Assembly: GCA_027491195.1 (NCBI GenBank)
Contig: JAIXWQ010000011.1
Coordinates: 248,001-312,000 of the forward strand
Length of the DNA: 64,000 bases
Origin: Cytophagaceae bacterium
Lineage (GTDB): Bacteria > Bacteroidota > Bacteroidia > Cytophagales > Spirosomataceae
Reading direction: 5' to 3'
This document shows positions 1 to 64,000 of the stretch, piece by piece. The position numbers and the translations under genes were made by a program. Under the pieces are notes generated by a model. That model made no database searches. It had not been told where the DNA came from and saw nothing but the letters and a program-made list of their open reading frames with translations. Position 1 is the stretch's first letter. Every line of letters starts with the position of its first letter.

Positions 1-241
1 CTAAACCCGCATTTTCCTCGCCAGCCTTAGCTAACATACGTGGTGAGTCTTTAGGCAAAGTCTTCAACCAAACGATTGAATTCTTATATGAACAGTGCTC
101 AGACCACATAACTGAGAAAATCGACAATTCGGTGAAATTAGGCTTGCGACCTAAAATCTCTTGAATGCGATCATACTCTTCGGGCAATAATCCTAATTTT
201 TTGGCTGTTTCGACGGTGGGAAGGGTTCCGATTGATTCCAC
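1..241 (-). CDS. purL: Phosphoribosylformylglycinamidine synthase PurL, N-terminal part (gene runs off the window)
   Basis: Reading leftward from 241, the first 80 residues match the N-terminus of the small (about 740 aa) PurL: a short helical start, then LGLLPEEYDRIQEILGRKPN, the signature FSVMWSEHCSYKNS around residues 47-60, and the beginning of the AGEENAG motif at the window edge. PurL catalyses the ATP-dependent fourth step of purine synthesis (FGAR to FGAM) with PurQ and PurS partners, which are not visible here. The start is GTG at 241-239, because the codon just before it is a TAA stop and the next in-frame ATG lies inside the conserved WSEHCSY region. A TATCTTTG -7 box 25 bp upstream supports this start. 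Only the N-terminus is present, so enzyme integrity cannot be judged. Confidence 0.93.
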   Translation of the reverse strand, partial: MESIGTLPTVETAKKLGLLPEEYDRIQEILGRKPNFTELSIFSVMWSEHCSYKNSIVWLKTLPKDSPRMLAKAGEENAGL

Positions 242-265
242 TTAATTGAGTTTAAAATTGAAATG

Positions 266-273
266 CAAAGATA
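266..273 (-). promoter_or_regulatory. Bacteroidota -7 box (TATCTTTG) for purL
   Basis: On the minus strand the octamer TATCTTTG matches TAnnTTTG exactly and lies 25 bp before the purL GTG. No TTG is seen at the -33 position; the left heptamer array of the 286-406 repeat starts only about 13 bp further upstream. Inference from consensus only. Confidence 0.45.
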
Positions 274-285
274 GGAAATCTTGCT

Positions 286-406
286 AAATGGTAAGTGGTA
301 AATGGTAAATGAAAAATGAATTTTTATTGAAACTTGACCCATGTACCATATACCATTCACCATTTACCATCCAATTCACCATTTATCATTCACCATTTAC
401 CATTTA
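286..406. repeat. Inverted heptanucleotide arrays, CCATTTA family (locus A)
   Basis: Left arm 286-318 is built of GTAARTG/GTAAATG units and right arm 339-406 of CCATTTA, CCATTCA, CCATATA and TCATTCA units, nearly all in a strict 7-bp register with one 4-base and one 8-base interruption near 367-378. The arms are reverse complements, so a transcript could fold into a long imperfect stem with a loop of about 20 bases. It lies between two minus-strand genes (the nucleotidyltransferase and purL), next to a perfect terminator hairpin. Same family as the array at 47121-47219. This accounts for most of the 242-443 gap. Confidence 0.8.
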
Positions 407-445
407 AAACAAAAGCCTGTGGTCTTAACCACAGGCTTTTGTTTT
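406..445 (-). terminator. Rho-independent terminator, perfect 18-bp stem
   Basis: Stem 406-423 pairs exactly with 428-445 around a CTTA loop; both flanks are A/T tracts, so it can work in either direction. It overlaps the stop codon of the nucleotidyltransferase gene (444-446) and should end that transcript before purL. Confidence 0.85.
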
Positions 446-1016
446 AAATCCCCCAATACTCCCGATCTTCCGGCACATCGACGTCCCGAAATTTATCAGA
501 AAAGTGAATGATTTCACACAGCATGGGATTTAAACGCCAGAATTTACCCAAACCCTGATCTCCACTCCAGTTTTTAAATAAGGGACGTAAAGCACTTGGG
601 ATTAATACGGGAGGCGAATTAACTCCTTGAAAGGAAGCGACAATGGCTCTTTCCGGATTAGCCAAGGAGATGATATTTTTCATGTGCGCATTCGTTAAAA
701 AAGGCAAATCGCACAATAATACGAGTACATCATTTGCTGAATCTATGGTTTTTAATCCTACTGACAAGGATTCCCCCATTCCTTTTTCCCAATTTTCAAT
801 CTCCACATAAGAAAGAGCGGGGAATTCTTTTTGTAATTTTTCGATGATGGCCACGGTTTGTTTTACCTCGGCTCCTAAACACACCACTACTTCCTGGCAA
901 ACACTGAAAGCGAGACGGATGGACCGTTCTAAGAGGCTTTGGCCCTGATAAACTAATAATTGTTTTGCTTCCCCTAAACGAGACGATGCGCCTGCCGCTA
1001 ATATTAATCCAGTCAT
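444..1016 (-). CDS. MobA-like NTP transferase (nucleotidyltransferase family protein)
   Basis: A 190-aa GT-A fold nucleotidyltransferase of the MobA/MocA type. The nucleotide-binding signature LILAAGASSRLGEAKQLL stands at the very N-terminus, followed by VLVLLCDLPFL (the metal-binding Asp-containing strand) near residue 100 and a SPPVLIPSALRPLF motif. Relatives transfer CMP or GMP to molybdenum cofactor, or act in sugar-nucleotide synthesis; the substrate here cannot be told, and no molybdoenzyme genes are nearby. I chose ATG at 1016 because family members begin at this point; a GTG at 1037 would add seven residues. The gene ends in a strong terminator and is transcribed divergently from the methyltransferase at 1083. 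Confidence 0.85.
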   Translation of the reverse strand: MTGLILAAGASSRLGEAKQLLVYQGQSLLERSIRLAFSVCQEVVVCLGAEVKQTVAIIEKLQKEFPALSYVEIENWEKGMGESLSVGLKTIDSANDVLVLLCDLPFLTNAHMKNIISLANPERAIVASFQGVNSPPVLIPSALRPLFKNWSGDQGLGKFWRLNPMLCEIIHFSDKFRDVDVPEDREYWGI

Positions 1017-1082
1017 CTGATATTTATTCAATTTCACTAATTTAAATAAAAATAATCAAAGCAGAGGTGCTAATTTTAGGGG

Positions 1083-2246
1083 ATGCTTCTAGAAACTGAA
1101 ATTCAATTTATACAAGAGAATCTCCATCGAGATCCTGTCGCGATTGCCTTAGAAGCATCGAAATACCCTGATTTAGATGTTCCTAAATTAGTAGGCCAAA
1201 TAAAAGCCAGACAAAAACTCAAAGACAAAATGCCTCAATGGGTAGCCAATACCCAGGTGTTTTTCCCTCCTTCTTTGGCATTAGAACAATCCTCCTCGGA
1301 AGAAACGGCGCACTATAAAGCTAGTCTTGTAAAAGGTAAAATTGTCGATTTAACAGGTGGAATGGGATTAGATTCCTATGCCTTTGCTCGAGCAGGTTGC
1401 GAAGTCGATTACCTAGAAAGGCAAGCGGATTTAGCACAAATCACGGCCTATAATCACCAACAACTGAATGCAGGTCGTATTAGACATCACGCGACGGATA
1501 GTCTTACCTGGCTAGAGCAACAGAAAGACACGTTTGATTTCCTCTACGTAGACCCAGCCAGAAGAGATAAAGCAGGAAATAAAGTGGTTTTGTTACAAGA
1601 TTGTGAACCGAATGCCATCGAATTAATCCCTCATATCTCTGAAAAGACCAGTTTGTTGATAAAAACAAGCCCTCTCCTCGATATAGAAAGAGCCATAAAA
1701 GAATTGGAGGGGGTAGAAAAAGTCTATGTCATTTGTATCAAAAATGAGGTAAAAGAGTTGCTTTTTCTCAAAACGAATAATTCTTCAGAGGATCCAGAAA
1801 TCAGCATTATTGAATTGAATCAAGAAAATCCGCTTCTTTTCATGGCAAAAAAATCAAGTGAAACGCAATCGGATATCAAATTCAGTAAATGCAAAAACTA
1901 CCTATATGAACCACATGCGGGTATTCTAAAAGGTGGATTCTTCAAGACTGTAAGCGCAAGTGTCACGAAGATTGCTCCTAATACACATCTCTATACATCT
2001 GAAGAGGCAGATACTAAATTCCCTGGTAGAGCGTTTCAGGTGATAGCAGAAGGTTCTTTGGAAAAAAAATGGTTACAAGATGTGCTGCCAGGGAAAAAAG
2101 CGAATATCTCTACGCGTAATTTTCCCATCAATGCGGACGAAATTCGAAAGAAATTCCAGCTAAAAGACGGTGGAGAATTTACACTTTTTGCTTTCCGTGA
2201 TTTTTCTAACAAAAACAGGGTTGTCCTAGCTAAAAAAATCTCCTAA
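1083..2246 (+). CDS. THUMP-like domain class I SAM-dependent methyltransferase
   Basis: A 387-aa protein with a Rossmann methyltransferase core: motif I is VDLTGGMGLDSYAFA (residues 88-102) and the catalytic-region motif is YVDPARRD (155-162). The C-terminal third, containing YEPHAGILKGGFFKTV and a FPGRAFQV stretch, matches the THUMP-like/ferredoxin-like domain typical of Bacteroidota proteins related to PG1098. The DPAR motif resembles those of RNA or DNA base methyltransferases, so an RNA substrate is plausible but unproven. It is the first gene of a plus-strand run that ends at 4904. Confidence 0.82.
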   Translation: MLLETEIQFIQENLHRDPVAIALEASKYPDLDVPKLVGQIKARQKLKDKMPQWVANTQVFFPPSLALEQSSSEETAHYKASLVKGKIVDLTGGMGLDSYAFARAGCEVDYLERQADLAQITAYNHQQLNAGRIRHHATDSLTWLEQQKDTFDFLYVDPARRDKAGNKVVLLQDCEPNAIELIPHISEKTSLLIKTSPLLDIERAIKELEGVEKVYVICIKNEVKELLFLKTNNSSEDPEISIIELNQENPLLFMAKKSSETQSDIKFSKCKNYLYEPHAGILKGGFFKTVSASVTKIAPNTHLYTSEEADTKFPGRAFQVIAEGSLEKKWLQDVLPGKKANISTRNFPINADEIRKKFQLKDGGEFTLFAFRDFSNKNRVVLAKKIS

Positions 2247-2268
2247 CTTTAATAAAAAATTCGTCTCT

Positions 2269-2940
2269 ATGAAAAAGATCCTGGTTCTACTTCTACTTTC
2301 AATCGGCAGCTTCTCTGCTAAGGCACAAGTTTTCACAGGTATGTCTGAAGTAGATAAATCTAAAAAAGAAGGAGTCTACACCTTTGTGAATACACAAGAA
2401 AAGTATGCGAGAGCTAGCTGGAAAGCGTATTTATCTAAATTTGGTAAAGTAGTAGAGGGGAAAAATGGCACGTATGCGAGTTCTGATATTCAGATTGCGA
2501 GCATCTCAGACAAGCCTTTAACGGTGGTCTCGAAAGTTTCGGAAGAGAATAAAAAAGTAAAATTATTCATTTCCATCGCGACTGGTGCGGATGAATACAT
2601 TCAAACTGGGCATGCTAAGTTAAGCGAAGCAAGCACTTGGATTGAGGATTTCATCAAAATTGTTGATTTAGAAGAAGGGGTCAGAGTGGAAGAAAACAAA
2701 TTAGCTGAACTTATCGCCGCACAAGCTAAAAACAGTAAGCAAGCCGAGCGTTTGATTCGTGAATTAGACTCAAATGCGCGTCAAATAAATAATTTAGAAG
2801 AGCGCCTAAAGGAAGCTAAAATTGACAAGGAGAAGATTCTTACGAATCAATTGCAGAATAAATTAGACCAAAAGACGAAAGAGGGCGAAATTGCAACACA
2901 AAAACTAGCGGTAGAAGCAGCAAAACAAAAGATTAAATGA
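2269..2940 (+). CDS. Secreted or periplasmic protein with C-terminal coiled coil, function unknown
   Basis: A 223-aa protein with a clear signal peptide (MKKILVLLLLSIGSFSAKAQ, cleavage after residue 20). Residues 21-130 form a small globular region that I cannot assign to a family; residues 140-223 are strongly charged and heptad-like (EERLKEAKIDKEKIL, QNKLDQKTKEGEIATQ), suggesting a coiled coil. It follows the methyltransferase by 22 bp and overlaps the next gene by four bases (ATGA), so the two secreted proteins are probably co-translated. Confidence 0.7.
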   Translation: MKKILVLLLLSIGSFSAKAQVFTGMSEVDKSKKEGVYTFVNTQEKYARASWKAYLSKFGKVVEGKNGTYASSDIQIASISDKPLTVVSKVSEENKKVKLFISIATGADEYIQTGHAKLSEASTWIEDFIKIVDLEEGVRVEENKLAELIAAQAKNSKQAERLIRELDSNARQINNLEERLKEAKIDKEKILTNQLQNKLDQKTKEGEIATQKLAVEAAKQKIK

Positions 2941-3212
2941 AAAAAGGATTCATCGGAATTTTAACGATTCTATTTTTCTGCAGTTTTGGTCGTGTAGAAT
3001 ATTCTGCCCTAAACCCGAAGGCGAAAACGATACAAACAGATTCGTCTGCAAAAATGATGGCAAGCAAACCACAGAGAATTGTTTCGCGAGAAGAAGGTAG
3101 TCCGGATCAGGATGTTTCTGATACGACGGAAGAGCAAATAAGCGTTGCAAAATACATTGCCTCGGGCATTAAATTATTGTTTGCGACGCTGCTTAAACTT
3201 TTGGTAGCCTAA
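2937..3212 (+). CDS. Small secreted/membrane protein, function unknown
   Basis: A 91-aa protein starting inside the stop codon of the upstream gene (ATGA). It has an N-terminal hydrophobic segment (GFIGILTILFFCSFG; the Cys at residue 15 could be a lipidation site, but the context is weak), a polar middle part rich in S, D and E, and a C-terminal hydrophobic stretch IASGIKLLFATLLKLLVA. I recognise no family. The tight spacing on both sides (4-base overlap before, 1 base after) supports it as a real operon member. Confidence 0.6.
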   Translation: MKKGFIGILTILFFCSFGRVEYSALNPKAKTIQTDSSAKMMASKPQRIVSREEGSPDQDVSDTTEEQISVAKYIASGIKLLFATLLKLLVA

Positions 3213-3213
3213 T

Positions 3214-3663
3214 ATGCTATCCTTCACCCTCTCCAGCCCCGTAAAGGCTCCCCTCTCTCACATAAAGGAACATTTTACTTCCGACTTATTACTGAAATTA
3301 TCGCCCCCTTTTCCTCAAGTTTCATTGGAAAGATTTGATGGATGTAAAAAAGACGATCAGGTAATTCTGAAAATCAATCTACTCCTGACCAAGCTCACCT
3401 GGAGCTCACTGATTACAGCAGAAAATGACACGCCTGAAGAATGGCATTTTGTCGATGAAGGAGTTGAAATGCCGTTTGGTCTGCGTTTTTGGAGACACAA
3501 GCACCGGGTAATTGAGGTAAACCCACTTCATAGCCTGATTATCGATGAAATTTCCTTTGATACGGGAATGTCGTTTTTGAATTACCTACTTTTCCCTTTT
3601 CTTTGGGGAATGATTTTTTACCGTAAACCTCTTTATAAAAAATACTTATCCCTCATCAGCTAA
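3214..3663 (+). CDS. SRPBCC-family ligand-binding-like protein
   Basis: A 149-aa protein with the spacing and motifs of the START/SRPBCC fold seen in many Bacteroidota: an early helix (FTSDLLLKLSPPFPQVSLERFDGCKKDDQ), a central strand set, then WHFVDEGVEMPFGLRFWRHKH, IIDEISFDTGM, and a hydrophobic end with FPFLWGMIFYRKPLYKKYL. No signal peptide, so cytoplasmic. Ligand unknown. It begins one base after the upstream stop and ends two bases before the symporter start. Confidence 0.65.
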   Translation: MLSFTLSSPVKAPLSHIKEHFTSDLLLKLSPPFPQVSLERFDGCKKDDQVILKINLLLTKLTWSSLITAENDTPEEWHFVDEGVEMPFGLRFWRHKHRVIEVNPLHSLIIDEISFDTGMSFLNYLLFPFLWGMIFYRKPLYKKYLSLIS

Positions 3664-3665
3664 AA

Positions 3666-4904
3666 ATGAAATTAACCTTAACGAATAAAATCATCATTGG
3701 ATTTATCCTTGGCCTAGTGCTAGGAGAATTCTTCTTCCTTTATTTTGCTCCAGAAGTTAGCCACGATTTAGGGGCTAAGGTTCAAATCGTTTCTAAGATA
3801 TTCTTACGCCTCATCAAAATGATTGTAGGTCCCTTGGTGTTCTGTACACTGGTAGTGGGAATTGCGAAATTGGGTGATTTCAAGGCTGTAGGCCGGATTG
3901 GTATTAAAACGATCGGTTATTTCTATTTTGCGACCATTCTTTCCTTAGTAACAGGACTTGTGGTGGTGAACATTACACAACCTGGAAGTCTTCAAAGTTG
4001 GCCTAAACCCGCTGCAGGCACAGAAACGGGCATCGATTCCTCGAAAGCCAAAACTATGGAAGACTTCATCTTGCATATTTTTCCGGATAGCTTTTTCAAG
4101 GCTTTAGCGGAAAATGAAATTCTGCAAATTGTGATCTTCTCCCTTTTCTTTGGCGTTGCTTTAGGTTCTATTGGTGAGGTGGGAAAACGTTTGATTCACG
4201 TGATTGAAAACCTAGCAGAGGTCATCTTTAAAATGGTGAATTATGTAATGGAGGTGGCACCCTACGCCGTATTTGCTGCTATGACGACAGTTGTGGCTAA
4301 TAAAGGTTTAAGCATTTTGATCAGCTATGGCTACTTGATGTTGTGTTTCATGGGTGGCCTATTATTCTTTACCGTTGTGATCTTGTGGATCATTTGTATC
4401 GTGAATGGCATCCCTTATTGGAAACTATTAAAAGAGTTAAAAGAAGCTTTACTAATCTCCTTTTCGACGGCTAGTTCTGAGGCGTCCTTCCCACAAACCA
4501 TTGCTGCATTAGAGAAATTCGGATGTAGCAGACGTATTGTAGGCTTTGTATTGCCACTTGGTTATAGCTTTAATTTAGATGGCTCTATGTTATATATGAC
4601 CTTCGCCACTGGATTTATTGCGCAAGCTTATGGCGTTCATTTAAGTTTAGAACAACAAATCACGATGTTATTAACCTTGATGATTACGTCCAAAGGTATC
4701 GCAGGTGTACCTCGCGCCTCCTTAGTGATCATTGCCGGAACATTAACCATGTTCAATCTACCAGCCGAAGGAATTGCCCTTTTACTAGGTGTAGATCCTT
4801 TCTTAGATATGGGTAGAACGGTAACTTCTGTTGCTGGAAACGGAGTAGCGACTTGCGTGGTATCGAAGTGGGAAGGAGAATTTAATCCGCCTTTGGCTGA
4901 TTAA
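3666..4904 (+). CDS. Dicarboxylate/amino acid:cation symporter (DAACS family)
   Basis: A 412-aa inner-membrane transporter of the GltP/DctA family that couples uptake of dicarboxylates or acidic amino acids to protons or sodium. Visible family marks are the hairpin-1 serine-rich motif STASSEASFP, the TM7 motif SFNLDGSMLY (NMDGT-like), the hairpin-2 SKGIAGVPRASL, and the terminal VDPFLDMGRTVTSVAGNGVAT. About eight membrane segments can be traced. Last gene of the 1083-4904 run; its end overlaps the convergent permease by 23 bp. A second family member lies at 39249-40511 next to malic enzyme; this copy has no such clue to its substrate. Confidence 0.9.
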   Translation: MKLTLTNKIIIGFILGLVLGEFFFLYFAPEVSHDLGAKVQIVSKIFLRLIKMIVGPLVFCTLVVGIAKLGDFKAVGRIGIKTIGYFYFATILSLVTGLVVVNITQPGSLQSWPKPAAGTETGIDSSKAKTMEDFILHIFPDSFFKALAENEILQIVIFSLFFGVALGSIGEVGKRLIHVIENLAEVIFKMVNYVMEVAPYAVFAAMTTVVANKGLSILISYGYLMLCFMGGLLFFTVVILWIICIVNGIPYWKLLKELKEALLISFSTASSEASFPQTIAALEKFGCSRRIVGFVLPLGYSFNLDGSMLYMTFATGFIAQAYGVHLSLEQQITMLLTLMITSKGIAGVPRASLVIIAGTLTMFNLPAEGIALLLGVDPFLDMGRTVTSVAGNGVATCVVSKWEGEFNPPLAD

Positions 4905-6117
4905 AAGTCATTTGAACCGCTTTTCGAGCCGGTATGATTGAGGCCAAAAAAGTAATGACAATCACCACTAGAGCGGTCATCAGAAAATCAAGCCATTCCA
5001 TTTGAATAGGATAGGCATCAATTAAAGCGTTCGGGATTCCCAAAGGGATAATTCCGAACGTTTGTTGTATCCAGCCCAAAGTAAATCCGAGTCCCATCCC
5101 AACCACTGCCCCTGAGAAACTGATAAATAGGCCCACCAATAAGAAAATACGCAGTAACTGACGTTGCGTAATTCCCATAGCCAACAAGGTTCTCAAGTCC
5201 TTTCTTTTCTCAATCACAAGAAGCGATAAGGCATAAAAAAGCGTAAAGGAGGCAATGCCCATAATAAAGGCCATTAGAATAAAGACAAACAGTTTTTCAA
5301 TCTTGATGGCTCGTAATAATATGGCGTGCTGTTGATCCCTTGTTTGGACCCCAAAATTCGAACCTAAGATCTGCTGAATACTTTGTTGAACTTGAACCTC
5401 ATTTACTCCCTCCTCTAACATAATATCAAAACGAGAAACCGCAGCTGAATCAGACAAAGTCAATTCACGCATCCATTGCAAGGGGACTAGAATTTGTTGA
5501 TTATCAAACGTTTGTTCTACTTGCAATACTGCAGAAGGGAAAAAAGCCTTCTGATTAGCGGCATCTTGTGTTATTTGAAAATTAGCTAAGGCTTTTTGAT
5601 TCGGATACCAGGCTTCAATCGGATGAAAACTATCCTCAAAATTCATCCCCATCGCCATAAACACACCCGCACCCACCATTCCAAAAGGATGACCCTCATA
5701 ATCCACTAAATATTCGCCATCCACCACCTGATTTTTCAATCGTTTAGAAGCAATAAAGGAGGAATCAATTCCCTTTAAAGTAACGACTAGTTGCTTGCCA
5801 TTGTACCGAATTAAGGCTTGATCCTCTAAAATGGGTTGGATAGAACGGACACCAGGAATTTTAGCTATGGAGTTTAGCTGAGTGGCTTGAAATGAAAAAC
5901 GCGAATCGGTTTTGGAAACAATGGTTAAATCGGGATCAAATGTTTTGAATAAGCCTTTTTGGAAATCCTCTAAACCATTAAATACGGATAATATGAGCAC
6001 TAATGCCATCACCTCTACTCCCACCCCGATCATCGAGATGCGGGAAATTAAGGTGATAAAACTCGCCTTAAATGGGGAAAAAAAATACCTTTTCGCAACA
6101 AATAAGGAAATACTCAT
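4882..6117 (-). CDS. LolC/LolE-type ABC transporter permease (FtsX/MacB fold)
   Basis: A 411-aa inner-membrane protein: one N-terminal transmembrane helix (about 20-50), a large periplasmic domain, and three C-terminal helices (about 270-400) with the FtsX signature region EKRKDLRTLLAMGITQRQL. This is the lipoprotein-releasing permease layout (LolC/E); in Bacteroidota such proteins are probable lipoprotein exporters, but no ATPase gene is beside it. Four bases separate it from rbfA upstream, so the two are likely cotranscribed. A second permease of the same type is at 34232-35440. Confidence 0.85.
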   Translation of the reverse strand: MSISLFVAKRYFFSPFKASFITLISRISMIGVGVEVMALVLILSVFNGLEDFQKGLFKTFDPDLTIVSKTDSRFSFQATQLNSIAKIPGVRSIQPILEDQALIRYNGKQLVVTLKGIDSSFIASKRLKNQVVDGEYLVDYEGHPFGMVGAGVFMAMGMNFEDSFHPIEAWYPNQKALANFQITQDAANQKAFFPSAVLQVEQTFDNQQILVPLQWMRELTLSDSAAVSRFDIMLEEGVNEVQVQQSIQQILGSNFGVQTRDQQHAILLRAIKIEKLFVFILMAFIMGIASFTLFYALSLLVIEKRKDLRTLLAMGITQRQLLRIFLLVGLFISFSGAVVGMGLGFTLGWIQQTFGIIPLGIPNALIDAYPIQMEWLDFLMTALVVIVITFLASIIPARKAVQMTFNQPKAD

Positions 6118-6120
6118 CTT

Positions 6121-6516
6121 TTAATCAATTTCGTCAGCCACCCGATTAGGCACCTCTCCATCTGCCGGAGGAATAACTAATCCTTCGAATAGCGCTTCAA
6201 TTTTAGCAGCATATTCCGCGGTATCGTCTAAGAAGAAAACTAAATTAGGAATAATACGCACCTGCTTACGAATGCGATTCGCTAGGGCATTGCGAATGGC
6301 CTTATTTCGGATTTCTAATTCATCCATCACAGCCTCCCGATCATCAATCAACAAAAAACTTAAATAGCAACGCGCCACAGATAAATCCGGACTGATTTTC
6401 ACTTCAGTCACCGTAACCATTCCTTTTCCAAAAATCTCTTTGAATTCTTTTTGAAAAATATCACTTAAATCTTTCTGTATTTGACGGCCAAATTTTTGCT
6501 GACGCTTCGTATCCAT
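6121..6516 (-). CDS. rbfA: Ribosome-binding factor A
   Basis: A 131-aa KH-like protein. MDTKRQQKFGRQIQKDLSDI is the usual N-terminus, followed by the core VTVTEVKISPDLSVARCYLSF and the RIRKQVRIIPNLVFFLDDTAEYAAKIEALF end. RbfA binds the 30S subunit and helps late 16S rRNA maturation. The start is ATG at 6516: an upstream in-frame TTG (6564) would add 16 residues foreign to the family and would place the perfect hairpin at 6535-6560 within the coding region. Followed at 4 bp by the LolC/E-like permease. Confidence 0.93.
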   Translation of the reverse strand: MDTKRQQKFGRQIQKDLSDIFQKEFKEIFGKGMVTVTEVKISPDLSVARCYLSFLLIDDREAVMDELEIRNKAIRNALANRIRKQVRIIPNLVFFLDDTAEYAAKIEALFEGLVIPPADGEVPNRVADEID

Positions 6517-6534
6517 GCTTGCTCTAATTTTAAA

Positions 6535-6560
6535 AGGTGTTTTTATCACAAAAAACACCT
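6535..6560 (-). other. Perfect 10-bp hairpin in the rbfA leader
   Basis: AGGTGTTTTT (6535-6544) and AAAAACACCT (6551-6560) pair exactly around a 6-base loop, 18 bases upstream of the rbfA ATG. On the minus strand it is followed by a short T/A run, so it could be a 5'-UTR structure or a weak attenuator. Confidence 0.45.
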
Positions 6561-6617
6561 GCAAATTTCATAATAATAATTGGAATCACCGTAATTTAGG
6601 GCTTCGTTTAGCTAAAT

Positions 6618-7985
6618 ATGTTGCAATTTATTAAATCCAATAGCCTGATCTCCATCCTACTTTTTTGTCTTGTAGGGGGATTTTTAGCATTTGTGCAGAC
6701 TCAGCAGGGATTTACCTATTTTCCATGGGAAATTAAAAACTATTTAATTGGCCAAAAGTTAAACCAAGGGTTCAGGCTTTACAAAGACATTCGAGATAAT
6801 ACGGGACCCTTTGCAACGGGATTCTATCAATTACTTGATTTTTTTTCGTTCTCCATTTCCGCTAACCCCTACATTGCTTTTTCCATCATCTGCCTTCAGG
6901 CCTATCTTTTTCAGCGTTGTATTTTACAGTTTGATTTGATGCCGAAATTGGGCGGATTGGCTTTTGGAATCTATCTGCTTTTATTTCATCTGACAAGAGA
7001 ATTTTACGTACCAGATCCTGCCTTACTGGGATTAACCTTTCTGTTATTAACCTGGAGGGAAATCATTCAGCAGCAAAAAACTTTATTAGTTAATGACCGC
7101 GTATTTTTAGTTGGGGTCTACCTAGCCACAGCCACCTTGTTATTCCCTGCCTATTTCTGGGTTTTACCTTGGGCTATTTTGAGTTTGTTATTTTATTCAG
7201 GTATCAGCATTCGACAAATTATTCTCGTACTGATCGGCTATCTATTTGTCATCACCATAACAAGTTTAGTCTTTTCTTTCCGCGGAAACCTCCCCTATTT
7301 ATGGCAGGTTTACCGTCAATCGCTCTTCACCTTTCAGCTGATTTCTTGGGAAGAAAGCAAGCGAGTATTGCTGACCTTTGCCCCGGCCTTCCTGTTAGGA
7401 ATTTGGGGTTTATACAAAGTAGTGGGGAATCCCAAAATTAGAGCACATGCCCAGAAAGCACAGCAGACGACCATTATCTGGTTTTTCTTTAGCTTTCTTT
7501 CCATGGCTAATTTCCCTGCCTTTCACCGCATCAACTTCGTGATCTTATTGCCTCCTTTGGCCTATTTTGGATTAAATATCTTCTATGTGATCAAAAAGAA
7601 TTGGCAGAAAGAACTCGTTTTCGTGCTACTAGTTGCCTCGGTATTTATTCTCGCAAAACAAGACTACAAGGAAGGTGAAATGACGATTAAACAGAAGCCT
7701 CTATTATCCATTAGTGGCCAAAAATTGCTTGTATTAGGTCCAGAGATACACGAATACTTGCACAATGAAATGGCTGGACCATTTGTGAATTGGGAATTGG
7801 CTAAACCTTTATTAAGTCAATTGAATTCCTATAAAAACGTCATCACGGTTCAGGAATATTTTGCTAAGGATCAACCCACCTATATCTACGATTCTGAAGG
7901 TTATTTACCCAAAATTGGGCAGCATCTTCCTTCTATCACGCAACAATACGTATTAGTGAGTCCTAAACTTTACCGTAAAAAATAG
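6618..7985 (+). CDS. Multi-span membrane protein, GT-C glycosyltransferase-like
   Basis: A 455-aa protein with roughly ten hydrophobic helices and a C-terminal soluble part of about 100 residues. After the first helix comes LNQGFRLYKDIRDNTGPFA, which matches the periplasmic acidic loop of GT-C enzymes (Y-x-D-x-x-D followed by G-P). Such enzymes use lipid-linked sugars at the periplasmic face. The assignment rests on that motif and topology only; acceptor and donor are unknown. It is transcribed divergently from rbfA and meets rpiB tail to tail with a one-base gap. Confidence 0.6.
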   Translation: MLQFIKSNSLISILLFCLVGGFLAFVQTQQGFTYFPWEIKNYLIGQKLNQGFRLYKDIRDNTGPFATGFYQLLDFFSFSISANPYIAFSIICLQAYLFQRCILQFDLMPKLGGLAFGIYLLLFHLTREFYVPDPALLGLTFLLLTWREIIQQQKTLLVNDRVFLVGVYLATATLLFPAYFWVLPWAILSLLFYSGISIRQIILVLIGYLFVITITSLVFSFRGNLPYLWQVYRQSLFTFQLISWEESKRVLLTFAPAFLLGIWGLYKVVGNPKIRAHAQKAQQTTIIWFFFSFLSMANFPAFHRINFVILLPPLAYFGLNIFYVIKKNWQKELVFVLLVASVFILAKQDYKEGEMTIKQKPLLSISGQKLLVLGPEIHEYLHNEMAGPFVNWELAKPLLSQLNSYKNVITVQEYFAKDQPTYIYDSEGYLPKIGQHLPSITQQYVLVSPKLYRKK

Positions 7986-7986
7986 C

Positions 7987-8430
7987 TTAACAACAAGAAA
8001 TCTTGTTCACGCGGCCTTGATGACGACCTCCCTCAAAAGGAGTATCTAAAAATACCTGTAAACAAGCTTTGGCTTCTTCTAAAGAGATGAAGCGAACGGG
8101 TAAACACAATACATTCGCATCATTGTGTTGACGAACTAAGGCAGCTACCTCCGTATTCCAGGCTAAACCTGCGCGGATTCCTTGGTGCTTATTCGCCGTG
8201 ATAGCTACCCCATTAGCACTACCACATAATAATAAACCAAAACTTACCTCTCCTTTTTCCACTGCATCTGCGACTGGGTGTGCAAAATCTGGATAGTCTA
8301 CAGAATCAGCTGAATAGGTGCCACAGTCTTTCACCGTGATACCTTTGGCCTCTAAAAAAGAGATCAAATCATTCTTGTAATCAAAACCAGCGTGGTCACC
8401 GCCTACTGCAAAACTTAAAGGAGCATTCAT
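7987..8430 (-). CDS. rpiB: RpiB/LacAB-family sugar-phosphate isomerase (ribose-5-phosphate isomerase B)
   Basis: A 147-aa protein of typical RpiB length. It shows AVGGDHAGFDYK at the N-terminus (D12, H13), the catalytic cysteine C69 in LLCGSANGVAITANK, and the RQHNDANVLCLPVRFI strand. RpiB interconverts ribose-5-phosphate and ribulose-5-phosphate in the pentose phosphate pathway. Its promoter (TACCTTTG at 8453-8460) lies in the short divergent region shared with the LOG-family gene. Confidence 0.92.
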   Translation of the reverse strand: MNAPLSFAVGGDHAGFDYKNDLISFLEAKGITVKDCGTYSADSVDYPDFAHPVADAVEKGEVSFGLLLCGSANGVAITANKHQGIRAGLAWNTEVAALVRQHNDANVLCLPVRFISLEEAKACLQVFLDTPFEGGRHQGRVNKISCC

Positions 8431-8452
8431 TAATTTATGATTTATTTATTTG

Positions 8453-8460
8453 CAAAGGTA
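8453..8460 (-). promoter_or_regulatory. -7 box TACCTTTG for rpiB
   Basis: Exact TAnnTTTG match on the minus strand, 22 bp before the rpiB ATG. A minus-strand TTG occurs 25 bp upstream, slightly beyond the usual spacing. For the divergent gene, a plus-strand TTG (8450-8452) followed after 21 bp by TACATTTA (8474-8481) is a one-mismatch candidate. Confidence 0.45.
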
Positions 8461-8500
8461 AAAGGATTAGTCCTACATTTAGGAAACAATTTTGAAAATT

Positions 8501-9223
8501 ATGACGGAGAATAACTGGAAAGAGGAAGAAGAAAAAATCAAGCAGGCTTTTGGTGATAAAACCTGGGCTCAAATTAAATCAGAGGAATCGTGGCGTATCT
8601 TCAAAATCATGAGCGAATTCGTCGAGGGAATTGATAAGTTATCAAAAATTGGCCCTTGCGTGTCTATATTCGGATCAGCAAGAACAAGTCCTGATAATCC
8701 TTATTACAAGATAGCGGAAGAAATTGCTGCGAAATTAGTGAGACATGGTTATGGCGTTATAACAGGCGGTGGCCCCGGTATTATGGAGGCTGGGAATAAA
8801 GGAGCGGCAAGTGAAAAAGGAAGAAGTGTAGGATTAAACATCGAATTGCCGTTTGAACAAAAGCCCAATCCTTACATCGATTCTGATAAAAACATCAACT
8901 TTGATTTCTTTTTTGTGCGCAAAGTAATGTTTGTCAAATATTCACAGGGCTTTATTATTATGCCGGGCGGTTTCGGTACCTTGGACGAAATGTTTGAATC
9001 ACTTACGTTGATCCAAACCCATAAAATAGGTCGTTTCCCGGTAGTATTAGTGGGAAAAGACTATTGGGGAGGTCTACTTGATTGGATTAAAAAGACCATG
9101 GTGGGACACGGGAATATTCACGAAGAGGACTTAGAATTATTTTCATTAGTAGATACTCCTACCGAAGCCGTCCGAGTAATCGATGACTTCTATGCGAAGT
9201 ATTTACTCAAGCCTAACTTTTAG
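8501..9223 (+). CDS. LOG-family (TIGR00730-type) nucleotide 5'-monophosphate phosphoribohydrolase
   Basis: A 240-aa Rossmann-fold protein with both LOG signatures: GGGPGIMEAGNKGA and PGGFGTLDEMFE. LOG enzymes hydrolyse the N-glycosidic bond of nucleoside monophosphates, including cytokinin ribotides; in bacteria the physiological substrate is often unknown. This one belongs to the longer bacterial group with an N-terminal helical extension (KEEEEKIKQAFGDKTWAQIKSEESW). The ATG at 8501 is preferred over a TTG three codons earlier. Its end overlaps the polX-like gene by 11 bp, tail to tail. Confidence 0.88.
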   Translation: MTENNWKEEEEKIKQAFGDKTWAQIKSEESWRIFKIMSEFVEGIDKLSKIGPCVSIFGSARTSPDNPYYKIAEEIAAKLVRHGYGVITGGGPGIMEAGNKGAASEKGRSVGLNIELPFEQKPNPYIDSDKNINFDFFFVRKVMFVKYSQGFIIMPGGFGTLDEMFESLTLIQTHKIGRFPVVLVGKDYWGGLLDWIKKTMVGHGNIHEEDLELFSLVDTPTEAVRVIDDFYAKYLLKPNF

Positions 9224-10880
9224 AAAAGAATTTTTTAATCTCTGCCAAAGACAAGGCGTTCAACGTCAATTCCTTCAAAAGGCCTCCTTTTCTTCCCACT
9301 TTCACGCCCCATTCCATATCCGTAATGCCGGCAATGGCATGGGCATCTGGATTAACGGAAACAAATAGGCCTTTGTCCATCGCCTCGTAGATATAACGCC
9401 AATCTAAATCCAAACGATACGGACTCGCATTCAATTCGACAGATACCCCATTCGCCTTGCAGGCATCTAAGATCTTCGACATCTGCAAAGGAAATCCAGG
9501 TCTAGCTAACAATAATCTTCCAGTGGGATGCCCTAGAATAGAGGTGAAGGGATTTTCTATGGCTTTTATCACGCGAGACATCGCTTTATCCAAGTCCATC
9601 ACTAATCCTGCATGAACAGAAGCCACCACATAATCAAAGGAAGACAAAACGTCAGCATCATAGTCTAAACTTCCATCTGGCAAAATATCAGCCTCAATTC
9701 CCTTTAAAATTTGAAAATCAGTCCATTGTGAGTTCAATTGATCGATTTCAGCATGTTGCCTAAGGACATCCTCTTCTTTCAATCCTCCCGCATAGGCCGC
9801 ATATTTTGAGTGATCTGCAATCCCGAAATAGGATAATCCATGCGCTCGACACGCTTCAGCCATTTCCACTAGCGTATTTTTACCATCCGAATAGGTCGAG
9901 TGGTTATGTAAACATCCCTGCAAATCAACATATTGAATCAATATCTGATGGCCATGGTTTTTCGCCCATTCAAATTCTTGAAGGCCTTCTCGCATCTCGG
10001 GCTCAATATAAGGCAAGGATTGACTAGTATAGATTTCTTGTTCTGAATCGATTGATTTTCCCTCAAATCGCTCCATAAAATGTACTTGACTTAAATGCTC
10101 CTGCGTGGCAGACAAGCCAAAATATTTGGAATTAAACTCCGATTGACTCGCAAAATGTATTTCGACCGGGATCAAATGACCAACAATTCCACCTCTCCAA
10201 GTGAAAGGAGAAGACTCCTTCCTATCCTCCTCTAAGCCTTCTACGGATTGTAATAGTCCAGAAGCACCGAACAAATCCTCCGTTTCAACTAAAAACACCA
10301 GGCTTGAAATAATTTCCGCATTACGTCTTAACTCGCCAGCTATTTCTACCCGCTCAAAATATTGGGAGAGTTGCGTCTTGATTTCAGCAGCTAAATCCGA
10401 TGCCTTATTAATTCGTAATTTGCTAGAATTCGATTTAATGAATTGAATATTGAGCTTGACACTTTCGACAATAGACCCACCAAATCCCTTCAAATTCGCT
10501 AATCTCCCATCTTCACAAGCGACTAATAGATCATCAATTTCTGTTATTTGCAACTCCTGCCAAATCGTCCTTACTTTTTTAGGACCTAAACCCTTAATCT
10601 TCAGTAGTTGTAAAAGTCCAGTAGGTGTTTGTTCGATAATTTGCTCTAAATCAGTACAGGTGCCCGTAGCAGCCACTTCTTGTACTAGTTGAACAACGAC
10701 CTTCCCTACACCAGGAATCATCAGTAATTCTTGTTCACTCAAGGAATGAATCAAACCGGGAAATTTATCTAATCCACGCGCAGCAAAAGCTAGATTTTTA
10801 CTTTTGAATTCATTGCTGTTATGTAAATCCCAAAGCTTCACGAGAAGCTCAAGCACATCGACAATTTGATCATTTTCCAT
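9213..10880 (-). CDS. polX: PolX-type protein: HhH and PHP domains intact, polymerase site degenerate
   Basis: A 555-aa protein with the bacterial PolX layout: 8-kDa/HhH region (IPGVGKVVVQLVQEV, KIKGLGPKKVRTIW), a nucleotidyltransferase-like region, then a C-terminal PHP phosphoesterase. PHP metal ligands all appear present: CLHNHSTYSDG, GIADHS, KGIEADILPDG, ASVHAG, LGHPTGR, ELNAS, NPDAHA. In contrast the polymerase metal site is gone: where Bacillus PolX has GSLRR...DLD and VDF, this protein has GELRR...SLV and VEI, so the three aspartates are Ser193, Val195 and Glu240. It is therefore probably a nuclease/phosphoesterase in base-excision repair rather than a polymerase. Start ATG at 10880; a GTG two codons upstream overlaps the -7 box. 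Confidence 0.87.
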   Translation of the reverse strand: MENDQIVDVLELLVKLWDLHNSNEFKSKNLAFAARGLDKFPGLIHSLSEQELLMIPGVGKVVVQLVQEVAATGTCTDLEQIIEQTPTGLLQLLKIKGLGPKKVRTIWQELQITEIDDLLVACEDGRLANLKGFGGSIVESVKLNIQFIKSNSSKLRINKASDLAAEIKTQLSQYFERVEIAGELRRNAEIISSLVFLVETEDLFGASGLLQSVEGLEEDRKESSPFTWRGGIVGHLIPVEIHFASQSEFNSKYFGLSATQEHLSQVHFMERFEGKSIDSEQEIYTSQSLPYIEPEMREGLQEFEWAKNHGHQILIQYVDLQGCLHNHSTYSDGKNTLVEMAEACRAHGLSYFGIADHSKYAAYAGGLKEEDVLRQHAEIDQLNSQWTDFQILKGIEADILPDGSLDYDADVLSSFDYVVASVHAGLVMDLDKAMSRVIKAIENPFTSILGHPTGRLLLARPGFPLQMSKILDACKANGVSVELNASPYRLDLDWRYIYEAMDKGLFVSVNPDAHAIAGITDMEWGVKVGRKGGLLKELTLNALSLAEIKKFFSKS

Positions 10881-10885
10881 AGCCA

Positions 10886-10893
10886 CAAATATA
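10886..10893 (-). promoter_or_regulatory. -7 box TATATTTG immediately before the polX-like start
   Basis: Exact TAnnTTTG match on the minus strand ending only 5 bp before the ATG at 10880. If used, the transcript would be nearly leaderless. No -33 TTG seen, so it may be chance. Confidence 0.3.
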
Positions 10894-10895
10894 CG

Positions 10896-11363
10896 CTAAA
10901 ATAAAGTCGCGCCTTCCTTCGCTAACAACCATTCTTTCCGCCAAAGTCCCCCACTATACCCGACCAGTTTACCTGATGCGCCAATTACACGATGACAGGG
11001 ATTAAAAAGTAAGATGGGATTTTGGCCATTTGCATTACCCACTGCCTGCGCCGCCTTCGGCATTTTTAAGCGCTGCGCAATTTCTGCGTAAGTCACCGAA
11101 GAACCGGTAGGAATCTTGCGCAATTCACTCCATACCTTTTGTTGAAAAAGAGTCCCTATAGAGGGATCAGTTGGATAATCTTGCCAAAGACCCGATTCGA
11201 AATACTCCGCTAACATCGATTTAATAGATTGAACCTCAGCAGCATGGTGAATTTCATCTGAGAGGACTTCCTCCACAAAACGACAGGATCTCAATCCTTG
11301 ATCAGAAAGCTCGAGATGGAGCAAACCGATAGGACTTGAAAAATAAAAGGAGGATATCGACAT
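10896..11363 (-). CDS. ogt: Methylated-DNA--[protein]-cysteine S-methyltransferase
   Basis: A 155-aa suicide repair protein. The acceptor cysteine is C123 in LLFNPCHRVIGASG; the helix-turn-helix part TYAEIAQRLKMPKAAQAVGNANGQNP (arginine-finger region) precedes it and the YSGGLWRKEWLLAKEGA end is typical. It removes O6-alkylguanine and O4-alkylthymine lesions in one irreversible step. I chose ATG 11363; a longer in-frame reading to 11456 adds 31 residues not found in the family. It lies directly upstream of the polX-like gene on the same strand (15 bp), giving a small DNA-repair pair. Confidence 0.92.
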   Translation of the reverse strand: MSISSFYFSSPIGLLHLELSDQGLRSCRFVEEVLSDEIHHAAEVQSIKSMLAEYFESGLWQDYPTDPSIGTLFQQKVWSELRKIPTGSSVTYAEIAQRLKMPKAAQAVGNANGQNPILLFNPCHRVIGASGKLVGYSGGLWRKEWLLAKEGATLF

Positions 11364-11510
11364 AGACTTCAATTTCAGACAAAAAATGGTAAATTTCCAA
11401 TAATTAAAAGGGTATTTCAGGAAATTATTAAAAATTGTTCTGGTTTGGAAAATCAAAACAAAAATAAAATTCTAAATTAAATCTATATCAAGCATTTAAC
11501 TATCTATACC

Positions 11511-12941
11511 ATGAATTTTTCCTTCAACAACTACGACACAGGCGGCTTTTTCGATGAAATGTTCGACGCGGACGGAAAGGTACGTCCCGGATATGACCAC
11601 TTCAAAGAGCGCGTAGAACAACTTTCTCAAGAAGAATTTCTACGTAGACAGCAATCCGCTGAAAGAGCCTTAATGGCCATGGGGATTACATTCAACGTAT
11701 ATTCAGAAAACGAAGGCACAGAGCGCATCATGCCGGTTGATATCATTCCCCGCATTGTGGATGCGTCAGAATGGGAAAAGATCGAAAAAGGCTTAATCCA
11801 ACGCATTACAGCCCTTAATCTTTTTTTAAATGACATCTACTCTGACCAAAAAATCATCAAAGACGGTATCATTCCTGCAGCGGTTATCAATTCCTCCAAA
11901 GACTTTTTGAAACCCTGCATCGGAATTAAACCCGCGAAAAACATCTATATCCACATCACCGGAACCGACCTAATTCGAGGCGCAGATGGAGAATATATGA
12001 TTCTGGAGGACAATTTACGTTGCCCATCCGGCGTCTCCTATATGATGGAAAACCGGGAACTTTTAAAGCAAACCTTTCCTGAAGTTGTGGCTAAAACCCG
12101 AATCAGACCCATCTCTGACTACCCAAATAAGTTATTAGAGATGTTGCGTTTCATCAGCGACCGCCCAGAACCAACGGTAGTAGTTTTAACACCAGGTATT
12201 TATAATTCCGCCTATTTTGAGCATTCCTATTTAGCCCAACAAATGGGAGTTGAATTAGTAGATGCCCGCGATTTAGTCGTTCATGAGGGCTATGTAAAAA
12301 TGCGTACTACTAAAGGTTTCCAAATCGTAGACGTCATTTACCGCCGTATTGACGACACTTTCTTAGATCCTACCGTATTCAATCCTGATTCCATGATTGG
12401 AATTCCAGGCATTTTCGAAGTCTACAAAAACGGCAAAGTAGCTATTGCAAACGCCCCAGGAACCGGTGTTGCAGACGACAAAGTGATATATGCCTACGTT
12501 CCCCGCATTATCAAATATTATTTAAACGAGGACCCAATCATCCAAAACGTAAAAACCTACATCTGTTCAGAAGAGGAGGATCGCAAGTATGTCCTCGAAA
12601 ACATCGAAAAATTAGTCGTAAAAGAAGCGAATGAGGCCGGCGGATATGGTATGTTAATTGGGCCAAAATCCACGAAAGAAGAGCAAGAAAAGTTCAAAGC
12701 CCTCATTCTAAGCAATCCACGAAACTACATTGCACAACCGACCATTTCTCTTTCTCGTGTTCCTTGTCTCATCGACGACCACGCAGAAGGACGCCACGTC
12801 GATTTACGTCCTTATATTTTGTATGGAAATGGTGTCAACGTAATGCCGGGCGGATTGACTCGGGTGGCTTTGAGAAAAGATTCGCTTGTGGTGAATTCTT
12901 CGCAGGGGGGTGGGTCGAAGGATACGTGGGTTATGTATTAA
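11511..12941 (+). CDS. Circularly permuted type 2 ATP-grasp protein
   Basis: A 476-aa member of the CP_ATPgrasp (DUF404/DUF407) family. The start NNYDTGGFFDEMFDADGKVR, the region GTDLIRGADGEYMILEDNLR, and the C-terminal SLVVNSSQGGGSKDTWV are diagnostic. Members are thought to form peptide-like bonds using ATP, but no substrate is established. Elsewhere the gene usually sits beside an alpha-E domain protein and a transglutaminase-like protein; here it stands alone, ending in a near-perfect inverted repeat that overlaps the stop codon. Confidence 0.88.
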   Translation: MNFSFNNYDTGGFFDEMFDADGKVRPGYDHFKERVEQLSQEEFLRRQQSAERALMAMGITFNVYSENEGTERIMPVDIIPRIVDASEWEKIEKGLIQRITALNLFLNDIYSDQKIIKDGIIPAAVINSSKDFLKPCIGIKPAKNIYIHITGTDLIRGADGEYMILEDNLRCPSGVSYMMENRELLKQTFPEVVAKTRIRPISDYPNKLLEMLRFISDRPEPTVVVLTPGIYNSAYFEHSYLAQQMGVELVDARDLVVHEGYVKMRTTKGFQIVDVIYRRIDDTFLDPTVFNPDSMIGIPGIFEVYKNGKVAIANAPGTGVADDKVIYAYVPRIIKYYLNEDPIIQNVKTYICSEEEDRKYVLENIEKLVVKEANEAGGYGMLIGPKSTKEEQEKFKALILSNPRNYIAQPTISLSRVPCLIDDHAEGRHVDLRPYILYGNGVNVMPGGLTRVALRKDSLVVNSSQGGGSKDTWVMY

Positions 12942-12993
12942 TGTAGATTCTTCAAAATTGTTGACAGGCCAAATAATTTTGAAGCATCTACAT
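12941..12993. repeat. Near-perfect 19-bp inverted repeat at the ATP-grasp stop codon
   Basis: Arms 12941-12959 and 12975-12993 are reverse complements with one mismatch, around a 15-base loop. The left arm begins on the last base of the TAA stop. There is no U tract after it, so it is more likely a 3'-end protective stem or cruciform than a classic terminator. Confidence 0.6.
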
Positions 12994-13038
12994 CAATACA
13001 TATCAGGAAAAATTGCGACCTCCGGACTAATTTCCTCC

Positions 13039-13115
13039 GGACTAGCGACTAGTGACTAGCGACTGACGGCTGTCCACCGCCCACTGACGACTGTCCACTG
13101 CCTACTTCCACTTAT
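13039..13115. repeat. Heptanucleotide array, CGACTAG/CCACTGT family (locus C)
   Basis: Eleven consecutive 7-bp units in perfect register, from GGACTAG, CGACTAG, TGACTAG, CGACTGA through CGGCTGT, CCACCGC, CCACTGA, CGACTGT, CCACTGC to CTACTTC, CACTTAT. Just before it the 11-mer CCTCCGGACTA occurs twice (13019 and 13034). The array fills the convergent gap between the ATP-grasp and NTF2-like genes and runs straight into the terminator at 13121. Confidence 0.75.
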
Positions 13116-13120
13116 CCATC

Positions 13121-13145
13121 AAAAAAGGGGCCTTCGCCCCTTTTT
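13121..13145. terminator. Bidirectional rho-independent terminator
   Basis: AAAAAAGGGG, a CCTTCG-type loop region, CCCC and a T run form a strong GC stem flanked by A and T tracts, serving both convergent genes. The same 20-odd bases recur at 15025-15052. Confidence 0.85.
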
Positions 13146-13152
13146 GTCCAAC

Positions 13153-13665
13153 CTAGTTTAATAGACTTAATATCCCGGCCGTATCATAGACTAACCACTC
13201 CTCTTTGATTTTACCCTCTTTCATTAAATCAACAGCATTGATTACAACCTTCACTGTTTTATCACCCTTTGTCAATACCGCATTTTGATAAGAGATTACA
13301 TAATGATCGGTAGAAGACATATTTTTAGTTTTATGAACGTATTCCCAAATAGGTGCGACCCTTTCGAATTTAACGGAAATACCATTAGACTTTAAGGCCA
13401 TCAAAAAACCAATATTCTGAGTTAAATTTTTAGTTTCCTGGTTATCATGAAACTTAACCTCAGGTGCATAAAAAGATTTATAAGCTGTCGTATCCAGGGA
13501 TTCTAAAGCTTTGACTGATTTTAAAATCCAGTTCGTGTTAGGTGAATTTTCCAAGCTGTAACCAGCATCCTCTCCTTCAATGGGGGTAGCAGATTTAAAT
13601 TTAAGAGTTGATTGAGCAGTTGCGATACTTGAAACGCATAGCAATAATAGAACTAATTTTTTCAT
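13153..13665 (-). CDS. Secreted NTF2/SnoaL-like protein, function unknown
   Basis: A 170-aa protein with a signal peptide (MKKLVLLLLCVSSIATAQ). The mature part looks like an NTF2-like alpha+beta barrel: WILKSVKALESLDTTAYKSFYAPEVKFHDNQ resembles the helix-strand opening of SnoaL-like proteins, and the strands VNAVDLMKEGKIKEEWLVYD close it. No catalytic residues can be assigned. The start is ATG at 13665; upstream in-frame codons to 13722 would destroy the signal peptide. It is divergent from the AraC gene, with a symmetric element between them, so the regulator may control it. Confidence 0.65.
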   Translation of the reverse strand: MKKLVLLLLCVSSIATAQSTLKFKSATPIEGEDAGYSLENSPNTNWILKSVKALESLDTTAYKSFYAPEVKFHDNQETKNLTQNIGFLMALKSNGISVKFERVAPIWEYVHKTKNMSSTDHYVISYQNAVLTKGDKTVKVVINAVDLMKEGKIKEEWLVYDTAGILSLLN

Positions 13666-13740
13666 ATAGAAATTGTTTAAGTTGTAAAACCTAAAATTGG
13701 GAAAACAGCCCACTTTCCCCAAGCGACCTGTTGTTAGGAA

Positions 13741-13765
13741 TGTTCCATTTTGCTAAGTTGGAACA
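13741..13765. promoter_or_regulatory. Inverted repeat TGTTCCA-N11-TGGAACA, candidate operator
   Basis: A perfect 7-bp palindrome with an 11-bp spacer sits between the divergent NTF2-like gene (start 13665) and the AraC-family gene (start 13821). Position and symmetry suggest a regulator site; AraC proteins usually bind direct repeats, so a different factor is also possible. Confidence 0.35.
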
Positions 13766-13820
13766 AGTTGAAATAGGTAGATTTTATTTATCTTGGACTG
13801 AAAACAATATAATTTCGTGT

Positions 13821-15008
13821 ATGGGCATTATTTTCCCTTTGTTTGGGATTTTCACTTCCTTTCTTCTGATTTACTATTTTAGCTCATTGAACAAATCAAA
13901 TGGTTATCTAGCCCTGTTCTTTTTGATTTGCAATTGGATCGTTTTGATCTATTTCGGTCTGCATTATACAAAAGATCCATTTTGGGAAGGCATCTGTTTT
14001 GTACATTGGTTACCCCTCTCCTACCTAGTAGGGCCCTGCTTATTTTATTATGTCAAAACAACCATTTCTGGTAATCATAAGCTGGATAAAGTAGATTTCC
14101 TACACCTCCTACCGGCTATATTAGTAGGCATTAATTGTCTGCCGTTCACGCTACTTCCTTTTAATGATAAGGCCAAAATCGCTCATGAGATTATCAATGT
14201 CACAGAAAAATACGACCTTGATTTTCTATTTATTTCCTTTGGCAGTATCCTCATCTCCAGAACACTTCACCTACTTTTTTACTGTATTTTGTCTATCGGT
14301 TATTTTGTTATTTATTCCAAGAGAACAAAAGATCAGATAGGGATTTTGAGCACAAACCATACCATGTTGAAAAGATGGATATATTTGCTTTGTGCCATTC
14401 AGGTAATCATTTCGAGCAATAGTTTCTTACATATGTTAACGGTAGTGGGCATCCGTTTTGATTTTGAAAGTGAAAGTTATGCGCAAATATTTACATCAAA
14501 AAATCATTATTTTGGCATAGCTGGTGGTGGATTTTTCCTACAGAATATCTTCCTTTTTCTTTTTCCCAAAATTCTTTTTGGGAATATCTCCTATAATCCA
14601 GCGAAACAAAATCTGCTAAATGATTTCAAATCAATAATACCTAAGAAAAGAAATCAAATAGAAAATGATCCCGAGATTGATATTGAAATTACGTACTACC
14701 TAGAATCGAACCCTTACCTGAGAAAGGATTTTTCATTAGCTCAAATGGCTTTTGACCTTAAAATCACAGAAAGAGATTTATCTTATTACTTTAATGTAAA
14801 ACAGCAGACGACTTTTAGTCAATGGCGGAAGAAGCATCGAATTAACTATGCTATTGAGCAACTAAACTTAGGTGTAAGTCAAAAATTTACGCTCGAAGCC
14901 GTTTCTTCCAGCGCTGGTTTTGCTTCTAGATCAAAATTCATTGATGCTTTTAAAGAGCAAGTGGGAGTAACTCCCTCGAAGTACATAAAGTCACTTGAAA
15001 ATAAGTAA
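13821..15008 (+). CDS. Membrane-anchored AraC-family transcriptional regulator
   Basis: A 395-aa protein. The first 250 residues contain about seven hydrophobic helices (FPLFGIFTSFLLIYYF, LALFFLICNWIVLIYFGL and so on), and residues 295-395 are an AraC-type double helix-turn-helix, ending in the signature SSAGFASRSKFIDAFKEQVGVTPSKYI. This membrane-sensor/AraC layout is common in Bacteroidota; the signal is unknown. I chose ATG 13821 because the first helix starts there; earlier in-frame ATG (13740) and TTG (13731) codons would run the coding region through the palindrome at 13741-13765. Confidence 0.8.
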   Translation: MGIIFPLFGIFTSFLLIYYFSSLNKSNGYLALFFLICNWIVLIYFGLHYTKDPFWEGICFVHWLPLSYLVGPCLFYYVKTTISGNHKLDKVDFLHLLPAILVGINCLPFTLLPFNDKAKIAHEIINVTEKYDLDFLFISFGSILISRTLHLLFYCILSIGYFVIYSKRTKDQIGILSTNHTMLKRWIYLLCAIQVIISSNSFLHMLTVVGIRFDFESESYAQIFTSKNHYFGIAGGGFFLQNIFLFLFPKILFGNISYNPAKQNLLNDFKSIIPKKRNQIENDPEIDIEITYYLESNPYLRKDFSLAQMAFDLKITERDLSYYFNVKQQTTFSQWRKKHRINYAIEQLNLGVSQKFTLEAVSSSAGFASRSKFIDAFKEQVGVTPSKYIKSLENK

Positions 15009-15024
15009 CCCACCCACAATCATC

Positions 15025-15052
15025 AAAAAAGGGGCCTTCGCCCCTTTTTTGA
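15025..15052. terminator. Bidirectional rho-independent terminator
   Basis: AAAAAAGGGG then CCTTCG then CCCCTTTTTTG, the same stem as at 13121-13145, 17 bp after the AraC stop codon. Confidence 0.85.
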
Positions 15053-15059
15053 TTCCGTC

Positions 15060-15129
15060 TTTATTCTTTATGCTTTGTGCTCTATGCTTTATATCTCTAC
15101 TCTATACTCTCTAATCTCTACTCTATAAA
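15060..15129. repeat. Heptanucleotide array, TTTATTC/TTTATGC then CTCTACT units (locus D)
   Basis: Ten 7-bp units in unbroken register: TTTATTC, TTTATGC, TTTGTGC, TCTATGC, TTTATAT, CTCTACT, CTATACT, CTCTAAT, CTCTACT, CTATAAA. It is the right-arm type of loci E, F and G but without a left arm. It ends two bases before the lysA stop codon in the convergent AraC/lysA gap. Confidence 0.8.
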
Positions 15130-15131
15130 AG

Positions 15132-16364
15132 CTACTCTTGCCCACGCAAGATATCCTCCATCGTCTCTCTCCTGCGAATCACTCGCGCCACACCGCCATC
15201 GACTAACACCTCTGCCGGTAGAAAACGGGAATTATAATGAGAAGCCATAGTGAAGCCATAGGCTCCAGCGTTAGCTAAAGCGATGATATCACCTTCTTTG
15301 ACCTCGTTGAGCATTCTTTCGTTTTGCTTTCCGTTGTAATCAAAGGAGAATGTATCTGTCTCGCAGATATAACCGGTTACCCGGTATTCTTCTTGCTTAG
15401 AAGTATCTTGGTTCGAAGCATTGAACATGTAGTGGTAAGAACCATACATCATGGGGCGAATGAGGTGATTTAAACCTGAATTTATACCTACGAAAGTCTT
15501 CACTGGATCACGCTTAACGACATTGGTTTCAGCTAAAAAAGTACCTGATTCGCTCACTAAAAACTTTCCTGGTTCTACCCAAAGGCGTAATTCGCGGCCG
15601 TATTTTGTGCAAAAAGCACGGAAGGCGTTGCTCATGATTTGGCCTACTTCTCTCATATTTACACCCGGATCTTCTGGAGAATAGGGGACTTTGAAACCAC
15701 CGCCTAGGTCGATGATTTGTAAGTCTTTGAAGTCATAAGCAAAATCAAACAAGGCTGAAGCAGCTTGTTCGAAGGTCTGACCGTCCTTGATATCGGATCC
15801 AGTGTGTTGGTGAAGTCCGATGACGTTGATTTTATATTTCTCAACGATAGCAAGAATCTCCGCTTTTTGATGAATGGAGATGCCAAATTTAGACTCCGGG
15901 TGAGCCGTCATGATTTTCTCATTTCCACCTCCAAAAACGTGGGGCTTGATACGAATCAAACAGGGCTGCGATGATCCGTAGGTAGCTCCGAACTTTTCTA
16001 AGACAGAAAGGTTGTCTAGGTTGACGATGGCACCTTTGGAAACCGCATATTCAATTTCTGAAAAATGTACTCCAGAAGGCGTAAAAGTGATATTTGATCC
16101 TTCATAGCCAGCGATTAACCCTAACTCCAATTCCTGTGGTGAAACCACATCCATATCCACTCCATTCTCTCGCATGAGGCGCAAAATGGATAAATTTGTA
16201 TTCGCCTTAACGGCATATTTAATGGTCAAATCAATTCCCTCAAAAGCGGCTCTTAAAACCGAGATTTTTTCCCTAATTTTGTCGGCATCGTATACATAGA
16301 GTGGAGTACCAAAATCTTTGGCCAAATCTGTTAAAGGAATGTTCTGAATTGAATAATATGCCAT
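15132..16364 (-). CDS. lysA: Diaminopimelate decarboxylase
   Basis: A 410-aa fold-type III PLP enzyme that makes lysine from meso-diaminopimelate. The PLP lysine is K53 in TIKYAVKANTN; HQHTGSDIKDG, LGGGFKVPY and the substrate-side CETDTFSF motif are all present. The start is ATG 16364 (MAYYSIQNIP), because a longer reading to 16478 would cover the TATCTTTG promoter box and part of the divergent phoD gene. Transcribed divergently from phoD. Confidence 0.93.
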   Translation of the reverse strand: MAYYSIQNIPLTDLAKDFGTPLYVYDADKIREKISVLRAAFEGIDLTIKYAVKANTNLSILRLMRENGVDMDVVSPQELELGLIAGYEGSNITFTPSGVHFSEIEYAVSKGAIVNLDNLSVLEKFGATYGSSQPCLIRIKPHVFGGGNEKIMTAHPESKFGISIHQKAEILAIVEKYKINVIGLHQHTGSDIKDGQTFEQAASALFDFAYDFKDLQIIDLGGGFKVPYSPEDPGVNMREVGQIMSNAFRAFCTKYGRELRLWVEPGKFLVSESGTFLAETNVVKRDPVKTFVGINSGLNHLIRPMMYGSYHYMFNASNQDTSKQEEYRVTGYICETDTFSFDYNGKQNERMLNEVKEGDIIALANAGAYGFTMASHYNSRFLPAEVLVDGGVARVIRRRETMEDILRGQE

Positions 16365-16382
16365 AGGGAAAATTGTAAGCCA

Positions 16383-16390
16383 CAAAGATA
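16383..16390 (-). promoter_or_regulatory. -7 box TATCTTTG for lysA
   Basis: Exact TAnnTTTG match on the minus strand, 18 bp before the lysA ATG; it decides the start against a longer reading. No -33 TTG at normal spacing. Confidence 0.5.
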
Positions 16391-16404
16391 CTAATCTAAC
16401 AAAC

Positions 16405-17709
16405 ATGAAAAGAATATTTATCGCCTTATTCCTATTTGTGCCCTTGTTTTTACAGGCCCAGATCAAGAGTGGTCCCATGTTAGGCTATTCAGAAATGAAG
16501 GAGGTTTTAGTTTGGGTCCAAACGGAGAAAGCCGCTGACGTGAGTATTCAATACTGGGAAAAAGGCAATAAAACTGTCCATAAAACCGAACCCATTCACA
16601 CGGAGAAATCGACGGCCTATATCGCTCGCATCATCGCAGATGAGGTTTCAATGGGAAAGAAATACGAATACGAAGTGCTCGTGAATGGCAAAAAAATGGC
16701 GTTTGATTATGCCTTGGAATTCCAAACTCAGGAACTTTGGCAATACCGAAAAGATCCACCTGCTTTCTCCTTTATTTTCGGGACATGCAATTATGTAAAT
16801 GAAGAGGCGACAGACCGTCCAGGTAGAGGATATGGCGGTGCTGATGAAGTTTATGCAGCCATGCATGCGAAGAAACCTGATTTTATGCTGTGGGGTGGCG
16901 ATAATTTCTATTACCGTGAACCTGATTACACACGAACTGGCATGATTCATCGCAATGACCACGCGAGAGCAGTAAAATCGATGCAGCCCTTGTTAGCGAA
17001 TGTACACCAATATGCGATTTGGGATGATCACGATTATGGCCCAAATGACGCAGACCGCTCATTTCCATTAAAGTATACGTCGCTTGAGATGTTTAAACTC
17101 TACTGGGGTAATCCTAATTTTGTATTCCCAAATGAGGGTATCACGGGTAAATTTCAGTGGGCGGACGTCGAATTTTTCCTAATGGATGACCGCTGGAATA
17201 AAGCTCCGAACGAGTTAAATGATCCGAACAAAGACTATTGGGGTGCGAAACAAATGACTTGGTTGTTAGATCAATTGTCTACCTCTAAAGCGAGTTTCAA
17301 AGTTATCGTCAACGGTGGACAGGTGATTAGTCCTGCCAAAGTATTCGAAAACATGGCGAATTATGAGGCAGAGAGAACATATTTGTTAAAAGAACTAAAG
17401 AACCGTAAAATCCCTGGCGTACTCTTTTTAAGCGGTGATCGCCACATCTCTAACCTGAATAAATTAGAGCGAGAAGGCACTTATCCCTTATATGATTTGA
17501 CCGTTTCGCCGATGACTGCTGGAAAAGCGGATGCTGTGAAGCAAGATTATAATGCGACACTCGTGGAAGGGACTTTGGTACAAGAAAGAGCCTTCTCTAA
17601 AATAGAAGTTACCGGCCCGTTAAAAGATAGAACGTTGACCATTACATTATTCAATGTAAAAGGCGAAGTTTTATGGACCAAAGAAATTAAATCGAATCAA
17701 TTAAAATAG
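16405..17709 (+). CDS. PhoD-family alkaline phosphatase / phosphodiesterase
   Basis: A 434-aa secreted metallophosphoesterase. A signal peptide (MKRIFIALFLFVPLFLQAQ) is followed by a fibronectin-like N-terminal domain (about 25-115) and a PhoD catalytic domain with GTCNY, GGDNFYYREPDY, the WDDHDYGPND motif and LSGDRHISNL. PhoD enzymes release phosphate from phosphodiesters and monoesters in the periplasm using Ca/Fe. The metal-ligand motifs look complete. The OsmC and thyA genes follow with one-base gaps, so a three-gene transcript is likely. Confidence 0.88.
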   Translation: MKRIFIALFLFVPLFLQAQIKSGPMLGYSEMKEVLVWVQTEKAADVSIQYWEKGNKTVHKTEPIHTEKSTAYIARIIADEVSMGKKYEYEVLVNGKKMAFDYALEFQTQELWQYRKDPPAFSFIFGTCNYVNEEATDRPGRGYGGADEVYAAMHAKKPDFMLWGGDNFYYREPDYTRTGMIHRNDHARAVKSMQPLLANVHQYAIWDDHDYGPNDADRSFPLKYTSLEMFKLYWGNPNFVFPNEGITGKFQWADVEFFLMDDRWNKAPNELNDPNKDYWGAKQMTWLLDQLSTSKASFKVIVNGGQVISPAKVFENMANYEAERTYLLKELKNRKIPGVLFLSGDRHISNLNKLEREGTYPLYDLTVSPMTAGKADAVKQDYNATLVEGTLVQERAFSKIEVTGPLKDRTLTITLFNVKGEVLWTKEIKSNQLK

Positions 17710-17710
17710 C

Positions 17711-18148
17711 ATGGAAGTAGTATTAAATCGCCTAGATCAGGATTTTCATTTTGAGGCCAAAGGCTCCTCTCCCATTCCAGTTCACATCGACGCGGCGGAA
17801 GGAATTGGAGGACACAATGCGGGCGCCAGACCTATGGAGCTCTTATTAATGGGTTTAGGTGGATGTACTGCCATCGATGTTATCTTAATCTTAAAGAAAC
17901 AACGACAAATCGTGGAGGACTTTCAAATTCGCGTGCAAGGAGATCGGGAGAAGATTGAAGGAACAGAGAAAACTCCATTCCGTAGCATCAACATTCAATT
18001 TGAATTAAAGGGTACAATCGATGGCAACAAAGCTTTGAAAGCCATCCAAATGTCTATGGACAAATATTGCTCCGCCACCGCTCAATTAGAGCCTAGCGCC
18101 ACCATTACTCATACTTTAGTTTTAAACGGAGAAAAATTCGAAGCCTAA
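17711..18148 (+). CDS. OsmC-family peroxiredoxin-like protein
   Basis: A 145-aa protein of the OsmC/Ohr fold. The two family cysteines are seen in [13 protein letters not shown] and [12 protein letters not shown]. Members reduce organic hydroperoxides, but this branch (YhfA-like) has no proven substrate. It starts one base after phoD and ends one base before thyA. Confidence 0.85.
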
Positions 18149-18149
18149 T

Positions 18150-18944
18150 ATGCAAGCTTACTTAGATTTATTAACCCACATTAAGGAAAACGGAACGTTT
18201 AAATCTGACCGTACGGGAACAGGTACAACGAGTGTTTTTGGCTACCAAATGCGCTTCAATCTAGAAGAGGGCTTTCCATTAGTCACCACCAAAAAAACAC
18301 ACCTAAAATCCATCATTCACGAACTTTTATGGTTCTTAAATGGCGAAACAAACATTGGGTACCTAACAGAAAATGGGGTACGCATTTGGGATGAATGGGC
18401 AGACGCAAATGGTGACCTTGGTCCCGTGTATGGAAAACAGTGGAGAAGCTGGGAAGGTGCAAATGGTGTCGTTATTGACCAAATCAAAGAAGCCGTTCAC
18501 ACCCTAAAAACTAATCCAGATTCTCGTCGCATCATTGTAAGTGCTTGGAACGTTGCTGACTTGCCTAAAATGGCTTTAATGCCCTGCCACGCCTTCTTTC
18601 AATTTTACGTAGCGAACGGCAAACTATCTTGTCAATTATACCAACGCTCAGCCGATGTATTCTTAGGAGTTCCATTCAACATCGCTTCTTATGCCTTGTT
18701 AACCATGATGATGGCACAAGTTTGCGATTTAGGACTTGGAGATTTCATTTGGACTGGAGGAGACACGCACCTCTATAGCAATCACATGGAACAGGTAGAT
18801 CTGCAATTAACTAGAACTCCTCGTGCTTTGCCTACGATGAAAATCAATCCCAACGTGAAAGATATCTTAGACTTCAAATACGAAGACTTCACACTGGAGG
18901 GATATGATCCTTATCCGGGGATTAAAGCGCCGGTAGCTGTTTAA
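18150..18944 (+). CDS. thyA: Thymidylate synthase
   Basis: A 264-aa enzyme, the same length as the Escherichia coli protein. It has catalytic C146 in [11 protein letters not shown], the phosphate-binding [11 protein letters not shown], and [18 protein letters not shown]. It converts dUMP to dTMP using methylene-tetrahydrofolate. No folA follows; the gene is last in the plus-strand run and is followed by a composite heptamer/terminator element. Confidence 0.97.
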
Positions 18945-18960
18945 ATTTTTCATTATTTTA

Positions 18961-19107
18961 AAGAATAAAGCACAAAGAATAAAGCATAGAGTTGGAATCG
19001 CCTTCAGCGATTATTTCAGAAACATATTTATAAAAAAAGGGATCGAATTTCGACCCCTTTTTTTTTTTCAAATTTATTCTTTGTGCTTTATGCTCTATGC
19101 TTTAAAT
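18961..19107. repeat. Composite inverted heptamer element (locus E)
   Basis: Left array 18961-18995 (AAGAATA, AAGCACA, AAGAATA, AAGCATA, GAGTTGG), a small hairpin ATCGC-N5-GCGAT, a terminator (19032-19068), then right array 19073-19107 (TTTATTC, TTTGTGC, TTTATGC, TCTATGC, TTTAAAT). The right array is the reverse complement of the left. It fills the convergent thyA/SurA-like gap and has the same order of parts as loci F and G. Confidence 0.82.
19032..19068. terminator. Bidirectional rho-independent terminator
   Basis: A7GGG, an inner TCGA...TCGA pairing, and CCCC followed by a long T run; lies between convergent thyA and the SurA-like gene. Confidence 0.82.
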
Positions 19108-19110
19108 TGT

Positions 19111-20466
19111 TTACTCCTGCCCCTCCGAGCTCAGAATCCTACAATCCTTATACTCATCATCGATAAAGATAAAGACATCCTCCTTCGCCTTCATGAACCA
19201 TTTTTCGATGGCGTTATTCTTTTTGCGTGATAGGGTAATTTGAGCTAGTTTTTGGTAATCATCCTTCAAGTTCGCAAAGTGTGGTGGATGCTTCGCTTTA
19301 AAATACAGAATACGAACAGCAGAACGTCCATCATCCGTACGGAAAGGAATGGGTGCTGAAATAGTCCCCACCTTCATCGAATCCAAGGCAAAGAAAAGTG
19401 CCGGATCCATCGTGCCATCATAGGCTAAACGATTTCCTCCATTTGATGCATCCATAAGAACTCCACCGGCATCTTGCGTGGCTTTGTCCTCTGAGAATTC
19501 TTTAGCGGCCTTTTCGAAGGTAGTTGAATCGCGTTGTACTAATACTCGAATGCTATCCAGGAATTTAGTAGGCTCTGTTAAATCTAATTTCTGGTAATCA
19601 GGACGCAAAAGAATATGGCGCGCATGGTATTCTTGACCTCTGATTTCTAATAACTGGATTAAGTGAAATCCGAATTCAGATTCAACTACGTCAGATAGTT
19701 GATTCGGTTTCAAACGTAGTGCCGCGGCCTCGAAAGGTGCCACCATAGCACCACGCTTTGCAAATCCTAAGTCTCCACCGCGTTTTCCTGAGCCTAAATC
19801 TTCTGAGTGTACTTTGGCTAAATCTTCAAAACTTTCACCCTTTTCTACTCTTCTACGGAAATCCAAAAGCTTTGCGTACAACTCTTCTTTTTGATTCTTG
19901 TTCGGCTTCGCGAGGCGAATAATGTGACTTATTTCAACTTCTGCAGGTAAATAAGGCAGAGAATCGCGTGGGATTTCGTTGAAAAAAGCGGCTACTTCTT
20001 TGGGAGTAATTTTGACATCATCAGTAATTTTGTCTTGCATTTTACGGCCTGTCAATTGCTCTTTTAAAGAAGAACGTAAATCCTCTTTCAAGGTAGCAAT
20101 CGATTTACCATAAGCCTCTACAATGTTTTTGGCAGAGCCATATTGGCCTTCCATTTGCTCCATACGGCTAGTCAGTTCCGCGTCGATACGCTTGTCGTCA
20201 ACGATAACGGAGTCAATCTCCGCCTTCGCTAACATCAATTTGTTGACCACTAATCCCTCTAAAATTTGGCAACGATTAGGCGTATTTGCTTGCCCACTTG
20301 TAATGTATTGCTGGTATTGACCCTCCACCTCTGACTTCAGAATGAAGTAATTATCTACCTTCACAATGATGCGATCTAGTACATTTTTATTCTCTACTTC
20401 TTGTGCATGAGTAGCTAAACTACTCAACACAAAGCACACACCTAAAACCCAACGAGTCAATTTCAT
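19111..20466 (-). CDS. SurA-like periplasmic peptidylprolyl isomerase/chaperone
   Basis: A 451-aa protein with a signal peptide (cleavage near ATHAQ, residue 22), a SurA-type N-terminal helical chaperone region with VLDRIIVKVDNYFILKSEVE, and two parvulin (PpiC) domains at about 176-275 and 280-385 (VEISHIIRL, FGFHLIQLLEI, YHARHILLRP). It should assist folding of outer-membrane beta-barrels. It starts four bases after the larger parvulin gene, so the two are one operon read from the box at 22742-22749. Confidence 0.87.
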   Translation of the reverse strand: MKLTRWVLGVCFVLSSLATHAQEVENKNVLDRIIVKVDNYFILKSEVEGQYQQYITSGQANTPNRCQILEGLVVNKLMLAKAEIDSVIVDDKRIDAELTSRMEQMEGQYGSAKNIVEAYGKSIATLKEDLRSSLKEQLTGRKMQDKITDDVKITPKEVAAFFNEIPRDSLPYLPAEVEISHIIRLAKPNKNQKEELYAKLLDFRRRVEKGESFEDLAKVHSEDLGSGKRGGDLGFAKRGAMVAPFEAAALRLKPNQLSDVVESEFGFHLIQLLEIRGQEYHARHILLRPDYQKLDLTEPTKFLDSIRVLVQRDSTTFEKAAKEFSEDKATQDAGGVLMDASNGGNRLAYDGTMDPALFFALDSMKVGTISAPIPFRTDDGRSAVRILYFKAKHPPHFANLKDDYQKLAQITLSRKKNNAIEKWFMKAKEDVFIFIDDEYKDCRILSSEGQE

Positions 20467-20470
20467 ATAA

Positions 20471-22723
20471 TTAATTTTTCAGTATTTTTTCTAATTCTGC
20501 CGTATGGATGACAACCGGATATTGTTGCTTTAATTTAGCAACCCACTCTTTTTCAAGACGTTCTTGCAAGGCTCTAATCACTAATCCCCTAGCCTCTTCA
20601 AATGATCTGATTCGCTCTGGTTCTACTTTCTTTATTTCCACCTGAGCAAACTTACCAGCAGCTTCATAAGATTTAACCCCTAAAGACCAATCAACACTAT
20701 CCACAACTGAAGATACCCCCTTTTTAAAATAGCCTTCTTTTGCCTCTAAACTTCCCGGCTTTAAGGCATTAAAGCGCTTAACTACATCTTCCATACTAGA
20801 TGAGAAGAAACGGAAAGAAACACGTGCATTCTTAGTCTTCACGGTCTTAGAAGCCGCTTTTAGATTCGCCTCATCCTTTTGAATGATACGCTGTGATGAA
20901 ATACCTTTGGAATTCAAATAAGCGACCACTTTATTTACCCTTGCTTCTGAAAGAGAATCTGCCTCAGAGGCATCTCTATGACCAGAAATCTCAACGACAT
21001 AATCCACATTCTTAGCCATCGTTAAGAACAATTCCGCCGCTAATTTCGACGCTGGCTCTTCTAATTTCGATTCTTTCAAGGCAAAGCTGATATCCGAGAA
21101 TTTCTTATTCATCGGATAAGGACTTTGTTTCAATAAGTCCAAAGCCTCTTTCAGCGTTTTCTGTGTATCGGCCACCACTAATTTAGCTTCAACCCGTGCC
21201 GGCATCATGAATTGTGCCTTGTTCTCTTGGTAAAATTTAGCTTGGCTTAGTGAATCTAACGACTTTTCAAAAATCTCACGATCCGTCATTTTACTGAACA
21301 AACTTCCTTCTAAGAATTCGGCCATCTGCTCCTTGAAAGCAGGATATTTACTTTCTAAATTCGCTTCTTCGGCCTGTAAAGTCTCTTTCTCGATTAACTC
21401 TTCTAAATAGGATTGCTCAGAAACGCTAGGCAGATAACCTAAAGATTTAATTCGACGTTTTTGCTGTGCTTGCACATGTGCATAAAAATCGCCTACCGTA
21501 TAGTTCTTATCTAAAACACTGAAAATTACTTCTTGTAAGAAAGGTTCTGAACCGGTGCGTTCCACCGACATTCTCTCAAAAGCGGCCTTTTTAACGGCTT
21601 CCTGAACTTTCACCTTATTCTCAATGCGCACCCGCTTCAGGAAGGCATGTCTGATTAAACCTTGTCGATCTGCATCTGTCAGCACTTTTTGCTTGATAAA
21701 TTCAGACATATCTTCATAGGTCAAAAGAGGCTTTTTATCGACCAGTTTAAACAATTGCCAGCCTAAATTCGTCCGAATAGGTTTAGACAAATCCCCTATC
21801 TTCTCTAAGCCAAATAAAGCGTCTTGCAATTCCTCGCTTAAATCAGATGAAAAATACCAACGTCTAATTTCACCCCCACGCCCTCTAGAATAAGGATCTT
21901 CCGAATAATTCTTGCAGACCAACTCAAAACTTTCGCCAGCCTTTAAATAGGCTTCCACTTGTTCAATTTTCTTCTTAGCCTCTACTTGCAAACTAGCTGG
22001 AGCATCTACCGCAGCTGAAACAATAATATGAGCTAAACGAATTTTTCCTGAATTAGGACGTTGGTTGTTAATCTTGATGAGGTGGTAACCACTCGGAGTC
22101 CTAAATGGCTTAGAATACTCTCCTATTCCTACCGAATACACCGCATTTTCAAAGTCATAGTCAGTTTGCAAAGAGGTAATAAAACCTAAAGCGCCGCCTT
22201 TAGGGGCAGACAACTCATCTTCAGAGAATTTAATAGCTAATGTGGCGAAGTCTTCACCAGCTTTCAACTTTTGATATAGATTATCAATTTTTTGGAAGGC
22301 GATGAGTGTATCCGCTGGCGTAGGATTATCGCCTAATTTTACCAAGATTTGGCTTACCTTCTTTTCTTCCTTCATCCGCTGATAAGCCTGTTTTACCAGC
22401 ATATCAAGGGTAGGCAGATCAACTAAATACGGAGTTGCTAGTTCCTTTCTAAAACTCGCATATTCCTCTTTAAAATCAGGTTCCTCCGCTAATTTTTCCT
22501 GCTCCGCAGCGACAATTTTCAATTGATAATCGATGTAATCCGATAAAAAAGCCGCTTGATTTTCTTTGGTAATACTATCCGACTCTAAAAGCGGCTTGTA
22601 TACTTGTAAGAAACTCTCGGCTGATATCTTTTTAGGGCCTATCTGAATAGGAAAAGCGCTTTGTGCCAAACTGGCAAAAGGCAGACACAAGATAAAACCT
22701 ATAACAAATTTAAAATCCTTCAT
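20471..22723 (-). CDS. Large periplasmic parvulin protein with an inserted OmpA-like domain
   Basis: A 750-aa secreted protein (signal peptide ending ASLAQ). Two parvulin domains lie at about 115-225 (KVSQILVKLG, GYHLIKI) and 228-335 (RLAHIIVSA, GWQLFKL). Near residues 570-645 is an OmpA/MotB-like segment: VEISGHRDASEADSLSEARV then NARVSFRF. The C-terminus (SFEEARGLVIRALQERLEKEW) resumes a foldase-like tail. The combination suggests a foldase that may touch peptidoglycan, which is inference. Key parvulin catalytic residues are only partly conserved, so it may be mainly a chaperone. Confidence 0.82.
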   Translation of the reverse strand: MKDFKFVIGFILCLPFASLAQSAFPIQIGPKKISAESFLQVYKPLLESDSITKENQAAFLSDYIDYQLKIVAAEQEKLAEEPDFKEEYASFRKELATPYLVDLPTLDMLVKQAYQRMKEEKKVSQILVKLGDNPTPADTLIAFQKIDNLYQKLKAGEDFATLAIKFSEDELSAPKGGALGFITSLQTDYDFENAVYSVGIGEYSKPFRTPSGYHLIKINNQRPNSGKIRLAHIIVSAAVDAPASLQVEAKKKIEQVEAYLKAGESFELVCKNYSEDPYSRGRGGEIRRWYFSSDLSEELQDALFGLEKIGDLSKPIRTNLGWQLFKLVDKKPLLTYEDMSEFIKQKVLTDADRQGLIRHAFLKRVRIENKVKVQEAVKKAAFERMSVERTGSEPFLQEVIFSVLDKNYTVGDFYAHVQAQQKRRIKSLGYLPSVSEQSYLEELIEKETLQAEEANLESKYPAFKEQMAEFLEGSLFSKMTDREIFEKSLDSLSQAKFYQENKAQFMMPARVEAKLVVADTQKTLKEALDLLKQSPYPMNKKFSDISFALKESKLEEPASKLAAELFLTMAKNVDYVVEISGHRDASEADSLSEARVNKVVAYLNSKGISSQRIIQKDEANLKAASKTVKTKNARVSFRFFSSSMEDVVKRFNALKPGSLEAKEGYFKKGVSSVVDSVDWSLGVKSYEAAGKFAQVEIKKVEPERIRSFEEARGLVIRALQERLEKEWVAKLKQQYPVVIHTAELEKILKN

Positions 22724-22741
22724 TCTTATTCAATAAGCCAA

Positions 22742-22749
22742 CAAAATTA
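22742..22749 (-). promoter_or_regulatory. -7 box TAATTTTG for the foldase operon
   Basis: Exact TAnnTTTG match on the minus strand, 18 bp before the ATG at 22723. A TTG lies 14 bp upstream, shorter than usual spacing. Confidence 0.45.
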
Positions 22750-22771
22750 CGAATAATCCCTGACAAAACGT

Positions 22772-23422
22772 TTAATCTACTTTTATTTGAATCGAGTACA
22801 CATATTCAAAGTCATCGATGCGAGACCGACCACCCACCCATTTTCCCGTACGAGTAGAGGAGCGAGCTGATTCATAATCCCATTGCGTTTCTGACACACC
22901 TAACAAGTCCTTCAAATCCAGTTCACTAATCCAATCTAAACCCAGTGAACCGGCCTTCATTCCCCATAAAAACCAAGCCACAGGATTTTCAGCAGAAGTA
23001 ATAGCTAAGGGTAATGCAAAAACTCCACTAACCGCATTAAAGCGGTTCAACCATTTCTTCGTCGGCTGATAATCTTCCAGTTCGAAGAGGGAGAGTTGAA
23101 AACTGGCTTTTTGGCCTGGCTTTAAACGGACAGAAACGGGGTTTATTGTATCGATTCGAATCACCTGGCCCTTCTTCACCTTACCTAAATAGGAGGAGAA
23201 TACTTGAACTGGCGTGATTTTATCTCCCTCTACAATCCCGATCGCACCGACTAATAAAACCTCATCCCCAAAAATTTCTTGAGTATTGAGCACCTGCAAG
23301 CTCTTTGGCATTACTTGTACTACTTTAGCTACTGAAGCCTTAGGTGCTACAATAGCCGTAGAAACTGAATGTCGAACACAGGAAAATAAGCCTATAAAGA
23401 CCAAACAGAGAATTAAACGCAT
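22772..23422 (-). CDS. Putative lipoprotein, function unknown
   Basis: A 216-aa protein starting MRLILCLVFIGLFSCVRHS; the LFSC sequence is a plausible lipobox, giving a membrane-anchored mature protein from Cys15. The rest contains a beta-rich region (GDEVLLVGAIGIVEGDKIT) and a hydrophobic middle (FNAVSGVFALPLAI). No family recognised. ATG 23422 is chosen since it directly precedes the signal; an upstream reading to 23557 would lie wholly inside the agmatine deiminase gene, which this start overlaps by only 10 bp. Confidence 0.6.
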   Translation of the reverse strand: MRLILCLVFIGLFSCVRHSVSTAIVAPKASVAKVVQVMPKSLQVLNTQEIFGDEVLLVGAIGIVEGDKITPVQVFSSYLGKVKKGQVIRIDTINPVSVRLKPGQKASFQLSLFELEDYQPTKKWLNRFNAVSGVFALPLAITSAENPVAWFLWGMKAGSLGLDWISELDLKDLLGVSETQWDYESARSSTRTGKWVGGRSRIDDFEYVYSIQIKVD

Positions 23423-24456
23423 GGAGCTGGTTCTTGCTGAGTCAAACAATGGAAACTTCCTTGTCCCCAAATAATCTCGCGTGCCGACAATCCAATCACC
23501 GGTCGATCGGTGAACAATTTGCGTAGAATAGCTAACGCAACCGAGTCTTGAGGGCAATCGAAAATAGGCACTAAAACCGCTGCATTACAGATATAAAAGT
23601 TCGCATAGGAACCTGGCGCCCTAAATCCATCGATCACGACAGCGTCTGGCATCGGAATCTCCACAATTTGCAAGGGGGATCCATCCAATAAAGTCATTTG
23701 CTTCAATTCAGCTAGGTTAGCGGCTAAAACGGCATGGTTTTCATCCTGCTCGTTTGGTTCCACCATTGCGATAACGGTATTCGCATTAACGAAACGTACC
23801 GTATCGTCAATGTGCCCATCCGTATCGTCCCCTACTATCCCATCAGAAACCCAAAGCACCTGCGAAACGCCATAATAATGACATAAATAGGCTTCAATCT
23901 GGTCCTGCGTCAAGTGCGGGTTGCGATTCGGATTCAACAAACACGAACGACTAGTCAATACCGTACTAGCACCATTAAAGTCCACAGATCCGCCTTCCAT
24001 GATAATTCCTGGAGAGACAAAGTCTAATTGCAAACGGGAGGCAATCGTTTGAGGCAAGGCATTATCATCCGAAAATGGCGGATACTTCCCACCCCAAGCA
24101 TTGTATTCCCAATCCACTAAAAGGCGATCAGAGCATCCTTCTTTCACGAGAAAAGCAGGACCATGATCACGGCACCAAGCGTCATTCGTCGGTTGGATAT
24201 TAAATTCAATTTTTGCTGAATCAATTCCATATACAGGTAATTGGCTCTCCACGAAAGCCTTCAATTCTTCCGAATTTACATTAATTCGCACCTGCTCACC
24301 TTGTGAGATAGCTTTGATCAGGGCAAAATATTCTGGATACATTTGACCTAGTTTCTCTTCTTGCCAAGAATGATCATTGTGCGGGAATGTTATCCAAGTA
24401 GCGATATGAGGGTGCCACTCGGCAGGGAAAAAGTATCCTTGTTCTTTTGGAAACAT
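23413..24456 (-). CDS. aguA: Agmatine deiminase / peptidylarginine deiminase family protein
   Basis: A 347-aa pentein-fold enzyme. The family motifs are PTNDAWCRDHGPAF, IMEGGSVDFNG, DDTDGHIDDTVRF and the C-terminal catalytic cysteine in WGQGSFHCLTQQ (about residue 338). It converts agmatine to N-carbamoylputrescine and ammonia. The likely next enzyme, N-carbamoylputrescine amidase, is encoded 24 kb away at 47221-48087. Lies 4 bp after coaX in an operon with nadE. Confidence 0.92.
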   Translation of the reverse strand: MFPKEQGYFFPAEWHPHIATWITFPHNDHSWQEEKLGQMYPEYFALIKAISQGEQVRINVNSEELKAFVESQLPVYGIDSAKIEFNIQPTNDAWCRDHGPAFLVKEGCSDRLLVDWEYNAWGGKYPPFSDDNALPQTIASRLQLDFVSPGIIMEGGSVDFNGASTVLTSRSCLLNPNRNPHLTQDQIEAYLCHYYGVSQVLWVSDGIVGDDTDGHIDDTVRFVNANTVIAMVEPNEQDENHAVLAANLAELKQMTLLDGSPLQIVEIPMPDAVVIDGFRAPGSYANFYICNAAVLVPIFDCPQDSVALAILRKLFTDRPVIGLSAREIIWGQGSFHCLTQQEPAPCV

Positions 24457-24460
24457 CGTC

Positions 24461-25228
24461 TTAGGCTTTTAAACGTTCTGCAATTAGACGCAGACCTTCT
24501 AATGTAATCAATTTATTCACCTCATCGAAATAAGAGGCTAATGGCGTTAAAATAGAGGATAATCCACCAGTAGCCACCACTTTCAAGTCCCCCTTTTTAT
24601 CCTCTTTCACCCGGCTAATCATCTCTTTTACCATACCCACATAGCCCCATAAAATACCTGCTTGAATGGCAGAAACCGTGTCAGTACCCAAGTTAAATTC
24701 GGGCATTTCTAGTGGCACTTCAGGTAATTGAGCTGTTTGAGAGAAAAGTGATTTAACCGCCGTCTTTAAACCAGGGGCAATGGAAACGCCTTCCATTTTA
24801 CCTGATTTATTTACCAGTGTAAAGGTAAGGGCGGTACCAAAATCAACGATAAGCACGTTAGTAGCATAATTTTCATGTGCATAAACCGAATTCGCCACTA
24901 AATCGGAACCGATTTCGTCAGGACTGATCACTTGAATGGCGAGCGATTCATACAAGGCGGGGTTCATGACTTCCGGCATAAATCCTAACCAGATGCTTAA
25001 ACCCTTTAGAATTTGGGGTGAAATGGAAGGTACGACAGAAGATAATAAGGCCAAAGAAGGTAAGGTGTCTCCTAAGTCTTTAAAGGCCCACTCTTTCTTC
25101 ATCCAATTCACTACCCCATTTGCACTCCAAGGCTGGTGGGTGGGCGTTCGTAATACCGCTTTCCAGGTCTGATTCTCATAAAAACCAAACACAATATCCG
25201 TGTTCCCTATGTCTACCACTAATAACAT
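24461..25228 (-). CDS. coaX: Type III pantothenate kinase
   Basis: A 255-aa ASKHA-fold kinase for the first step of coenzyme A synthesis. It starts MLLVVDIGNTDIVFGFYE (phosphate-1 loop), has the PDEIGSDLVAN region with the conserved Asp, VDFGTALTFTLV (phosphate-2 loop), and VVATGGLSSIL. The residue after the conserved Asp is Leu rather than the common Arg; I read this as lineage variation. Located between nadE (16 bp) and aguA (4 bp). Confidence 0.93.
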   Translation of the reverse strand: MLLVVDIGNTDIVFGFYENQTWKAVLRTPTHQPWSANGVVNWMKKEWAFKDLGDTLPSLALLSSVVPSISPQILKGLSIWLGFMPEVMNPALYESLAIQVISPDEIGSDLVANSVYAHENYATNVLIVDFGTALTFTLVNKSGKMEGVSIAPGLKTAVKSLFSQTAQLPEVPLEMPEFNLGTDTVSAIQAGILWGYVGMVKEMISRVKEDKKGDLKVVATGGLSSILTPLASYFDEVNKLITLEGLRLIAERLKA

Positions 25229-25244
25229 GTATACCGTGTTTTAA

Positions 25245-27128
25245 TTATATATCTTTTTCTAGACCTGCGGATAGGATTGGGAATCGTAGCCAGCTTTTAG
25301 GATCTAAACTATAATCATCTACATGGAAACCTGGCGCATAACGCTCTCTTTTCCATTGATTTCGAGCCCATAGACGGAAGAATCGACGAACGAATTCCTC
25401 GAGCTTTTCTTTAGCAAAATGCGAACCATATTGCTCAATTACCTTCTCTAAGCATTCGTGTGGTGAACACAAATCATAAAAAACTAAGCGCTCGATCGTA
25501 TTTAAAATCGGATAAGGCATTAAATCCTCCTCATCCACCTGCTTCTCCGTTAATGGCCGTAATTCCGCACTTGGCTCCAGGCTGTTGACTAAATGAAGAC
25601 CCTTAAAGCCCTGCTTTTCTAACCAAAGCAACCAAGTCCTGATGAAACTTTTATCAATTCCAGAAATAGGCGAAATCGAACCAGAAGTATCTCCATCCAT
25701 CGTTGCATAGCCTACACTGGCTTCAGAACGATTCGAAGTGGCTAATAAAAGGGCATTTTTAATATTGGCCAGCATCCAAGCACTTGGGGCACGGACACGG
25801 GCTTGCACGTTTTGGAGCGTAACATCATCTTGCGCCCAGGTTAAAGGCCTATTAATCGCTTTTTCAACTAAATCACGGTAACCTTCGACGATTCCATCGA
25901 TCTCGATCACATAATGCGTCGAACCGATCCATTCCGCTAATTGCTGAGCCGAATCCCGGGTATTTTGGGAGGAATTAACCGTTCCCTGATAGATAGTCGT
26001 CAATAAATCCGCCATGACCTGGTCCTGCTGAGTCAAGGGGATGTATTTTAATTTCTGTTTCAATCCTTCCCAGCCTAATTCCTGAGTTGCATATTGAATA
26101 CTCAAGGCACAAAGCGAGGCAATGGCAGACGAATCTGCACCACCAGAAAGGGATAAAACCCAACCCTGCGAGCAGGATTTGCGTAAATAATCAAATAGTC
26201 CCAAGGCTACCGCGCGGGAGAATTCTTCTTCTTTTTTCAAAGCAGACGCTTCCCAAGCAGGAATTTCCGTATTTTTATAGGCTCCAGGTACAGGAATGGT
26301 AAAGTCAAAAGAGACCACATCCTCACCTGCATCTTCGCGAACGTCTAAAGATAATTGCTGAGAAACCAAGGTGAAATCTTGGTAAGAGAACCGAGGCGTT
26401 TGCGCTAAAATTTGACCACCTTGAGCAATGTAGGCATCTCCATCAAAAATAATTCGACCCGCTTCGTTTCCTAATAAATTAGCAAAAACATAGGCTCCAT
26501 CGATAATTTTAGCCCCTTCCAAGGCCAAAGATTTCCTAATTTCTGCTTTGCCGAAAGCAAAGTGAGAGGCCGTCGGATTACAAATCACCGAAACGCCACG
26601 ACGCGCTAAATCATGTGCAGGTCTTCTATTACCTTCCCAGGCATCTTGACATATTTCAATTCCTACCGTAATTCCAGCAAAATGTAGTCGGTAATCCCCT
26701 AATGGAATTTCCTTATAAGTCGTTCTTTTCCCTTTAGGCCAGGCTTTAAACCAGCGTGGTTCGTAATGAACACCATCATCGGCTAAAAATTGTTTAGGAA
26801 TTAAAGCCTGTATTTTCCCTTTCGCCAGGATAGCGGATACATTATAAAGCTCCCCCTCAAAAGGTAGGGCTAAACCTATAACTGCGACCATTTCTGGCAC
26901 AGCTGAAGCAATTATTTCAAGTGATTCCCAGGAATTAGCCGCTGTAAAAGGCGCCAAAAACTGATCCTCACAGCCATATCCTGAAATACACAACTCCGGC
27001 AAACACACGAGAGCCGCGCCAGCTGAAGAGGCCTGAGAGATCGCTTGTAAAATGCGCGCACGATTTCCTTCCCAATCCAAAGGCAATTGATTCAGCGAGG
27101 CTGCCGATAAAACGATTTTCTGTTTCAT
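25245..27128 (-). CDS. nadE: Glutamine-dependent NAD+ synthetase
   Basis: A 627-aa two-domain enzyme. The N-terminal nitrilase-fold glutaminase carries E45 (CLPELCISGYG), the lysine in ALIPKQFLADDG and the nucleophile in VGIEICQDAWEG. The C-terminal synthetase has the P-loop LSLSGGADSSAIASLC and TSNRSEASVGYAT. It amidates nicotinic acid adenine dinucleotide using glutamine-derived ammonia. Its start overlaps the upstream small lipoprotein stop by four bases. Confidence 0.95.
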   Translation of the reverse strand: MKQKIVLSAASLNQLPLDWEGNRARILQAISQASSAGAALVCLPELCISGYGCEDQFLAPFTAANSWESLEIIASAVPEMVAVIGLALPFEGELYNVSAILAKGKIQALIPKQFLADDGVHYEPRWFKAWPKGKRTTYKEIPLGDYRLHFAGITVGIEICQDAWEGNRRPAHDLARRGVSVICNPTASHFAFGKAEIRKSLALEGAKIIDGAYVFANLLGNEAGRIIFDGDAYIAQGGQILAQTPRFSYQDFTLVSQQLSLDVREDAGEDVVSFDFTIPVPGAYKNTEIPAWEASALKKEEEFSRAVALGLFDYLRKSCSQGWVLSLSGGADSSAIASLCALSIQYATQELGWEGLKQKLKYIPLTQQDQVMADLLTTIYQGTVNSSQNTRDSAQQLAEWIGSTHYVIEIDGIVEGYRDLVEKAINRPLTWAQDDVTLQNVQARVRAPSAWMLANIKNALLLATSNRSEASVGYATMDGDTSGSISPISGIDKSFIRTWLLWLEKQGFKGLHLVNSLEPSAELRPLTEKQVDEEDLMPYPILNTIERLVFYDLCSPHECLEKVIEQYGSHFAKEKLEEFVRRFFRLWARNQWKRERYAPGFHVDDYSLDPKSWLRFPILSAGLEKDI

Positions 27129-27355
27129 CTTGCTTTCTTTTTTGTTTGGTCAGCTCTAATATGCTTGTAACGAGGGGTCCACATCCAAGAAAAGGCCACG
27201 TTAGGTCGATAATAACCGACTCCATGGCGATGCTCTACTTTAACGCGGCAGGTTTGATAGGGACAACGTGCTGACCAACAAGCAGATAGTAAACACAAAG
27301 TGCTTATAAGCCCGAAAGCGAGGAATAGGCGATTTTTTGTGTTTGTTGGGTTCAT
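27125..27355 (-). CDS. Small Cys-rich putative lipoprotein
   Basis: A 76-aa protein with a signal peptide ending in the lipobox LLSAC (Cys26), followed by a basic, aromatic-rich tail (CPYQTCRVKVEHRHGVGYYR, SWMWTPRYKH). Function unknown. It overlaps nadE by four bases (ATGA on the minus strand), and leads the nadE-coaX-aguA operon. Confidence 0.65.
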   Translation of the reverse strand: MNPTNTKNRLFLAFGLISTLCLLSACWSARCPYQTCRVKVEHRHGVGYYRPNVAFSWMWTPRYKHIRADQTKKKAR

Positions 27356-27382
27356 GCATTAGTTAAATTACAATTCTAGACT

Positions 27383-27390
27383 TAATTTTG
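27383..27390 (+). promoter_or_regulatory. -7 box TAATTTTG for queE
   Basis: Exact TAnnTTTG match 19 bp before the queE ATG. On the other strand TTG-N17-TAGAATTG is a one-mismatch candidate for the divergent lipoprotein/nadE operon. Confidence 0.45.
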
Positions 27391-27409
27391 TGATTCAATT
27401 GAAGTCCAA

Positions 27410-28057
27410 ATGCAATCCAACCCCAAAGATATAAAAACCGACGTAAAAAGAGCCGAATTTACCTATCCAGTGATGGAATCTTTTTATACCATCCAAGGGG
27501 AAGGTAAATACCAGGGACACGCCGCCTATTTCATTCGCTTGGGCGGTTGTGATGTAGGTTGTCATTGGTGTGATGTAAAGGAGTCTTGGCCAGTGGATAC
27601 GCATCCGGTTAAATCCGTGGCTACCTTACTTGAAGAGGCTTTAGCCCATCCAGGTCGATTAGTCGTAATTACAGGCGGCGAACCCTTGATGCACGATTTA
27701 GGGCCATTAACCGTAGCTTTGAAAGATGCAGGATTCAGAACACACATCGAAACTTCTGGTGTAGCCACTGCAATTACAGGAATATGGGATTGGGTTTGTT
27801 TCTCTCCAAAGAAGTTCAAAGCACCTAATGAGGGCATTTTAGCACTTACAAACGAGCTAAAAGTGGTGGTAAATCACCCATCAGATATCCCTTGGGCACA
27901 GGAATGGTCGACCAAATTACCGACTCATGCGTCCCTTTATTTACAGCCAGAATGGTCGAAGCAAGATCAGATGAATCCGCTTATTGTGGATTTTGTAAAA
28001 GCGAATCCTTCGTGGCAGATTTCGGTTCAAACTCATAAATTTCTGCAGATTCCATAG
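27410..28057 (+). CDS. queE: 7-carboxy-7-deazaguanine synthase
   Basis: A 215-aa radical-SAM enzyme of the queuosine pathway that contracts 6-carboxy-tetrahydropterin to 7-carboxy-7-deazaguanine. The cluster motif is C47-x3-C51-x2-C54 in LGGCDVGCHWCDVK; MESFYTIQGEG upstream and VVITGGEPLMHD downstream are characteristic. The protein is short, as usual for QueE. No other que genes are nearby. Its 3' end overlaps the convergent rlpA gene by 77 bp. Confidence 0.93.
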   Translation: MQSNPKDIKTDVKRAEFTYPVMESFYTIQGEGKYQGHAAYFIRLGGCDVGCHWCDVKESWPVDTHPVKSVATLLEEALAHPGRLVVITGGEPLMHDLGPLTVALKDAGFRTHIETSGVATAITGIWDWVCFSPKKFKAPNEGILALTNELKVVVNHPSDIPWAQEWSTKLPTHASLYLQPEWSKQDQMNPLIVDFVKANPSWQISVQTHKFLQIP

Positions 28058-28418
28058 CATTCAAGGAATCAATACGGAACTTCTCGGTCACCTTTTTAAG
28101 GCGAACCGTGGCAAATCCATAAGGTATTAATCCCAAATCTTTTGCCGCAGCTCTCGAGACATCAATAATTCGTTTTCGGCTATGGGGGCCCCGGTCAATG
28201 ATTCGAACGAAGGTAGTTTTCTTGGTTTTGGGCATATATACCTCCACCCAAGTATTGAAAGGTAAATGACGATGCGCGGCTGTAAATTTAGCCGGGTTGT
28301 ATCTTTCACCGCTGCTAGTCCGATGCCCCTTCAAACGATTTGAATAAAAAGAGGCCTGCCCTTTTTGCACCTGAGCGCTAACAGAAAAACAGAAGATAAG
28401 AAAAATTAGAATTCGCAT
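27981..28418 (-). CDS. rlpA: RlpA-family double-psi beta-barrel protein (septal ring lytic transglycosylase type)
   Basis: A 145-aa secreted protein: signal peptide MRILIFLIFCFSVSAQ, then the RlpA core with GQASFYSNRLKGHRTSSGERY, AAHRHLPFNTWVEV and IIDRGPHSRKRIIDVSRAAAKDLG. The catalytic-site Asp and His of the DPBB fold appear present. RlpA cleaves naked glycan strands at the division septum. There is no SPOR domain, so it is the short form. The last 26 residues are encoded antisense to the end of queE. Confidence 0.88.
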   Translation of the reverse strand: MRILIFLIFCFSVSAQVQKGQASFYSNRLKGHRTSSGERYNPAKFTAAHRHLPFNTWVEVYMPKTKKTTFVRIIDRGPHSRKRIIDVSRAAAKDLGLIPYGFATVRLKKVTEKFRIDSLNAMESAEIYEFEPKSATKDSLLQNPQ

Positions 28419-28454
28419 AGGGGTACAAAGCTAGGCCCAATATCCACATAAAAC

Positions 28455-28483
28455 AAAAAAGCCCCCAAATCCGGAGGCCTTTC
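28455..28483 (-). terminator. Rho-independent terminator after gltA
   Basis: On the minus strand GCCTCC and GGGGGC-type arms flank a short loop and are followed by a T6 run, 18 bp after the citrate synthase stop. Confidence 0.75.
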
Positions 28484-28500
28484 TGATCGTATTTAAACGC

Positions 28501-29763
28501 TTATCGCTTTGACATTTCCACAAATTCACGTGAAGGCGAACCTACGTAAATTTGACGAGGACGACCGATAGGCTCCTTATTTGTCATCATTTCTTTGTGT
28601 TGAGAAATCCAACCTGGAAGGCGACCAATCGCGAAAAGAATCGTGAACATATCTGTCGGAATACCTAATGCGCGGTAAATGATACCTGAATAGAAATCTA
28701 CGTTCGGGTATAATTTACGAGCTACGAAGTACTCATCACTTAAAGCCGCAGCTTCTAATTCTTGCGCAATCGTTAAAATTGGATCAACAACACCTAAGGC
28801 TGTTAATACGTCATCCGCTGCTTTCTTGATAATACGTGCACGAGGATCAAAATTCTTATACACACGGTGACCAAAGCCCATCAAGCGGAAGCCTGAGTTC
28901 TTATCTTTCGCCATCGCCACAAACTTAGCCGTATCTCCACCCGCTTGCTTGATTTCCTCTAACATTTCGATAACCGCCTGATTCGCACCACCATGTAATG
29001 GACCGAATAAAGCTTGGATACCACCTGAAATACTCGAGAAGATACTCGCGTGAGAAGAACCGATCAAACGAACCGTTGAAGTAGAGCAGTTTTGCTCGTG
29101 ATCAGCGTGAAGGATCAATAATTTGTTTAATGCTTTAGAAACGATTGGGTCTACCTTGTAATCCTCGCCTGGTTTAGCGAACATCATTTTTAAGAAGTTA
29201 GAGCAATAGTCTAAAGACGGATCCGGAGCCACAATAGCTTCTGCGATCGATTTTTTATAGTTCCAAGCCGCGAAAATAGGCAAAGCAGCAATTAAGCGCA
29301 GAATATTTTCGTTCGACTCTTTTGTGTCGTATTGACCTTCCATCAATCCTACTAGAGCAGATAATTCGCTCATCGGGTGAGTAGAAGTAGGGATCACCTG
29401 AGCAATCTTTAATAAAGCCTCATTAGAAACAGTGTATTTTTTCACCGCTGCTTCGAAAGCATCTAATTGCGCTTGAGTAGGCAATTCGCCGTTTAATAAA
29501 AGATAAGCCACTTCTAAGAAACTAGCCTTGTCAGCTAGATCTTCGATGCTATAACCACAATGTCTTAGAATTCCTTCCTCGCCATCTAAAAAAGTAATCG
29601 CACTTTTAGTTGCACCCGTGTTCTTGTAACCTGGATCGTAGGTTACGTATCCAGATAGATCGCGAAGTTTCGCGATGTCGATTGCCTTTTCATTTTCGGT
29701 TCCTACGAAAGTAGGTAATTCGAACGTTTGGCCATCGAGGTTAATCACAGCATTTTGAGACAT
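28501..29763 (-). CDS. gltA: Citrate synthase
   Basis: A 420-aa enzyme of the bacterial type. The active-site motifs are LHADHEQNCSTSTVR, GPLHGGANQAVIEML and GFGHRVYKNFDPRA, which hold the catalytic His/His/Asp set; the C-terminal GRLPGWISQHKE and R-P-R-Q-I-Y end fit. It condenses acetyl-CoA with oxaloacetate in the TCA cycle. Single gene, own terminator, divergent from pepT. A TATCTTAG box about 35 bp upstream is a one-mismatch promoter candidate. Confidence 0.96.
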   Translation of the reverse strand: MSQNAVINLDGQTFELPTFVGTENEKAIDIAKLRDLSGYVTYDPGYKNTGATKSAITFLDGEEGILRHCGYSIEDLADKASFLEVAYLLLNGELPTQAQLDAFEAAVKKYTVSNEALLKIAQVIPTSTHPMSELSALVGLMEGQYDTKESNENILRLIAALPIFAAWNYKKSIAEAIVAPDPSLDYCSNFLKMMFAKPGEDYKVDPIVSKALNKLLILHADHEQNCSTSTVRLIGSSHASIFSSISGGIQALFGPLHGGANQAVIEMLEEIKQAGGDTAKFVAMAKDKNSGFRLMGFGHRVYKNFDPRARIIKKAADDVLTALGVVDPILTIAQELEAAALSDEYFVARKLYPNVDFYSGIIYRALGIPTDMFTILFAIGRLPGWISQHKEMMTNKEPIGRPRQIYVGSPSREFVEMSKR

Positions 29764-29898
29764 AGTTGTAAGCTTATAAAATTCAAGGCACTAAGATAAT
29801 ACGTAATTCTGAAAGGTGTATTACCTTTATAAATCCTAGAGAAATAAATTTAATAAAGACAATTTTTTCTAATAATATTTCAATATAATTCGCATTTT

Positions 29899-31170
29899 AT
29901 GCCCCAGCTATCGGAATTGATCACAAAATACGACTTTACGTCGAAGGAACGCTTTCTTACTTATGTCCAAATTGATACTCAATCCGACCCGCATTCAACC
30001 AGCAGTCCCACGACAGAGAAACAAAAAAATTTAGGAAAGGTTTTAGTTTCGGAGCTTCAGGCTCTAGGGATTAAAAATGCGCATTTAGATGAACATGGCT
30101 ATGTTTATGCCCAATTAGATTCCAATGTGTCGCATGAAGTTCCAGGTCTCTGTTTCTGTGCACACATGGATACCTCCCCGGATTGTTCGGGATCCGAAGT
30201 AAAGCCGATTGTTCATCCCTTTTACCACGGACAAGATCTGATTTTACCCGACGACCCATCGGTCATTATTCGTTTATCTGACCATCCCGATTTAGGAGAG
30301 CAAATAGGAAATGATATCATTACGGCGAGTGGAACCACTTTATTAGGTGCAGACAACAAAGCAGGTGTGGCAGAAATAATGGATGCGGTCCATTTTTGGA
30401 TGACTCACCCAGAGGTTCCTCACGGTCCTATCACCATTCTTTTTACCCCAGATGAGGAAGTGGGGCGCGGCACAGATTACGTGGACATGCAAAAAATTAA
30501 GGCCAAATATGGTTATACCTTAGACGGCGAAAAACGCGGACATTTAGAGAACGAAACCTTCTCTGCCGACGGCTTCATCGTAAAAATTCAAGGCGTTTCT
30601 CAGCATCCGGGTTTTGCCAAAGGCCGTATGGAAAGTGCCCTGAAAATAGCCGCAGAAATCGTCAATACTCTCCCAAAAGACCGCCTTAGCCCCGAAACCA
30701 CCGAAGGAAAAGAAGGTTTCATCCACCCTACTGACATTTATGGCAGCGTCGAAGAAGCGACCATCGAGTTCATCATCCGTGATTTTGAGACTGAAAAACT
30801 TCGCGAATATGGATTCATCATCCAACAAATCTCCGAGATGGTGTTGCGCAAATACCCTAATTCCTCGGCCACCTACACCCAAACCGAGCAATACCGCAAC
30901 ATGAATGAGGTATTAGTGAACCATCCCGAATGCATCGATTTAGCCATGGAGGCCATGCATTTAGCCGGACTTAAAGCCGAAACCACCAGTATCCGCGGCG
31001 GAACCGATGGTTCCCGCTTAACTTTTATGGGCCTACCTTGCCCGAACATCTTTGCCGGCGAGCATGCCTTCCATAGCAAACAAGAATGGGTTTCGGTGCA
31101 GGATATGCAGAAGGCGACGGAGACGGTGATTTATCTAGCTGATTTGTTTCAAAACCGCGCAGCGGTTTAG
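29899..31170 (+). CDS. pepT: Peptidase T (tripeptide aminopeptidase)
   Basis: A 423-aa M20B zinc peptidase. Metal-binding and catalytic motifs are CAHMDTSPDCSG, LLGADNKAGVAEI, FTPDEEVGRGTDYVDM and GGTDGSRLTFMGLPCPN. It releases N-terminal residues from tripeptides in the cytoplasm. The stop codon lies at the edge of a small hairpin (AAACCGC-GCA-GCGGTTT, 31152-31168), and a large composite repeat/terminator element follows. Confidence 0.95.
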   Translation: MPQLSELITKYDFTSKERFLTYVQIDTQSDPHSTSSPTTEKQKNLGKVLVSELQALGIKNAHLDEHGYVYAQLDSNVSHEVPGLCFCAHMDTSPDCSGSEVKPIVHPFYHGQDLILPDDPSVIIRLSDHPDLGEQIGNDIITASGTTLLGADNKAGVAEIMDAVHFWMTHPEVPHGPITILFTPDEEVGRGTDYVDMQKIKAKYGYTLDGEKRGHLENETFSADGFIVKIQGVSQHPGFAKGRMESALKIAAEIVNTLPKDRLSPETTEGKEGFIHPTDIYGSVEEATIEFIIRDFETEKLREYGFIIQQISEMVLRKYPNSSATYTQTEQYRNMNEVLVNHPECIDLAMEAMHLAGLKAETTSIRGGTDGSRLTFMGLPCPNIFAGEHAFHSKQEWVSVQDMQKATETVIYLADLFQNRAAV

Positions 31171-31178
31171 AAACATTA

Positions 31179-31414
31179 AAGCATAAAGAATAAAGCACAA
31201 AGAATAAATGAGAGTAAAGATTATAGAGTAGAGAGAACAGATAACAAGAATAAAGAATAAAGCACAAAGAATAAAGTTCGAATCCCCTTTGGGGATGAAT
31301 TCAGCAATGAATTACTTCACTGTACTCATCAAAAAAGCGGCGTAAGCCGTTTTTTTGATTCCTAATTTATTCTTTATTCTTTATGCTCTATGCTTTATCT
31401 ATAATCACTACTCT
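31179..31414. repeat. Composite inverted heptamer element (locus F), the longest copy
   Basis: Left array 31179-31276: fourteen 7-bp units in unbroken register, AAGCATA, AAGAATA, AAGCACA, AAGAATA, then diverged TAGAGA-type units, then AATAAAG, AATAAAG, CACAAAG, AATAAAG. Next come a hairpin ATCCCC-TTT-GGGGAT, a spacer of about 40 bp, a terminator (31328-31360), and right array 31366-31414 (TTTATTC, TTTATTC, TTTATGC, TCTATGC, TTTATCT, ATAATCA, CTACTCT), reverse complementary to the left. It fills the convergent pepT/guaA gap. Confidence 0.85.
31328..31360. terminator. Bidirectional rho-independent terminator
   Basis: A6-GCGGC-GTAA-GCCG-T7 stem-loop between convergent pepT and guaA, inside the heptamer element. 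Confidence 0.82.
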
Positions 31415-31455
31415 AAAAATATTGCGAAGCACGATTTTAGAAATGAAATAGAAAT

Positions 31456-32979
31456 TTATTCCCACTCAATAGTCGCCGGTGGTTTACTCGAAATATCATA
31501 GACCACACGATTCACACCTTTGACCTTATTAATAATCTCGTTCGAAATACGACCTAAGAATTCGTAAGGCAAATGACACCAGTCTGCCGTCATACCGTCC
31601 ACACTGGAAACGGCACGTAGGGCTACTACTTGCTCATAGGTACGCTCATCCCCCATCACACCGACCGATTGGATAGGTAGAAGAATCGCTCCTGCTTGCC
31701 AAACTTGGTCATATAATCCATCCTCTTTCAATCCATTGATAAAGATCGCGTCTACTTTTTGTAAGATATCGACTTTCTCAGGCGTGATATCGCCCAAAAT
31801 ACGGATACCTAAACCTGGACCTGGGAAAGGGTGACGGCCTAAAATGTCTTTTGGTACACCTAAGGTCTTACCTACTAAACGAACTTCGTCTTTAAATAAA
31901 GCATCTAGTGGCTCTACCACTTTTAATTTCATGAAGTCCGGCAAACCGCCCACGTTGTGGTGAGATTTAATGGTTGCACTCGGTCCTTTTAAAGAAACCG
32001 ACTCAATTTTGTCTGGGTAGATCGTACCTTGACCTAACCAAGAAACACCTTCAATTAAGTGGGCCTCCTCGTCAAATACCTCTATAAAGGTCTTGCCAAT
32101 CGCCTTGCGCTTATCTTCAGGATCTGTTAAACATTTTAAAGCGTCGTAGAAACGTTGTTTAGAGTTAACTCCTTTCACGTTTAGGCCTAAGGTGTTGTAG
32201 GATTCTAATACTTGTTCAAATTCATCTTTACGCAATAATCCATTGTCTACGAAGATGCAATACAGGTTTTTGCCGATGGCACGGTGTAATAAAACTGCGG
32301 CTACCGAGCTGTCTACGCCGCCTGAAAGACCTAGAACGACTTTGTCATTCCCTAATTTGGCTTGCAACTCTGAAACCGTTCTATCAACAAAAGAATCCGA
32401 TGTCCACGTTTGCGCGCAGCCACAGATATCCACGATAAAATTCTTAATTAATTGACTTCCTTCCGTCGAGTGTGTTACCTCAGGGTGGAATTGAATACCG
32501 AAAATCGGCTTCGAGGTATGCGCAAATGCCGCTACGCGAACGGTCTCGGTCGAACCGATTAATTCATATTCCGATGGCAATTCCATGATGGTATCACCAT
32601 GAGACATCCAAACTTGACCCGTCGCTGACAATCCCTTTAAAAGTGGACTTTCTTTTACGCTCGTCATGTGAGCACGACCGTATTCGCGGTGACCAGACGC
32701 CTGAACGGAGCCTCCGCCCTGATGCGCTAATAATTGGGCGCCGTAGCAAATACCTAAGATGGGTAAAGAGCCAAACAAACTTAAATCCACTCGAGGGGAA
32801 TCTTCGTCGCGTACAGAACAAGGACTTCCCGAAAGGATAATCCCTTTCACCGATTCGTCGATTACAGGAATGTGATTAAAAGGGTGTATTTCGCAGTAGA
32901 CTTGCGCTTCTCTGATGCGACGTGCAATTAATTGAGTCACTTGAGAACCGAAATCAAGAATAAGGATCTTTTCCGCCAT
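31456..32979 (-). CDS. guaA: GMP synthase (glutamine-hydrolysing)
   Basis: A 507-aa enzyme with an N-terminal class I glutaminase domain (nucleophile C78 in [12 protein letters not shown]; His/Glu in [11 protein letters not shown]), an ATP-pyrophosphatase domain ([16 protein letters not shown]) and the C-terminal dimerisation domain ending PPATIEWE. It converts XMP to GMP. Stands alone on the minus strand. Confidence 0.97.
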
Positions 32980-33030
32980 GTTTTTTTTGCTTAAAAATAA
33001 ACGGCAAATGTCGGAATTTTTTAGCTAAAT

Positions 33031-34191
33031 CTAACGATAGAGGAGGTAATTTTGGCGCATTTTTCGGTATTGCACTAAACCTGGCTCCCAAGAATCCCTG
33101 ATTTCCTTTTCTGATTTACCTGCGATAATGTCTAAACGCAGCGAATCCGTTCCCGCTAATTTGTCAAAGAAGGAAGGCGAAGTAAAGAACTTCTCCCCTA
33201 ATCCAGACTTCTGATAAAAATACAGGAGGTATTTCAGGCTAAAGCCTAAATTACGTGAGGGAACCTTTGATAGGTTATATCCATAGCAGGTTTGGCCTTT
33301 TAAAGGAGGATCCATCGCTCCTGGTTTAGGAACCGGTGTAAACGTATAATCCCCTAATCCAGCGATATTGGTACCTGCCACTTGAAACTGTAAATCTGTT
33401 CCTCGACCAATACTCACATTCGTTCCTTCGAATAAGCAAAGCGAAGGATAAAGAGCGATGGATTGATCATTCGGCAAATTAGGCGAAGGTGCGATGGCTA
33501 CATGAACTGGGGAAGCGTGTGTGTAATTTGCGACAGGAATAACAGTTACAGAGGCTTTGGCCCCATTCGCTAACCAACCCTCTCCATTCATCATCCGAGC
33601 TAATTCCCCCAGCGTGCAACCATGCACAACTGGAATAGGATTCAATCCAACGAAAGAAGCTTGCGCCTTTTCCAATACAGGCCCATCCACATAATGTCCA
33701 TTCGGATTAGGGCGATCTAAGACGGTGATTGGAACTTTATTCTCCGCACAGGCCTCTAACACATAATGCAAAGTAGAAGAATAGGTATAAAAACGAGCTC
33801 CCACGTCTTGGATATCAAATAGCACCACATCGATTCCCTGCAAATCCTCCGGCGTAGGCTTCTTGTGTTTGCCATACAAAGAAACAAGCGCAAGACCCGT
33901 CTTCTTGTCCACCTCATTGTCAATATGGGCACCGGCATCCGCCGTACCTCTGAAACCGTGCTCCGGTGCAAAAATCTTCTTTACGGAAACGCCTAGAGAC
34001 AATAAAGTATCAGCTAAATGCGTCTTTCCCACGACTGAGGTGTGATTCACGACTAAAGCGATGTTCTTTCCCTTCAGCGAAGGCAAATAGGCTGGGAATT
34101 GAGCGGCTCCTGGTATAAGCGTTTTTTGACTACATACGGTAAAGGCCAAAAGGCAGAACAATACACTGATACTATTTGATTTACGCCCCAT
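33031..34191 (-). CDS. namZ: NamZ-type exo-beta-N-acetylmuramidase (DUF1343 family)
   Basis: A 386-aa secreted protein (signal peptide near MGRKSNSISVLFCLLAFTVCSQ). Family motifs are VVNHTSVVG, KIFAPEHGFRGTADAGAH, LFDIQDVGARFYTYSSTLHY, LDRPNPNG and the FEGTNVSIGRGTD region. NamZ (GH171) releases N-acetylmuramic acid from peptidoglycan fragments and works in cell-wall recycling. Found in many Bacteroidota, where it often feeds MurQ; neither murQ nor amiE is nearby. Confidence 0.88.
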   Translation of the reverse strand: MGRKSNSISVLFCLLAFTVCSQKTLIPGAAQFPAYLPSLKGKNIALVVNHTSVVGKTHLADTLLSLGVSVKKIFAPEHGFRGTADAGAHIDNEVDKKTGLALVSLYGKHKKPTPEDLQGIDVVLFDIQDVGARFYTYSSTLHYVLEACAENKVPITVLDRPNPNGHYVDGPVLEKAQASFVGLNPIPVVHGCTLGELARMMNGEGWLANGAKASVTVIPVANYTHASPVHVAIAPSPNLPNDQSIALYPSLCLFEGTNVSIGRGTDLQFQVAGTNIAGLGDYTFTPVPKPGAMDPPLKGQTCYGYNLSKVPSRNLGFSLKYLLYFYQKSGLGEKFFTSPSFFDKLAGTDSLRLDIIAGKSEKEIRDSWEPGLVQYRKMRQNYLLYR

Positions 34192-34223
34192 TCGTGTTTT
34201 CTTTGCGGTTCAGAATTGAAAAT

Positions 34224-34231
34224 CAAATCTA
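34224..34231 (-). promoter_or_regulatory. -7 box TAGATTTG for namZ
   Basis: Exact TAnnTTTG match on the minus strand 32 bp before the namZ ATG, in the 40-bp divergent gap with the permease gene. No -33 TTG seen. Confidence 0.35.
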
Positions 34232-35440
34232 ATGAATTTCCCTCTTTTTGTCGCTAGGCGTATTCGGAAAACTCAGGACACCTCCTTCTCGAAGACGGTG
34301 ACTTATGTGGGTATCGGTACAGTGGCGGTAGGAACGGCGATTATTTTAGTGGCCTTTGCGATTCTCTTTGGATTTAAAACGACCATCCAAGATAAATTAA
34401 CCAGCTTTTCCGGGGATGCGCGTATCTCCCAAATCTCAGGGAATCGCTCATTAGCGGAAAGCCCGCTGACTCGCAATCGGGAATGGGAAGCCGCTACGGC
34501 AAATCGCCCAGAGATTGATCATATTCAAGCCCATGTGCAGCGTCCCGGAATTATTGTCGGGAAAGAGGGTTTAGCGGGTATAGTGGTCAAAGGAATTGGG
34601 AAAGACCTTCCTGCGAAACAGCTGGAGAAAAACATGATTCAAGGATCTGGCGTACTAAAAAGCCCTCAGGAAATCATCTTGAGTGAGGTATTAGCCAAAC
34701 AACTGAAGGTTAAATTAAACGGCTCCTTGATTTTATACTTCTTAAGCGCTCCAGAGAGGCCTCGTAAAGTGAAAATCGCCGGCATTTACGAAACGGGGCT
34801 AGAGGAATTAGACAAGATATTCGTCCTAGCGGATCGTGACTGGGTACAAAAAATGAATGGCTGGACGGCTGATTCACTAGGCACCTATGAGGTATTCTAT
34901 AAAAACAAAGAGCAGCTAGAAACAAAAACAGACGCCTTAGGTAAAACCATGCCACCTGAATGGCGCATTCAGCCTGTGACCGAGATCTACCCGGCACTAT
35001 TCGATTGGATGACCATGCTCGACAGAAACATCGTCATCTTCATTAGCCTCCTCTTCGTAGTGGCCTGCTTTAATCTAATCGCAACGCTGTGGGTATTAAT
35101 CATGGAACGCGTTCCTATGGTGGGTTTATTAAAGTCGATGGGGGCCTCCGCGTCCCAGATTAGACGTATTTTCTGGTGGAATGGCTTGTTCATTTTAGTC
35201 AGAGGCTTATTGATTGGGAATGGCATTGCCTTCTTGTTCTGTTACCTACAATCGACCTACCACCTGATTCCGCTCGATCCGGAAAGTTATTACATGAGTA
35301 GTGTCCCTATTGAATGGGATGCTGCCACCTGGGGCATCGTTAATGCGCTAAGCATTCTTTTAGTCAGTTTCATGATGAGTATCCCTACCCTATTAATCAC
35401 CAAAATAGAGCCTAACGAGGCGCTGAACTTCAAGAATTAA
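34232..35440 (+). CDS. LolC/LolE-type ABC transporter permease (FtsX/MacB fold)
   Basis: A 402-aa inner-membrane protein with the same layout as the product of 4882-6117: N-terminal helix (TVTYVGIGTVAVGTAIILVA), periplasmic domain of about 220 residues, and three C-terminal helices with ERVPMVGLLKSMGASASQIRRIF. Probably one permease half of a lipoprotein-exporting ABC transporter; the ATPase is not in this window. It overlaps the M61 peptidase gene by one base (TAATG), implying translational coupling. Confidence 0.85.
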   Translation: MNFPLFVARRIRKTQDTSFSKTVTYVGIGTVAVGTAIILVAFAILFGFKTTIQDKLTSFSGDARISQISGNRSLAESPLTRNREWEAATANRPEIDHIQAHVQRPGIIVGKEGLAGIVVKGIGKDLPAKQLEKNMIQGSGVLKSPQEIILSEVLAKQLKVKLNGSLILYFLSAPERPRKVKIAGIYETGLEELDKIFVLADRDWVQKMNGWTADSLGTYEVFYKNKEQLETKTDALGKTMPPEWRIQPVTEIYPALFDWMTMLDRNIVIFISLLFVVACFNLIATLWVLIMERVPMVGLLKSMGASASQIRRIFWWNGLFILVRGLLIGNGIAFLFCYLQSTYHLIPLDPESYYMSSVPIEWDAATWGIVNALSILLVSFMMSIPTLLITKIEPNEALNFKN

Positions 35441-36972
35441 TGCTTAAAAAACTCCTACTTCTGTTGTGCTTTGTTTATCAGGTAAATGCACAGGACAGTC
35501 TCCACTATTCTATTGACTTGAATCGACTTCAGCACGATCGGTTAACGGTAAACGTCAAATTACCCGCTGGAGTGAAGGAGTTTTGTTTCCCCAAAATGGT
35601 ACCGGGAACCTATGCGATCTATAATTTTGGGCGATTTGTGAGCAATATGCAGGCATTCGATGCTACGGGTAAAGCATTATCTGTGGTCAGAAAGGATACG
35701 AATACGTTCTTTCTTCCAAATGCCTACACACTCAGCTACGAAGTGGATGACTCCTGGGATAGCCCAGAGATCAAAGGTCCTTATATTTTCGAGCCAGCAG
35801 GAACGAATTTTCAACAAGACACGCTATTTGCTTTAAACACCCATGCCTTGCTTGGCTATGTAAAGGGCAAAGAACAAATTCCGGTTTCTTTGCAATTAAC
35901 AACGCCGAAAGGCCTCGTTGCCTCCACCTCATTAAGCGCTCAGAAAGATATCTATACCGCCTCCTCCTTCCAACAGTTAACGGATGCCCCTATCTTGGTA
36001 GCTCCAGCGGATACGGTGCACCTGCATCTAGCTAACGCTGACATCTTGATCTCAGTTTATTCTCCTAACCAGAAAATTAAAGCTTCGGAGGTCGCAAAGG
36101 AATTAAAACCCTTGTTAAAGGCGCAGTTACATTATCTTGGCGGCCGTTTCCCGGTAAATAATTATGCCTTCCTGATCGTAATGTCCGCGCATCTGAAGAA
36201 TGGATCTTATGGTGCATTAGAGCACGCGCAGTCCTCTTTTTACTATTTACCAGAAGATTCCATCGAGGTGATGGGTCCCGTGATTAGGGATGTGAGTGCT
36301 CACGAGTTTTTCCATATTCAAACGCCTTTGAACTTGCATTCTGAGGAGATTGGTTCGTTTGATTTCCAAAACCCGAGTATGTCTAAGCACCTCTGGTTAT
36401 ACGAGGGATTAACGGAATATGCCGCACAGCACATGCAGCTTCAGGGCGACCTGATTACTTTACCCGCATTTCTCGAGCGAATGACGGAGAAGTACCGCAC
36501 GATGAATTTTAGTTACGATAACTCGATTCCTTTTACGAAAATGAGTAAGGGTGTCTTGGGAAAATACAAGGAGGAATATGGGAATGTCTACCAAAAAGGT
36601 GCCTTAATTGGCCTCTGTTTAGATATTTTCCTTCGCAGCGAAACGGATGGACGCTATGGAACGCAACAATTGATACGCGATTTATCGGCGCGTTTTGGCC
36701 CTAATAAATCCTTTCAGGATGAAGATTTATTTAAACTGATTGCTGAGACCTCTAAAATCAAAGGAGTCGAGTCTTTCTTTTCTAAGTATGTCAGCGGAAA
36801 CAAAGATTTACCGCTGAATGAAATGCTAGAAAAAATTGGATGTGAACTAAGCAGCCCAGCTGGCAAAAAGGACAAGGTTGCGCTTTTAGAGGCCATCAAA
36901 CAGGACATGAAAGAAATAAAAAATCCAAGCCCCTCCCAATTAAACCTGAGAAAGGCTTGGATGACTAACTAG
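35440..36972 (+). CDS. M61-family glycyl aminopeptidase-like metallopeptidase lacking a PDZ domain
   Basis: A 510-aa secreted protein (signal peptide MLKKLLLLLCFVYQVNAQ). The N-terminal beta domain (to about 180) contains FCFPKMVPGTYAIYNFGRFV. The gluzincin site is H288-E-F-F-H292 (SAHEFFHIQTPLN), with the third ligand in LWLYEGLTEYAA about 34 residues on. M61 enzymes prefer N-terminal Gly/Ala and usually carry a C-terminal PDZ domain; this protein stops soon after the peptidase domain, about 100 residues short. Coupled to the LolC/E-like permease upstream; overlaps maeB by 4 bp at the tails. Confidence 0.82.
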   Translation: MLKKLLLLLCFVYQVNAQDSLHYSIDLNRLQHDRLTVNVKLPAGVKEFCFPKMVPGTYAIYNFGRFVSNMQAFDATGKALSVVRKDTNTFFLPNAYTLSYEVDDSWDSPEIKGPYIFEPAGTNFQQDTLFALNTHALLGYVKGKEQIPVSLQLTTPKGLVASTSLSAQKDIYTASSFQQLTDAPILVAPADTVHLHLANADILISVYSPNQKIKASEVAKELKPLLKAQLHYLGGRFPVNNYAFLIVMSAHLKNGSYGALEHAQSSFYYLPEDSIEVMGPVIRDVSAHEFFHIQTPLNLHSEEIGSFDFQNPSMSKHLWLYEGLTEYAAQHMQLQGDLITLPAFLERMTEKYRTMNFSYDNSIPFTKMSKGVLGKYKEEYGNVYQKGALIGLCLDIFLRSETDGRYGTQQLIRDLSARFGPNKSFQDEDLFKLIAETSKIKGVESFFSKYVSGNKDLPLNEMLEKIGCELSSPAGKKDKVALLEAIKQDMKEIKNPSPSQLNLRKAWMTN

Positions 36973-39242
36973 ACGCTTTGCGCTTCTACAACCGCAATCG
37001 CCACCATATTCACAATCTCGCGAACAGAGGCGCCTAATTGCAATACGTGCACTGGCTTGCGTAAGCCCAATAAGATAGGCCCGATATACTCAATATCAGC
37101 CGCTTCTTTCAATAAGTTATAAGCAATATTCGCTGAAGAAAGATTAGGGAAGATTAGTGTGTTCGCTGTGTCATTTCCTAAAGTCGCAAACGGATAATTC
37201 TGCTGTCTTAACTCTTTATCAAAAGCTAAGTGTGCCTGCATCTCTCCCTCAATCACCCAAGTCGGGTGTTTATCTTGCAAGATATGCGTAGCCGCCCGCA
37301 TCTTCAATGCATCTTCTCCATCGGCTGAACCGAAGTTTGAATAGGATAGCATCGCAATTTTCGGCTTTAAATTAAAGCGTTCCACCGCTTCGGATGTCAA
37401 TTCCGTGATCTCTACGATATCTGCCACCGATGGGGAGAAATTGATCGTAGTATCCGAGAAGAAGAGTGGCCCCTGCTTACTCAATAACAAGTACATACCG
37501 GCTACCTTCGTTACACCTGGCTTTTTACCTATGATCTGAAGAGCTGGACGAATCGCATCTGGATAGTTCTTTGTTAAACCGGAGATAACTCCATCTGCCC
37601 GATTAGTTTCTAACATCATCGCGGCAAAGTAATTACTCTTGCGGACCTGCTTTTCTGCCTCCCATTTCGTGAATCCGCGACGCTTACGTTTCTCGTAGAA
37701 TAACTCCGCGAATTCGGCTAATAAGCCTGCGTTGTCTGGATGCTTGAAATCGAAGATCTCAATATCTCCTAGATCAATGTGGTGCTCTTCACAGATGGCA
37801 TCGATATTTGCCTTTCGTCCTAATAGAATCGGTTTCGCGATTCCCTCGTCTAATACTTCACGTACGGCTTTTAATACTTTTAAGTTTTCGGCCTCTGCGA
37901 ATACGATGCGTTTTGGCTTTGATTTAGCGCGCTTCAGGATGAATTTCATTACCTGGTTGTCTAATCCTAAGCGTTTCGCTAATTGGGTCTCGTAGGCATC
38001 CCAGTTTTTGATCGGTTTCGTTGCCACGCCTGATTCCATAGCTGCTTTTGCGACTGCCATGGAAATCGTTGTGATTAAACGAGGGTCTACCGGTTTAGGG
38101 ATGATGTATTCAGGGCCGAAGCTTAACGACTTCTCGTTATACGCCAGATTAACGATATCGGGTACCGGTTTTTTAGCTAAGCAGGCCAAAGCCTTCGCCG
38201 CCGCTAACTTCATCTCATCATTAATCTCCGAGGCACGAACGTCTAATGCCCCACGGAAGATGAACGGAAATCCTAATACGTTATTGACTTGATTAGGGAA
38301 ATCCGAACGCCCCGTCGCCATAATCAAATCCTCTCTCACCGCTTTGGCTTCTTCATACCCAATTTCAGGTGTTGGATTCGCCATCGCAAATACGATCGGA
38401 TTCGCGGCCATCGTTGCCACCATCTCTGGTTTCAATATTCCTCCTACGGATAAGCCTAAGAAAACATCCGCACCCTTCATCGCCTCAGCCATAGTGGCTG
38501 TTCTCCCCGCCTTTCCAGCTAATGGAGCTAAATAGCGATTCAAATCAGGACGATCTTCAGAAACTAAACCATCCTTATCGAAAATATAAAAGTTCTCAAT
38601 GCGCGCACCGAGCTTTAAATACAGTTTCACACACGAAATAGCCGCTGCTCCTGCACCAGAAATTACGAATCTTGCTTCTTCGATCTTCTTGTCTACAATT
38701 TCAAGCGCATTCAATAAAGCCGCAGAAGAGATAATTGCCGTCCCATGCTGATCATCATGCATGATAGGAATCTTCAAACGCGCTTTTAATTTCTCCTCTA
38801 TTTCAAAGCACTCTGGGGATTTGATATCCTCTAGATTTATTCCGCCAAAAGTCGGTTCTAAGCGTGCCACCGTATCGACAAAATCATCCGGGTCTGTCAC
38901 CGCTAATTCGATATCAAACACATCAATATCCGAGAATACTTTAAATAATACACCCTTTCCTTCCATTACGGGCTTTGATGCTTCAGGGCCTATGTTTCCT
39001 AATCCTAAAACGGCTGTGCCATTCGAGATGACGCCTACTAGATTTCCTTTGGCCGTATAATCATAGACCTTCTCCACATTCTCTGCAATCTCTAAGCAAG
39101 GCTCAGCCACACCCGGCGAATACGCCAAGGATAAATCGCGCTGAGTAGCGGTCGATTTTGTGGGTTTTACTTCTATTTTTCCAGGTTTCCCTCCTGCATG
39201 ATACTCGAGCGCATCTTCTCTTAAAATGGATGAAATTGACAT
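36969..39242 (-). CDS. maeB: NADP-dependent malic enzyme, MaeB type with phosphotransacetylase-like domain
   Basis: A 757-aa fusion: malic enzyme domain to about residue 420 (SLAYSPGVAEPCLEI, YTAKGNLVGVISNGTAVLG, MHDDQHGTAIISSAA, VISGAGAAAISC) and a phosphotransacetylase-like domain (KRIVFAEAENLKVLKAV, TTINFSPSVADIVEIT) to the end. It decarboxylates malate to pyruvate; the second domain is regulatory and binds acetyl-CoA in known MaeB proteins. It lies 6 bp after the dicarboxylate symporter gene, so uptake and use of malate/succinate are probably coupled. Confidence 0.95.
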   Translation of the reverse strand: MSISSILREDALEYHAGGKPGKIEVKPTKSTATQRDLSLAYSPGVAEPCLEIAENVEKVYDYTAKGNLVGVISNGTAVLGLGNIGPEASKPVMEGKGVLFKVFSDIDVFDIELAVTDPDDFVDTVARLEPTFGGINLEDIKSPECFEIEEKLKARLKIPIMHDDQHGTAIISSAALLNALEIVDKKIEEARFVISGAGAAAISCVKLYLKLGARIENFYIFDKDGLVSEDRPDLNRYLAPLAGKAGRTATMAEAMKGADVFLGLSVGGILKPEMVATMAANPIVFAMANPTPEIGYEEAKAVREDLIMATGRSDFPNQVNNVLGFPFIFRGALDVRASEINDEMKLAAAKALACLAKKPVPDIVNLAYNEKSLSFGPEYIIPKPVDPRLITTISMAVAKAAMESGVATKPIKNWDAYETQLAKRLGLDNQVMKFILKRAKSKPKRIVFAEAENLKVLKAVREVLDEGIAKPILLGRKANIDAICEEHHIDLGDIEIFDFKHPDNAGLLAEFAELFYEKRKRRGFTKWEAEKQVRKSNYFAAMMLETNRADGVISGLTKNYPDAIRPALQIIGKKPGVTKVAGMYLLLSKQGPLFFSDTTINFSPSVADIVEITELTSEAVERFNLKPKIAMLSYSNFGSADGEDALKMRAATHILQDKHPTWVIEGEMQAHLAFDKELRQQNYPFATLGNDTANTLIFPNLSSANIAYNLLKEAADIEYIGPILLGLRKPVHVLQLGASVREIVNMVAIAVVEAQSV

Positions 39243-39248
39243 ATATGA

Positions 39249-40511
39249 TTAATTTGTTGATTGTTCTATTTTAAATTCCCCCTCGTGTTTCGCTAACCAA
39301 ACAGTAGCCACCCCATTCCCAATAAAATTGGTAATCGCTCTCGCCTCGGACATAAAGCGGTCCACACCTAATAACAGGGCTAAACCTTCCACCGGAATCA
39401 CTTGCAAAGCACTTAAAGTAGAGGCTAAAACCACGAAGCCACTTCCTGTCACACCCGCCGCACCCTTCGAGGTCACCATCAGGATCCCCACAATGGTCAG
39501 CATCTGTTCCCAGGACAAATGTACGCCATAAACTTGGGCTAAAAACAGCGTCGCCATCGATAAATAAATACTCGTCCCATCTAGATTAAAGGAATATCCC
39601 GCTGGCACCACTAAACCCACCACCGACTTCGAGCAACCCATATCCTCTAATTTATGCATCAAAGAAGGAAGCGCCGCCTCCGACGAAGAGGTTCCTAAAA
39701 CGATGAGTAGTTCCTGTTTAATATAGCCCAAAAAAGACCAGATACGCTCCCCACAAGAGCGCATAATGAAGCCTAACACCACAAAAACGAAAATACCCAT
39801 GGTCAAATACACCGTCAGCATCAGCTTACCTAATGGCAACAAGGAATGAATCCCGAACTTACCAATGGTAAAAGCCATCCCGCCTAAAGCACCCAATGGG
39901 GCTAAATACATGACCAGCTTCAAGCCTTTAAACACCCAATGCGATGCCTGTTGCATCCCCGCAATCATCTTCGCTTTACCTTTCACGTAATTCAAAAAGA
40001 TGCCGAAGAAAATAGAGAAGCCTAATACCTGGACCGTAAAGTTTTCTTTCAAGAAGCCCATCCAAGAGAATCCGGCGGCTTTTTGGGTGAATTTGGAGAT
40101 ATCCCCTCCCGCAATATCATCGCGAATAACACCCACACCCGGTTCCACAAGAGTCGAAACGGCTAAGCCGATTAATAAAGCAATCGTAGTGACAACCTCG
40201 AAATAGAGTAAGGCCTTACCTCCCACTCGACCCACTTTCTTTAGATTCCCCATATTCACGATCCCTAAACTGATCGTCAAAAAGATGATGGGGTTGATAA
40301 AAATCTTCACTAAACTGATAAATACGCCACTAAAAACCTCACTCAGGCTAGGTCCAAAACTCAATTCAGCCCCTAATAAATTGTAGGTAAACTTCGTTTC
40401 CAACACCTTGTACAAGGCTAGTTCCGGCGCCCAATGACCCACTAACACCCCCACTAAAATGGATAATAACACCCAAAAAGTTAGGTTCTGGAAAATATTT
40501 GTGAGCTTCAT
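39249..40511 (-). CDS. Dicarboxylate:cation symporter (DAACS family), paired with malic enzyme
   Basis: A 420-aa membrane transporter. Signatures: GTSSSEAALPSLMHKL (hairpin 1), GYSFNLDGTSIYLSMATLF (TM7 NMDGT-like), SKGAAGVTGSGFVVLAS (hairpin 2) and VDRFMSEARAITNFIGNGVAT. These are closer to DctA than those of the copy at 3666. The neighbour maeB points to malate or other C4-dicarboxylates as substrate. ATG 40511 is preferred over a TTG 24 bases earlier because a TACATTTG -7 box lies at 40533-40540. Confidence 0.9.
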   Translation of the reverse strand: MKLTNIFQNLTFWVLLSILVGVLVGHWAPELALYKVLETKFTYNLLGAELSFGPSLSEVFSGVFISLVKIFINPIIFLTISLGIVNMGNLKKVGRVGGKALLYFEVVTTIALLIGLAVSTLVEPGVGVIRDDIAGGDISKFTQKAAGFSWMGFLKENFTVQVLGFSIFFGIFLNYVKGKAKMIAGMQQASHWVFKGLKLVMYLAPLGALGGMAFTIGKFGIHSLLPLGKLMLTVYLTMGIFVFVVLGFIMRSCGERIWSFLGYIKQELLIVLGTSSSEAALPSLMHKLEDMGCSKSVVGLVVPAGYSFNLDGTSIYLSMATLFLAQVYGVHLSWEQMLTIVGILMVTSKGAAGVTGSGFVVLASTLSALQVIPVEGLALLLGVDRFMSEARAITNFIGNGVATVWLAKHEGEFKIEQSTN

Positions 40512-40532
40512 TCGTTTAGGTATTTTGTCAAA

Positions 40533-40540
40533 CAAATGTA
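40533..40540 (-). promoter_or_regulatory. -7 box TACATTTG for the symporter-maeB operon
   Basis: Exact TAnnTTTG match on the minus strand, 21 bp before the ATG at 40511. It overlaps the alternative TTG codon at 40533-40535 and so argues against that start. Confidence 0.45.
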
Positions 40541-40563
40541 AGAATTAATAAGAAAAACATCGC

Positions 40564-40594
40564 TTGTGATTCTGCCTATATTTCCCGAATTTTG
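40564..40594 (+). promoter_or_regulatory. Candidate promoter TTG-N20-GAATTTTG for trxB
   Basis: TTG at 40564-40566 and GAATTTTG at 40587-40594 (one mismatch to TAnnTTTG), 30 bp before the trxB ATG. Weak but correctly spaced. Confidence 0.35.
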
Positions 40595-40624
40595 TAGGCT
40601 CATTACCATTCGATAAAAATACAG

Positions 40625-41563
40625 ATGTCAGAAAAAATCAAATGCCTAATTATCGGGTCTGGCCCAGCCGGCTATACCGCTGCTATTTACGCTTCACGCG
40701 CAGGTTTACATCCCGTGATGTACCAAGGTGGTCAACCAGGTGGTCAATTAACAACGACAACAGAGGTGGACAATTTCCCAGGTTATCCGAACGGAATTGA
40801 TGGCCCAGCGATGATGGTAGACTTAGAAAATCAGGCGAAGCGTTTTGGGACAGATGTACGCTATGGTATGGCGACGAAAGTGGATTTCTCGGTTTCTCCT
40901 AAGAAGGTGTGGATCGATGATACCACAGAAATCGAAGCTGATGCGGTGATTATCGCCACGGGTGCTAGCGCAAAATGGTTAGGATTAGAGGGTGAAACGA
41001 AATTCAATGGCTTAGGCGTTTCTGCTTGCGCTGTTTGCGATGGTTTCTTCTACCGCAATCAAACCGTAGCTGTCGTGGGTGCTGGTGATACCGCAGCAGA
41101 AGAAGCGAGTTATTTAGCTAATTTATGTACCAAAGTACACTTAATCGTTCGTCGTGGCGAAATGCGTGCCTCTCTTATCATGCAAGAGCGCGTGAAGAAT
41201 AATCCGAAGATTGAGATTCATTGGAACTCAGAAACGGAGGAAATTTTAGGGGATGCGAACGGGGTAACAGGGATCCGCATTGTGAATAATGTGACCAAAG
41301 AGAAAGAAGAAATTGCCTTAACTGGTTTCTTCGTGGCCATCGGTCACCAACCGAATACATCGATCTTTAAAGGGACTTTAGAGATGGATGCACAAGAATA
41401 TTTGATTACCGAGAAAGGAAGTTCTCGTACCAGCATCGAAGGCGTTTTCGCTTGCGGTGACGTGCAGGACACCATTTATCGCCAAGCAGTTACCGCAGCG
41501 GGTAGCGGATGTATGGCAGCATTGGACGCGGAACGTTGGTTAGCCGCGAACAATTTACACTAA
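40625..41563 (+). CDS. trxB: Thioredoxin-disulfide reductase
   Basis: A 312-aa FAD/NADPH flavoprotein. FAD motif GSGPAGYTAAIYASRAG, redox pair C135-A-V-C138 in GVSACAVCDGFFY, NADPH motif VVGAGDTAAEEASYLA, and the FACGDVQD end are intact. It keeps thioredoxin reduced. First gene of a three-gene run with an M23/LysM peptidase and bshB1; the shared theme with bshB1 is thiol redox balance. Confidence 0.96.
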   Translation: MSEKIKCLIIGSGPAGYTAAIYASRAGLHPVMYQGGQPGGQLTTTTEVDNFPGYPNGIDGPAMMVDLENQAKRFGTDVRYGMATKVDFSVSPKKVWIDDTTEIEADAVIIATGASAKWLGLEGETKFNGLGVSACAVCDGFFYRNQTVAVVGAGDTAAEEASYLANLCTKVHLIVRRGEMRASLIMQERVKNNPKIEIHWNSETEEILGDANGVTGIRIVNNVTKEKEEIALTGFFVAIGHQPNTSIFKGTLEMDAQEYLITEKGSSRTSIEGVFACGDVQDTIYRQAVTAAGSGCMAALDAERWLAANNLH

Positions 41564-41572
41564 ACAAGTCTT

Positions 41573-42682
41573 ATGAGGTTAATTACCTATATTTTTGGAT
41601 GTTTTCTGCTGTTATCAGGCTTTAGCTTGAAAGCACAAGAGCGGAATTTATTCAAGAAAAAAACAGAGATCGAAGTCAAATCCAATTCCCAACTTTTCCA
41701 AGAAAAGAACAAGAAGAAGGAGGAACTCGATGAACTCCCACCTTTGCAATTCAGAAACGAGACAGAATCCGTAGGGGTTACGGCTGGATCTGAGATGCAA
41801 GAACGCAAATTCGAACCCATCAAGGTATTGAATGCGAGTATCAGTAATTTTGACACCACCTCCATCGATGAAGGCGAGAATCTGATCGTAGAGATTGAAG
41901 AAGAAGCCGCACCAGAGGGAACCGAGGATTTCGTATCCGTAGCTTCTTATTTTGCAATTTGGGATACGAAAATTATTGATCCTTACGATATTGATGCCAA
42001 AGAATTTGATGAACCAGTTGATATAGAATTATACAATACGGCAGCGGGTCGTAATTGGGCCTCTCCACTTGAAATCGTCAAGCAAACGAGTCCATTCGGA
42101 CCGCGTTGGGGCAGATTGCACGCCGGTGTTGATCTAGATTTAGAAACAGGCTATCCCGTTTTCTCTGTCTTTGATGGCATTGTGCGGGTAAGTCATTATG
42201 ATCGTTCAGGTTACGGCAACTATGTACTTGTAAGGCATTATAACGGTTTTGAAACACTATACGCACACTTGGCCTCTCCAGGTTTAGAACCAGGGACCCT
42301 TGTAAAAGCAGGTGATCAAGTTGGAGTAGGTGGTAGTACCGGGCGTAGTACTGGCTCCCATTTGCACTTTGAAACACGTTACGAGGGGAATCCAATGAAC
42401 CCAAAGAATGTGTATAATTTCAACCCGTTCGGACCGGTTTCAGATCATATCATTATCACGGCGAGATCATTTGATATCCGTTCCCTTTCTTTAAAGAACG
42501 AATACGGTTCTGTAGGAGATAAAGTTCGTTCGAGAACAAAGGCTTGGACCAAAGTTCGCCAAGGTGACACCTTAGGTGCTATTGCTCGCAGAACGGGAGT
42601 TTCGATCGCTAAATTGAAAAAATTAAATGGAATGAAGAGCTCTTCGGTCATCCGAGCTGGGCGCCGAATTCGCATCCATTAA
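41573..42682 (+). CDS. M23 metallopeptidase with C-terminal LysM domain
   Basis: A 369-aa secreted protein: signal peptide (about 1-21, LSGFSLKAQ), acidic low-complexity region, LytM/M23 domain at about 175-275 with GRLHAGVDLDL, YGNYVLVRHYNGFETLYAHL and GSTGRSTGSHLHFE (zinc ligands H, D, H and the catalytic H), then a LysM domain at 325-369 (VRQGDTLGAIARRTGVSIAKL). It should cleave or bind peptidoglycan at the envelope. Zinc-site motifs are complete, so it is probably an active endopeptidase rather than an EnvC-like activator. Confidence 0.9.
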   Translation: MRLITYIFGCFLLLSGFSLKAQERNLFKKKTEIEVKSNSQLFQEKNKKKEELDELPPLQFRNETESVGVTAGSEMQERKFEPIKVLNASISNFDTTSIDEGENLIVEIEEEAAPEGTEDFVSVASYFAIWDTKIIDPYDIDAKEFDEPVDIELYNTAAGRNWASPLEIVKQTSPFGPRWGRLHAGVDLDLETGYPVFSVFDGIVRVSHYDRSGYGNYVLVRHYNGFETLYAHLASPGLEPGTLVKAGDQVGVGGSTGRSTGSHLHFETRYEGNPMNPKNVYNFNPFGPVSDHIIITARSFDIRSLSLKNEYGSVGDKVRSRTKAWTKVRQGDTLGAIARRTGVSIAKLKKLNGMKSSSVIRAGRRIRIH

Positions 42683-42694
42683 TTATATCCATTT

Positions 42695-43393
42695 ATGAAT
42701 ATGAAACTAGACATTCTCGTGATGGCCGCACATCCAGACGATGCTGAATTAAGCTGCGCTGGAACTATTTTAAAGCACATTGCCGCTGGCAAAAAAGTGG
42801 GAATCGTAGATTTCACCCGTGGAGAATTAGGCACACGAGGCACTCCAGAAATTCGCTTACAAGAATCAGCTGACGCCACTAAAATCCTCGGTTTACATGC
42901 ACGTGAAAACCTTGGCATCCGCGATGGCTTTTTTAGAAACGACGAGGAAACGCAATTGAAATTAATCGAAGTCATTCGCAAATACCAACCAGATATCGTT
43001 TTAGCTAATGCCCTAGAAGATCGCCATCCAGATCATGGAAAAGGTGCTCAATTAGCCATAGATGCTTGTTTTTTATCAGGATTACGCCAAATCAAAACCG
43101 GCGATCTTCCTGCCTGGAGACCCGCACAAGTCTATCATTACATCCAAGATCGCTACTTAGAACCTGATTTTGTGGTGGATATTTCTTCGCAATGGGACCA
43201 AAAAGAAGCAGCCATTCGCGCATTCAAGAGTCAATTCTTTGATCCGAATTCTGCCGAGCCGGCATCTTATATTTCTAGCCCAGACTTCTTGAACTTTATC
43301 CAAGCGCGCGCGATGGAGATGGGCCACAAGATTGGGGTGAAATACGGAGAAGGGTTCCAGAGTCAGAAGACGTTGGAGAAAAAGTTATTGTAG
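42695..43393 (+). CDS. bshB1: Bacillithiol biosynthesis deacetylase BshB1
   Basis: A 232-aa LmbE/PIG-L fold zinc hydrolase. MAAHPDDAELSCAGT carries the His and Asp metal ligands and EDRHPDHGKGAQLA the third; FTRGELGTRGTPEIR is typical of the BshB1 group. It removes acetyl from GlcNAc-malate in bacillithiol synthesis. bshA and bshC are not in this window. A second ATG two codons in (42701) is an equally good start. Its stop codon abuts a composite heptamer element. Confidence 0.93.
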   Translation: MNMKLDILVMAAHPDDAELSCAGTILKHIAAGKKVGIVDFTRGELGTRGTPEIRLQESADATKILGLHARENLGIRDGFFRNDEETQLKLIEVIRKYQPDIVLANALEDRHPDHGKGAQLAIDACFLSGLRQIKTGDLPAWRPAQVYHYIQDRYLEPDFVVDISSQWDQKEAAIRAFKSQFFDPNSAEPASYISSPDFLNFIQARAMEMGHKIGVKYGEGFQSQKTLEKKLL

Positions 43394-43571
43394 AGAATAA
43401 AGCACAAAGAATAAAGAATAAAGAATAAAGAATAAAGAATAAAGAATAGAGTTTGAATCGCCTTTGGCGATAAAATTATGAAATGTTTTTGTCTATGTAA
43501 TCATCAAAAAGGGCTCGAAATTCGAGCCCTTTTTGATTCCAACTTTATTCTTTGTGCTTTATGCTTTATTA
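43392..43571. repeat. Composite inverted heptamer element (locus G) with six identical units
   Basis: Left array 43392-43454: AGAGAAT, AAAGCAC, six exact copies of AAAGAAT (43406-43447), AGAGTTT. Then hairpin ATCGCC-TTT-GGCGAT (43457-43471), spacer, terminator (43503-43537), and right array 43544-43571 (TTTATTC, TTTGTGC, TTTATGC, TTTATTA), reverse complementary to the left. The array begins inside the bshB1 stop codon and fills the convergent gap to pdxH. Confidence 0.85.
43503..43537. terminator. Perfectly symmetric bidirectional terminator
   Basis: A 17-base arm starting ATCAAAAAGGGCTCG is mirrored exactly by its complement ending in CCCTTTTTGAT around one central base; suits both bshB1 and pdxH. 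Confidence 0.85.
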
Positions 43572-43590
43572 TTTAATAAGAGGCTACTTT

Positions 43591-44226
43591 TTAAGGCGCT
43601 ACCCGATAACACTCCCAATCCCCTTTCTCTCGCGCATCGTACACCACGCGGTCATGTAAGCGAGAAGGTCTACCCTGCCAAAATTCAAAATAATCCGGAA
43701 CTAATCGATATCCACCCCAATGATCTGGCTTAGGTATCGTTTGTCCTTCGTATTGAGCTGCTAATTCAGCGTAGCGTTTTTCTAAGACTTCGCGAGAATC
43801 TACTTTAGCACTTTGTTCGGAAACCCAGGCTCCTAATTGCGATTCGCGTGGGCGAGAATGAAAATAGGCAGTGGATAATTCGACGGAGAGCTTTTCGACA
43901 TGACCTTCGATGCGGATTTGGCGTTCTAATTCGCCCCAGAAAAAGGTGATGGAAGCCTGAGAAGAAAAGGCTAAATCTTGGCCTTTACGGGATTCGTAAT
44001 TGGTGAAGAAACTAAAACCGTAGTCGACTGTTTTTAATAAAACGATGCGACCAGAAGGGCGGCCGGAGGAACTTATTGTGCTCAAAAACATGGCATTAGG
44101 CTCATTTAGCTGAGAAGCTTGCGCTTCTTTAAACCAGGTGGCAAATTGAGCAAAAGGGTCTGGGTGTACATGCTGCTCATGTAATTCTCCTTTTTGGTAG
44201 TTTAAGCGTAGGTCAGCTAAGTTCAT
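43591..44226 (-). CDS. pdxH: Pyridoxamine 5'-phosphate oxidase
   Basis: A 211-aa FMN enzyme, close to the usual 218. FMN-binding motifs [20 protein letters not shown] and [10 protein letters not shown], the [16 protein letters not shown] segment and the C-terminal [16 protein letters not shown]...RLHDRVVY are present. It oxidises pyridoxine or pyridoxamine phosphate to PLP. Divergent from polA. Confidence 0.95.
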
Positions 44227-44291
44227 AATTTCGAGGATAAATTTATTATCTTTACAAAGGCACTCTCTATCCCCAAATATAGCTGAATTAC

Positions 44292-47114
44292 ATGAAAAAA
44301 TTATTCCTTTTTGACGCGATGGCCTTGATTTATCGCGCGCATTTTGCTTTTGCTAAAACACCTCGAATTTCATCGAAGGGAATTAATACTTCCGCCGTTT
44401 TTGGCTTTGCAAATACGATCCTAGAGGTCATTAATAAGGAGAAACCAGATTATTTAGGGGTAGCTTTTGACACACCAAAACCGACTTTCAGACACGTAGA
44501 ATATACGCCTTACAAGGCTCAGCGGCAGGAACAACCGGAGGATATTACGATTGCGATTCCCTATGTGAAGCGATTGGTTGAGGCGATGGATATTCCGCTG
44601 TTGATTTTGGATGGATATGAGGCGGATGACGTAATCGGAACCATTGCAAAAAAGGCCGTTCGAGCGAATCCGGATATCGAGGTCTTCATGATGACCCCGG
44701 ATAAGGATTACGGACAATTAGTGGAGGAGCGCATTAAGATGTACAAACCGGCCTTTATGGGTAAGGGAGTTGAGGTTTTAGGGCCAAAAGAAGTGTGCCA
44801 GCGCTGGAACATCGCGAACGTAGACCAAGTCATCGATATGCTAGGTTTGATGGGTGATGCGGTGGATAATATTCCCGGCATTCCAGGGGTGGGTGAAAAG
44901 ACCGCCCAAAAGCTCATCGAGCAATTTGGCTCTTTGGAAAACTTATTAGACAATACCGACCAGTTAAAAGGCAAATTGCAGGAAAACCTCGTCAATTTCC
45001 GCGAGCAGGGCATTTTATCCAAGCATTTGGCCCGTATCATGCTCGAAGTGCCTATCGAATATGAAGAGGAAAAATTAAAAGCAACTCCGCCTAATCGTGC
45101 CTTATTAGAGCCTCTATTAGAAGAATTAGAATTCCGAACGCTGCGCAAGCGTATTTTAGGCGAAGACGAACCAGTAGCAGCGAAAGTGAAAGCGTCTCCT
45201 AAAGTGGATGCGAATCAGATGGATATGTTTGGCTCACCGGCACCTGCAGCCACTTCCGCCCCAGAAATGGAGGAAGAGGAAGTTAGCACGACGAGCTATT
45301 CAAACTTAAGTAATACCGCGCACCAATACCATTTAGTTCAGGGTGAGAACGCGATCAAGTCCTTGATTAGTTTCTTGGATCGCCAGGATGCCTTCTGTTT
45401 TGACACGGAAACGACGAGTTTAGTGGCCATCGAGGCGCAATTAGTGGGTATGTCCTTCTCGTATCGCAAGGGTGAGGCCTTTTATGTGCCATTCCCAGAG
45501 GATCAGGTGGCATGTCAGGCGCAGGCTGATTTGTTTAAAGGGATTTTTGCCAAAGAATCCACCACCAAAATCGCCCAAAACATCAAGTACGACATGAGCG
45601 TTTTGCGCAATTATGGCATCGAAATCAAAGGTGCAACCTACGACACGATGCTAGCTCACTATTTAATTGAGCCAGAAAAACGCCACGGGATGGATGCTTT
45701 GGCCCTCGCCTACCTAAGCTACGAACCAATGTCGATCGAAAACTTGATTGGCAAAAAAGGTGCTAAACAAGGTAACATGCGAGAAGTGGAATTGAACTTA
45801 ATTAAGGAATATGCCGCAGAAGATGCCGACATCACCTTGCAATTAAAGCCCTTCTTAGACAAACAATTAACGACAAATCCTAAGGCTGTTCAACTACTGA
45901 ACGAGGTAGAAATGCCTCTGGCACGTGTTTTATCTGCCATCGAATGCGAAGGGGTGAACTTAGATGTTCCCTTCTTACAAGAGATGTCGAAAACATTGGA
46001 AGCGGATTCCAAAGCCGTTCAGGAGAAGATTTTTGCCACGGCTGGCCAAGAATTCAACATTGCCTCCCCTAAGCAATTAGGCGAAATTCTATTTGAAAAA
46101 CTAAAACTAGATCCGAAGGCGAAAAAGACCAAAACCGGCCAATACATGACGGGCGAAGAGGTCCTTTCCAAGCTAGAAGCTGAACACGAAATCGCCTCTC
46201 TGATTTTAGACTTCCGCGAATTACAGAAATTAAAATCGACCTATGTAGATGCCCTTCCGGCACTTATTTCCCCTACCACAGGCCGTATTCATACTTCTTT
46301 CATGCAAGCCGTTACCGCTACTGGTCGTCTTTCATCGAAGGATCCGAACTTACAAAACATCCCTATCCGTACGGTTCGTGGTCGGGAGATCCGCAAGGCT
46401 TTCATACCGCGTGATGAAAACCACTTGATTTTATCTGCGGATTATTCCCAAATCGAACTCCGCATCATGGCCGCCTTCTCGAAAGACGAATCGATGCTAG
46501 ATGCCTTCAATAACGGTTTGGACGTACACAAAGCGACTGCCGCGAAAGTATTCCACGTCCCTTTGGAAGAGGTTACCTCGGATATGCGTCGCAAGGCGAA
46601 GACGGTAAACTTCGGGATTATTTACGGCGTTTCTGCCTTCGGACTTGCAGCTCAATTAGGCATTTCCCGCACAGAAGCGAAGGAAATCATCGATCAATAC
46701 TTCGTCGAGTTCCCTAAAGTGAAGACCTTTATGGACCAAAGCATCACTGACGCCCGTGACAACGGTTACGTCGAAACGGTTTTAGGCCGCCGCCGCTACT
46801 TACGTGATATTCTATCCGCGAACATGAACGAACGTGGTTTTGCAGAACGCAACGCTATTAATGCCCCTATTCAGGGCTCAGCTGCGGATATGATCAAAGT
46901 TGCGATGATTCAAATTCAGGATTTCTTAGAGAAAGAGAATCTAAAATCGAAGATGATTCTAACGGTTCATGATGAACTCGTGTTCGATGCACACAAAGAC
47001 GAAGTTGACTACCTAAAAGTCCAAATCAACAAAATCATGTGCGAAGCCATGGATTTAGGAGTGGCTATGGAAACGGGTATTGGCGTGGGGGAAAATTGGC
47101 TGGAAGCTCATTAA
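44292..47114 (+). CDS. polA: DNA polymerase I
   Basis: A 940-aa family A polymerase with three domains: 5' nuclease (1 to about 290; [43 protein letters not shown]), 3'-5' exonuclease (from about 350; D371 and E373 in CFDTETTSL, so proofreading appears intact), and polymerase (from about 560; [29 protein letters not shown]893-D-E895 in [10 protein letters not shown]). It acts in Okazaki fragment processing and repair. Its stop is followed within 10 bp by an inverted heptamer array. Confidence 0.97.
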
Positions 47115-47120
47115 AAAATG

Positions 47121-47219
47121 GTGAATGGTAAATGATGAATGGTGAATGCTAAATTTTATTTTTCATTTACCATTTACCACTTACCATTTACCATTATTTG
47201 AGTTACCATTTACCATTTT
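47121..47219. repeat. Inverted heptanucleotide arrays, CCATTTA family (locus B)
   Basis: Left arm 47121-47148 (GTGAATG, GTAAATG, ATGAATG, GTGAATG) and right arm 47164-47219 (CCATTTA, CCACTTA, CCATTTA, CCATTAT, then after an 8-bp break CCATTTA and CCATTTT). Arms are reverse complementary with a loop of about 15 bases. It fills the gap between convergent polA and aguB and has no separate GC-rich terminator. Same family as locus A, 46 kb away. Confidence 0.8.
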
Positions 47220-47220
47220 T

Positions 47221-48087
47221 TTAGTCTAAAAACCTCTCCGTAATCCCCTGATAAGAATCAATCCTGCGATCTCTAAAGAAAGGCCAGGTTCTGCGGTAGT
47301 ATTCACTAGAATCGACGTTTACATCGACTAAAGCGATTTCTTCTTGATCGTGAGAGGCTTGAAAGATGACGCGACCGAAGGCGTTAGAAACAAAGCTTCC
47401 ACCCCAAAACTGTTGGCCATTTTCTGTTCCCACACGGTTTACTGAAACGACTGGAACGCCGTTTGCAACCGAATGTGAGCGCTGGATGGTTTGCCAAGCT
47501 TGGTATTGTTCACGGTTGATTTCACCGTCTTTCTCTTCTAAATCCCAGCCGATGGCTGTTGGATAAACTAACACTTCTGCTCCTTGAAGCGCCGTTAAGC
47601 GAGCCGCTTCTGGATACCATTGATCCCAGCAGATGAGCACACCGATTTTGGCAAACTTCGTATTAAAAACTTGATATCCTAAATCTCCCGGAGTGAAATA
47701 ATATTTCTCGTAATAGCCAGGATCGTCTGGAATGTGCATTTTACGGTATTTACCGAGGTATTTTCCGTCTGCATCGATGACTGCGGTGGTGTTGTGGTAA
47801 AGACCGGCAGCGCGCTTTTCGAAAAGAGAGGCGACAATTACGACGTTTAATTCCGCTGCCAAAGCCCCTAATTCGTCTGTCGATGGACCCGGAATAGCTT
47901 CCGCTAAAGCGAAGAAATCCTGCTTTTCTTCATAACAGAAATAGACTGATTTGAACAATTCCTGCAAGCAAATCACCTGAGCACCTTTACTCGCAGCGTC
48001 GCGAATAGAGGAAAGCGTTTTTTGCCAGTTTTCTGAAACATTTGAGCTACAGGATAGCTGAATTAAGGCGAAGGAAACGTTTTTCAT
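47221..48087 (-). CDS. aguB: N-carbamoylputrescine amidase-like carbon-nitrogen hydrolase
   Basis: A 288-aa nitrilase-superfamily enzyme with the Glu-Lys-Cys triad in CLQELFKSVYF, KYRKMHIPDDPGYYEKYYF and VLICWDQWYPEAARL. The YEKYYFTPGD segment is characteristic of N-carbamoylputrescine amidases. With agmatine deiminase (23413-24456) it would make putrescine from agmatine. Start ATG 48087; a longer reading to 48138 would cross the TAATTTTG -7 box. Confidence 0.9.
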   Translation of the reverse strand: MKNVSFALIQLSCSSNVSENWQKTLSSIRDAASKGAQVICLQELFKSVYFCYEEKQDFFALAEAIPGPSTDELGALAAELNVVIVASLFEKRAAGLYHNTTAVIDADGKYLGKYRKMHIPDDPGYYEKYYFTPGDLGYQVFNTKFAKIGVLICWDQWYPEAARLTALQGAEVLVYPTAIGWDLEEKDGEINREQYQAWQTIQRSHSVANGVPVVSVNRVGTENGQQFWGGSFVSNAFGRVIFQASHDQEEIALVDVNVDSSEYYRRTWPFFRDRRIDSYQGITERFLD

Positions 48088-48119
48088 CAATATCTTGGTT
48101 TTTACCTTGTAAATCTGGC

Positions 48120-48127
48120 CAAAATTA
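48120..48127 (-). promoter_or_regulatory. -7 box TAATTTTG for aguB
   Basis: Exact TAnnTTTG match on the minus strand, 32 bp before the chosen ATG; it rules against the longer upstream reading. Confidence 0.45.
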
Positions 48128-48207
48128 AGAAAAAACACGTTGCTAGCCTCATTCTTTCATTCTTTTCGGTAAATTGCAATCTAATGTATTTGATTTATTA
48201 AGATTTA

Positions 48208-49689
48208 ATGGAAAATAAAAAACAAGATACCGCCTCAGCATTAAAGGATATTATTTCACACGCGAAAGAATATGGTTTCGTATTTCCATCTTCGGAAATT
48301 TACGATGGTTTGCAAGCGGTATATGATTACGGTCAAAACGGTGTCGAATTAAAGAATAACTTAAAAACAGTTTGGTACAAGGCGATGACGATGTTGAATG
48401 ACAACGTGGTTGGTCTTGATGCGGCTATTTTTATGCACCCATTGACATGGAAGGCCTCTGGTCACGTGGATTCATTTAATGATCCTATGATTGATAATAA
48501 GGATTCCAAAAAACGTTACCGTGCGGATACTTTATTAGAAGAAAGAGCCGCAGCATTAGAGGAGGAAGGAAAAGAGGCGGAAGCGAAGGCTTTATTACAA
48601 AAGATGGCGAAATGCTTAGATGCGGGGGATTTAGAGGGAGTTCGCCAGATCATTATCGATGAAAATATCAAGTGTCCTGTTTCGAACACAGCTAACTGGA
48701 CTGAGGTGCGTCAATTCAATTTGATGTTCTCTACCCAAGTAGGTGCGGTTTCTGAGGATGCGAGTTTAATTTATTTACGTCCGGAGACTGCTCAAGGGAT
48801 TTTTGTGAATTTCTTGAATGTCCAAAAGACGGGCCGCATGAAGGTTCCTTTTGGCATTGCCCAAATCGGAAAAGCCTTTCGTAACGAGATCGTAGCTCGG
48901 AATTTCATCTTCCGTATGCGCGAATTCGAACAAATGGAGATGCAATTCTTCGTTCGCCCTGGCACGGAAATGGAATGGTATTCAAAGTGGAAAGAAACCC
49001 GTATGAAGTTCCATTTGGCTTTAGGTATTCCGGCTACCTCATTGAAATTCCACGATCACGATAAATTAGCCCACTACGCAAATGCGGCGGTGGATATCGA
49101 ATACAAGTTCCCTTTTGGCTTTAAAGAAATGGAAGGAATCCACTCGAGAACGGATTTCGACTTGAAAGCACACCAAGATTTATCGAGAAAGAAACAACAG
49201 TATTTTGACCCAGAGATAAACGAAAATTACATACCTTATGTAGTTGAAACGTCCGTAGGGGCCGATCGTTTATTCTTAGCGATACTTTGCAATGCCTATA
49301 CAGAAGAGACCGTGGGCGAAGGAGATCAAGAAAAACAACGTGTTTTCTTAAACTTCCACCCGGCATTAGCTCCTGTGAAAGTGGCCGTTCTTCCATTAGT
49401 GAAGAAGGATGGTCTTGCAGAGAAAGCACAAGAGATCACAAACAGCATTAAATTTGCCTTTAATACAACATACGACGATGGTGGCGCCATAGGCAAGCGT
49501 TATACACGTCAAGATTTAATTGGAACACCGTATTGTGTGGTGGTGGATTACCAAACCATGGAAGACAACACCGTGACCGTTCGCGATCGCAACACGATGA
49601 CCCAAGAGCGCATTTCTATAGCAGACCTAAAAGAGAAAATTGGTTATGCTGTATCGATGGAGCGTATTTTTGAAAAACTTTTAAGTTAA
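48208..49689 (+). CDS. glyS: Glycine--tRNA ligase (single-chain, alpha2 type)
   Basis: A 493-aa class II synthetase of the archaeal/eukaryal-like homodimer type used by Bacteroidota. Visible class II motifs include YLRPETAQGIFVNF, GIAQIGKAFRNEI and FIFRMREFEQMEMQFF (motif 2 region) and VETSVGADRLFLAILC (motif 3), followed by the anticodon-binding domain from about residue 390. N-terminal SHAKEYGFVFPSSEIYDGL is typical. The DUF349 gene follows at 19 bp. Confidence 0.95.
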   Translation: MENKKQDTASALKDIISHAKEYGFVFPSSEIYDGLQAVYDYGQNGVELKNNLKTVWYKAMTMLNDNVVGLDAAIFMHPLTWKASGHVDSFNDPMIDNKDSKKRYRADTLLEERAAALEEEGKEAEAKALLQKMAKCLDAGDLEGVRQIIIDENIKCPVSNTANWTEVRQFNLMFSTQVGAVSEDASLIYLRPETAQGIFVNFLNVQKTGRMKVPFGIAQIGKAFRNEIVARNFIFRMREFEQMEMQFFVRPGTEMEWYSKWKETRMKFHLALGIPATSLKFHDHDKLAHYANAAVDIEYKFPFGFKEMEGIHSRTDFDLKAHQDLSRKKQQYFDPEINENYIPYVVETSVGADRLFLAILCNAYTEETVGEGDQEKQRVFLNFHPALAPVKVAVLPLVKKDGLAEKAQEITNSIKFAFNTTYDDGGAIGKRYTRQDLIGTPYCVVVDYQTMEDNTVTVRDRNTMTQERISIADLKEKIGYAVSMERIFEKLLS

Positions 49690-49708
49690 AACGCAAACAA
49701 CGACGATT

Positions 49709-51616
49709 ATGATCACCGAAGAGACGAATCCAGCAGAAGAATTGGAAACCACTCCTACTCCAGAAGAAACACCGACAGAAGCTATTGTTGAAACAGCAGC
49801 TCCCGCTGAGGTGGCAGCTCCGGCGGAAGTAGTTTTTCCTGTAGTGGAAGAAAAGGCCGTGGAATTCCCTGTTTTAGACCTTTCAAAAGCAACGAAAGAA
49901 AGCATTTTGGCTTTTTATGAGCAATTGAAAGCCATTCTTCAAGCGAGCGCCTCATCGGCGAATTTCAAAAAAGTCGATGAATTGACGAAAGAAGTTAGAA
50001 CAGTTTGGGAAGCCATTAAGCAAGGCGAACGCGCTGAAGCTTTAGCAGCTTTTAAGGCTGGAAACGAAGATTCTGAGGAAGGTTTTTCTTTCAAAGGAGA
50101 TGAAACTTCACAACAAATTGATGCGATTTCAGCGTTTATTCGTACAGAAAGAAGCGCATTTTTCTCTAACATGGAGAAATTGAGAGAGAAGGCATTAGAG
50201 GGAAAGACGCGTTTGATTAACGAGTTAAGAACCTTGGTGGATTCGGATGACAATTCTGATCCGGCACACGTGAATGCGAGCTTTAAGGCATTCAAGAAGA
50301 TACAAGAAGAGTGGAAAGGTTTAGGCAGTGTGCAGGGACCAATGAATCAGACGCTTTGGCAAAGTTATCATGCCTTAGTGGATCGTTTCTACAGTAACAG
50401 AAGCATATTCTTCGAACTATTAGAGTTAGATCGTAAGAAGAATTTACAGGCCAAAGAAGCCATTGCCACTAAACTAGAAGCATTAGCCGCTGAGATATCG
50501 AAAGGCGGTGCTTTGCAGAAATTATTAAAAGAGGCAGAAGAGCTATTCGAAGAATATAAGCACATCGGACCAGCGAACAGAGATGATAATGAGTCACTTT
50601 GGACGCGGGTGAAGAAATCATTAGATGTACTTTTCGAACAAAAAAGAGCTATCAATGATGCCCAAAAGCAAGTTTTCGAAGAGAATCTGAAAGTTAAACG
50701 CGAGATCGGTGACTTGATGAAGCATTACGCAAACTTCACAGCGGCGAACATCAGCGAATGGAACCAAGCATCTAAAGCGGTATTAGCGCTTCAGGAGCAA
50801 TGGAATAATTTAAAAGGTGGATTACCACGCGAGGGCGGTAAAGAGGTTAGCCATAATTTTTGGTCTGACTTAAAAACCTTCTTCAAACACAAGAGTGAAT
50901 TCTTCTCGAAGATCGATGCCGAGCGCAAAGCTAACTTAGCCGCGAAGCAATTATTGATCGACCAAGTGAATGGAATCGTGGAAACGGGAACCATCACACC
51001 AGAAGTGACTCAAATGGTCATCGAGACACAGAAAAAGTGGAAAGAGATCGGTCATGTTCCAGAAAAACAAAAAGAATCTATTTACGCGAAATTCAAAGCA
51101 GCATGTGACGCCTATTTCAACTTAACACGTGAAAAAGGTAAGAACGCGAAGGATGTTGAATTCGAAGCAAACTTAGAAGCAAAGCAAGCTATTTTAAAAG
51201 AAATGGAAGCGATGCTAAAAGATCCTAGCCTATTAGCCTCATTAGGTGAGAAGAAAGCAGCTTGGGATGCAATTGGTTTCGTACCACGTAATAACGTGAA
51301 GGCGATTCAAGAAAGCTTCCGCACAACTTGGAATGCGCTAATTGATTTAGCTCGCACACAACCGAAAGAACAATTAGCAGCCTGGGGTTTTGAATTAAAA
51401 TCTTTATCATCAGAATCTAATGCGGGTAGCGAAGAGAAAAAATCTAATTCACCAGATGCTCGCAAGAAAATTCAGGCATTAGAAAATGATATCGCCGTGT
51501 TAACCAATAACTTAGAATTCTTCGCTAAGTCTAAAAACTCGGATAAACTACGTGCAGAGGTCGAAAAGAGAATCGCTGAAGCGGAAAAAGAACTCGAAAA
51601 ATTGAAAAAAGATTAA
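49709..51616 (+). CDS. DUF349-repeat protein, largely helical
   Basis: A 635-aa cytoplasmic protein. The first 60 residues are rich in E, A, P and T (low complexity). Five DUF349 repeats can be traced, each with a W-x-x-(I/L)-G start and an F-x-x-x-x-D/F end: EWKGLGSVQGPMNQTLW, EYKHIGPANRDDNESLW, QWNNLKGGLP..., KWKEIGHVPEKQKESIY, AWDAIGFVPRNNVKAIQ. The last 60 residues are a charged coiled coil. DUF349 proteins have no settled function in Bacteroidota. Followed by the tRNA-Thr promoter. Confidence 0.85.
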   Translation: MITEETNPAEELETTPTPEETPTEAIVETAAPAEVAAPAEVVFPVVEEKAVEFPVLDLSKATKESILAFYEQLKAILQASASSANFKKVDELTKEVRTVWEAIKQGERAEALAAFKAGNEDSEEGFSFKGDETSQQIDAISAFIRTERSAFFSNMEKLREKALEGKTRLINELRTLVDSDDNSDPAHVNASFKAFKKIQEEWKGLGSVQGPMNQTLWQSYHALVDRFYSNRSIFFELLELDRKKNLQAKEAIATKLEALAAEISKGGALQKLLKEAEELFEEYKHIGPANRDDNESLWTRVKKSLDVLFEQKRAINDAQKQVFEENLKVKREIGDLMKHYANFTAANISEWNQASKAVLALQEQWNNLKGGLPREGGKEVSHNFWSDLKTFFKHKSEFFSKIDAERKANLAAKQLLIDQVNGIVETGTITPEVTQMVIETQKKWKEIGHVPEKQKESIYAKFKAACDAYFNLTREKGKNAKDVEFEANLEAKQAILKEMEAMLKDPSLLASLGEKKAAWDAIGFVPRNNVKAIQESFRTTWNALIDLARTQPKEQLAAWGFELKSLSSESNAGSEEKKSNSPDARKKIQALENDIAVLTNNLEFFAKSKNSDKLRAEVEKRIAEAEKELEKLKKD

Positions 51617-51634
51617 TTTTTTTCAAACAATATT

Positions 51635-51664
51635 TTGCGTTTTAATCCATTTGGCTTACTTTTG
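51635..51664 (+). promoter_or_regulatory. Consensus Bacteroidota promoter TTG-N19-TACTTTTG for tRNA-Thr
   Basis: TTG at 51635-51637 and TACTTTTG at 51657-51664, separated by exactly 19 bp, matches the Bacteroidota -33/-7 consensus perfectly. Transcription would start about 5-8 bp before the mature tRNA end. Best promoter in the window and a key taxonomic clue. Confidence 0.8.
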
Positions 51665-51677
51665 TGAACTCAAATGC

Positions 51678-51750
51678 GCCTCCTTAGCTCAGCTGGTAGA
51701 GCAACTGATTTGTAATCAGTAGGTCATTGGTTCGATCCCGATAGGAGGCT
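51678..51750 (+). tRNA. tRNA-Thr (anticodon TGT)
   Basis: A 73-base cloverleaf: acceptor GCCTCCT/AGGAGGC, D arm with AGCTCAGCTGGTAGAGC, anticodon stem ACTGA/TCAGT with loop TTTGTAA (anticodon TGT), T arm ATTGG-TTCGATC-CCGAT, discriminator T. The CCA end is not encoded. It reads ACA and probably other ACN codons. Confidence 0.96.
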
Positions 51751-51753
51751 CAG

Positions 51754-51783
51754 AAAGCTCGACAGAAATGTCGGGCTTTTTTG
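51754..51783 (+). terminator. Rho-independent terminator of tRNA-Thr
   Basis: AAAGCTCGACA, a GAAA loop, TGTCGGGCTTTTTT: an 11-bp stem with one G-T wobble, then a U run, four bases after the tRNA. Confidence 0.88.
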
Positions 51784-51837
51784 TTTTAGATTTAAGGCAA
51801 GAGCAACTTATGTGTCAAGTAAATGCCTTGAAAAATA

Positions 51838-52656
51838 TCACCAGCGTTTTCGCACTTTAAACTTCCCCCTTTTCATGTCAGTAAAATACTTAGGATCTTT
51901 CGATTGAACATTACTAACAGAATTGAAATTTGACACATATAAATTTTGAATAGTATTTTGTAATTCATTCCTCTCTGAAAAAGATTTAACCCTTGAAGAC
52001 CATTGTCCATTAATAGTATAATTAATGAATACGTCTCTCGGAATTACTGTAATAATATAATCTCTCCTCGTTTTAAATGGCATTAAACAATAAAGATTAT
52101 CATTTTGTGGAATAGAAAGTTTATTGTTTTCATTAAAATCTAAAACAACAGGAACTGTGCTATTTAACCATTCCATTGGAAAGAAATCTTCTGTATCTCT
52201 AACATTGTAAACACTCCGACTTTCACCGGGCAAAAAACCCTTAGATGCTTTTAAAAAACGCTTATAATCTCTCTTCCTATTAGAACCATTAACAACCCAA
52301 ACCATATTCTTATAAAACTTTTCTCTGCTATTACGTTCTTCTTGTGAAATTGGAGAGTTTTGAAATTCAATAACGAGTTGGTTTGAAGTAATTACATCTG
52401 CAATATGTTTTTCATTTGTAATAGCATCGATAAATAGGCGTTCTTGCCAGTCAATCGGATAATGATTTTTCCAATTTCGATGCCATTCTCCTTCATTTTC
52501 CCACCAAGGATCACAATTAGAAACCCTTTTATGTGACCAATGATGCAACATTTTATAACCACATTTGGCAATCAACTCAGAATTACAACTAGGACATAAA
52601 CCAATTACACCTTTTACCGCCTCTGACTTAATATTATTTACTAATGCGAATTTCAT
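51838..52656 (-). CDS. CoiA-like competence/restriction nuclease-family protein
   Basis: A 272-aa protein resembling the CoiA family. A zinc-ribbon-like start (C21-x2-C24, later H39, H42, C48) precedes the PD-(D/E)XK-type core: EGEWHRNWK (57-63), a Glu at 72, D87 in IADVITSN and E97-F-Q99 in VIEFQNSPIS, then REKFY and VWVVNG. CoiA proteins aid DNA processing during transformation, but in Bacteroidota such isolated homologues have no known role. The gene is visibly more AT-rich than its neighbours and uses AT-rich codons, hinting at transfer. It lies just beyond the tRNA-Thr terminator. Confidence 0.7.
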   Translation of the reverse strand: MKFALVNNIKSEAVKGVIGLCPSCNSELIAKCGYKMLHHWSHKRVSNCDPWWENEGEWHRNWKNHYPIDWQERLFIDAITNEKHIADVITSNQLVIEFQNSPISQEERNSREKFYKNMVWVVNGSNRKRDYKRFLKASKGFLPGESRSVYNVRDTEDFFPMEWLNSTVPVVLDFNENNKLSIPQNDNLYCLMPFKTRRDYIITVIPRDVFINYTINGQWSSRVKSFSERNELQNTIQNLYVSNFNSVSNVQSKDPKYFTDMKRGKFKVRKRW

Positions 52657-52662
52657 TCCTTT

Positions 52663-53061
52663 TTATTCTATTGGAAAAATACCTCGATTAGCGTATTCTG
52701 TTGCCCACTGTACTTGCCATGTTTTACCATTTACTTGGTCTAACAAAATGAAGTTATACATATTTTGAGTTGGATATAATGTAAATCTATCCTTAACCTC
52801 TTCATTAACACTTGCTAATCGATCTAAATTCAAGTAGGTAACCATTCTATTTTCTGGATTTAAACTGTATTGAACTTGCCACAATAATCCATTGCGAGTA
52901 TCAAGTTTAATAAATGTCCACATATTCGTAGTCGGGAATAATCTAAAATTCGCCCCTTGAATCTCCTTCACATTATCTACTACATTCGGCTTAGTTTTTG
53001 TCTGTGCATGGAGTGAAATCGAGCCTAATAATAGGAACAATAATAGAGTTAGCTTTTTCAT
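52663..53061 (-). CDS. Small secreted protein with two internal repeats, function unknown
   Basis: A 132-aa protein with signal peptide MKKLTLLLFLLLGSISLHAQ. The mature part consists of two copies of a roughly 35-residue repeat: FRLFPTTNMWTFIKLDTRNG then LLWQVQYS; and FTLYPTQNMYNFILLDQVNG then KTWQVQWA. Conserved pattern: F-x-L-(F/Y)-P-T-x-N-M-(W/Y)-x-F-I-x-L-D-x-x-N-G-x-x-W-Q-V-Q. I do not recognise the repeat beyond similarity to other hypothetical Bacteroidota proteins. AT-rich like the CoiA-like gene, 6 bp upstream of it, so probably cotranscribed. Confidence 0.65.
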   Translation of the reverse strand: MKKLTLLLFLLLGSISLHAQTKTKPNVVDNVKEIQGANFRLFPTTNMWTFIKLDTRNGLLWQVQYSLNPENRMVTYLNLDRLASVNEEVKDRFTLYPTQNMYNFILLDQVNGKTWQVQWATEYANRGIFPIE

Positions 53062-53235
53062 AAATGTATGAAATGGGTGGATCAAAGTTTTCCAAAAGGA
53101 ATTGATAAAAGTATAAAATATATGCCTTAGAGCAAATCGAATAATGGCTATTTATCAAATGGTAAGTCATAAAAAAACTGATAATCTCCCATCAATACTG
53201 ATAATTTTCCCCTATTGTACCAATTACATTAAAAA

Positions 53236-53313
53236 GTGCACTATATTGCACAAAACAAGCCTAAATTAGCTTATTTTGATATAAATTACACGTAAAAGAG
53301 CACTATAATGCAC
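53236..53313 (+). promoter_or_regulatory. hipBST promoter with two palindromic operators
   Basis: Two matching palindromes: GTGCA-CTATAT-TGCAC (53236-53251) and GAGCA-CTATAA-TGCAC (53298-53313), centres 62 bp apart, about six helical turns. The second overlaps the hipB ATG. Between them a candidate promoter TTG (53246-53248)-N22-TTATTTTG (53271-53278) can be read; the first palindrome covers its -33 element. This fits autorepression by HipB, as known for hip operons; the binding itself is inferred. The rest of the 53062-53235 gap is AT-rich, with a direct repeat ACTGATAAT at 53178 and 53197. Confidence 0.6.
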
Positions 53314-53547
53314 CATCTAGCTATCATAGAAACGCTTAAAAAGCGTCGAATACTGCTCCAAACGAACCAAGAAACGCTTTCGTTGCTATCTGGTGTAAGC
53401 CTTAGAACGGTCAAACAATTTGAAAGTGGAAAAGGAAATCCTACCTTGGAGACCTTGCAAAAACTAGCCGATGTCTTGGGATTGGAATTGAAATTAGAAA
53501 TCAAAAATTTAACGAAAGAAGATGAGAGCGGCAACGATCTACTATAA
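53308..53547 (+). CDS. hipB: HipB-like XRE-family antitoxin/repressor
   Basis: A 79-aa protein consisting of one helix-turn-helix domain: IIETLKKRRILLQTNQETLSLLSGVSLRTVKQFESGKGNPTLETLQKLADVLGLEL, with the recognition helix around SLRTVKQFE and the GNP turn typical of HipB. In hip operons HipB represses the promoter and binds the kinase. It lacks the extra C-terminal strand and hydrophobic tail of some HipB proteins. Its end overlaps hipS by 26 bases in another frame, so the operon is translationally coupled. Confidence 0.85.
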   Translation: MHHLAIIETLKKRRILLQTNQETLSLLSGVSLRTVKQFESGKGNPTLETLQKLADVLGLELKLEIKNLTKEDESGNDLL

Positions 53548-53848
53548 GTCTGAAGCGGCTGGAGTTCTCCGCCAATTAGATAATGGGAGTTTTCATTTTC
53601 GGTATTTGGATGTATGGCTAGAGGACAAGAAGAAACCGGCCATTAGCTTGACAATGCCTAAGGTTAAAAAGGAATTTAAGTCCCCTCACCTATTCCCTCT
53701 GTTCTTCCATCTATTACCGGAGGGGGCTAATAAACAGGCGGTTTGTAAATTTAAGAAGATCGATCCCTCCGATCATTTTGGCATACTACTTAATACGGCT
53801 CGATTCGATACGATCGGGGCAATTACGATTGAACAAATCAACACTTAA
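53522..53848 (+). CDS. hipS: HipS-like small subunit (HipA N-subdomain 1 as a free protein)
   Basis: A 108-aa protein matching the first subdomain of HipA: GVLRQLDNGSFHFRYLDVWL, KPAISLTMPK, HLFPLFFHLLPEGANKQAV and ARFDTIGAITIEQ. In the tripartite HipBST system this domain is a separate protein and serves as the antitoxin of HipT. It has its own ATG and ends with TAA directly before the hipT ATG (zero gap). Because both pieces are complete and in-frame with their own starts, this is a natural split and not a frameshifted hipA. Confidence 0.82.
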   Translation: MRAATIYYKSEAAGVLRQLDNGSFHFRYLDVWLEDKKKPAISLTMPKVKKEFKSPHLFPLFFHLLPEGANKQAVCKFKKIDPSDHFGILLNTARFDTIGAITIEQINT

Positions 53849-54829
53849 ATGGATCAGCTACAGGTTTGCCCCAGTACGTTAATGGAAGGTCATCAGACTT
53901 ATAGCCGTTCTGCGCAATTAAGGCTGTTTTACCAGCATAAAGTGCATCATGTGCTTCCCTATAATTCCCCTGCCAGCTCAGAGGATGTTGCGGGCATTTT
54001 CTTTGAAAATAGGACCATTATGTCCATTTCAGGGGTACAAGAGAAGTTTTCCCTGGTCCTTGAGAAGAACAAGTTGCGCTTAGCGAACCCAGGCGAAAGT
54101 GGACATTATATACTGAAGCCGGTTCCTGCTCTAGGAAAGAATCGACATTTGATGCCAGCGAATGAGCATTTGACGATGCAAATCGCGAAACAAGTATTTC
54201 AGATTGAGACAGCTGAGAATGGGTTGATTTTCTTCCAAAACGGAGAAATGGCCTATTTAACCAAACGCTTTGATCGAGATGAGAGTGGTTTGAAACGGGC
54301 GAAGGAGGACTTTGCGGTTTTGGCAGAACGAACTCCACAAACACATGGGGCAAACTACAAGTACGAGGGGAATTACCTAGAGCTATTCCAAATAATGCAA
54401 AAATATATCCCTGCCTATGCCATTGAAGCTCCTAAACTATTTAAAATTATCCTGTTCAACTACCTATTTTCGAATGGAGATGCGCACCTAAAGAACTTCT
54501 CCCTACTGGAAACAAGCGATGGTGACTTCGTTTTAAGTCCCGCTTACGACTTACTTAATTCTCAATTGCATATTGCCGACAGCGACTTTGCTCTCCTAGG
54601 TGGACTATATCCAAAAGCACAATACCAAGGGAAATTAATTACCCAATTCCAACATTTAGGCAAGATGGCTGGCATTCCTACCGTGCTGGTGGAACGAATT
54701 TTGGAGCAAATGCTAGCCAATTCAGAAGAAGTGGAAAAATTAATCAGACGCTCTTTCTTAGAAGAAAGTGCACAAAAAAACTACCTACAAAGTTACCAAG
54801 GAAGACTGAAGCGATTCAAATACCTTTAG
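53849..54829 (+). CDS. hipT: HipT-like serine/threonine kinase toxin
   Basis: A 326-aa HipA-family kinase without the N-terminal subdomain, the length of HipT rather than full HipA. The Gly-rich loop reads SISGVQEKFSL with Ser59 and Ser61 in the S-I-S arrangement seen in HipT, where they are autophosphorylated. ATP lysine is K90 (YILKPVP), catalytic D211 and N216 in NGDAHLKNFS, metal Asp D234 in SPAYDLLNS. All kinase residues appear intact. HipT of enteropathogenic E. coli inhibits tryptophanyl-tRNA synthetase; the target here is unknown. Directly downstream of hipS. Confidence 0.85.
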   Translation: MDQLQVCPSTLMEGHQTYSRSAQLRLFYQHKVHHVLPYNSPASSEDVAGIFFENRTIMSISGVQEKFSLVLEKNKLRLANPGESGHYILKPVPALGKNRHLMPANEHLTMQIAKQVFQIETAENGLIFFQNGEMAYLTKRFDRDESGLKRAKEDFAVLAERTPQTHGANYKYEGNYLELFQIMQKYIPAYAIEAPKLFKIILFNYLFSNGDAHLKNFSLLETSDGDFVLSPAYDLLNSQLHIADSDFALLGGLYPKAQYQGKLITQFQHLGKMAGIPTVLVERILEQMLANSEEVEKLIRRSFLEESAQKNYLQSYQGRLKRFKYL

Positions 54830-54831
54830 GA

Positions 54832-55803
54832 TTACCACATCTGCTCCACCTGCCGTGCAATCTCCGGCAAATCCTGCTGTTTCATACAAGAAAAATGCCC
54901 TTTAGGACAAGTCTTCGTACCAAAATTCGAGCAAGGCTGGCAGGTTAAATCGGGAACGATGGACTGAAAGACTTGTGCTTTCAAATCATCAGGCATAAAA
55001 GGTTCCACCTGTAATGCAGGGGAAGTCGCTCCCCAAATGGCAATGACATTCTTTTCAAAGGCACAAGCGATATACAACATACCGGTATCATGTGAAATCA
55101 CTAAACGCGCTTTAGAAACAATCAAGGCTGATTCATGCAAGGAATAAGCGCCGCAGGTATTCACGATGCGCGTAGGGTCTAATAAGGCCAAAGCCTCGCC
55201 ATCCGCCACTTCTTCTTTACCACCCACTAAGACGATGGGATGGGGGATTTGGGAACATAAAACCTTCAAGGACTCCAAAGGCAATTTCTTTGTGGCGTAA
55301 GAGGCACCTATCACTAAGGCGACGTAGCCTTCCGGGAAAAAGACCGGCTGAATGACCTCAGAAGGCACAAAATAATCCAAACCTTTCCCATCGTAGCTAA
55401 CACCCAGAGGAGCTAATGTATCCACAGAACGCATCGAAATGTGGCGATCTGCCATTCGATTCACCTGGAATTTGGTCAGCAAAAACTTCTCTACACTTAA
55501 CTTATTGTAGGATAAATAAGGAACACCTAATGCTAAGCGAATCCTCAATGTGCGCAGATTCTTATGCAAATCGATGATATAATCGAATTTACAGGCTTTT
55601 AATTCTTGAATCGTAGCGGAGAGATCTTTGTCAAAATAATGAAATCGATCCACATAAGGATTCGCCTCCGAAACGGCCTTCATCGACTTCTTCGTCAAAA
55701 AATGGATCTCTACACCAGGAATCTGCTGCTTCGCACAACGCAAAGCCGGAGAAGCTAAAACGATGTCGCCGATGGCCGAGAAACGAATAAAAAGTAGCCG
55801 CAT
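54832..55803 (-). CDS. Glycosyltransferase family 9 (heptosyltransferase-like)
   Basis: A 323-aa GT-B protein: MRLLFIRFSAIGDIVLASPALR at the N-terminus, IDLHKNLRTLRIR, VLVGGKEEVADGEAL and the C-terminal ISHDTGMLYIACAFEKNVIAIWGATSP, all hallmarks of GT9. It likely adds a heptose or similar sugar to lipopolysaccharide core at the cytoplasmic face of the inner membrane. C-terminal cysteines (CQPCSNFGTKTCPKG) are common in the Bacteroidota branch. Tail-to-tail with hipT with a 2-base gap. Confidence 0.87.
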   Translation of the reverse strand: MRLLFIRFSAIGDIVLASPALRCAKQQIPGVEIHFLTKKSMKAVSEANPYVDRFHYFDKDLSATIQELKACKFDYIIDLHKNLRTLRIRLALGVPYLSYNKLSVEKFLLTKFQVNRMADRHISMRSVDTLAPLGVSYDGKGLDYFVPSEVIQPVFFPEGYVALVIGASYATKKLPLESLKVLCSQIPHPIVLVGGKEEVADGEALALLDPTRIVNTCGAYSLHESALIVSKARLVISHDTGMLYIACAFEKNVIAIWGATSPALQVEPFMPDDLKAQVFQSIVPDLTCQPCSNFGTKTCPKGHFSCMKQQDLPEIARQVEQMW

Positions 55804-55877
55804 AGGATAATTCTGAATTTAAAGTTAATTCATCCCGGGAGAATTTCTATTGTAAATGTTTTATTTTAAATTTCGCT

Positions 55878-57092
55878 ATGCAACGTAGAAACTTCATTAA
55901 AGGAGGCCTGATAGCCTCTACCCTTTCTCTAAAATCATCCTCAGCTGCCTTAGCGCCTATCGAGTTCACACCTATTAGTGTAGAAGAACGAAAGTCACGC
56001 GTCGCTAAAGCACAAAAATTGATGGCAGAGAAGAATATTCAGGCCATCATTTTGGACGCTGGAATCAATATGAATTATTATACGGGCATCAGCTGGCATC
56101 CGTCAGAACGATCGATGTTAGCTATCATTCCAGCGAAAGGTGAAATCCATTTTATTTGCCCTGCTTTCGAAGAGGATCGATTTCAAGAAATGGCTGCGGC
56201 AGGGACGAAAGTGAGAACTTGGGAAGAAGATGAAAATCCTTTTGCATTGACTACCAGCGTTTTAACGGACTTAGGTATTCAGCAAGGCCAAATAGGTATC
56301 GACGAATTCTGTCGTTTCTTCATCTTTGATGGGTTACGCAAAACCTCGAATTTCCAATTTGTCAACGCAGATGCTATCACGATTCCGTGTAGAATCATCA
56401 AATCAAAAGCGGAAATTGCCTTGATGCAAAAAGCAAATGACGCGACGGTTAAGGCAATTCAGGCGGGTATTGCAGCTCTTACTTTAGGTTGCACTCCACG
56501 TCAAATCTCTCAAAAAATTGCCCAAGCGCATACAGAGCAAGGGGCGGTGCATGGATTTGCCTCGGTGACTTTTGGGGTAGCGACTTCATTCCCACACGGA
56601 AGTTCTCGCAAACAAATTCTTAAAAATGGTGATGTGGTGATGTTAGATTGTGGTTGCAGTGTGGGAGGATATGAGTCTGATATTACGAGAACGATTGTTT
56701 TTGGGGAGCCAAGCGAGAAGCAAAAACAAATCTGGGACTTAGAGAAGAAGGCACAGCAAGCTGGTTTCGAGGCTGCTAAACTAGGGGCACCGGCAGAAAA
56801 TGTTGACCATGCAGCACGTAAAGTGTTAGTGGATGCGGGGTTTGGACCCGATTATAAAATGCCTGGTTTACCACACCGTACCGGTCACGGCATCGGAATG
56901 AGTGGACACGAGTGGGGCAATATGGTGCGCGGAAATAAGGCACCTCTTGAAATAGGGATGTGTTTCAGCATTGAACCTACGATTGCGATTCCTGGTGAGT
57001 TTGGTGTACGTTTAGAAGATTGTGCGTATATGACGGCAGATGGCCCTAAATGGTTCTCAAAACCTAGCCCATCGATCTCAGAGCCGTTTTAA
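55878..57092 (+). CDS. Secreted M24-family aminopeptidase (Xaa-Pro peptidase-like), Tat signal
   Basis: A 404-aa pita-bread metallopeptidase. The N-terminus MQRRNFIKGGLIASTLSL is a twin-arginine signal. The creatinase-like N-terminal domain is followed by the M24 domain from about residue 175 with five metal ligands: two Asp in VMLDCGCSVGGYESDITRT, His in HRTGHGIGMSGHEWG, Glu in SIEPTIAIPGEFG and Glu in RLEDCAYM. Likely removes Xaa-Pro dipeptide ends in the periplasm. Tail overlaps the twin-ABC gene by 15 bp. Confidence 0.88.
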   Translation: MQRRNFIKGGLIASTLSLKSSSAALAPIEFTPISVEERKSRVAKAQKLMAEKNIQAIILDAGINMNYYTGISWHPSERSMLAIIPAKGEIHFICPAFEEDRFQEMAAAGTKVRTWEEDENPFALTTSVLTDLGIQQGQIGIDEFCRFFIFDGLRKTSNFQFVNADAITIPCRIIKSKAEIALMQKANDATVKAIQAGIAALTLGCTPRQISQKIAQAHTEQGAVHGFASVTFGVATSFPHGSSRKQILKNGDVVMLDCGCSVGGYESDITRTIVFGEPSEKQKQIWDLEKKAQQAGFEAAKLGAPAENVDHAARKVLVDAGFGPDYKMPGLPHRTGHGIGMSGHEWGNMVRGNKAPLEIGMCFSIEPTIAIPGEFGVRLEDCAYMTADGPKWFSKPSPSISEPF

Positions 57093-58427
57093 TTCCAAGG
57101 TCTGATTCACGCAAGATGGAACATCGCGGTCGTAATGACTCACGTAAAGTAGCGTCATTTCCGAATTCGCGGCTAAATAATCGAGTACCGTTTTAAGTCG
57201 CTCCGTTTGAATGCGATCCAATCCTTGGCAGGGTTCATCGAGAATCAATAATTCAGGATTCTTCACCAAAGCGCGTGTTATCAACACCATCCGCTGCTCC
57301 CCTCCAGAAATTTGCACAAAGGACCTTTCGGCTAAATGGGCAATCCCCATTACCTGCATCCAATGAGTTACCTGTGCTTTTTGCTCCTCAGAAAGACGCT
57401 TAAACAAGCCTTGGGTATCGAATAATCCCGAAGCCACCACCGAAAAACACGTTCCGCCTTCCTTAAAATACAAATGTAATTCCGGGCTCACATAGCCTAT
57501 TTTTCTTTTGATGTCCCAAATACTTTCCCCCGATCCTCGTTTTCGATCAAATAAGGTAATGTTCTGAGAATAGGCCTGCGGATTATCAGCCGTAATTAAA
57601 CTAATCAAAGTTGACTTCCCAGCCCCATTCGGACCCTTTATCGCCCAGCGTTCTCCCCTGTTGACTTCCCACGAAAAATCTTGCAAGATCGTTTTGGCAC
57701 CATAATTAATCTGCACCTTTTCCATTTTAACAGCCACATCGAAAGAATCTAAGTTGCGCAATAATGGCTCAGGTTTGCTCTCCTCAGCATGAGAAGCAGG
57801 CAATTCAATGATTTGGTTGATATAATCCGGAACATCTCCTGGCGAAGAAATGAGGATAAAATGGATTCCTTTTGCTTGTAAAGACCGTAATCCTTTGGTC
57901 AGGATTTCGCGTCCTTTTACGTCTAAACCCACATAGGGATTATCTAAAATCAACCAATCCGGCTGATAGGCGAGTGATTTGACGATTTGCAAGCGCTTAT
58001 TCTCCCCATTCGAAAGCTGAATCATCGGTCTTTTTAAGAGGCCTTCTAATTCGAAAAGAGAAACCCACTCTCCGATCTCTAAGTCCTTCAATTCCTCTTC
58101 AACCGTATAGGCATCCTCACAATCCGACGAATTAAAGCGCTGCTGCAAGTAAAACTCGGAAAGATTACTTCGGTTCTTAAATTGATGCTGTTGGTCTACG
58201 AGCATCACATAAGCCCTTTTATCCGGATTTCTAGATTCAAACCATACATCGCCCGTTCTGAATAAACGCCCAGCTAACGCTTTGGCTAAAGAGGTCTTCC
58301 CGGAACCCATGGGCCCTACGATGGCTGTTAATTGTCCCGGCAAAATCTGAAATGAGATATCAGAAATAACGGATTGAGCCCCTAAGGACACAGACACGGC
58401 AGCAATTTTGGCAACAGGTTTTTCCAA
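57078..58427 (-). CDS. Twin ATP-binding-cassette protein (ModF-like), first site degenerate
   Basis: About 449 aa with two ABC domains and no membrane segments. Domain 1: Walker A GPMGSGKTSLAK, signature LSNGENKRLQIV, Walker B DWLILDNPYVGLD, where the catalytic Glu is Asn. Domain 2: Walker A GPNGAGKSTLIS, signature ISGGEQRMVLIT, Walker B LLILDEPCQGLD, complete. This resembles ModF/PhrA-type soluble ABC proteins of uncertain role. The first ATG (58481) would overlap the divergent hydrolase gene by 16 bp; a TAATTTTG box at 58448-58455 favours the TTG at 58427. Confidence 0.8.
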   Translation of the reverse strand: MEKPVAKIAAVSVSLGAQSVISDISFQILPGQLTAIVGPMGSGKTSLAKALAGRLFRTGDVWFESRNPDKRAYVMLVDQQHQFKNRSNLSEFYLQQRFNSSDCEDAYTVEEELKDLEIGEWVSLFELEGLLKRPMIQLSNGENKRLQIVKSLAYQPDWLILDNPYVGLDVKGREILTKGLRSLQAKGIHFILISSPGDVPDYINQIIELPASHAEESKPEPLLRNLDSFDVAVKMEKVQINYGAKTILQDFSWEVNRGERWAIKGPNGAGKSTLISLITADNPQAYSQNITLFDRKRGSGESIWDIKRKIGYVSPELHLYFKEGGTCFSVVASGLFDTQGLFKRLSEEQKAQVTHWMQVMGIAHLAERSFVQISGGEQRMVLITRALVKNPELLILDEPCQGLDRIQTERLKTVLDYLAANSEMTLLYVSHYDRDVPSCVNQTLELKRL

Positions 58428-58447
58428 GAATATTTTCTTATTTTTAT

Positions 58448-58455
58448 CAAAATTA
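58448..58455 (-). promoter_or_regulatory. -7 box TAATTTTG for the twin-ABC gene
   Basis: Exact TAnnTTTG match on the minus strand, 20 bp before the TTG start at 58427 and downstream of the alternative ATG at 58481, so it helps decide the start. Confidence 0.4.
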
Positions 58456-58465
58456 AACCTATTAC

Positions 58466-59974
58466 ATGAAAAATAACGCATTCCTGACAGGACTATTGTT
58501 CCTAGTTAGTTTCCAAATATTCGCTCAATCCCTTCCCCACAGTACTCCTGAGGCTGAAGGTGTTTCATCTGAGGCCATCATCAAGTTCATCGAAGGCTAT
58601 TCTGCAGATAAGCATCAACTGCATTCCTATATGTTAATTCGCCACGGAAAGGTCATTTCTGAGGCCTGGTGGAAGCCTTATGCCGCTGATAAGAAACACA
58701 GTATGTATAGTGTCTCCAAAAGCTGGACCTCCACCGCCATCGGTTTTGCCGTAGCGGAGAAGCGCCTCAGTGTGCAGGATAAAGTAATTGCCTTTTTCCC
58801 TGAGCATGCTGACTTGCAGGACAAACCTTTCTTGAAAGATTTAAAAGTTCAGGATTTATTAACTATGTCGGTAGGTCATGAAAAAGAACCTTTACGTAGC
58901 GTCATCGTCTTTTCTCCTGATTGGGTTCGGGGATTTTTGAATTACCCGATTACCCATCAACCCGGAACAAAGTTCCTTTATAACACGCTGGCCACCTATA
59001 TGCTGTCTGCCATCGTCCAAAAAGTGACCGGCATGACAACTTTGGACTACTTAAAACCACGCTTATTAGATCCATTGCACATCAGCGGAATCGACTGGGA
59101 ATCTGACCAAAAAGGCATCAACGTGGGTGGTTGGGGCATCCGCGTGAAAACAGAGGACATGGCTAAACTAGGTTTATTGTATCTGAACAAGGGGAAATTT
59201 GAAGGAAAGCAAATCTTACCAGCAGCCTGGGTAGAGGAGGCGACCAGTAAACACATCGATCAAGAACCCGATGCCAGTGCGGATAAAAAGGCCAATGGAC
59301 AATATGCTGATTGGTTGCAAGGATATGGGTACCAGTTTTGGAGATCAAGAAATGGGGCATTTAGAGGGGATGGAGCGTATGGTCAATACATTTTGATGAT
59401 GCCTGAGCAAGATGCGGTATTGATTATCACCTCGGAGTCTCAGGATTTACCAGATGATTTGAATCAGGTTTGGAAGAACTTATTACCTGCATTTAAAGCG
59501 AAAGCCCTGCCAGCTAATCCAAGCGGTTTAAAAGCATTAGCTACCTTTAATGCGAGCAGGCAAATTAACACTCCCATTTCAAGTCTTACAGCGGCATTAC
59601 CTACGAAAAGCTATCATTTAGGCACTAATCCATTGGATTTCAGGCAACTATCTGTAGATACGAAAGGTACGATGACCATCACTACTAAAGATTCTACAAA
59701 ACACGAATTTCAACTGGCGCAAGGAGTTTGGGCAACGGGTAAAACCAATTTAATTGGCCCCTACATGCTGAGAGCGGCCCGAGTTGATTTAGCGAAGAAA
59801 GCACCCTTTGATTATGCAGGTTCTTATCGCTGGGTCGATGCCGAAACGCTAGAAATTACCTTATTGTATTTTGAAAGCCCACATCATTGGACCTTTACTT
59901 TAAAAGGAAATCAAGTGAGCGTGGTCAATTCTTTTGAACCCCAAAATGAAATAAAGATTCCTGAAAGAAAATAA
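58466..59974 (+). CDS. Secreted serine hydrolase, beta-lactamase/class C family
   Basis: A 502-aa protein: signal peptide MKNNAFLTGLLFLVSFQIFAQ, then a beta-lactamase-fold domain with S-x-x-K in YSVSKSWTSTAIG, the Tyr motif in FLYNTLATYML, and a GYGYQFWRSRNGAFRGDGAYG segment corresponding to the third motif region. A C-terminal lipocalin-like beta domain (about 400-500) follows. Such proteins are usually esterases or D-amino-acid peptidases rather than true beta-lactamases. Divergent from the twin-ABC gene with a 38-bp gap. Confidence 0.85.
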   Translation: MKNNAFLTGLLFLVSFQIFAQSLPHSTPEAEGVSSEAIIKFIEGYSADKHQLHSYMLIRHGKVISEAWWKPYAADKKHSMYSVSKSWTSTAIGFAVAEKRLSVQDKVIAFFPEHADLQDKPFLKDLKVQDLLTMSVGHEKEPLRSVIVFSPDWVRGFLNYPITHQPGTKFLYNTLATYMLSAIVQKVTGMTTLDYLKPRLLDPLHISGIDWESDQKGINVGGWGIRVKTEDMAKLGLLYLNKGKFEGKQILPAAWVEEATSKHIDQEPDASADKKANGQYADWLQGYGYQFWRSRNGAFRGDGAYGQYILMMPEQDAVLIITSESQDLPDDLNQVWKNLLPAFKAKALPANPSGLKALATFNASRQINTPISSLTAALPTKSYHLGTNPLDFRQLSVDTKGTMTITTKDSTKHEFQLAQGVWATGKTNLIGPYMLRAARVDLAKKAPFDYAGSYRWVDAETLEITLLYFESPHHWTFTLKGNQVSVVNSFEPQNEIKIPERK

Positions 59975-60058
59975 AGGAGGATTTCGTCGCAAAAATGTGG
60001 CGACAGGATATGTATTTCAGAATATAATCGTAAAATGAGTTTCGAAACCTATTAATCT

Positions 60059-61054
60059 ATGAAAAAGAACAACCAAACCTCACGTCGCCAGTTTCTAGCG
60101 GCGGGCTCCTTAGCCTCTTTAGGCCTTTTGTGGGCATCTAATTCGTCCTTCAGTTTTGCCAAACCAAGCTCTGTTTTTGGTGGTGTTCAAGTAGGAACCA
60201 TTACCTATTCATTCCGCGGCATGCCGGGAGATATCAAGCAAATCATCCAATACTGTGTAGATTCAGGTGTTTCTGCCATTGAATTAATGGGAGACGCTGT
60301 AGAAGATTACGCAGGTCGTCCTGCTAATCCGGTACCGATGCGTTGGACTCCTGGTCAACCTCGCCCTACCCTTACTGATGAGCAAAAGGCAGCCATGGCA
60401 AAATACCAAAAGGATGTATCTGCTTGGAGAGAAACCGTTTCGATGGACAAATTCAAAGAAGTGCGTAAAATGTTAGATGAGGCGGGTATCTCTGTTTATG
60501 CCTACAAACCGAATGCGTTTGGCGAGAAAAACTCGGATGCAGAAGTAGAATCAGCCTTACGAGCGGCTAAAGTTTTAGGTGCCAAGTCGGTGACTTTGGA
60601 ATTACCTACCTCTTCAGCTCAAACACAGCGTTTAGGCGCTTTAGGCGAGAAACACAAGATCTATTTCGGTTACCACACGCACACTCAGGTGAAGGATACG
60701 GTGTATGATGAGGCTTTGGCCCAAAACCCCTACAATTCCATCAACCTAGACTGTGGACACTATATCGCGGTGGGAGCTCCTCACACAAGTGCTAGCTTAT
60801 TAGCCTTCATCGAGGCGAAACACAATCGCATTTCGAGCATGCACATCAAAGACCGCACGTCGAAAGAACACGGTGCTGGCAACCTTGTTTGGGGATCAGG
60901 TGATACACCTTTAAAGGAAGTATTAACCTTATTGAAGAAGAATAAATACAAATTCCCAGCTACCATTGAATTGGAATATGAAGTTCCTGCTGGCTCTACT
61001 CCGGTAGAAGAAGTGAAGAAATGTGTGGCTTTTGCCAAGAATATATTGGCCTAA
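60059..61054 (+). CDS. Sugar phosphate isomerase/epimerase-like TIM-barrel protein, Tat signal
   Basis: A 331-aa protein of the xylose isomerase-like TIM-barrel superfamily. The N-terminus has a twin-arginine signal (SRRQFLAAGSLASLGLLW), so it is exported. Barrel motifs include VQVGTITYSFRG, SGVSAIELMGDAVEDYAG, KIYFGYHTHTQ, NLDCGHYIAVG, ISSMHIKDRT and ATIELEYEVP; the His/Glu/Asp residues fit a metal site. Substrate unknown; nearby GH43 and Gfo/Idh genes suggest carbohydrate use. A simple terminator follows at 61077. Confidence 0.82.
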   Translation: MKKNNQTSRRQFLAAGSLASLGLLWASNSSFSFAKPSSVFGGVQVGTITYSFRGMPGDIKQIIQYCVDSGVSAIELMGDAVEDYAGRPANPVPMRWTPGQPRPTLTDEQKAAMAKYQKDVSAWRETVSMDKFKEVRKMLDEAGISVYAYKPNAFGEKNSDAEVESALRAAKVLGAKSVTLELPTSSAQTQRLGALGEKHKIYFGYHTHTQVKDTVYDEALAQNPYNSINLDCGHYIAVGAPHTSASLLAFIEAKHNRISSMHIKDRTSKEHGAGNLVWGSGDTPLKEVLTLLKKNKYKFPATIELEYEVPAGSTPVEEVKKCVAFAKNILA

Positions 61055-61076
61055 TAAATATTAGCCAAAAAAAATG

Positions 61077-61104
61077 AGGGCCGCTCACAAAAATGAGCGG
61101 CCCT
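61077..61104. terminator. Bidirectional rho-independent terminator
   Basis: AGGGCCGCTCA and TGAGCGGCCCT pair perfectly around a CAAAAA loop, with A-rich and T-rich flanks, between the convergent TIM-barrel and GH43 genes. Confidence 0.88.
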
Positions 61105-61112
61105 TTATTTTA

Positions 61113-62126
61113 TTATTGCTTGTACGCATCAATCGTCTCGATACTTCCATCTGGACGGTATTTCAACTCCGTCACTTTGATGTTTCTTAGGTGCGTCTTA
61201 CCTGAGATCTCCACATCATGGTAATACAAATACCACTTCCCATTTTGCTCAATAATCGAATGGTGGTTCGTCCATCCTTTCACTGGCTTAAGAATCACAC
61301 CTTGGTAGGTAAAAGGGCCATATGGGCTCGTTCCTGTGGCATAAGCAATGTTGTGTGTATCCCCTGTCGAATAGGAGAAATAGTATTTCCCTTGGTATTG
61401 ATGCACAAAAGCAGCTTCGAAGAAACGGCGATCGTGATCTTCAGATAATAAGACCTTACCAGCTGCATCCAAAATCTGAACATTACGCGGCGCCTCTGCC
61501 ATCTCTTTCATATTTGCATCCAAGCGAGCCACTTTAGCCATCAAAGCAGGTTGACCATTCGCAGGCTGAGACTCATCCGTTGCACCATAAACCCCAGACT
61601 TCCAGCGCTGCAATTGTCCACCCCAGATCCCACCGAAATACAAATAATACGTTCCGTCTTTGTCTTTAAAAACGCAGGGATCAATACTAAATGAGCCCTT
61701 CATATATTCCTTTTCTGCTTTGAAAGGTCCCTCTGGTTTAGCAGATGAGGCCACTCCAATTCTGAAAACACCTTCCTTGTCTTTTGCTGGGAAATACAAA
61801 TAATAAGTACCATTAGCTTCAGCTGCATCAGGCGCCCAAAGCATCTTCGAAGCCCAGGCCACATCTTCTAATTTTAACGCAACCCCGTGGTCAACCACCG
61901 GACTTGCTGGTGTTTTTTGTGATAAAACGTGGTAATCATTCATCGCAAAGTGACTCCCTAAATCATCTTCCTTTACCCCTGCATCGATATCATGAGAAGG
62001 ATAAATATAAATTTGGCCCTGAAAAACGTGGGCAGATGGGTCCGCCGTGAACATGTGCGAGACCAAAGGCTTCGACTGCCCCAGGGCTGTTAAACTTAGG
62101 AGACTGAATGCAAGTATTTTTTTCAT
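61113..62126 (-). CDS. Glycoside hydrolase family 43 protein
   Basis: A 337-aa secreted five-bladed beta-propeller enzyme. Signal peptide MKKILAFSLLSLTALGQ; catalytic residues inferred as D29 (FTADPSAHVF), D149 (SFSIDPCVF) and E237 (RRFFEAAFVH), in the GH43 order base/pKa modulator/acid. Repeated GTYYLYF strands mark the propeller blades. GH43 enzymes remove arabinose or xylose from plant polysaccharides; exact specificity is not visible. Divergent from the Gfo/Idh gene. Confidence 0.9.
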   Translation of the reverse strand: MKKILAFSLLSLTALGQSKPLVSHMFTADPSAHVFQGQIYIYPSHDIDAGVKEDDLGSHFAMNDYHVLSQKTPASPVVDHGVALKLEDVAWASKMLWAPDAAEANGTYYLYFPAKDKEGVFRIGVASSAKPEGPFKAEKEYMKGSFSIDPCVFKDKDGTYYLYFGGIWGGQLQRWKSGVYGATDESQPANGQPALMAKVARLDANMKEMAEAPRNVQILDAAGKVLLSEDHDRRFFEAAFVHQYQGKYYFSYSTGDTHNIAYATGTSPYGPFTYQGVILKPVKGWTNHHSIIEQNGKWYLYYHDVEISGKTHLRNIKVTELKYRPDGSIETIDAYKQ

Positions 62127-62173
62127 AGTTATTCGTTTATGTTTAAAGGTCTGAATTGTTTATTTTTACTTTT

Positions 62174-63208
62174 ATGAAACCGATCGAAACTGCCTTATTA
62201 TCTTATGGAATGTCAGGACGTGTTTTTCACGCCCCCTTCATTCAATTACATCCCGGATTCAATTTAGTAGGATCCTGGGAACGCTCCAAGAAAAACATCG
62301 AGAATGCCTATCCTGGAACTTCCTCCTACGATTCGATGGAAGCCGTTCTAGCAGATCCTACGATCGAGTTAATCATTGTTAATACGCCCATTTATTCGCA
62401 CTTTGAATACGCATCTGCTGCTTTGAAGGCCGGAAAACATGTTGTGGTAGAGAAAGCTTTTACCTGTAACGCTTTTGAGGCGGAGAAATTAGTGGCATTA
62501 GCTAAGGAGGTGAACAAACAGATTTTTGTCTACCAAAACCGCCGTTGGGATTCCGATTTCTTAACACTTAAAAAGGTGCTTTCAGATGATGTTTTAGGCG
62601 ATATCGTCGAAGCAGAATTTCATTTTGACCGCTATAATCCACTCATGTCGCCTAAGCGACACAAAGAGGATGCTGGTCCAGGCGCTGGAATCGTGACCGA
62701 TTTAGGCCCACATTTAATTGATCAGGCTTTGCATTTATTTGGCAAGCCTACGCATGTCTTTGCAGATTTACGCAAAACCCGTCCAGGAACAGAAGTGATC
62801 GACCTTTTCGAGATCTTATTATACTACCCAGCCTTGCGCGTTCGATTAAAAAGTGGTTATTATTTCAAAGAACCTATCCCCGCTTTCCAATTACATGGAA
62901 CAAAAGGAAGCTTTATCAAAACCCGTTCAGATCGCCAAGAAGTTGATTTAGATAAAGGCCATGTACCAATGGGCGAAAATTGGGGAGTAGATGCCGTTAG
63001 CGAATATGGCCTTCTGCATGTAGATGGTAACAGCCCAGAACGCGTTCCATCTGAAAAAGGAAATTACATGGCGTTTTACGAAAATGTTTTTCAATCTTTG
63101 CGCTCCAGTGCGACACCTGCTGTGCCAGGCGAGGATGGAATTGCGAGTATGCGCGTGATTGATGCAGCCTATGAAAGTTTAGAAAAACAAGCCGTTATTA
63201 CCTACTAG
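62174..63208 (+). CDS. Gfo/Idh/MocA-family oxidoreductase
   Basis: A 344-aa NAD(P)-dependent dehydrogenase with a Rossmann N-terminal half (ALLSYGMSGRVFHAPFI, IVNTPIYSHFEYASAALKAGKHVVVEKAF) and an alpha/beta C-terminal half with the usual GIVTDLGPHLIDQALHLFG helix containing the catalytic His. The EKP motif reads EKA here. Substrate unknown, likely a sugar or cyclitol. ATG 62174 is preferred over a TTG at 62156. The Crp/Fnr gene starts one base after its stop, so both probably share a transcript. Confidence 0.88.
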   Translation: MKPIETALLSYGMSGRVFHAPFIQLHPGFNLVGSWERSKKNIENAYPGTSSYDSMEAVLADPTIELIIVNTPIYSHFEYASAALKAGKHVVVEKAFTCNAFEAEKLVALAKEVNKQIFVYQNRRWDSDFLTLKKVLSDDVLGDIVEAEFHFDRYNPLMSPKRHKEDAGPGAGIVTDLGPHLIDQALHLFGKPTHVFADLRKTRPGTEVIDLFEILLYYPALRVRLKSGYYFKEPIPAFQLHGTKGSFIKTRSDRQEVDLDKGHVPMGENWGVDAVSEYGLLHVDGNSPERVPSEKGNYMAFYENVFQSLRSSATPAVPGEDGIASMRVIDAAYESLEKQAVITY

Positions 63209-63209
63209 A

Positions 63210-63833
63210 ATGGAATTATTCAAGCAATTTGAGCCAGAATTAAGCAAAAAAATACAGCAAGCAGGGGTCGTTCGCAAATTCAAAACGGACGATTATTTGA
63301 TGAAAACAGGGCAATCGATACGCTCAGCCGTTTTGGTAACGAAAGGGATCATCAAAGTTTTCCGCGAAGACGACGAAGGCAACGAGGTATTTATGTATAA
63401 TTTACACCCGGGTGAGGCTTGTGCCATTTCCATGACCTGCGCCGCAAGACAGCTTTCGTCTCAGATTATGGCCAAAGCCCTAGTCGACACCGAAGTCATT
63501 GCTATACCCATCGAATTAATGGACGAATGGGCGGCGAAATACAAGTCTTGGTACCAATTTGTGCTGGAAACCTACCGTTCCCGTTTTGAAGAATTACTAG
63601 ACACCTTAGATCAAATCGCGTTTAGAAATCTAGATGAGCGCCTGCTTTGGTACTTAAAACAACACCAAAAGAGCCTTAAAACGAACATCTTGAAGGCTTC
63701 CTTTACAGATATCGCTCAAGAACTGAACTCTTCCAGAGAGGTCATTTCACGTTTGATGAAGAAATTAGCGGAGAAAGGCTACATTAACATCAATAAGAAT
63801 CAGATTGAAATTATAGATTTAAGAGGCTTGTGA
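63210..63833 (+). CDS. Crp/Fnr-family transcriptional regulator
   Basis: A 207-aa protein: cyclic-nucleotide-binding-like domain (about 20-115; VLVTKGIIKVFREDDEGNEVFM and EACAISMTCAARQLSSQIMAKAL), dimer helix (120-145) and a winged helix-turn-helix (SFTDIAQELNSSREVISRLMKKLAEKGYI). The recognition helix carries R176-E177-x-x-S180-R181, the positions that in Crp read GTGA. There is no FNR-type N-terminal cysteine cluster. A GTGAT-N4-ATCAC palindrome starts at its stop codon. The effector is unknown. Confidence 0.9.
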   Translation: MELFKQFEPELSKKIQQAGVVRKFKTDDYLMKTGQSIRSAVLVTKGIIKVFREDDEGNEVFMYNLHPGEACAISMTCAARQLSSQIMAKALVDTEVIAIPIELMDEWAAKYKSWYQFVLETYRSRFEELLDTLDQIAFRNLDERLLWYLKQHQKSLKTNILKASFTDIAQELNSSREVISRLMKKLAEKGYININKNQIEIIDLRGL

Positions 63834-63844
63834 TATAAATCACG
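63829..63844 (+). promoter_or_regulatory. Crp/Fnr-type palindrome TGTGA-N6-TCACG
   Basis: GTGAT-ATAA-ATCAC (63830-63843) is perfectly symmetric in its arms and overlaps the TGA stop of the regulator gene. A GAATTTTG element (63864-63871, one mismatch to TAnnTTTG) lies 20 bp downstream, placing the palindrome near -40 relative to the expected start of the next gene, the classical activator position. A wider TGATTAA/TTAATCA repeat lies at 63852-63886. Confidence 0.5.
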
Positions 63845-63900
63845 TCAAGGGTGATTAATTAAACGGAATTTTGCAGCTGTTAATCAAAAAAAACAGCCTA

Positions 63901-64000
63901 ATGCAAATTCGTATTCTATTATTTATCAGTTTAGTATTCCCTAGCATCCTACTTGCTCAGCACCAAGAGGTGCATGTGGCTCCACATCTTTGGAAAGGAA
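63901..64000 (+). CDS. Secreted protein, N-terminus only (cut by window end)
   Basis: An open frame from ATG 63901 begins MQIRILLFISLVFPSILLAQ, a good signal peptide with cleavage after AQ, then HQEVHVAPHLWKG. Too short to classify. Position 57 bp behind the Crp-like palindrome suggests it is the regulated target. Confidence 0.6.
   Translation, partial: MQIRILLFISLVFPSILLAQHQEVHVAPHLWKG

Follow-up and report, generated by a model that had tools for sequence, protein, structure and literature searches.

A dispersed intergenic element of inward-facing heptamer arrays and small hairpins at gene 3′ ends in a Cytophagaceae bacterium and its relatives

The intergenic DNA of a Cytophagaceae bacterium (Spirosomataceae) contains a genuine, dispersed element, which is a fresh variant of the intergenic heptamer repeats. 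A typical copy consists of two inward-facing modules, each of which comprises a C-poor run of heptamers, a motif like AAAGTTGGA and a hairpin. The window, the whole stretch of 64,000 nucleotides that was analysed (GenBank assembly GCA_027491195.1, contig JAIXWQ010000011.1, positions 248,001 to 312,000), holds the three copies E, F and G. The explanation to which we give the most weight, with a probability that still falls a little short of even, is that of a dispersed repeat of gene 3′ ends, mostly convergent ones, which would terminate transcripts and would spread by slippage and by replacement of whole elements. A reading in which the element has no function is nearly as likely.

Copies E (18960–19103), F (31178–31414) and G (43392–43567) are each located between convergent genes, and those that flank F resemble, as we take it, a peptidase T gene and guaA. 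Each copy combines two arrays, one of AAAGNAN heptamers and one on the opposite strand, with a junction motif and its small hairpin, a spacer and an A-tract/T-tract hairpin (Table 1). The initial annotation had recognized these shared parts, all of which are present in each of the three copies. It had also given them one fixed order, which does not hold; among the 15 copies of the home genome flagged for a terminator, 8 carry the small hairpin on the left only, 5 carry it on the right only and 2 carry one on each side, so that the mirror order occurs as well. The left array of F has a lag-7 identity of 0.69, a value reached by none of 5000 mononucleotide shuffles at any lag from 4 to 13. A strict 7-bp register over 98 bp had been described for this array, but its outer AAAG words are in phase 0, its AGAG words in phase 5 and its inner AAAG words in phase 4. 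The z-scores of the predicted RNA folds against shuffles were −6.7 for F (31235–31400), −9.4 for G and −6.4 for E. The A-tract/T-tract hairpin, earlier called a rho-independent terminator, is found in E, F and G, whereas a terminator scan gave none in any of the three; we think that the scan probably counted the A:T tract as stem.

Table 1. Features of copies E, F and G and of other array sites, in window coordinates.
Feature	Positions	Strand	Basis
E left arm, four words	18960–18987	+	array parse
E core module	18988–19029	+	model R1, 32.4 bits; copy not in the model's alignment
E A-tract/T-tract hairpin	19032–19068	.	fold; terminator scan negative
E right arm, four words	19076–19103	-	array parse
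F outer array, four AAAGNAN words, phase 0	31178–31205	+	array parse
F AGAG-type words AGATTAT, AGAGTAG, AGAGAAC, phase 5	31218–31238	+	array parse
F inner array, three AAAGNAN words adjoining the core, phase 4	31252–31272	+	array parse
F core module: AAAGTTCGA, hairpin ATCCCC-TTT-GGGGAT and spacer	31273–31314	+	model R1, 46.6 bits (score not independent, copy in the model's building alignment A1)
F A-tract/T-tract hairpin, terminator-like on both strands (ATC...GAT)	31328–31359	.	fold; terminator scan negative
F right arm, four minus-strand words, inward-facing	31369–31396	-	array parse
F single AGAGTAG word, outside the right arm	31408–31414	-	array parse
G left arm, seven words (AAAGCAC, then AAAGAAT six times), preceded by AGAGAAT	43399–43447	+	array parse
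G core module	43448–43489	+	model R1, 52.1 bits (score not independent, copy in A1)
G A-tract/T-tract hairpin	43503–43537	.	fold; terminator scan negative
G right arm, three words	43547–43567	-	array parse
A, inverted AATGGTR-word arrays between two minus-strand genes; AGAG words here in G012	282–406	.	
B, GACTAG / CAGTGGA-type heptamers at a convergent junction	13040–13109	.	
C, a single right-hand module between convergent genes; its terminator-like hairpin adjoins AAAG words, and AGAG words lie outside	15058–15127	-	
H, inverted AATGGTR-word arrays without core	47117–47195	.	junction comparison

The element is not confined to these three places. A search of the home genome with a word pattern of 18 bases gave 54 matches, of which some overlap, and none with the reversed control, so that further copies do exist. 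In the home-genome stretches retrieved around these matches, parsing gave 34 paired elements, E, F and G among them, in agreement with the earlier proposal of a composite, repeated element at convergent gene ends. The distance between the arms of these 34 ranges from 38 to 159 bases, with a median of 91, and a script found a small or terminator-like hairpin between the arms in 29. Seen by eye, the usual anatomy in most of them is a series of words, a motif like AAAGTTGGA and then a hairpin with ATC...GAT as its closing bases. This hairpin has a six-pair stem and a three-base loop on one strand; on the other, the same motif is often followed by an A-tract/T-tract hairpin. Terminator-like hairpins were flagged by the script in 15 copies, one of which was spurious by eye, and three more had been missed, which brings the number to about 17 of the 34. 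In a home-genome set chosen for the AAAG pattern, the number of words is exactly four in 39 of 68 AAAG arms, and the longest G run in the dictionary words of the 68 arms is 1. The innermost word is AAAGAAT in 51 of the 76 AAAG/AGAG arrays listed for the home genome.

A covariance model of the small hairpin, R1, was derived from an alignment (A1) of 25 home-genome hairpins chosen for a perfect six-pair stem. Twenty-three cells of A1 are changed on both sides, and the share that is paired is circular given this choice. The search of related genomes by covariance model, which had been suggested at the outset, was carried out with this core hairpin model and gave 38 matches at E up to 1 within 45 loci of other genomes. 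Matches outside the model supplied 33 distinct rows; their alignment follows the model, and they may have orthologues among the home copies. In these rows 96.6% of the cells pair, compared to 71.9% in the best slid versions, and 25 cells are double-changed, compared to a shuffle mean of 5.0 and to 8 in the best slid versions. The pairing of the small hairpin is kept despite base changes, as had been claimed, and selection and hairpin-templated repair would keep it alike. Of the earlier phrase "selection on structure", the kept pairing of the small hairpin stands, but repair templated by the hairpin is also possible and the pairing of arm with arm is untuned.

The core is present in 10 of 38 genomes of the genus, exactly the 10 that have the AAAG pattern, with at least 10–50 copies in each. 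In the home genome the core is present at E ≤ 0.01 in at least 50 copies, and AAAG..GG precedes the stem. In the 38 loci of a wider set (other genus members, family, order and class) R1 gave only two matches, at E values of 0.45 and 0.5. A known RNA family was considered and rejected, the only match to Rfam families above the gathering score in the window being a tRNA at 51678–51750.

Intergenic DNA was scanned for tandem arrays with periods of 4 to 13, using simple gene calls of our own, which miss some genes. The period is 7 in 15 of the 17 arrays from arbitrary stretches of relatives and the window (5 of 7 and 10 of 10), and in 94 of 97 once stretches chosen for arrays are added, with own-genome sets selected by the AAAG pattern. 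Over five samples it is 7 in 37 of 42 arrays, and shuffled DNA gave none. By sample, the counts are 10 of 10 in the window, 18 of 18 in the genus (a sample that includes six stretches picked for the AAAG pattern), 4 of 5 in the family, 5 of 8 in the order and class and 0 of 1 in the phylum. A seven-base step that would provide stop codons in three frames was rejected, CAAAGTT and CAAAGAG words having no stop codon (by eye). In one member of the same class (L127:6953–7161), inverted arrays of a nine-base word (AGTTTGGTC) surround a spacer between tandem genes, which is the same layout with a period of nine.

The arrays favour convergent gene ends; a dependence on such ends had been put forward for checking. 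In arbitrary stretches and the window, period-7 arrays are found at 7 of the 35 convergent junctions, at 4 of the 62 tandem ones and at none of the 57 divergent ones (convergent vs. divergent, Fisher P = 7.7e-4), which leaves 28 of these 35 convergent junctions without an array. In stretches chosen for arrays the corresponding counts are 24 of 54, 25 of 122 and 4 of 61. In the order and class sample, arrays were found at none of the 25 convergent, at 2 of the 133 tandem and at 1 of the 37 divergent junctions, with no convergent preference, and the phylum sample has no period-7 array in 183 junctions. Abundance and convergent preference are therefore shown for the genus only. Where a junction carries arrays on both strands, the group is inward-facing in 16 of 16 cases over all sets. 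The home-genome stretches chosen for arrays hold 78 AAAG/AGAG arrays, 8 of them in predicted ORFs and 2 at edges; the other 68 lie between convergent (48), tandem (18) or divergent (2) genes. Fifty-seven home-genome arrays are on the sense strand of the preceding gene, and these start at a median of 21 bases past it.

The heptamers belong to several vocabularies. Among the 38 genus genomes AAAG words are found in 10, CAAAG words in 15 (five with a single match), AGAG words in 13 (reversed control 1 match, in G012, otherwise 0), AGGTA words in 19 (reversed control 5 matches, in G013, otherwise 0) and GAC words in 8; the reversed controls of the AAAG, CAAAG and GAC words gave no match. AGAG arrays contain up to 10 words, and GAC and AGGTA arrays far more. 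Beside the AAAG words of F in the home genome some AGAG words are present. At the guaA junction, inverted heptamer arrays built from different words are present in several other genus members and arrays are lacking in some (by eye), and inverted heptamer arrays around a short hairpin were also seen by eye in other genera of the family, e.g., at L097 and L101.

Turnover at fixed sites was followed at seven window junctions in up to five relatives each. The neighbouring proteins are 85–100% identical, except for one neighbour at sites B and C (65–67%). At site G, AAAG words are present in the home genome and G029, CAAAG words in G001 and G017, and AGAG words with AATGG inside in G012. Site H has a bare AATGG pair in three species, CAAAG arrays in G017 and AAAG arrays in G029. 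A hand recount of 37 species pairs at orthologous junctions gave 23 with no common majority vocabulary, 7 that agree and 7 that are partial, in which one arm's vocabulary is common or an arm went undetected. The majority vocabulary of one arm is also that of the other in 17 of 19 copies, with 4.5 expected and 0 of 20000 shuffles reaching that number; since the species compared are related, shuffle counts are not true probabilities, and the vocabulary classes are patterns of our own definition that missed some arms seen by eye (site A, in the home genome and G001).

The agreement between arms does not extend to the individual words. Word identity between arms is 0.309 within elements vs. 0.373 (sd 0.043) between elements, and in the best register 0.618 vs. 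0.637. This comparison gives no support to palindrome templating or to selection for an arm-to-arm hairpin. The second array had been described as the reverse complement of the first, which is not specifically so, vocabulary alone being common to the two. Because both arms change together without copying from arm to arm, the turnover points to replacement of entire elements. In nine stacked arms leading into a core, the words closest to it are of the AAAG or CAAAG type, with AGAG or CAGTGG words outside them (by eye), and in three coreless stacks AAAG words come before AGAG words. This arrangement suggests that the stacked vocabularies may be layers.

Other repeats lie in or near the elements. 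Direct copies of a short repeat, AGTCCGAAGGAAATG, occur in or beside elements of the home genome at C6:314946–315167 (L019–L024) and C6:423716–423795 (L026), and G012 has a similar stretch at its site G (L187). Next to guaA in relatives (L064, L065, L066), the element is adjoined by a longer repeat around ATTGCGCAGCACATTTTCGAAC, and a stretch resembling this repeat is near 31415–31440 in the window. What appears by eye to be the end of an IS-type transposase gene is located beside the guaA-junction arrays of G011 (L089).

If the element acts in termination, RNA polymerase leaving either gene would traverse a C-poor array and then a hairpin. The hairpin with A and T tracts would end transcription from both sides, and the remaining hairpins may cap or protect 3′ ends. 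Array length would change by replication slippage in steps of seven bases. Whole elements, both arms jointly, would be replaced through recombination with other copies or by insertion, and such replacement would spread vocabularies through the genome. The words themselves would need no reader. Arrays are unnecessary for ending a gene, because a plain, arrayless hairpin is present at the convergent junction at 61055–61112, likewise in both relatives examined, and because several relatives lack arrays at the guaA junction.

It is for this reason, together with the negative terminator scan, that the absence of function is rated nearly equal to the termination reading, with a probability that is considerable and yet well under one half. 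The arrays would then be products of seven-base slippage and recombination, harmless where they are found and excluded by promoters outside convergent ends. Such an origin is consistent with their absence from 28 of the 35 convergent junctions, with the lack of the AAAG vocabulary in 28 of 38 genus genomes, with arms that are untuned to each other, with rapid turnover, and with the much longer arrays of other vocabularies, as slippage would give. According to Rehm et al., who also restate a hypothesis that slippage of the polymerase favours seven, similar arrays were found without a regulatory role (PMC4692102). Plain slippage would not be expected to produce a peak at four words in AAAG arms (39 of 68), nor mixed groups that face inward in 16 of 16 cases, nor arms that agree in vocabulary. 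Copying of whole elements could nevertheless yield all three features without function.

The remaining rivals are weaker. A protein or RNA with a seven-base step might read the words by binding the sense-strand array in the transcript or in DNA, the vocabularies drifting with their reader. A single vocabulary common to dozens of loci, the fixed strand, clade-specific vocabularies and the preference of AAAGAAT for the innermost position (51 of 76 listed arrays) argue for such a reader; inherited copying would account for the position preference too, and several vocabularies coexist per genome and occupy one site in different species, so that we consider a reader quite unlikely. The strong predicted folds (z from −6.4 to −9.4) could mean that the two arms are selected to pair as one long RNA hairpin or a DNA cruciform, but they follow from the common vocabulary alone, and in the one genome compared the arms are no more alike within than between elements (0.309 vs. 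0.373), which makes this very unlikely. The short hairpins, which are dispersed in inverted pairs at the 3′ ends of genes with at least 10–50 core copies in each of 10 genomes, also recall a REP/REPIN-like element mobilised by a REP-associated tyrosine transposase. A PF01797 search had 0 matches in the home genome, a 14-contig draft of 98% completeness, and matched 5 of 14 control genomes, so that this origin is highly improbable; with the Y1 transposase absent from the home genome in this search, no agent of replacement was found for the favoured reading of termination and whole-element replacement.

The initial annotation had known of no named element of this form in Bacteroidota, and this agrees with the literature searched, most subscription journals being outside its scope, in which no paper on a composite element of this kind was found. 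Bidirectional intrinsic terminators, which lie between convergent genes, have a GC stem with an A tract before it and a T tract after it. About half of the 34 copies are like them, and the hairpin at 61055–61112 is a plain, armless one. REP/BIME and REPIN sequences are short extragenic hairpins in inverted pairs and many copies. The element is like these in its dispersed hairpin with a conserved flank and unlike them in its heptamer arms and in the lack of a Y1 transposase in the home genome. The heptanucleotide repeats of the cyanobacterium Calothrix are presumably those named STRR. Like the arrays here, they are tandem seven-base words (mentioned in PMC4692102). Intergenic direct repeats of TAACTGA, also present in five Bacteroidetes, are found mostly just upstream of start codons in a Beggiatoa relative, according to MacGregor (2015; PMC4679880). 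They too are seven-base and intergenic, but tandem TAACTGA is missing here, with 0 exact tandem pairs in the window and 231 loci, and these repeats were rejected as an identity for the element.

The closest likeness is to the G-rich heptamers of Xanthomonas (GGGAATC) and Nostoc (GGGGAYT), as described by Rehm et al. (2015; PMC4692102). These are mostly intergenic and near an ORF, either downstream of it on the coding strand or, on the opposite strand, upstream, with 70 pairs in convergent orientation in Xcc and 75 in Xac. They are under-represented between divergent ORFs and mostly have four units, which were linked to G-quadruplexes as the minimum for a quadruplex. When two species were compared, heptamers were mostly at the same junctions, with variable length and sequence. 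Similarly, the arrays described here consist of degenerate seven-base words with constant and variable positions, have period seven, form inward inverted pairs and are scarce between divergent genes. The AAAG arrays differ in lying mostly between convergent genes, as compared to 16% in Xanthomonas. Also unlike the heptamers in that account, the words are others, there is a conserved hairpin core between the arms, and orthologous sites have differing vocabularies. A four-unit preference is seen in the AAAG arms; AGAG, GAC and AGGTA arrays are longer, so that four units are no general rule. Quadruplexes are not the reason for it here, because the four-word AAAG arms have no G run above 1.

These likenesses raise the thought that there may be a cross-phylum class of seven-base 3′-end tags, whose words would be arbitrary "dialects" swapped as whole paired elements at fixed sites, without change to the period, the strand, the place or the inward pairing. 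This is unlikely, and we lowered its standing because other vocabularies do not keep four words. If true, it would mean that quadruplexes are not the general cause of such arrays, Xanthomonas included, and that the common constraint is a mechanical step of seven bases, whether it lies in replication, in transcription or in a reader. A natural experiment on the seven-base step and on the spread of arrays is offered by close relatives whose vocabularies differ at the same junction. The results of most note are that vocabularies at fixed sites differ in a coordinated way and that one vocabulary prefers four words without quadruplexes. With a layout similar to that of Xanthomonas and Nostoc and the same four-unit preference in a vocabulary that has no quadruplex capacity, the quadruplex explanation need not be general.
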